Assembly (NCBI GenBank): GCA_003527885.1
Contig: DPWB01000100.1
Span: forward strand, 1-12,891
Direction: 5' to 3'
DNA from: Candidatus Competibacteraceae bacterium
GTDB taxonomy: Bacteria > Pseudomonadota > Gammaproteobacteria > Competibacterales > Competibacteraceae
Length of the DNA: 12,891 nt
This document shows positions 1 to 12,891 of this stretch, one piece after another (within the stretch, counting starts at the first letter, position 1; the number at the start of each line of letters is the position of its first letter). Below the pieces are notes generated by a model. It did no database searches and was not told where the DNA came from. It worked only from the letters and a program-made list of their open reading frames with translations. The translations under genes were made by a program, and so were the position numbers.

Positions 1-102
1 GTCTGTCACATGTGTTTCATGTCTTTTTTTTTTTTTCAAGCAGAAGACGGCATACGAGATCTAGTACGGTCTCGTGGGCTCGGAGATGTGTATAAGAGAC
101 AG
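1..102. other. Illumina Nextera P7/i7 adapter (sequencing artefact)
   Basis: Not genomic. Positions 37-60 are the 24-nt Illumina P7 oligo. Positions 61-68 (CTAGTACG) match the Nextera N702 i7 index in adapter orientation. Positions 69-83 are the read-2 transposase overhang, and 84-102 are the 19-bp Tn5 mosaic end (AGATGTGTATAAGAGACAG). A run of 13 T at 24-36 sits directly before P7, like the poly-T linker of flow-cell oligos; positions 1-23 are unassigned junk. Any reading frame starting before 103 carries the adapter-derived peptide QAEDGIRD and must be trimmed. Confidence 0.98.
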
Positions 103-324
103 GTGCGTAGCGCCCTGGAAAGCGCGGGCGTCGGCTGGAGCGTGTGGGATTATGCGGATTTCTTTGGAATTGCCACGGCGACGGGCAACACGAGTTCAAC
201 CGCCGATGGGGCGGTCATCCCTGGCGATTCGCAAAATCCCGCGCGCCTGCTCGACGCCGGCAGCGTGGCCGCGTTGGTCATGGACGTTCCGCCGCCGGGG
301 TTGTTGCGCCTTGTCGAGCGGTGA
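103..324 (+). CDS. Glycoside hydrolase family 5 (cellulase-like), C-terminal fragment
   Basis: Only the last 73 residues are present; the 5' part is missing because the contig begins here, fused to the adapter. The frame continues from the adapter mosaic end and stops at TGA 322-324. What is seen: a segment reading ALESAGVGWSVWDYADFFGI close to its start, followed by a Gly/Ala/Pro-rich tail. In clan GH-A family 5 enzymes, a late W-x-V-W-D/E-Y block followed by FG(I/L) forms the last barrel strand and a substrate-binding tryptophan. The catalytic glutamates would lie in the missing part. Hydrolases of this family are often found beside exopolysaccharide export genes, where they trim the polymer, so the position next to a Wza-type gene fits. 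Family assignment rests on one motif and is moderate. Confidence 0.6.
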   Translation: MRSALESAGVGWSVWDYADFFGIATATGNTSSTADGAVIPGDSQNPARLLDAGSVAALVMDVPPPGLLRLVER

Positions 325-363
325 GAAATGCGAGTGCGGGAGGCTGGTGCTAAAGCGCGGATT

Positions 364-382
364 CCGCCGGATTTGCCGGCGG
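364..382. other. GC-rich hairpin after the GH5 fragment
   Basis: CCGCCGG (364-370) and CCGGCGG (376-382) form a perfect 7-bp stem with a 5-base loop, 40 bases after the GH5 stop. A second GC-rich palindrome (CGCCGG-C-CCGGCG) follows shortly after. Neither is followed by a T tract, so an intrinsic terminator is not supported. The 325-445 gap shows nothing else clear. Confidence 0.3.
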
Positions 383-445
383 GGACCGAAACGCCGCCGG
401 CCCGGCGCTTCCTGGCCGGTCCAAGGGTGTAAAATCTGAGCCGCC

Positions 446-796
446 ATGATGATCGACCTGCATCGAATCCTAACCGGATGGGTGGCGCTGCTTGTAGCGG
501 GAGGCGTTCTAGTAGGGCCGGGCGCGGCCGTCGCCGCTTGCCAGAGCGACAGCGATTGTAAGCCGGGACTGCGTTGCCTGTTCGCCCGCGAGCGTCCGCA
601 AGGGGTATGCGCCAGTTGGTCGCCTTCCCTGGAGCCGATCTCCAAACCCGTGCAGCCGTCGGCGCCCGCGAGCCAATCGGTGCCCTTGAGCCAGCGGGGC
701 GGCGTCGGTTTCCCCTGTCAGTTTACCCAGGATTGTCTGCCGCGCTTTGCCTGTTTCAAGCTCGGCGCTCGCCTGGAAGGACAATGTTTTCGATAG
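446..796 (+). CDS. Small secreted protein with two Cys-x5-Cys-x5-Cys-x10-Cys repeats
   Basis: A 116-aa protein whose family I do not recognise. Residues 1-30 look like a signal peptide: hydrophobic stretch 12-28 followed by Ala-rich AAVAA. The mature part has eight cysteines in two copies of the same spacing, C32-x5-C38-x5-C44-x10-C55 and C91-x5-C97-x5-C103-x10-C114. Both copies keep D-C-x-P and G-x-C. They are joined by a Pro/Ser/Gln-rich linker (about 58-85). Each repeat probably folds as a small disulfide knot in the periplasm or outside the cell. VAAC at 29-32 could also be read as a weak lipobox, but C32 belongs to the repeat pattern. A second ATG directly follows the first (449); no strong Shine-Dalgarno separates them. 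The gene lies between a GH5 fragment and the convergent export lipoprotein gene. Function unknown. Confidence 0.7.
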   Translation: MMIDLHRILTGWVALLVAGGVLVGPGAAVAACQSDSDCKPGLRCLFARERPQGVCASWSPSLEPISKPVQPSAPASQSVPLSQRGGVGFPCQFTQDCLPRFACFKLGARLEGQCFR

Positions 797-797
797 A

Positions 798-814
798 GCG
801 GTGATCGACACCGC
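798..814. terminator. Weak hairpin between convergent genes
   Basis: GCGGTG (798-803) and CACCGC (809-814) form a perfect 6-bp stem with loop ATCGA, two bases after the stop of the Cys-rich gene and 15 bases from the stop of the convergent lipoprotein gene. The place suits a bidirectional terminator, but there is no T tract on either side, so the assignment is weak. Confidence 0.25.
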
Positions 815-829
815 AGACCACCGATCAGG

Positions 830-1543
830 CTACAGATTTGGGGTGACATCACGGTTGATGGTGTAGCTGAAGCCGCTTGAAAGGGCGAGATTGTTGTAAA
901 TCAGTTGCTGGAGCCAGAGGTTGACCTCGGCGAGGTTGGAGCGCGGCACGAAAATCATATCGAAACGCCGCAGCGGCACGTCCTGTTCGTCGCCGCCCTC
1001 GATGATCCGCCGCACGTTCACCACTTTCAGCATCGGCTTGCCTTGACGGGTGCGACGGAGCAGGATCACTCGGTCCATGCGGGCGGTTTCGCGGAAACCG
1101 CCCGCTTCCAGCACCCCTTCCAGCACGCCCATGCGGTGCGCCAGTTTGAGGACGCCGGCCCGCTGGACTTCGCCGCCGACATAGATGATCTCGGAGCTGA
1201 ACATGCGGGGGACCACGATCGCTTCCGGGTGGCGAAACTCGGTGGCGTAACGCTGGCGCAACTCCTCGGCGATATCGCCGGGCGTGCGGTCCAGCACCTT
1301 GACCGAGCCGATCAACGACAGATGGATCAAGCCATCCGGCGCGACGATCACGCGGTCGCTGAACTCCGGGTTATAAATCAGCTTGACATCCAGCTCGTCG
1401 CCCGGCAGGAAACCGTAGTCGGGAAGCTCGTCGCGCCAGGCCTCGAAGCCGAGCGACCGCTGTTCTTCGGGGCGGAGCGGGGAGACGCAAGCGCTGGCCA
1501 ACAGGCAGCAGAGCAGGGTCAGGATGCGAACGTGTTGGGACAT
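830..1543 (-). CDS. Polysaccharide export outer-membrane lipoprotein (Wza family)
   Basis: A 237-aa protein. The N-terminus is a lipoprotein signal with lipobox L-A-S-A-C (C19 the lipidated residue). Residues about 41-112 match the polysaccharide export domain (Y-G-F-x-PGDELDVK, then V-x-PDG-x-I-x-L-x-x-I-G-x-V, then P-E-x-I-V-V). Residues about 117-175 match an SLBB-type domain (YVGGEVxxxGV, then LEAGGF). The last part (about 208-228) contains a hydrophobic helix (VNLWLQQLIYNNL), consistent with the C-terminal outer-membrane helix of this family. At 237 aa it is much shorter than E. coli Wza (about 380 aa) and resembles the short GumB/EpsA-like forms. In this family the protein forms the export channel for capsule or exopolysaccharide. 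It is transcribed away from the Wzz gene and should work with it. The gene symbol is left empty because naming varies between loci. Confidence 0.9.
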   Translation of the reverse strand: MSQHVRILTLLCCLLASACVSPLRPEEQRSLGFEAWRDELPDYGFLPGDELDVKLIYNPEFSDRVIVAPDGLIHLSLIGSVKVLDRTPGDIAEELRQRYATEFRHPEAIVVPRMFSSEIIYVGGEVQRAGVLKLAHRMGVLEGVLEAGGFRETARMDRVILLRRTRQGKPMLKVVNVRRIIEGGDEQDVPLRRFDMIFVPRSNLAEVNLWLQQLIYNNLALSSGFSYTINRDVTPNL

Positions 1544-1582
1544 TTGTAAGGCTGTCGGTTGCTTTGGCGTTTATTCTTTAAG

Positions 1583-1610
1583 ATTATGCGATATTCTGAC
1601 ATCTGGCCAA
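1583..1610 (-). promoter_or_regulatory. Candidate sigma70 promoter for the export lipoprotein gene
   Basis: Read on the minus strand, TTGGCC (1610-1605) and CATAAT (1588-1583) are separated by 16 bases, placing transcription start about 30 bases before the ATG at 1543. The -10 box matches consensus at 5 of 6 positions and the -35 at 4 of 6. The region is also AT-rich compared with the genes. No equally good match was found on the plus strand for the Wzz operon. Confidence 0.35.
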
Positions 1611-1622
1611 TGGAAGGGAACA

Positions 1623-1655
1623 ATGGATTATTTGTCAACGAGTAATTTCGCATGA
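1623..1655 (+). CDS. Possible 10-aa leader ORF overlapping the Wzz start
   Basis: ATG at 1623 is preceded by a strong Shine-Dalgarno stretch (GGAAGGGA, 1612-1619) at close to ideal spacing. It reads MDYLSTSNFA and stops at TGA 1653-1655. That stop overlaps the Wzz start codon (1652-1654) as ATGA. The Wzz ATG itself has only a poor ribosome site (ACGAG). The layout is what translational coupling through re-initiation would look like: ribosomes load at the leader and pass on to Wzz. The peptide has no run of one amino acid that would suggest classical attenuation. It could still be a chance ORF. Confidence 0.4.
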   Translation: MDYLSTSNFA

Positions 1656-3298
1656 GCTCCCCCGAACCCGCTAGCGACGCGGGCCAGCGCGGGGGCAACG
1701 GGCCGCGCCTGACCCCGCTGGCGCCGCACGTTGCCTCCCGTCATACCTTGCGCGATGTCCTGATCGTCATTTTTCGCGAACGCCGCCTGATTATCTTGAC
1801 CTTCAGTCTCATTTTGGCGGTCGGCCTGCTGGCGTCCCTCAAGCTGGGCATGACCTACACCGCCGAATCGCGCCTGCTGGTGCTGCCCAGCCGCGATTAC
1901 GTGATGCGCCAGGATGTGGGCGAAACCGGCGTCAACATGGCGCTGGGCGACGATCGGATCGTGCGCTCCGAAACCGAGATTTTCAACAACTCCCAGTTGG
2001 TCGAGCGCGTCGTCGAGGATGTCGGGCTGGAACGGCTTTATCCCGATATCGCCGCCGGTGCCGGGAATCAAGGGTCCTTGCTGCTGCGCGGCTGGCGCGC
2101 GCTCACGGGTTTTTTCAGGACCCCTGAAACGGGGGAGGCGGGCAAGGGACCCGGCGTCGAGCCGCTGACCGAGCAGGAGCGCAAGCGGCTCAATCAGGCG
2201 GTGGTGCGCTTCATCTCCAAGCTGGAGGTGTTGCCGGTCAAGGATTCCAGCGTGATTCACCTGACCTTCTCGCACCCCGACCCCGCCATCGCCGCCGATG
2301 CGCTCAACCGCTTGGTTCAGGCTTACCTGGAACAGCGCTACGAGGTGTTCGCGCTGTCCCGTTCCCAGGTCTTTACCCAGCAGCGCGACAATTTCTCCCA
2401 CCGGCTGGGCAAGGCCGAGCAGGAGTTGGAGGCGTTCAAGCTGAAAAACGACTTCAGCGCCTTCGCCGACCAGAAAACGATGGTGTTGCGCCAGCAGGCG
2501 GAGATCCAGAACGACAAGATGGATACCGGCACGCGCCTGCGGGAAATCGAAGGGCGGCTGGCGGCGATCCGCGAGCAAATGACCAGCGTTCCCAAGGATA
2601 TCGCGCTGTACGAGGAAAGCGGCCAGCAAGACGCCCGCGACACCGCCCGCGCCACCTTGGTGACGCTGGAAGCCCGCCGCAACGAGCTGCTGACCAAGTT
2701 CAGCGAAACCAGCCGCTTCATCACCGATCTGGACCACCAAATCGCCAAATTGCGCGCCATCATCAGCGGTACGCCGCCCAAGGAGTCGATCAGCCGCCGC
2801 AGCGGCCGCAACCCGCTCTACGACGAACTGGGGACCGAACAGGTCCGCCGCGAGAACGAAGCCGCCGCGCTGCGGGCGCGGCAAAAGGCGCTCGACGGGC
2901 AACTGGCGCGGATCACCGAACGGCTGGGAGCGTTCGACCGGCTGGAGCGCGATTTCAACACGCTGATGCTGCAACGCACCTTGCTGGAGAAAAACTTACA
3001 GATTTACGCGCAGAAAGCGGAAGAGGCGTTGATTCAGGAAGAGCTGGACCGGCAGAAAACCGCCAACGTGCGGGTTATCGAGCAGGCGCAAATCCCGCGC
3101 GAGGGCAAAAGCTTGCGGGTGATGGTGTTAGGGCTAGCGCTGGTGGGCGGGCTGGTGGCGGCGCTGGCGCTGGCTTTTTTGAAGGATTTTTTCCGCGAAG
3201 TGCTGATCTCGCCGGAAGACACCGAGCGGGTGTTGGGTTTGCCGGTGCTGGTGGCGGTGCCGCTGAAAACCATGCCGGCGCGTCCGGCCCGCGCCTGA
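1652..3298 (+). CDS. Wzz/GumC-type polysaccharide co-polymerase without kinase domain
   Basis: A 548-aa inner-membrane protein. After a short cytoplasmic N-terminus, transmembrane helix 1 spans about 46-66 and helix 2 about 490-510. Between them lies a long periplasmic region: an alpha/beta Wzz domain, then extended coiled coils (about 230-320 and 390-470, rich in E, R, Q, K, L). The family's proline motif before helix 2 is present as VRVIEQAQIP. After helix 2 come SPEDTERVLGLPVLVAVP (about 520-537) and a short basic tail. In PCP-2a proteins this segment joins directly to a BY-kinase domain, but here the chain ends, as in GumC/PCP-type forms that work with a separate kinase. The protein sets polymer length and contacts the export lipoprotein. 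An in-frame TAA at 1643 makes ATG 1652 the first possible start. First gene of the Wzz-Wzx-Wzy operon. Confidence 0.92.
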   Translation: MSSPEPASDAGQRGGNGPRLTPLAPHVASRHTLRDVLIVIFRERRLIILTFSLILAVGLLASLKLGMTYTAESRLLVLPSRDYVMRQDVGETGVNMALGDDRIVRSETEIFNNSQLVERVVEDVGLERLYPDIAAGAGNQGSLLLRGWRALTGFFRTPETGEAGKGPGVEPLTEQERKRLNQAVVRFISKLEVLPVKDSSVIHLTFSHPDPAIAADALNRLVQAYLEQRYEVFALSRSQVFTQQRDNFSHRLGKAEQELEAFKLKNDFSAFADQKTMVLRQQAEIQNDKMDTGTRLREIEGRLAAIREQMTSVPKDIALYEESGQQDARDTARATLVTLEARRNELLTKFSETSRFITDLDHQIAKLRAIISGTPPKESISRRSGRNPLYDELGTEQVRRENEAAALRARQKALDGQLARITERLGAFDRLERDFNTLMLQRTLLEKNLQIYAQKAEEALIQEELDRQKTANVRVIEQAQIPREGKSLRVMVLGLALVGGLVAALALAFLKDFFREVLISPEDTERVLGLPVLVAVPLKTMPARPARA

Positions 3299-3316
3299 GC
3301 GAACGCGCGGGCCACC

Positions 3317-4759
3317 ATGGCGCCACCCGGACTCCAGCGCCTGCTGGCAGGCTATCTGCCGGTCAATCTGTTGCAGGCCGCGATCACCCTGGGGGCGGTC
3401 ATGGTGTTCAGCCGGCTGCTGACGCCGGCGGAGTACGGCCATTATGCGCTGGCCACCACCTTGATGCTCTGGGTCCAAACCCTGCTGTTCTATTGGCTGC
3501 AAACCGGCATCTCCCGCTTCCACGATACCGCCCGCGACGCCGGGCGGCTGCCGCGCTTGCTGGCCACCGCGTACGTTGCCGCCATCCTGATGGTGATACT
3601 GCTCGGCGGAATCGGACTGATCGTCGCGGAATTCAGCGCCTATCGCCCTTTGATCCTGGCGGGGTTGGCGGCGCTGCTGGCGCGGTCGCTGTTCGCGGTC
3701 GGACTGGATCTTCACCGGGCGGCGCATCGGGTGCGCCGTTACGCTTGGCTGGAAGGCGTGCAGTACCTGCTCAGCCTGTTGCTGGGCGTGCTTTTCGCCA
3801 TCTATTTGGATTGGGGCGCGCTCGCGCCTTTGCTGGGGTTGGCGCTGGGCAATGTTACGGTCTTGCTGGCGGATATCCCTTATCTGGCGCGCCAAACGGG
3901 GGGCCTGGCTTGGTCGCGAGAAGATTTGCGGCTGCTGGCGGGTTATGGCTTGCCGTTGACCTTTTCCTTCTTGTTCGGGCTGGTGGTGGCGGGGTCCGAC
4001 CGTTTCTTCATCGCGTGGTTGATGGATGAAAGCGCGGTGGGCGTCTACGCTGTCGCCTATGCCCTGGCCGACCGCACCTTGACCATACTGTTCAATTGGG
4101 TGGGGATGGCGACCGTGCCGCTGGCGTTTTCCGCGCTGGCCAGCGGCGGGGAAAACGCGGCGCGCCAAGTCATGAGCGCTGCCGCCAAAAGCTTGATTCT
4201 CTTGGCTTTACCTGCGGCGGCCGGTCTGGCCGCCACCGCCGCACCGCTGGCGGCGGTGGTGGTCGGTCCCGATTTTCGGGCCACCACGGCCCACATCGTG
4301 CCCTGGATCGCGCTGGCGGGCCTGTTGAACGGCGCGATGGTCCATTACGCCGCCCATGCCTTTCTGATCGCCCGCCGCACCCGAGCTTTACTGGGGACCA
4401 CCGTGCTGGCGGCGGCGGTCAACGTCGCTCTCAACCTGCTGTTGATTCCGACCTGGGGTCTGAACGGGGCCATTGCCGCCACCATCGTCGCCTATGCGGT
4501 CGGGTTGGGCGCGCGCTTGCTGCTGATGCGCGCGCGTTTTCCCATTCCTCTGGCCTTACCCGATTTGATGAAGGGCCTCGCTGCTTGCGCGCTGATGTGG
4601 GCGGCGCTGGCCGCGATTCCCTGGCCGCCGACTTGGGTGGGCCTGCTGGCCGCCGTGGCGACCGGCGTGGCGTGCTACGGGGCGGCGGCCCTAATCTTGA
4701 ATGTTTCCGGCGCGCGGCGCTGGGTGCCGGCGCGCTGGTTCGGCCGGAGTCCGAGCTGA
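3317..4759 (+). CDS. Wzx-type oligosaccharide flippase (MOP/PST superfamily)
   Basis: A 480-aa, very hydrophobic protein with about 12-14 predicted membrane helices along its length and few long loops, the usual size for the polysaccharide transporter family. The N-terminus has the typical pattern of a first helix followed by FSRLLTPAEYGHYALA (about 35-50), a hallmark of these flippases (S-R-x-L-x-P-x-E-Y/F-G). Mid-protein GSDRFFIAWLMDESAVGVYAVAY-like sequence (about 228-250) matches the start of the second half of the bundle. The family flips undecaprenyl-pyrophosphate-linked repeat units across the inner membrane. The start follows the Wzz stop by 18 bases with only a weak ribosome site. 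The stop overlaps the next start (TGATG at 4757-4761), so the next gene is translationally coupled. Confidence 0.88.
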   Translation: MAPPGLQRLLAGYLPVNLLQAAITLGAVMVFSRLLTPAEYGHYALATTLMLWVQTLLFYWLQTGISRFHDTARDAGRLPRLLATAYVAAILMVILLGGIGLIVAEFSAYRPLILAGLAALLARSLFAVGLDLHRAAHRVRRYAWLEGVQYLLSLLLGVLFAIYLDWGALAPLLGLALGNVTVLLADIPYLARQTGGLAWSREDLRLLAGYGLPLTFSFLFGLVVAGSDRFFIAWLMDESAVGVYAVAYALADRTLTILFNWVGMATVPLAFSALASGGENAARQVMSAAAKSLILLALPAAAGLAATAAPLAAVVVGPDFRATTAHIVPWIALAGLLNGAMVHYAAHAFLIARRTRALLGTTVLAAAVNVALNLLLIPTWGLNGAIAATIVAYAVGLGARLLLMRARFPIPLALPDLMKGLAACALMWAALAAIPWPPTWVGLLAAVATGVACYGAAALILNVSGARRWVPARWFGRSPS

Positions 4760-6186
4760 TGGAACGGCGCGTTCCGCCGGCGCGGCGCTCCGCTTTCCTG
4801 CTGCGCGCGCCGGCGGCGGCGGCGGCCGGCCGGACCGGACGGGCGCACGATGAACGCTGGCGCTGGCCTTTGGCGTTGGCTTGCTTGGGCTTGATCCTTT
4901 ATCTGCTGTTGTCCGACAACCTGCTGGTCACGCTCGGCATTCCCTACAACGTTCCGCGCGGCGCGTTCCCGTTCAAGATCCATCCGGGAACCTATTGCAT
5001 TGCGCTGGGCTTCGTCCTGCTGTTGCGCGGCAATCCCTGGCAGCGGGTCGGCAAATTGTTTCAGCTGGCCCCGGCCCTCGGCAGCTTGGCGTCGGTGACG
5101 GCGGTGATCATGGTCTATGCCCTGGTTCGGTTCGGCGCGTCCGGCAGCGGCTTTTTCATCGACACGCTGCTGGCTCCGGCCTTGCTGGGGCTGATCGTGC
5201 TCCAGGCGCCGGTCGAGCGGCGGCCGGTGGTTTTTTGGATCGTGTTGGCGCTGTCGGCGCTCAATGCGGTGATCGGGATCGGCGAAGCCGCCGTCGGCAA
5301 CCGGCTGGTTCCCTACATGGCCGGCGACAAGCTGTTGGTCGAGGGGTTTTTCCGCGCCACCGCGCTGGGCGGGCATCCCCTGACCAACGCGCTCCGCACG
5401 GCGGTGCTGATGTTCGTCGTGCTGGTGTTGCCCGCTCGCTACCGGTTGACCTTGATCCCGCTGTTCGCCATTGCCCTGCTGGCGTTCGGCAGTCGCTCGG
5501 CGCTGGCGACCAGCCTGCTGCTGCTGGGCGTGTGGGGGGCGTTCTCCTTCATGCGGGGCATCGTCGCCCGGCATTTCGATTTGCGGTTGGCGTTGGGTCT
5601 GCCGCTGTTGGTGTTGGTGTTGCCGGCGGCGGTCGGCGCGTTGGGCCTGAGTTTGGGGCTGGGCGAGCGCGTCTTGCGGGAGTTTTACTGGGATGACAGC
5701 GCCCAGTCGCGGTTGCTGGCGTTTCACATCTTCAGCTTCCCGTCGCTGGAAGAGTTGTTGTGGGGGATGGGGCCGGCGCGCATCGAGTGGGCGCTGGATC
5801 ATCTCAAAAGCTCCACCACCCTGAACGATATCGAAAATTTTTGGATTTTGCTGTTGTTGCAGGTCGGTATCATCCCCTTCATCTTCCTGGCCGGTTCGCT
5901 GCTGGCGGCCTTGTTCGGACTGGTTTGGCAGGGGCCGACTCCACTGCGGCTGGCGGCGCTGAATTTCCTGATCCTCGCCTCCGGCAGCAACTCGCTGGCC
6001 ACCAAAACCCAAAGTCTGGCGATTTTGGTGGCCATGCTGACCGGGGCGGCGGCCATCGCCCGACGCGAGGCGGCAGCTCGGCCAGCCGACCCTCAACAAA
6101 CGCCCGAGGAAACACCGGCCGGCCCACCCCGGCGCAGCGGCTTCCAGCTGCTGCACCGCGCCCATCTGAACGGGAACAGTCGCTGA
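4759..6186 (+). CDS. Wzy-type polysaccharide polymerase / O-antigen ligase-like protein
   Basis: A 475-aa membrane protein with about 10-12 helices. The frame is open upstream to 4096, but that part only shadows the flippase in another frame. ATG 4759, overlapping the flippase stop and preceded by GGAG at 4746-4749, is the credible start. Residues 1-35 are a basic, Ala-rich cytoplasmic tail, and helices begin at about 37. Segments seen: FRATALGGHPLTNALRTAVL in the middle and FGSRSALATSLLLLGV after it. A G-H-P-x-x-x-A block followed by an S-R-S/G-A block is typical of O-antigen ligase/polymerase (PF04932-like) and VpsF-like proteins. A large periplasmic loop precedes the last helices (LLWGMGPARIEW region). 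It would join repeat units in the periplasm. I cannot separate VpsF-type from other Wzy proteins by eye. Confidence 0.8.
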   Translation: MERRVPPARRSAFLLRAPAAAAAGRTGRAHDERWRWPLALACLGLILYLLLSDNLLVTLGIPYNVPRGAFPFKIHPGTYCIALGFVLLLRGNPWQRVGKLFQLAPALGSLASVTAVIMVYALVRFGASGSGFFIDTLLAPALLGLIVLQAPVERRPVVFWIVLALSALNAVIGIGEAAVGNRLVPYMAGDKLLVEGFFRATALGGHPLTNALRTAVLMFVVLVLPARYRLTLIPLFAIALLAFGSRSALATSLLLLGVWGAFSFMRGIVARHFDLRLALGLPLLVLVLPAAVGALGLSLGLGERVLREFYWDDSAQSRLLAFHIFSFPSLEELLWGMGPARIEWALDHLKSSTTLNDIENFWILLLLQVGIIPFIFLAGSLLAALFGLVWQGPTPLRLAALNFLILASGSNSLATKTQSLAILVAMLTGAAAIARREAAARPADPQQTPEETPAGPPRRSGFQLLHRAHLNGNSR

Positions 6187-6203
6187 GCCGCCGCGAACCG
6201 GCG

Positions 6204-6905
6204 TCAGTCGATCTTGTTGTCCCACATATTGAACAGGCCGACCTCCATCCGGTATTCGCCGTCCAGCGTGACGACGGTCAATTCCAGCGGCGTGTGCCGG
6301 GCCGCCAGCAAGCCGTCATCGCCGATGTAAAGGTCGATCACCTCGTGGCGGGGCGGGTTGAAGCCGGCGATGTTACCGTCCGCTTTGTTGATGCGCCGGC
6401 CGTTGTGGATGACCTGCAACAGGGGATAGGAACTGTTGGGCAGCGTATCCCAGCGCCGGGACGGCTGGCCCTTGGTGCGCAGGATCAGCGCCGTGATGAA
6501 ATAACCGCCGCCGCGCCCGATATAAAAGCCCAAATTGCGGGCGTTCAGGCGCAGCCAAGTGTCGGGGACGCCATCGCCGATGAAGGAGCGGGTGGCGGAC
6601 GCCAAATCGCGACCGATTTCACGCCCCACCAGATAGACGAAAGGAGGCGGCGGATCCTGCTGGTCGTCGCGGCCCACGAAGGAGTGCGAGCGCCGGGGCG
6701 GGTCGGGGCTGAGTTCGCCGCGCACGTCTTCATGGACGTTCAAGGGTTGGCGCGGGAGGTTGTGCGGCACGTTCTGGTAGGTGGGGACTTCCTCCACGAA
6801 GTGATCCACGATTTGCGCCGCCGTCAAAGCGGGATAGACGATCAGGCCGCCGAGCAGCGCGCCCGTCCCGCAAAACCGCCGCAACGGCTCCGTTAGGTGC
6901 CTCAT
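6204..6905 (-). CDS. Unrecognised secreted protein coupled to the kinase-like gene
   Basis: A 233-aa protein with no family I recognise. The frame is open upstream to 7160, but that part is Arg/Gly-rich shadow sequence inside the kinase-like gene. ATG 6905-6903 overlaps the kinase-like stop (6904-6902) as ATGA and begins with a good signal peptide: basic MRHLTEPLRRF, hydrophobic GALLGGLIVYPALTAA, likely cut near residue 30. The mature protein starts with a Pro/Asp/Arg-rich, probably flexible part (about 38-90). It continues with a compact alternating polar/hydrophobic region (about 112-233) containing GFYIGRGGGYFITALI, an HNGRRINKADG segment and a C-terminus ending in FNMWDNKID, which suggests a beta-rich domain. 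No catalytic motif is evident. Its place as last gene of the deacetylase/kinase-like operon points to a periplasmic or exported role in exopolysaccharide assembly. Confidence 0.8.
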   Translation of the reverse strand: MRHLTEPLRRFCGTGALLGGLIVYPALTAAQIVDHFVEEVPTYQNVPHNLPRQPLNVHEDVRGELSPDPPRRSHSFVGRDDQQDPPPPFVYLVGREIGRDLASATRSFIGDGVPDTWLRLNARNLGFYIGRGGGYFITALILRTKGQPSRRWDTLPNSSYPLLQVIHNGRRINKADGNIAGFNPPRHEVIDLYIGDDGLLAARHTPLELTVVTLDGEYRMEVGLFNMWDNKID

Positions 6906-7660
6906 ACCCGGCTCAGAAAACTGTAGACCCACTTCGGAATGTAGAAACGGCGTTTGTTCAGGATCGCACCCACGATCGGCGCACCCTGGCCCATCAGTTT
7001 TTCGTGGAGTTCCACGATCACCGGCACCCGGCTGGTTTCGGCCGCCACGACCAAAATGACCGCATCCATCGCCCCGCACATGACGATGCCGTCGAAAGAG
7101 TGGGCGGCCGGAGGGGCATCGACCACCGTCAGCATGACTGAGCGCCGCAAATCGGTCCAAAAATCCGGCTGGTTGACGACGCGCGGCGCGTCGTGCAAAT
7201 CCCGGACGGGTTGGCTGACGATGAGTGAAGTGTCGCCCAACTGGTGAAAAGTCAGGGGCAGGGCGCGTTCCTCGGTTTCGCTCCGGTGCGACGAGCGGAG
7301 CAAGCGGCCGAAATCGACCCCCAGCGTTAGCGGCGGTCCCGGAGCGATGGCCGGATCGTCCTGGGCTTTGCTTTGGAAAAAGTTATAGTGCTCGCCGCGC
7401 CGCCAGTCGAAATCGAGCAGTAGCACGCGACCGTCCACGTATTGGGAGGCCATCAGCGCGAAATCTCGCGCCAGGGTGGAAACGCCTTCGCCGGGATTGG
7501 CGCTGATGAATTCGACCACCAGCCCTTCGCCGGGAACGAAAACCGGATTCATCAGGCTGAACAAGCGTTTGGTTTCGGAGGCGTTGAAAAATAGGCCGTT
7601 GAATCCCCTGCGGTCGGAACCCTGCGGTGAGGGGGCGGAAGAAACGGGCGGTGTCGGCAT
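6902..7660 (-). CDS. Stand-alone BY-kinase-like P-loop protein with degenerate Walker A
   Basis: A 252-aa cytoplasmic protein of the CpsD/BY-kinase (MinD/ParA-related) fold. Walker A is at 53-62 as S-A-N-P-G-E-G-V-S-T, where active members read GEGKST; the lysine is replaced by V60 (GTT, 7483-7481). Walker A' is at 80-86 (LLLDFDW, normally LLIDxDxR) and Walker B at 178-184 (TVVDAPP, normally IIDTPP). The family ending G-A-I-L-N-K-R-R-F-Y-I-P is present at 231-242. There is no C-terminal tyrosine cluster; the protein ends YIPKWVYSFLSRV. Lys to Val needs changes at three codon positions from AAA or AAG, so a single read error cannot explain it. Such a protein may bind nucleotide poorly or not hydrolyse it, acting as a regulatory partner of the kinase-less Wzz at 1652. 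ATG 7660 has AGGGA about six bases upstream and lies 24 bases after the deacetylase stop. Confidence 0.85.
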   Translation of the reverse strand: MPTPPVSSAPSPQGSDRRGFNGLFFNASETKRLFSLMNPVFVPGEGLVVEFISANPGEGVSTLARDFALMASQYVDGRVLLLDFDWRRGEHYNFFQSKAQDDPAIAPGPPLTLGVDFGRLLRSSHRSETEERALPLTFHQLGDTSLIVSQPVRDLHDAPRVVNQPDFWTDLRRSVMLTVVDAPPAAHSFDGIVMCGAMDAVILVVAAETSRVPVIVELHEKLMGQGAPIVGAILNKRRFYIPKWVYSFLSRV

Positions 7661-7684
7661 GAACGGTCCCTGGTTATCGGCAAA

Positions 7685-8743
7685 CTACTCGTAAGCGGGC
7701 GCGAGCGCGGCTCTAGCCCCGCTCAAACGAATCCGCAAGTCCTCCGCCGTATCGCTGCCGCCGAAGGGGATGCGCGGTAAGGCGTGCACGCCAGCGCCGG
7801 CGCGCAGCGGGCCGCCGTAGGCGAGGACGGCGCTGGCAAAACCGCAGTCCCGCGCGAGCGTCGTCACCGCCTGATCCACCGCTGGCGCATCGCCGTAAGG
7901 ATAAGCAAAATGGCGGATGGCCCGCTCCAGTTGGGTTTCCAGCCGCTGCCGGCTTTGGGTCATTTCCAGCCGCGCCTCGGCTTGCGGCAGGTCGCGCAGC
8001 GCCGGATGGGTGACCGTATGCGCTCCGAATTCGACCAGGCCGCTGGCGGCCATCTCCCGTATCATGTCCCACGTCATCATCCGTTCCCGGTCGATCGACC
8101 TAAAATCGATCTGGTATATTTGTTCCAGTTGCGACAGCGCCTTGGCGCGGGCGGCCGGGGCGGCTTTCCGTAACAGGTCGCACGCCTGCTGAAAAGCGGC
8201 GTCCCGTTCCGTCGTCGTGGCGGCGGAAAACGAATAATGCCGGTCCGCCAAAGACATGTCGAGCGTCGGATGATGTTGGAGAACGGCTTCGATGCCGTGC
8301 CACCAGGCCGGAGCTTCGCCATCGATGAAGCCGGTGGTGACGTAAATCGTGGCTGGCGCGGCCAATTGGCGCAACAAGGGATAGAGCAGTTGGTAATTAT
8401 CCCGGTAGCCGTCGTCGAAGGTCAGACAGGCGAAGCGGGGGCCGGCGCGCGGTGCGGCCAGACGCTCCAGGGCGACATCGAGCGACACCAACTCGTAGCC
8501 TTCCGAGCGCAAAGTCTCCACGATGGCGGTCAGTTGGCGGCCGGTGATGGTCAGGCCCGGATTGCCTTGCCAATCCGCCGTCTCGGACTCCTTAAGGCCA
8601 TGCAGCATCAGGATCGCGCCGCGCCCGCCGCACAGGCGTCGCACCCAGCGATCAACTCCCAATGCGGTTATCATGCTCCGCCAGCCCATTCCACTCGCGG
8701 CCGCCTGACGATCAGTGCTCTTGCGGGAGCCGCTTGTCTTCAT
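7685..8743 (-). CDS. Polysaccharide deacetylase (carbohydrate esterase family 4, NodB-like)
   Basis: A 352-aa protein. NodB motifs seen: motif 1 T-F-D-D-G-Y at 108-113 (D110 likely catalytic base, D111 metal ligand); motif 2 H-T-V-T-H-P at 242-247 (H242 and H246 metal ligands); motif 3 F-A-Y-P-Y-G at 279-284. An N-terminal ILMLHGL segment (44-50) takes the place of the ILxYHxV usual in this group. A helical insertion (about 160-225) separates motifs 1 and 2. These enzymes remove N- or O-acetyl groups from polysaccharides. No clear signal peptide is seen in the first 45 residues, so it may act on lipid-linked units in the cytoplasm or use a non-classical anchor. Start 8743 has a poor ribosome site; M19 (8689) and M24 (8674) are alternatives. 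First gene of the minus-strand operon with the kinase-like gene. Confidence 0.9.
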   Translation of the reverse strand: MKTSGSRKSTDRQAAASGMGWRSMITALGVDRWVRRLCGGRGAILMLHGLKESETADWQGNPGLTITGRQLTAIVETLRSEGYELVSLDVALERLAAPRAGPRFACLTFDDGYRDNYQLLYPLLRQLAAPATIYVTTGFIDGEAPAWWHGIEAVLQHHPTLDMSLADRHYSFSAATTTERDAAFQQACDLLRKAAPAARAKALSQLEQIYQIDFRSIDRERMMTWDMIREMAASGLVEFGAHTVTHPALRDLPQAEARLEMTQSRQRLETQLERAIRHFAYPYGDAPAVDQAVTTLARDCGFASAVLAYGGPLRAGAGVHALPRIPFGGSDTAEDLRIRLSGARAALAPAYE

Positions 8744-8747
8744 TTAT

Positions 8748-8776
8748 TTAACATCTTTGGTAAATAAGGTTATATT
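8748..8776 (+). promoter_or_regulatory. Sigma70-like promoter for the GT4/ATP-grasp operon
   Basis: TTAACA (8748-8753) and TATATT (8771-8776) each match the sigma70 consensus at 5 of 6 positions and are separated by exactly 17 bases. The surrounding 80-base gap between the divergent deacetylase and GT4 genes is markedly AT-rich. Transcription would start near 8783, leaving a leader of about 40 bases. The -35 box lies just outside the deacetylase start codon, so the two promoters probably overlap. Confidence 0.6.
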
Positions 8777-8823
8777 CTATCGGCTTTCCAACGGCCTAGT
8801 ATAGCTCTGCTGTTTTTTAATTT

Positions 8824-9936
8824 ATGAAAAGTGTCGCCTTTTACCTACCCAATCTCGCCGCTGGCGGCGCCGAACGGACCTTTTTACGGCTGGCGGCCGG
8901 CTTTAAGGAGCGGGGTTGCCCGGTGCGACTGGTGGTGGATCGGCCCGAGGGCGGGCTGCTGGAGACCGTGCAAAACAGCGGCTTGGCGCTGGATGTTCTG
9001 CACGCTGGCCGGACCCTGAGCGCGTTTCCCAAGCTGGGCGCCTGGTTGCGGCACAATACGCCCGATGTGTTGCTGTCGGCGATCACGCATAACAACCTCG
9101 TCGCCGTGTGGGCGCGGGCGCTGGCCCGGACCGCCACGCGGGTCGTCGTTTCCGAACATACCGTGCTTTCGGCGCAAGCCGCGTCCCAGCCCGGCTGGCA
9201 ATACCGCGTGCTGGCGCCGCTGTGTCGTTGGACTTATCCGCAAGCGGCGGCCATCGTGGTGGTTTCCGCTGGCGCGGCCGACGATCTGGCGCGTTACGCG
9301 GGTTTGTCGCGCGGCGCGATGAACGTGATTCCCAACCCGGTGGTCACGCCCGATTACCCGCCACGCATGGCCGCGCCCAGCCCACACCCCTGGCTGACGG
9401 ACGGCGGTCCGCCGGTGTTCGTCGCCGCTGGCCGGCTGGTGCCGCTCAAGGATTTTGCCACGTTGTTACAGGCGTTCGCCATCGTCCGACGCCGCGCCGG
9501 CGCCCGCTTGCTGGTCATCGGCGAAGGGCCGGAACGGGAGGCGCTGCTCGCCCTGCGCGCCCGGCTGGGATTGGAGGAAGCGGTGGAGTTGCCCGGTTTT
9601 TGTCCCGACCCGCTGCCGCTGTTCGCCCGCGCCGCCGCAGTGGTGGTCAGCTCGCAATTTGAAGGCTTTGGCCTGACGCTGGTCGAGGCGCTGGCCTGCG
9701 GCACGCCCGTCGTCAGCACGGACTGTCCGACCGGTCCCGCCGAGATCCTCGCGCGCGGCGTGTATGGCCGGCTGGTTTTGGTGGGGGATGCGGAGGGGTT
9801 GGCCGCCGCCATGTTGGAGACGCTGGCGGATTCTCCCGACCGCGACCGCCTGCGCCAGCGCGCCCAAGACTACACACTGGCGGCGGTGGTCGACCGGTAC
9901 CTGGAACTGTTCGACCGCTTGAAACCACCGCGATGA
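8824..9936 (+). CDS. GT4-family glycosyltransferase
   Basis: A 370-aa GT-B fold retaining glycosyltransferase. The N-terminal acceptor domain has the GGAER loop at 14-18. The C-terminal domain has the phosphate-binding R204 and K209 (AAGRLVPLKD) and the E-x7-E motif at E280 and E288 (FEGFGLTLVEAL), which bind the nucleotide-sugar donor. D-C-P-T-G-P-A-E-I-L at 300-309 is a signature of the PglA/PglH/WbnK-like branch, many of which transfer GalNAc or related hexoses. The donor cannot be fixed by eye. The enzyme should act at the inner face of the membrane, adding a sugar to the lipid-linked repeat unit. No Shine-Dalgarno is visible; the start is preceded by a U-rich stretch (TTTTTTAATTT). It overlaps the next gene by four bases (ATGA, 9933-9936). 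Confidence 0.9.
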   Translation: MKSVAFYLPNLAAGGAERTFLRLAAGFKERGCPVRLVVDRPEGGLLETVQNSGLALDVLHAGRTLSAFPKLGAWLRHNTPDVLLSAITHNNLVAVWARALARTATRVVVSEHTVLSAQAASQPGWQYRVLAPLCRWTYPQAAAIVVVSAGAADDLARYAGLSRGAMNVIPNPVVTPDYPPRMAAPSPHPWLTDGGPPVFVAAGRLVPLKDFATLLQAFAIVRRRAGARLLVIGEGPEREALLALRARLGLEEAVELPGFCPDPLPLFARAAAVVVSSQFEGFGLTLVEALACGTPVVSTDCPTGPAEILARGVYGRLVLVGDAEGLAAAMLETLADSPDRDRLRQRAQDYTLAAVVDRYLELFDRLKPPR

Positions 9937-11102
9937 ACGCTTCCCGTGTCGCTGCCGTGGTCGTCGGCGTCGAAGTCAACGGCCTGGGCATCCTGCGCAG
10001 TCTGGCGTTGGGCGATGTGCCGCTGATCGCCGCCGACGCCGATCCGCGCCAGCCCGCCATGCGCACCCGGCACGGCCGCAAGCTGGGGTTGCGCGCCTTG
10101 ACAGGTTCTGAACTGGTGGAGGATTTGCTCGCCCTGGCGCGCAGCCTGGACCAACGCCCGGTACTGTTCCTCACACGCGACGATACGGTGGCTACCGTCT
10201 CGGCGCACCGCGAAACCTTGGCCCAGCATTATCGCTTCCAGTTACCGCCGCCGGCTATCACCACCGCGCTGAACACCAAGGCCGGTTTTCAGGCACTCGC
10301 CCAACAGGGCAACTTTCCCGTTCCGCCCGGCGTCCATGTCACCGGTGAGGCCGATTTGCCGGAGCTGGCCGCGTTGCCCTACCCCTGCGCGCTCAAGCCC
10401 GGCGAGCGCAACGCGGCTTACGACCGCCAGTTCGCCAAGGCGTATCGAATCGACTCGTTTACCGAGGCGAAAGACCTTTGCCGGCGGATTCTGCCGGTGA
10501 TGCCCGATTTGCTCGTGCAGCAATGGATCGAGGGCGGAGACGACGCGATTTACTTCGTGCTGCAATACCATCCGGGCGGCGGTCGGTCGCCGCTGTCGTT
10601 CACCGGGCGTAAGATTCGCTCGTGGCCGGCCTGCATCGGCGTCGCGGCCCGCTGTGGTCCCGCGCCGGAAATGGCCGCCGAACTGGAACCGTTGACAACG
10701 CGATTTTTTCAGTCTTGTCAGTTGGAAGGCTGGGCCGCCATGGAATACAAGCGCGATGCCCGCGACGGCCGTTTCGTGATGATCGAGCCTTCGGCGGGGC
10801 GTTCCGAAATGCTGGGTGAAATCGCCGTGCTGAACGGCGTCAATCTGCCGCTGGCCGCTTATCACTGGCTGATTGGCGAGGAGCCGCCGCCGCCGACAAC
10901 GCGGCCCCGCACCCTGTGGCGGCGCGACTGGCTGGCCGATACGGCCGCCGCGCACGCCCAGCCGGAGATCGGGCTTTGGTCGCCGGCGGATGCCCCCGTA
11001 ATGGACGGCTTCTGGCGGCGCGACGATCCGCTGCCGGCGCTGTACGCTTACCCGCAGCGCGCGCTGGGCGCGGTGTGGCGGCGGCTGGCTGGTCGGAGCT
11101 AA
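9933..11102 (+). CDS. ATP-grasp family carboxylate-amine ligase-like protein
   Basis: A 389-aa protein. The N-terminal domain (1-110) has a Rossmann-like start (AAVVVGVEVNGLGILRSLAL) and FLTRDD at 79-84. The central ATP-grasp part has the nucleotide-binding lysine in ALKPGERN (K155), the hinge LLVQQWIEGGDDAIYF (193-208) and the metal-binding acidic residues E271 (MEYKRD) and E285. The latter sits in MIEPSAGRSEM, a variant of the EPTVGRTD motif of ATP-grasp proteins in polysaccharide loci. ATP-grasp enzymes join a carboxylate to an amine through an acyl phosphate, so this one may add an amino acid or other amide to a uronic-acid or amino-sugar residue of the polymer. Substrate unknown. Translationally coupled to the GT4 gene. 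Confidence 0.85.
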   Translation: MNASRVAAVVVGVEVNGLGILRSLALGDVPLIAADADPRQPAMRTRHGRKLGLRALTGSELVEDLLALARSLDQRPVLFLTRDDTVATVSAHRETLAQHYRFQLPPPAITTALNTKAGFQALAQQGNFPVPPGVHVTGEADLPELAALPYPCALKPGERNAAYDRQFAKAYRIDSFTEAKDLCRRILPVMPDLLVQQWIEGGDDAIYFVLQYHPGGGRSPLSFTGRKIRSWPACIGVAARCGPAPEMAAELEPLTTRFFQSCQLEGWAAMEYKRDARDGRFVMIEPSAGRSEMLGEIAVLNGVNLPLAAYHWLIGEEPPPPTTRPRTLWRRDWLADTAAAHAQPEIGLWSPADAPVMDGFWRRDDPLPALYAYPQRALGAVWRRLAGRS

Positions 11103-11103
11103 A

Positions 11104-11116
11104 CGCTTCCGAAGCG
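11104..11116. terminator. Short hairpin after the ATP-grasp gene
   Basis: CGCTT-CCG-AAGCG forms a 5-bp stem directly after the TAA at 11100-11102. No T tract follows, so it is at best a weak terminator. Confidence 0.2.
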
Positions 11117-11183
11117 GTCCACCCCGTCAGCGCCCACCGGCTCACGGCGTCAAGGGGCAGGCGCAATAGCTTGTCGGACACGA

Positions 11184-11189
11184 TATAAT
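11184..11189 (+). promoter_or_regulatory. Perfect -10 box (TATAAT) upstream of the membrane fusion gene
   Basis: TATAAT at 11184-11189 is a full match to the sigma70 -10 consensus, in an otherwise GC-rich neighbourhood. No good -35 box stands 16-18 bases upstream (GCGCAA region), and TTGTCG at 11171 is too close. The promoter would therefore be weak or need an activator. Transcription would start about 70 bases before the ATG at 11264, so the hairpin at 11201-11236 would lie in the leader. Confidence 0.35.
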
Positions 11190-11200
11190 GCTCAATTTTT

Positions 11201-11236
11201 AGGAAGTTGCTAGGCTTCAATAGCGGCTAACTTTCT
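11201..11236. other. Bulged inverted repeat in the leader of the membrane fusion gene
   Basis: AGGAAGTT-GCTA (11201-11212) pairs with TAGC (11221-11224) and AACTTTCT (11229-11236), giving a 12-bp stem with one G-T pair, a 4-base bulge (GGCT) and an 8-base loop. It is preceded by five T and followed by AAAA, so it is not a plus-strand terminator. It may be an mRNA leader structure or a protein-binding site. Downstream TCGATTAATTGA (11248-11259) is a near-palindrome. Confidence 0.35.
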
Positions 11237-11263
11237 AAAATTATCGCTCGATTAATTGACTCC

Positions 11264-12442
11264 ATGCCTGAACTACCTGCCCGCCGTTCCTTTTCGCTGG
11301 TTCTCGTTCTGTCCGCGCTCTCGCTAATCGTGGCTGCGGCGTGGTTTTTCAACCGCTCGACCTCGCAAACCCCGGAACCGCCAAAGAGCACCGAAAACCT
11401 TACAGGACCCACCAGTGCCCCCCGCCCGGCGCTCGCCATCACCGCCGAAACGCCGCGACGGACACCGCTTGCCGAACAGCTTGCGGCCAACGGCGACATC
11501 GCCGCGTGGCAGGAGGCGAGCATCGGCTCGGATGTCAACGGCCTGCGTCTGGCGGAGGTACGGGCCGATGTCGGTGATCGGGTCCAGAAAGGCCAAGTGC
11601 TGGCCGTGTTCGACGCCGATCTGGTGGAAGCCGACCGGGCGCAAGCCCGCGCCGGTCTAGCTGAAGCCGAGGCCGCCTTGATCGACGCCAGCGGCAATGC
11701 CGACCGGGCGCGAGCGATTGCCCCCAGCGGCGCGATGAGTAAGCAACAGGTCAATCAGTACCTGACCGCTGAAAAGACCGCACAGGCACGAGTCAAAGCT
11801 GCTCAAGCCTTGGTGGAAAGCCAGGATTTACGGCTTAAACATACGCAGGTGCTCGCGCCGGATGCGGGCGTGATCTCAGTGCGCAGTGCGACGGTGGGTG
11901 CGGTCGCTGCCCCTGGCATGGAGTTGTTTCGGCTGATGTTGCGCGGGCGGCTGGAATGGCGGGCGGAGGTGACGGCGGCGGATTTGACCCGGCTCAAAAT
12001 CGGTCTGCGCGCGCGTGTCACCTTACCGGGTGGGGGTGAGGTGCAAGGCACCCTGCGCCAACTCGCCCCGACGGTCGATCCCAAAACCCGCTATGCCATC
12101 GCCTACGTCGATCTACCCGCCGGTTCGGCGGCGCGGGCCGGGATGTTCGCGCAAGGCATTTTTGAATTGGCCCAGACCGAGGCGCTGACCGTGCCGCAGG
12201 AGGCGGTGGTGATGCGTGATGGGTTCGCCCATGTGCTGATCGTCGGCGCGGATCGGCGGGTGAGTCTTAAGCGGGTGCAAACTGGGCGGATGGTGGAAAA
12301 TCGCATGGAGATCAGGGAGGGTCTGCTGCCAGAGCAAACGGTGGCGGTGCGCGGCGCGGCGTTCCTCAACGATGGGGATTTGGTGCAGGTCAGCGCGGAG
12401 GGTTCCACAACGAACTCTGTTGGCGTTCCTGTGGCAGATTAG
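11264..12442 (+). CDS. Periplasmic adaptor (membrane fusion protein) of an RND-type efflux system
   Basis: A 392-aa protein. The N-terminus has one hydrophobic segment (about 10-29), a membrane anchor or signal. Order of domains seen: first half of the barrel-sandwich (lipoyl-like) domain at about 85-120 (VRADVGDRVQKGQVLAVFD); an alpha-helical hairpin about 120-192 rich in Ala, Glu and Gln; the second lipoyl half at about 193-222 (LAPDAGVISVRSATVGAVAA); a beta-barrel domain about 228-300; and a membrane-proximal domain to about 380. This is the standard plan and length of HlyD/AcrA-type adaptors linking an inner-membrane pump to an outer-membrane channel. The partner RND pump normally follows at once; here the next 110 bases hold no gene and unrelated small ORFs follow. 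The ribosome site is weak. It is probably a separate transcription unit from the polysaccharide genes. Confidence 0.9.
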   Translation: MPELPARRSFSLVLVLSALSLIVAAAWFFNRSTSQTPEPPKSTENLTGPTSAPRPALAITAETPRRTPLAEQLAANGDIAAWQEASIGSDVNGLRLAEVRADVGDRVQKGQVLAVFDADLVEADRAQARAGLAEAEAALIDASGNADRARAIAPSGAMSKQQVNQYLTAEKTAQARVKAAQALVESQDLRLKHTQVLAPDAGVISVRSATVGAVAAPGMELFRLMLRGRLEWRAEVTAADLTRLKIGLRARVTLPGGGEVQGTLRQLAPTVDPKTRYAIAYVDLPAGSAARAGMFAQGIFELAQTEALTVPQEAVVMRDGFAHVLIVGADRRVSLKRVQTGRMVENRMEIREGLLPEQTVAVRGAAFLNDGDLVQVSAEGSTTNSVGVPVAD

Positions 12443-12555
12443 TAGCGGTGGGAATAGCTGGAAACAGGCCAATCTTTAGCAGCTCTTATGAGGGCAGAAC
12501 CAAACGATTTCGCTAGACTGGTTGTCCTCGTCAGGCTTGCATTGGAGAAGTTAAA

Positions 12556-12672
12556 ATGGCTAAGGCCTACGAAACCATTGTCCAAGGGCTAAAAGAAGCT
12601 ATCTCTCTCAACGAAGGCAAACCGATTGCGGCTAAGGTTCATCGTTCAGAAAAATTGATGTTGCCGTATTAG
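12556..12672 (+). pseudogene. Remnant of a HigA-like XRE antitoxin gene (N-terminal part)
   Basis: ATG 12556 has a strong Shine-Dalgarno (GGAGAAG, 12544-12550) at ideal spacing and encodes 38 residues beginning MAKAYETIVQGLKEAISLNE. A start of the type M-x-K-A-Y-x-x-I-x-x-GL-x-EA-I is common in small XRE-family (HigA/NadS-like) antitoxins, whose helix-turn-helix follows after about 40 residues. Here the frame stops at TAG 12670-12672. Adding one A in the AAAAA tract at 12650-12654 would give SEKIDVAVL, resembling the K-I-D-V-A-x-I-R lead-in to the helix-turn-helix, but that frame also soon diverges and ends. So the gene looks frameshifted and truncated. No toxin gene lies upstream within 110 bases. 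Recognition is from memory of the family and is tentative. Confidence 0.4.
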
Positions 12673-12693
12673 GTGGCCATGGAGAGTATTTGT

Positions 12694-12816
12694 ATGTCAC
12701 TTGATCTTGTTCTTTTTATCGCCGGCGTATTATTGTCTGCTGTCTTCTCGTGGTTTTTTACGCATATATATGGTTTTGTTGCACAAATGTACGGGGTCCG
12801 CATATCAAGGCGATGA
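12694..12816 (+). pseudogene. 5' end of a membrane-anchored gene, apparently interrupted by an IS element
   Basis: ATG 12694 has a strong Shine-Dalgarno (GGAGAG, 12681-12686; 7-base gap). The first 26 codons give one transmembrane helix, LVLFIAGVLLSAVFSWFFTHIY. From codon 27 (12772) the sequence matches an insertion-sequence end (GGTTTTGTTGCACAAAT), so the remaining 14 residues to TGA 12814-12816 are read from the element. The original product was probably longer: a short N-terminal helix followed by a cytoplasmic domain. Such anchors occur in many accessory and defence proteins, but nothing of the domain remains here, so no function is proposed. If the IS reading is wrong, this would be a complete 40-aa single-pass membrane protein. 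Confidence 0.5.
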
Positions 12817-12865
12817 ACGAACAGAGGCGGAAGTATCGGGTCACGAACTGGCGTACCTATAACGC
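12772..12865 (+). mobile_element. Left end of an IS5-family insertion sequence, cut by the contig end
   Basis: The element is proposed to start at GGTTTTGTTGCACAAAT (12772-12788), which resembles the GGCTTTGTTGCACAAA-type terminal inverted repeats of IS5-family elements, about 40 bases before a transposase start. The other end lies outside the contig, so neither the inverted-repeat partner nor the target duplication can be seen. The flanking CATATATAT (12762-12771) would hold the target duplication. A multicopy element here would explain the assembly break. Confidence 0.6.
12813..12865 (+). CDS. IS5-family transposase, N-terminal fragment
   Basis: ATG 12813 opens a frame reading MNEQRRKYRVTNWRTYN before the adapter begins at 12866. 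K-Y-x-V-T-N-W-x-x-Y-N is the highly typical start of IS5-family (IS903/IS1031-like) DDE transposases, which continue with a L-x-x-R-G-x-L-T-x-W segment not reached here. AAGG stands just two bases upstream, a short spacing. The start codon overlaps the stop of the interrupted upstream frame (ATGA), likely by chance of the insertion. The frame beyond 12865 is adapter and must be ignored. Confidence 0.72.
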
Positions 12866-12891
12866 CTGTCTCTTATACACATCTGACGCTG
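12866..12891. other. Nextera read-1 adapter, reverse complement (sequencing artefact)
   Basis: Positions 12866-12884 are the Tn5 mosaic end in reverse complement (CTGTCTCTTATACACATCT), followed by GACGCTG, the start of the reverse-complemented Nextera read-1 overhang. It is not genomic and marks read-through at the end of a library fragment. Confidence 0.97.

Follow-up and report, generated by a model that had tools for sequence, protein, structure and literature searches.

A stand-alone BY-kinase-like protein with valine in place of the P-loop lysine in a polysaccharide gene cluster of Competibacteraceae

What can a protein with the fold of a bacterial tyrosine kinase do in a polysaccharide gene cluster if the lysine of its P-loop is missing? 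The question is raised by a gene on the minus strand of the 12,891-nucleotide stretch of DNA analysed here (the window), from an apparent member of the Competibacteraceae. A first-pass annotation had reported GEGVST instead of GEGKST in the encoded protein, no tyrosine cluster at its end, and a valine codon three substitutions away from a lysine codon. It proposed that the protein could be a non-catalytic partner opening or gating Wzz, or could have acquired another nucleotide site.

The predicted pseudokinase gene and its cluster

The genes of the cluster follow one another in the order and orientation given here, with the motifs of the protein of interest below them.

830..1543, minus: OPX export protein, its gene running divergently to that of the PCP
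1652..3298, plus: kinase-less PCP-2 of Wzz/GNVR type, 548 aa, the likely partner (Wzz and GNVR matches just under the Pfam cut-offs)
3317..4759, plus: Wzx flippase (HfsF is the NCBIfam family matched best, at 315.7 bits against a cut-off of 700)
4759..6186, plus: putative Wzy polymerase (position and hydrophobic segments only)
6204..6905, minus: conserved 233-aa protein, its start overlapping the pseudokinase stop (ATGA)
6902..7660, minus: HfsB-type BY-pseudokinase gene (ATG start, open reading frame of 252 aa)
7685..8743, minus: polysaccharide deacetylase (PF01522, 87.3 bits)
8824..9936, plus: GT4 glycosyltransferase
9933..11102, plus: ATP-grasp-like protein (weak match only, 24.8 bits against a cut-off of 218; no Pfam match)
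7559..7579, minus: helix SETKRLF, residues 28-34, at the place of the kinase EX2RX2R motif, which is incomplete
7475..7492, minus: P-loop GEGVST, residues 57-62
7400..7423, minus: Walker A' LLLDFDWR, residues 80-87, pattern intact
7109..7132, minus: Walker B LTVVDAPP, residues 177-184, intact and matching Lys-bearing relatives
6905..6958, minus: C-terminal NKRRFYIPKWVYSFLSRV, no Tyr-rich tail

The P-loop Lys of canonical BY kinases is absent and Val60 stands in its place; its codon, read directly at positions 7481-7483, is GTT, three substitutions from AAA or AAG. The first-pass observations on the sequence are confirmed, with the exception of Walker A', whose DFDW had been taken as odd or damaged: the D-x-D-x-R pattern seen in LLLDFDWR is also that of relatives with the Lys, for instance L085 (IDCDLR). 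The protein ends in SFLSRV, and there is no Tyr cluster, because Y240 and Y246 are the only tyrosines nearby. In the helix at the place of EX2RX2R, a motif named for CapB (PMC3795738), the aligned positions are S28, K31 and F34; a register shift of one residue brings E29 and R32 into the motif with S35 in third place, and it is incomplete in both registers. The predicted model has the BY-kinase fold, the same as in the kinase domains of VpsO, Wzc and CapB, which unlike the window protein are described as active kinases with a P-loop Lys and a Tyr tail (PMC12004946).

Among the neighbours, the PCP-2 stops shortly past its last hydrophobic segment, and a longer frame that encloses the putative Wzy has no Pfam match. 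The 233-aa protein matches neither Pfam nor NCBIfam; its AF2 model is all-beta, as is the C-terminal part at low confidence, with a pLDDT of only 57.5, and matches nothing in the PDB at E <= 0.001. Its gene immediately follows that of the pseudokinase at loci of Competibacteraceae, Thiodictyon, Magnetococcales and Methylococcus. Exact matches to the Nextera adapter occur at both window ends, at 84-102 (probably 37-102) and 12866-12884, and positions 37-83 resemble the P7 part of Illumina adapters. The adapter sequence creates a false open reading frame peptide, QAEDGIRD...GDVYKRQ, and an adapter-like peptide occurs twice in the homologue P0007, once at the start and once inside.

Conservation of the lysine-free P-loop

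The nearest protein, 94% identical, is from Competibacteraceae. Homologues were collected from a first search (38) and from the new entries among the 120 listed of 1155 matches, giving 134, in 133 of which position 60 is present. It is occupied by a residue other than Lys in 131 (T in 103, V in 27, S in 1), a proportion that is not a population frequency because the queries were themselves non-Lys proteins. Lys is kept in the other two, so that the substitution in the window protein is more than a chance event.

Close relatives were sought in 59 genomes including the window's own, with matches in 10, six of them strong (again counting its own). Two of the five other genomes of the same genus gave no match; one of these is 1.2 Mb in size and one is 75% complete. 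By tblastn with the window proteins, the order of the cluster is shared in full by G001 and G002, from the PCP onward by G005 and with OPX turned by G009, and its Wzy-to-GT4 part lies on a 10-kb contig in G010. The Val60 codon is GTT here, GTC in G001 and G002, and GTA in G005, G009 and G010, and dN/dS ranges from 0.13 to 0.37 for the 13 computable pairs out of 15 among these six genomes, which indicates purifying selection. A sequencing error or a decaying gene might be imagined in a draft genome with adapter sequence at both window ends, but Val in five other genomes, its differing codons and purifying selection rule this out, so that an artefact is hardly conceivable; the earlier view that the valine is not a simple error holds.

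A scan of GTDB species genomes returned 92 relatives, of which the best 80 were kept; position 60 is Lys in five, a gap in one and another residue in 74. These 74 span Pseudomonadota, Thermodesulfobacteriota, Myxococcota, Nitrospirota, Planctomycetota and others, and one comes from a MAG labelled Thermoplasmatota, which may be contamination. In viral contigs, 66 stretches fit a pattern, and none codes for a relative. At the 74 non-Lys loci, a separate PCP match lies no more than about 2.3 kb away on the same strand in 48 and on the opposite strand in three; in seven, PCP and non-Lys kinase-like domain are fused in frame (L035, L046, L048, L055, L063, L066, L067), and in 16 no PCP was detected within the flanking DNA examined. 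A further fusion, suggested by coordinates at L024, was rejected since the PCP match is in another frame. These observations support a conserved pseudokinase family that occurs with kinase-less PCPs.

We aligned 293 rows, 254 without and 37 with Lys at position 60; the comparison excludes the other two, which have a gap there. Like the homologues, they were gathered with queries of known Lys state, and both sets of counts include near-copies and some genes twice (for example P0016/L020, L136/L141, L097/L109). The following contrasts are descriptive, because the rows are relatives of one another, some of them duplicates, and a single Lys-bearing query supplied 30 of the 37 Lys rows: a complete EX2RX2R motif in 0/254 non-Lys against 30/37 Lys rows, Arg at K+5 (Arg65) in 210/254 against 0/37, Asn at K+6 in 6/254 against 32/37, and at least two Tyr beyond the family C-terminus in 0/254 against 24/37. 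The EX2RX2R contrast depends on the alignment of one helix; with the register shifted by one, Glu29 is present in 178 and Arg32 in 51 of the 254. Retained among the non-Lys rows are Ser/Thr61 (248), D83 (241), D85 (197) and D181 (249). There are exceptions. Fewer than three Tyr in the last 25 residues were counted in five Lys rows (P0035, P0036, L091, CAN_L184, CAN_L185, the last with Tyr further upstream), at least four in the last 30 residues in nine non-Lys rows, and 19 rows of Pseudomonas type lack both Lys and Arg65. P0035, P0036 and L091, which keep the P-loop Lys but have no Tyr tail and end in an NKRRFYxP-type C-terminus, may be intermediates.

Probable kinship with HfsB

The HfsB-position protein of Brevundimonas fluminis was used as a query in the 149 genomes of its family (E 0.001 or better) and matched 108, three of them only weakly (G070, G100, G103). 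We examined 48 entries, the 30 best and 18 picked down the ranking, which represent 47 distinct genes. All 48 lack the Lys, and all 48 have Arg at K+5. We call these proteins HfsB because of their family and because an HfsA-like PCP is encoded next to them, rather than from record labels; the assignment uses the usual hfs gene order, in which the HfsA/HfsB pairing is that of PMC12004946.

Like the window protein, HfsB of the Caulobacteraceae holdfast system is stand-alone, carries Arg at K+5, lacks a Tyr tail and in most entries has a P-loop of the form GEG[VTA]ST. The context is also similar, with a kinase-less PCP in the cluster (18 of 18 entries with longer flanks) and, where found, an OPX gene divergent from it (14 of 18 on the opposite strand). 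The two differ in that identity is 24-29% by tblastn, the C-terminal motif is not the same, with NKRRFYIP absent from HfsB, and hfsB directly follows its PCP gene, whereas in the window the two genes lie on opposite strands about 3.6 kb apart.

A tree was built from 100 of the 293 rows, thinned by identity and coverage, over 183 columns with the P-loop columns removed. One branch, supported at 100/96, has 64 non-Lys rows on one side. The 18 Lys rows are grouped with the remaining 18 non-Lys rows, which include the Pseudomonas type, Planctomycetota and five of the fused forms. In the best tree the window clade (11 rows, 99/92) is sister to the Caulobacteraceae HfsB clade (19 rows, 100/90), at a joint node whose support of 96/53 is weak by SH-aLRT. 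That tree needs two changes for the non-Lys state, but a tree in which all non-Lys rows form a single clade is not rejected either (p-AU 0.30).

EcpK and HfsB are reported to be BY pseudokinases whose partners are kinase-less PCP-2 proteins, in the pairs EcpK/EpsV and HfsB/HfsA, and a phosphorylation-independent subfamily was proposed for them (PMC12004946). EcpK, of Myxococcus xanthus EPS, resembles the window protein as a stand-alone pseudokinase with a kinase-less PCP-2; it is reported to lack all three Walker motifs (PMC12004946), whereas the window protein lacks only the Lys. The C-terminal domain of PslE (PDB 9v75, 9v6l) aligns with a P-loop of GEGVTF and an RRF-x-x-P C-terminal stretch, but is fused to its PCP. 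These structures were not among the 50 matches listed for the predicted fold, and no paper on the PslE kinase-like domain was found among the matches listed in the literature search; the accessible text of PMC6813494 does not use the word kinase. Nor did that search, with subscription literature mostly outside it, list further papers devoted to a BY-pseudokinase family; the names EcpK or HfsB also appear in PMC12802240, PMC13001252 and PMC3798453.

A probable role without phosphotransfer

We consider it likely that the window protein is a stand-alone HfsB-type BY pseudokinase that docks on a PCP-2 and organises its oligomer without phosphotransfer. Its docking site would most likely be the C-terminal tail, in the cytoplasm, of the PCP-2 from 1652-3298; once docked, it may stabilise or organise the oligomerised PCP around Wzy and the OPX exporter. 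Catalysis is presumably lacking, and the Tyr-tail ratchet described in PMC11986026 cannot operate in this protein. This reading draws on the sequence, selection on Val60, the predicted fold, gene context, HfsB-type kinship and the absence of a Tyr tail and complete ring motif. Against it stand the weak joint node, the position of the PCP gene on the other strand about 3.6 kb away, unlike hfsA/hfsB, and the 16 of 74 loci with no detected PCP. The non-catalytic partner of the first-pass annotation is consistent with the published EcpK/EpsV and HfsB/HfsA model and therefore is not a new idea (PMC12004946).

The conservation of the Mg-site and Walker Asp residues likewise counts against it, as it exceeds what a pure scaffold needs; since most of these residues are retained, nucleotide binding without phosphotransfer is plausible. 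In Wzc of E. coli, the K540M variant is reported to form octamers and still to bind ADP and Mg2+, so loss of the P-loop Lys alone need not abolish binding (PMC8285477). The protein might then be an adaptor that holds a Mg-nucleotide and, depending on the state of the nucleotide, binds the PCP more or less tightly. The retention of Ser/Thr61, D83, D181 and D85 speaks for this, as does the contrast with EcpK and its reported lack of Walker motifs (PMC12004946). The same residues may serve folding only, and we regard such gating as somewhat unlikely. Broader, and rather less likely, is the idea that most non-Lys proteins make up a single, ancient side of the BY-kinase tree that jointly lost the P-loop Lys, Tyr tail and EX2RX2R and gained a P-loop Arg-[Glu/Asp/Gln], and in which nucleotide binding alone, not phosphorylation, would switch PCP assembly.

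The genome also encodes a canonical BY kinase on another contig (C68) that scores above the TIGR01007 cut-off and carries GEGKT and a Tyr-rich tail; a separate OPX gene and a PCP-like gene, the latter assigned by position and sequence only, lie beside it (L104:2701-5938 for all three). A regulatory effect of the window protein on this kinase would recall inactive CapB1, for which a role as a pseudokinase that acts on CapB2 has been considered (PMC3795738), yet seems quite improbable, as the window protein comes with a PCP of its own in a separate conserved cluster and the EcpK study argues that active BY kinases are not required (PMC12004946). It is highly improbable that the protein is an active enzyme in which a relocated Lys or Arg replaces the P-loop Lys. 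Arg65, present in 210 of the non-Lys rows and in none with Lys, would be the candidate, but it lies more than one helix turn past the P-loop and so probably points elsewhere, there is no Tyr tail to phosphorylate, and no non-Lys row has a complete EX2RX2R.

The stand-alone HfsB-type pseudokinase that we favour thus belongs to a kind of system that other bacteria are known to use in making holdfast and slime. What is new is a sharper description of the family as sampled here, judged from alignment, with Arg at K+5 and without EX2RX2R and the Tyr tail; the Arg signature and the joint loss of EX2RX2R were not found in the accessible parts of published accounts of these proteins. The signature would separate such pseudokinases from real kinases, and four of the 38 homologues of the first search carry the name tyrosine kinase. 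The finding would extend the recently proposed phosphorylation-independent control of exopolysaccharide assembly to an apparent member of the Competibacteraceae.
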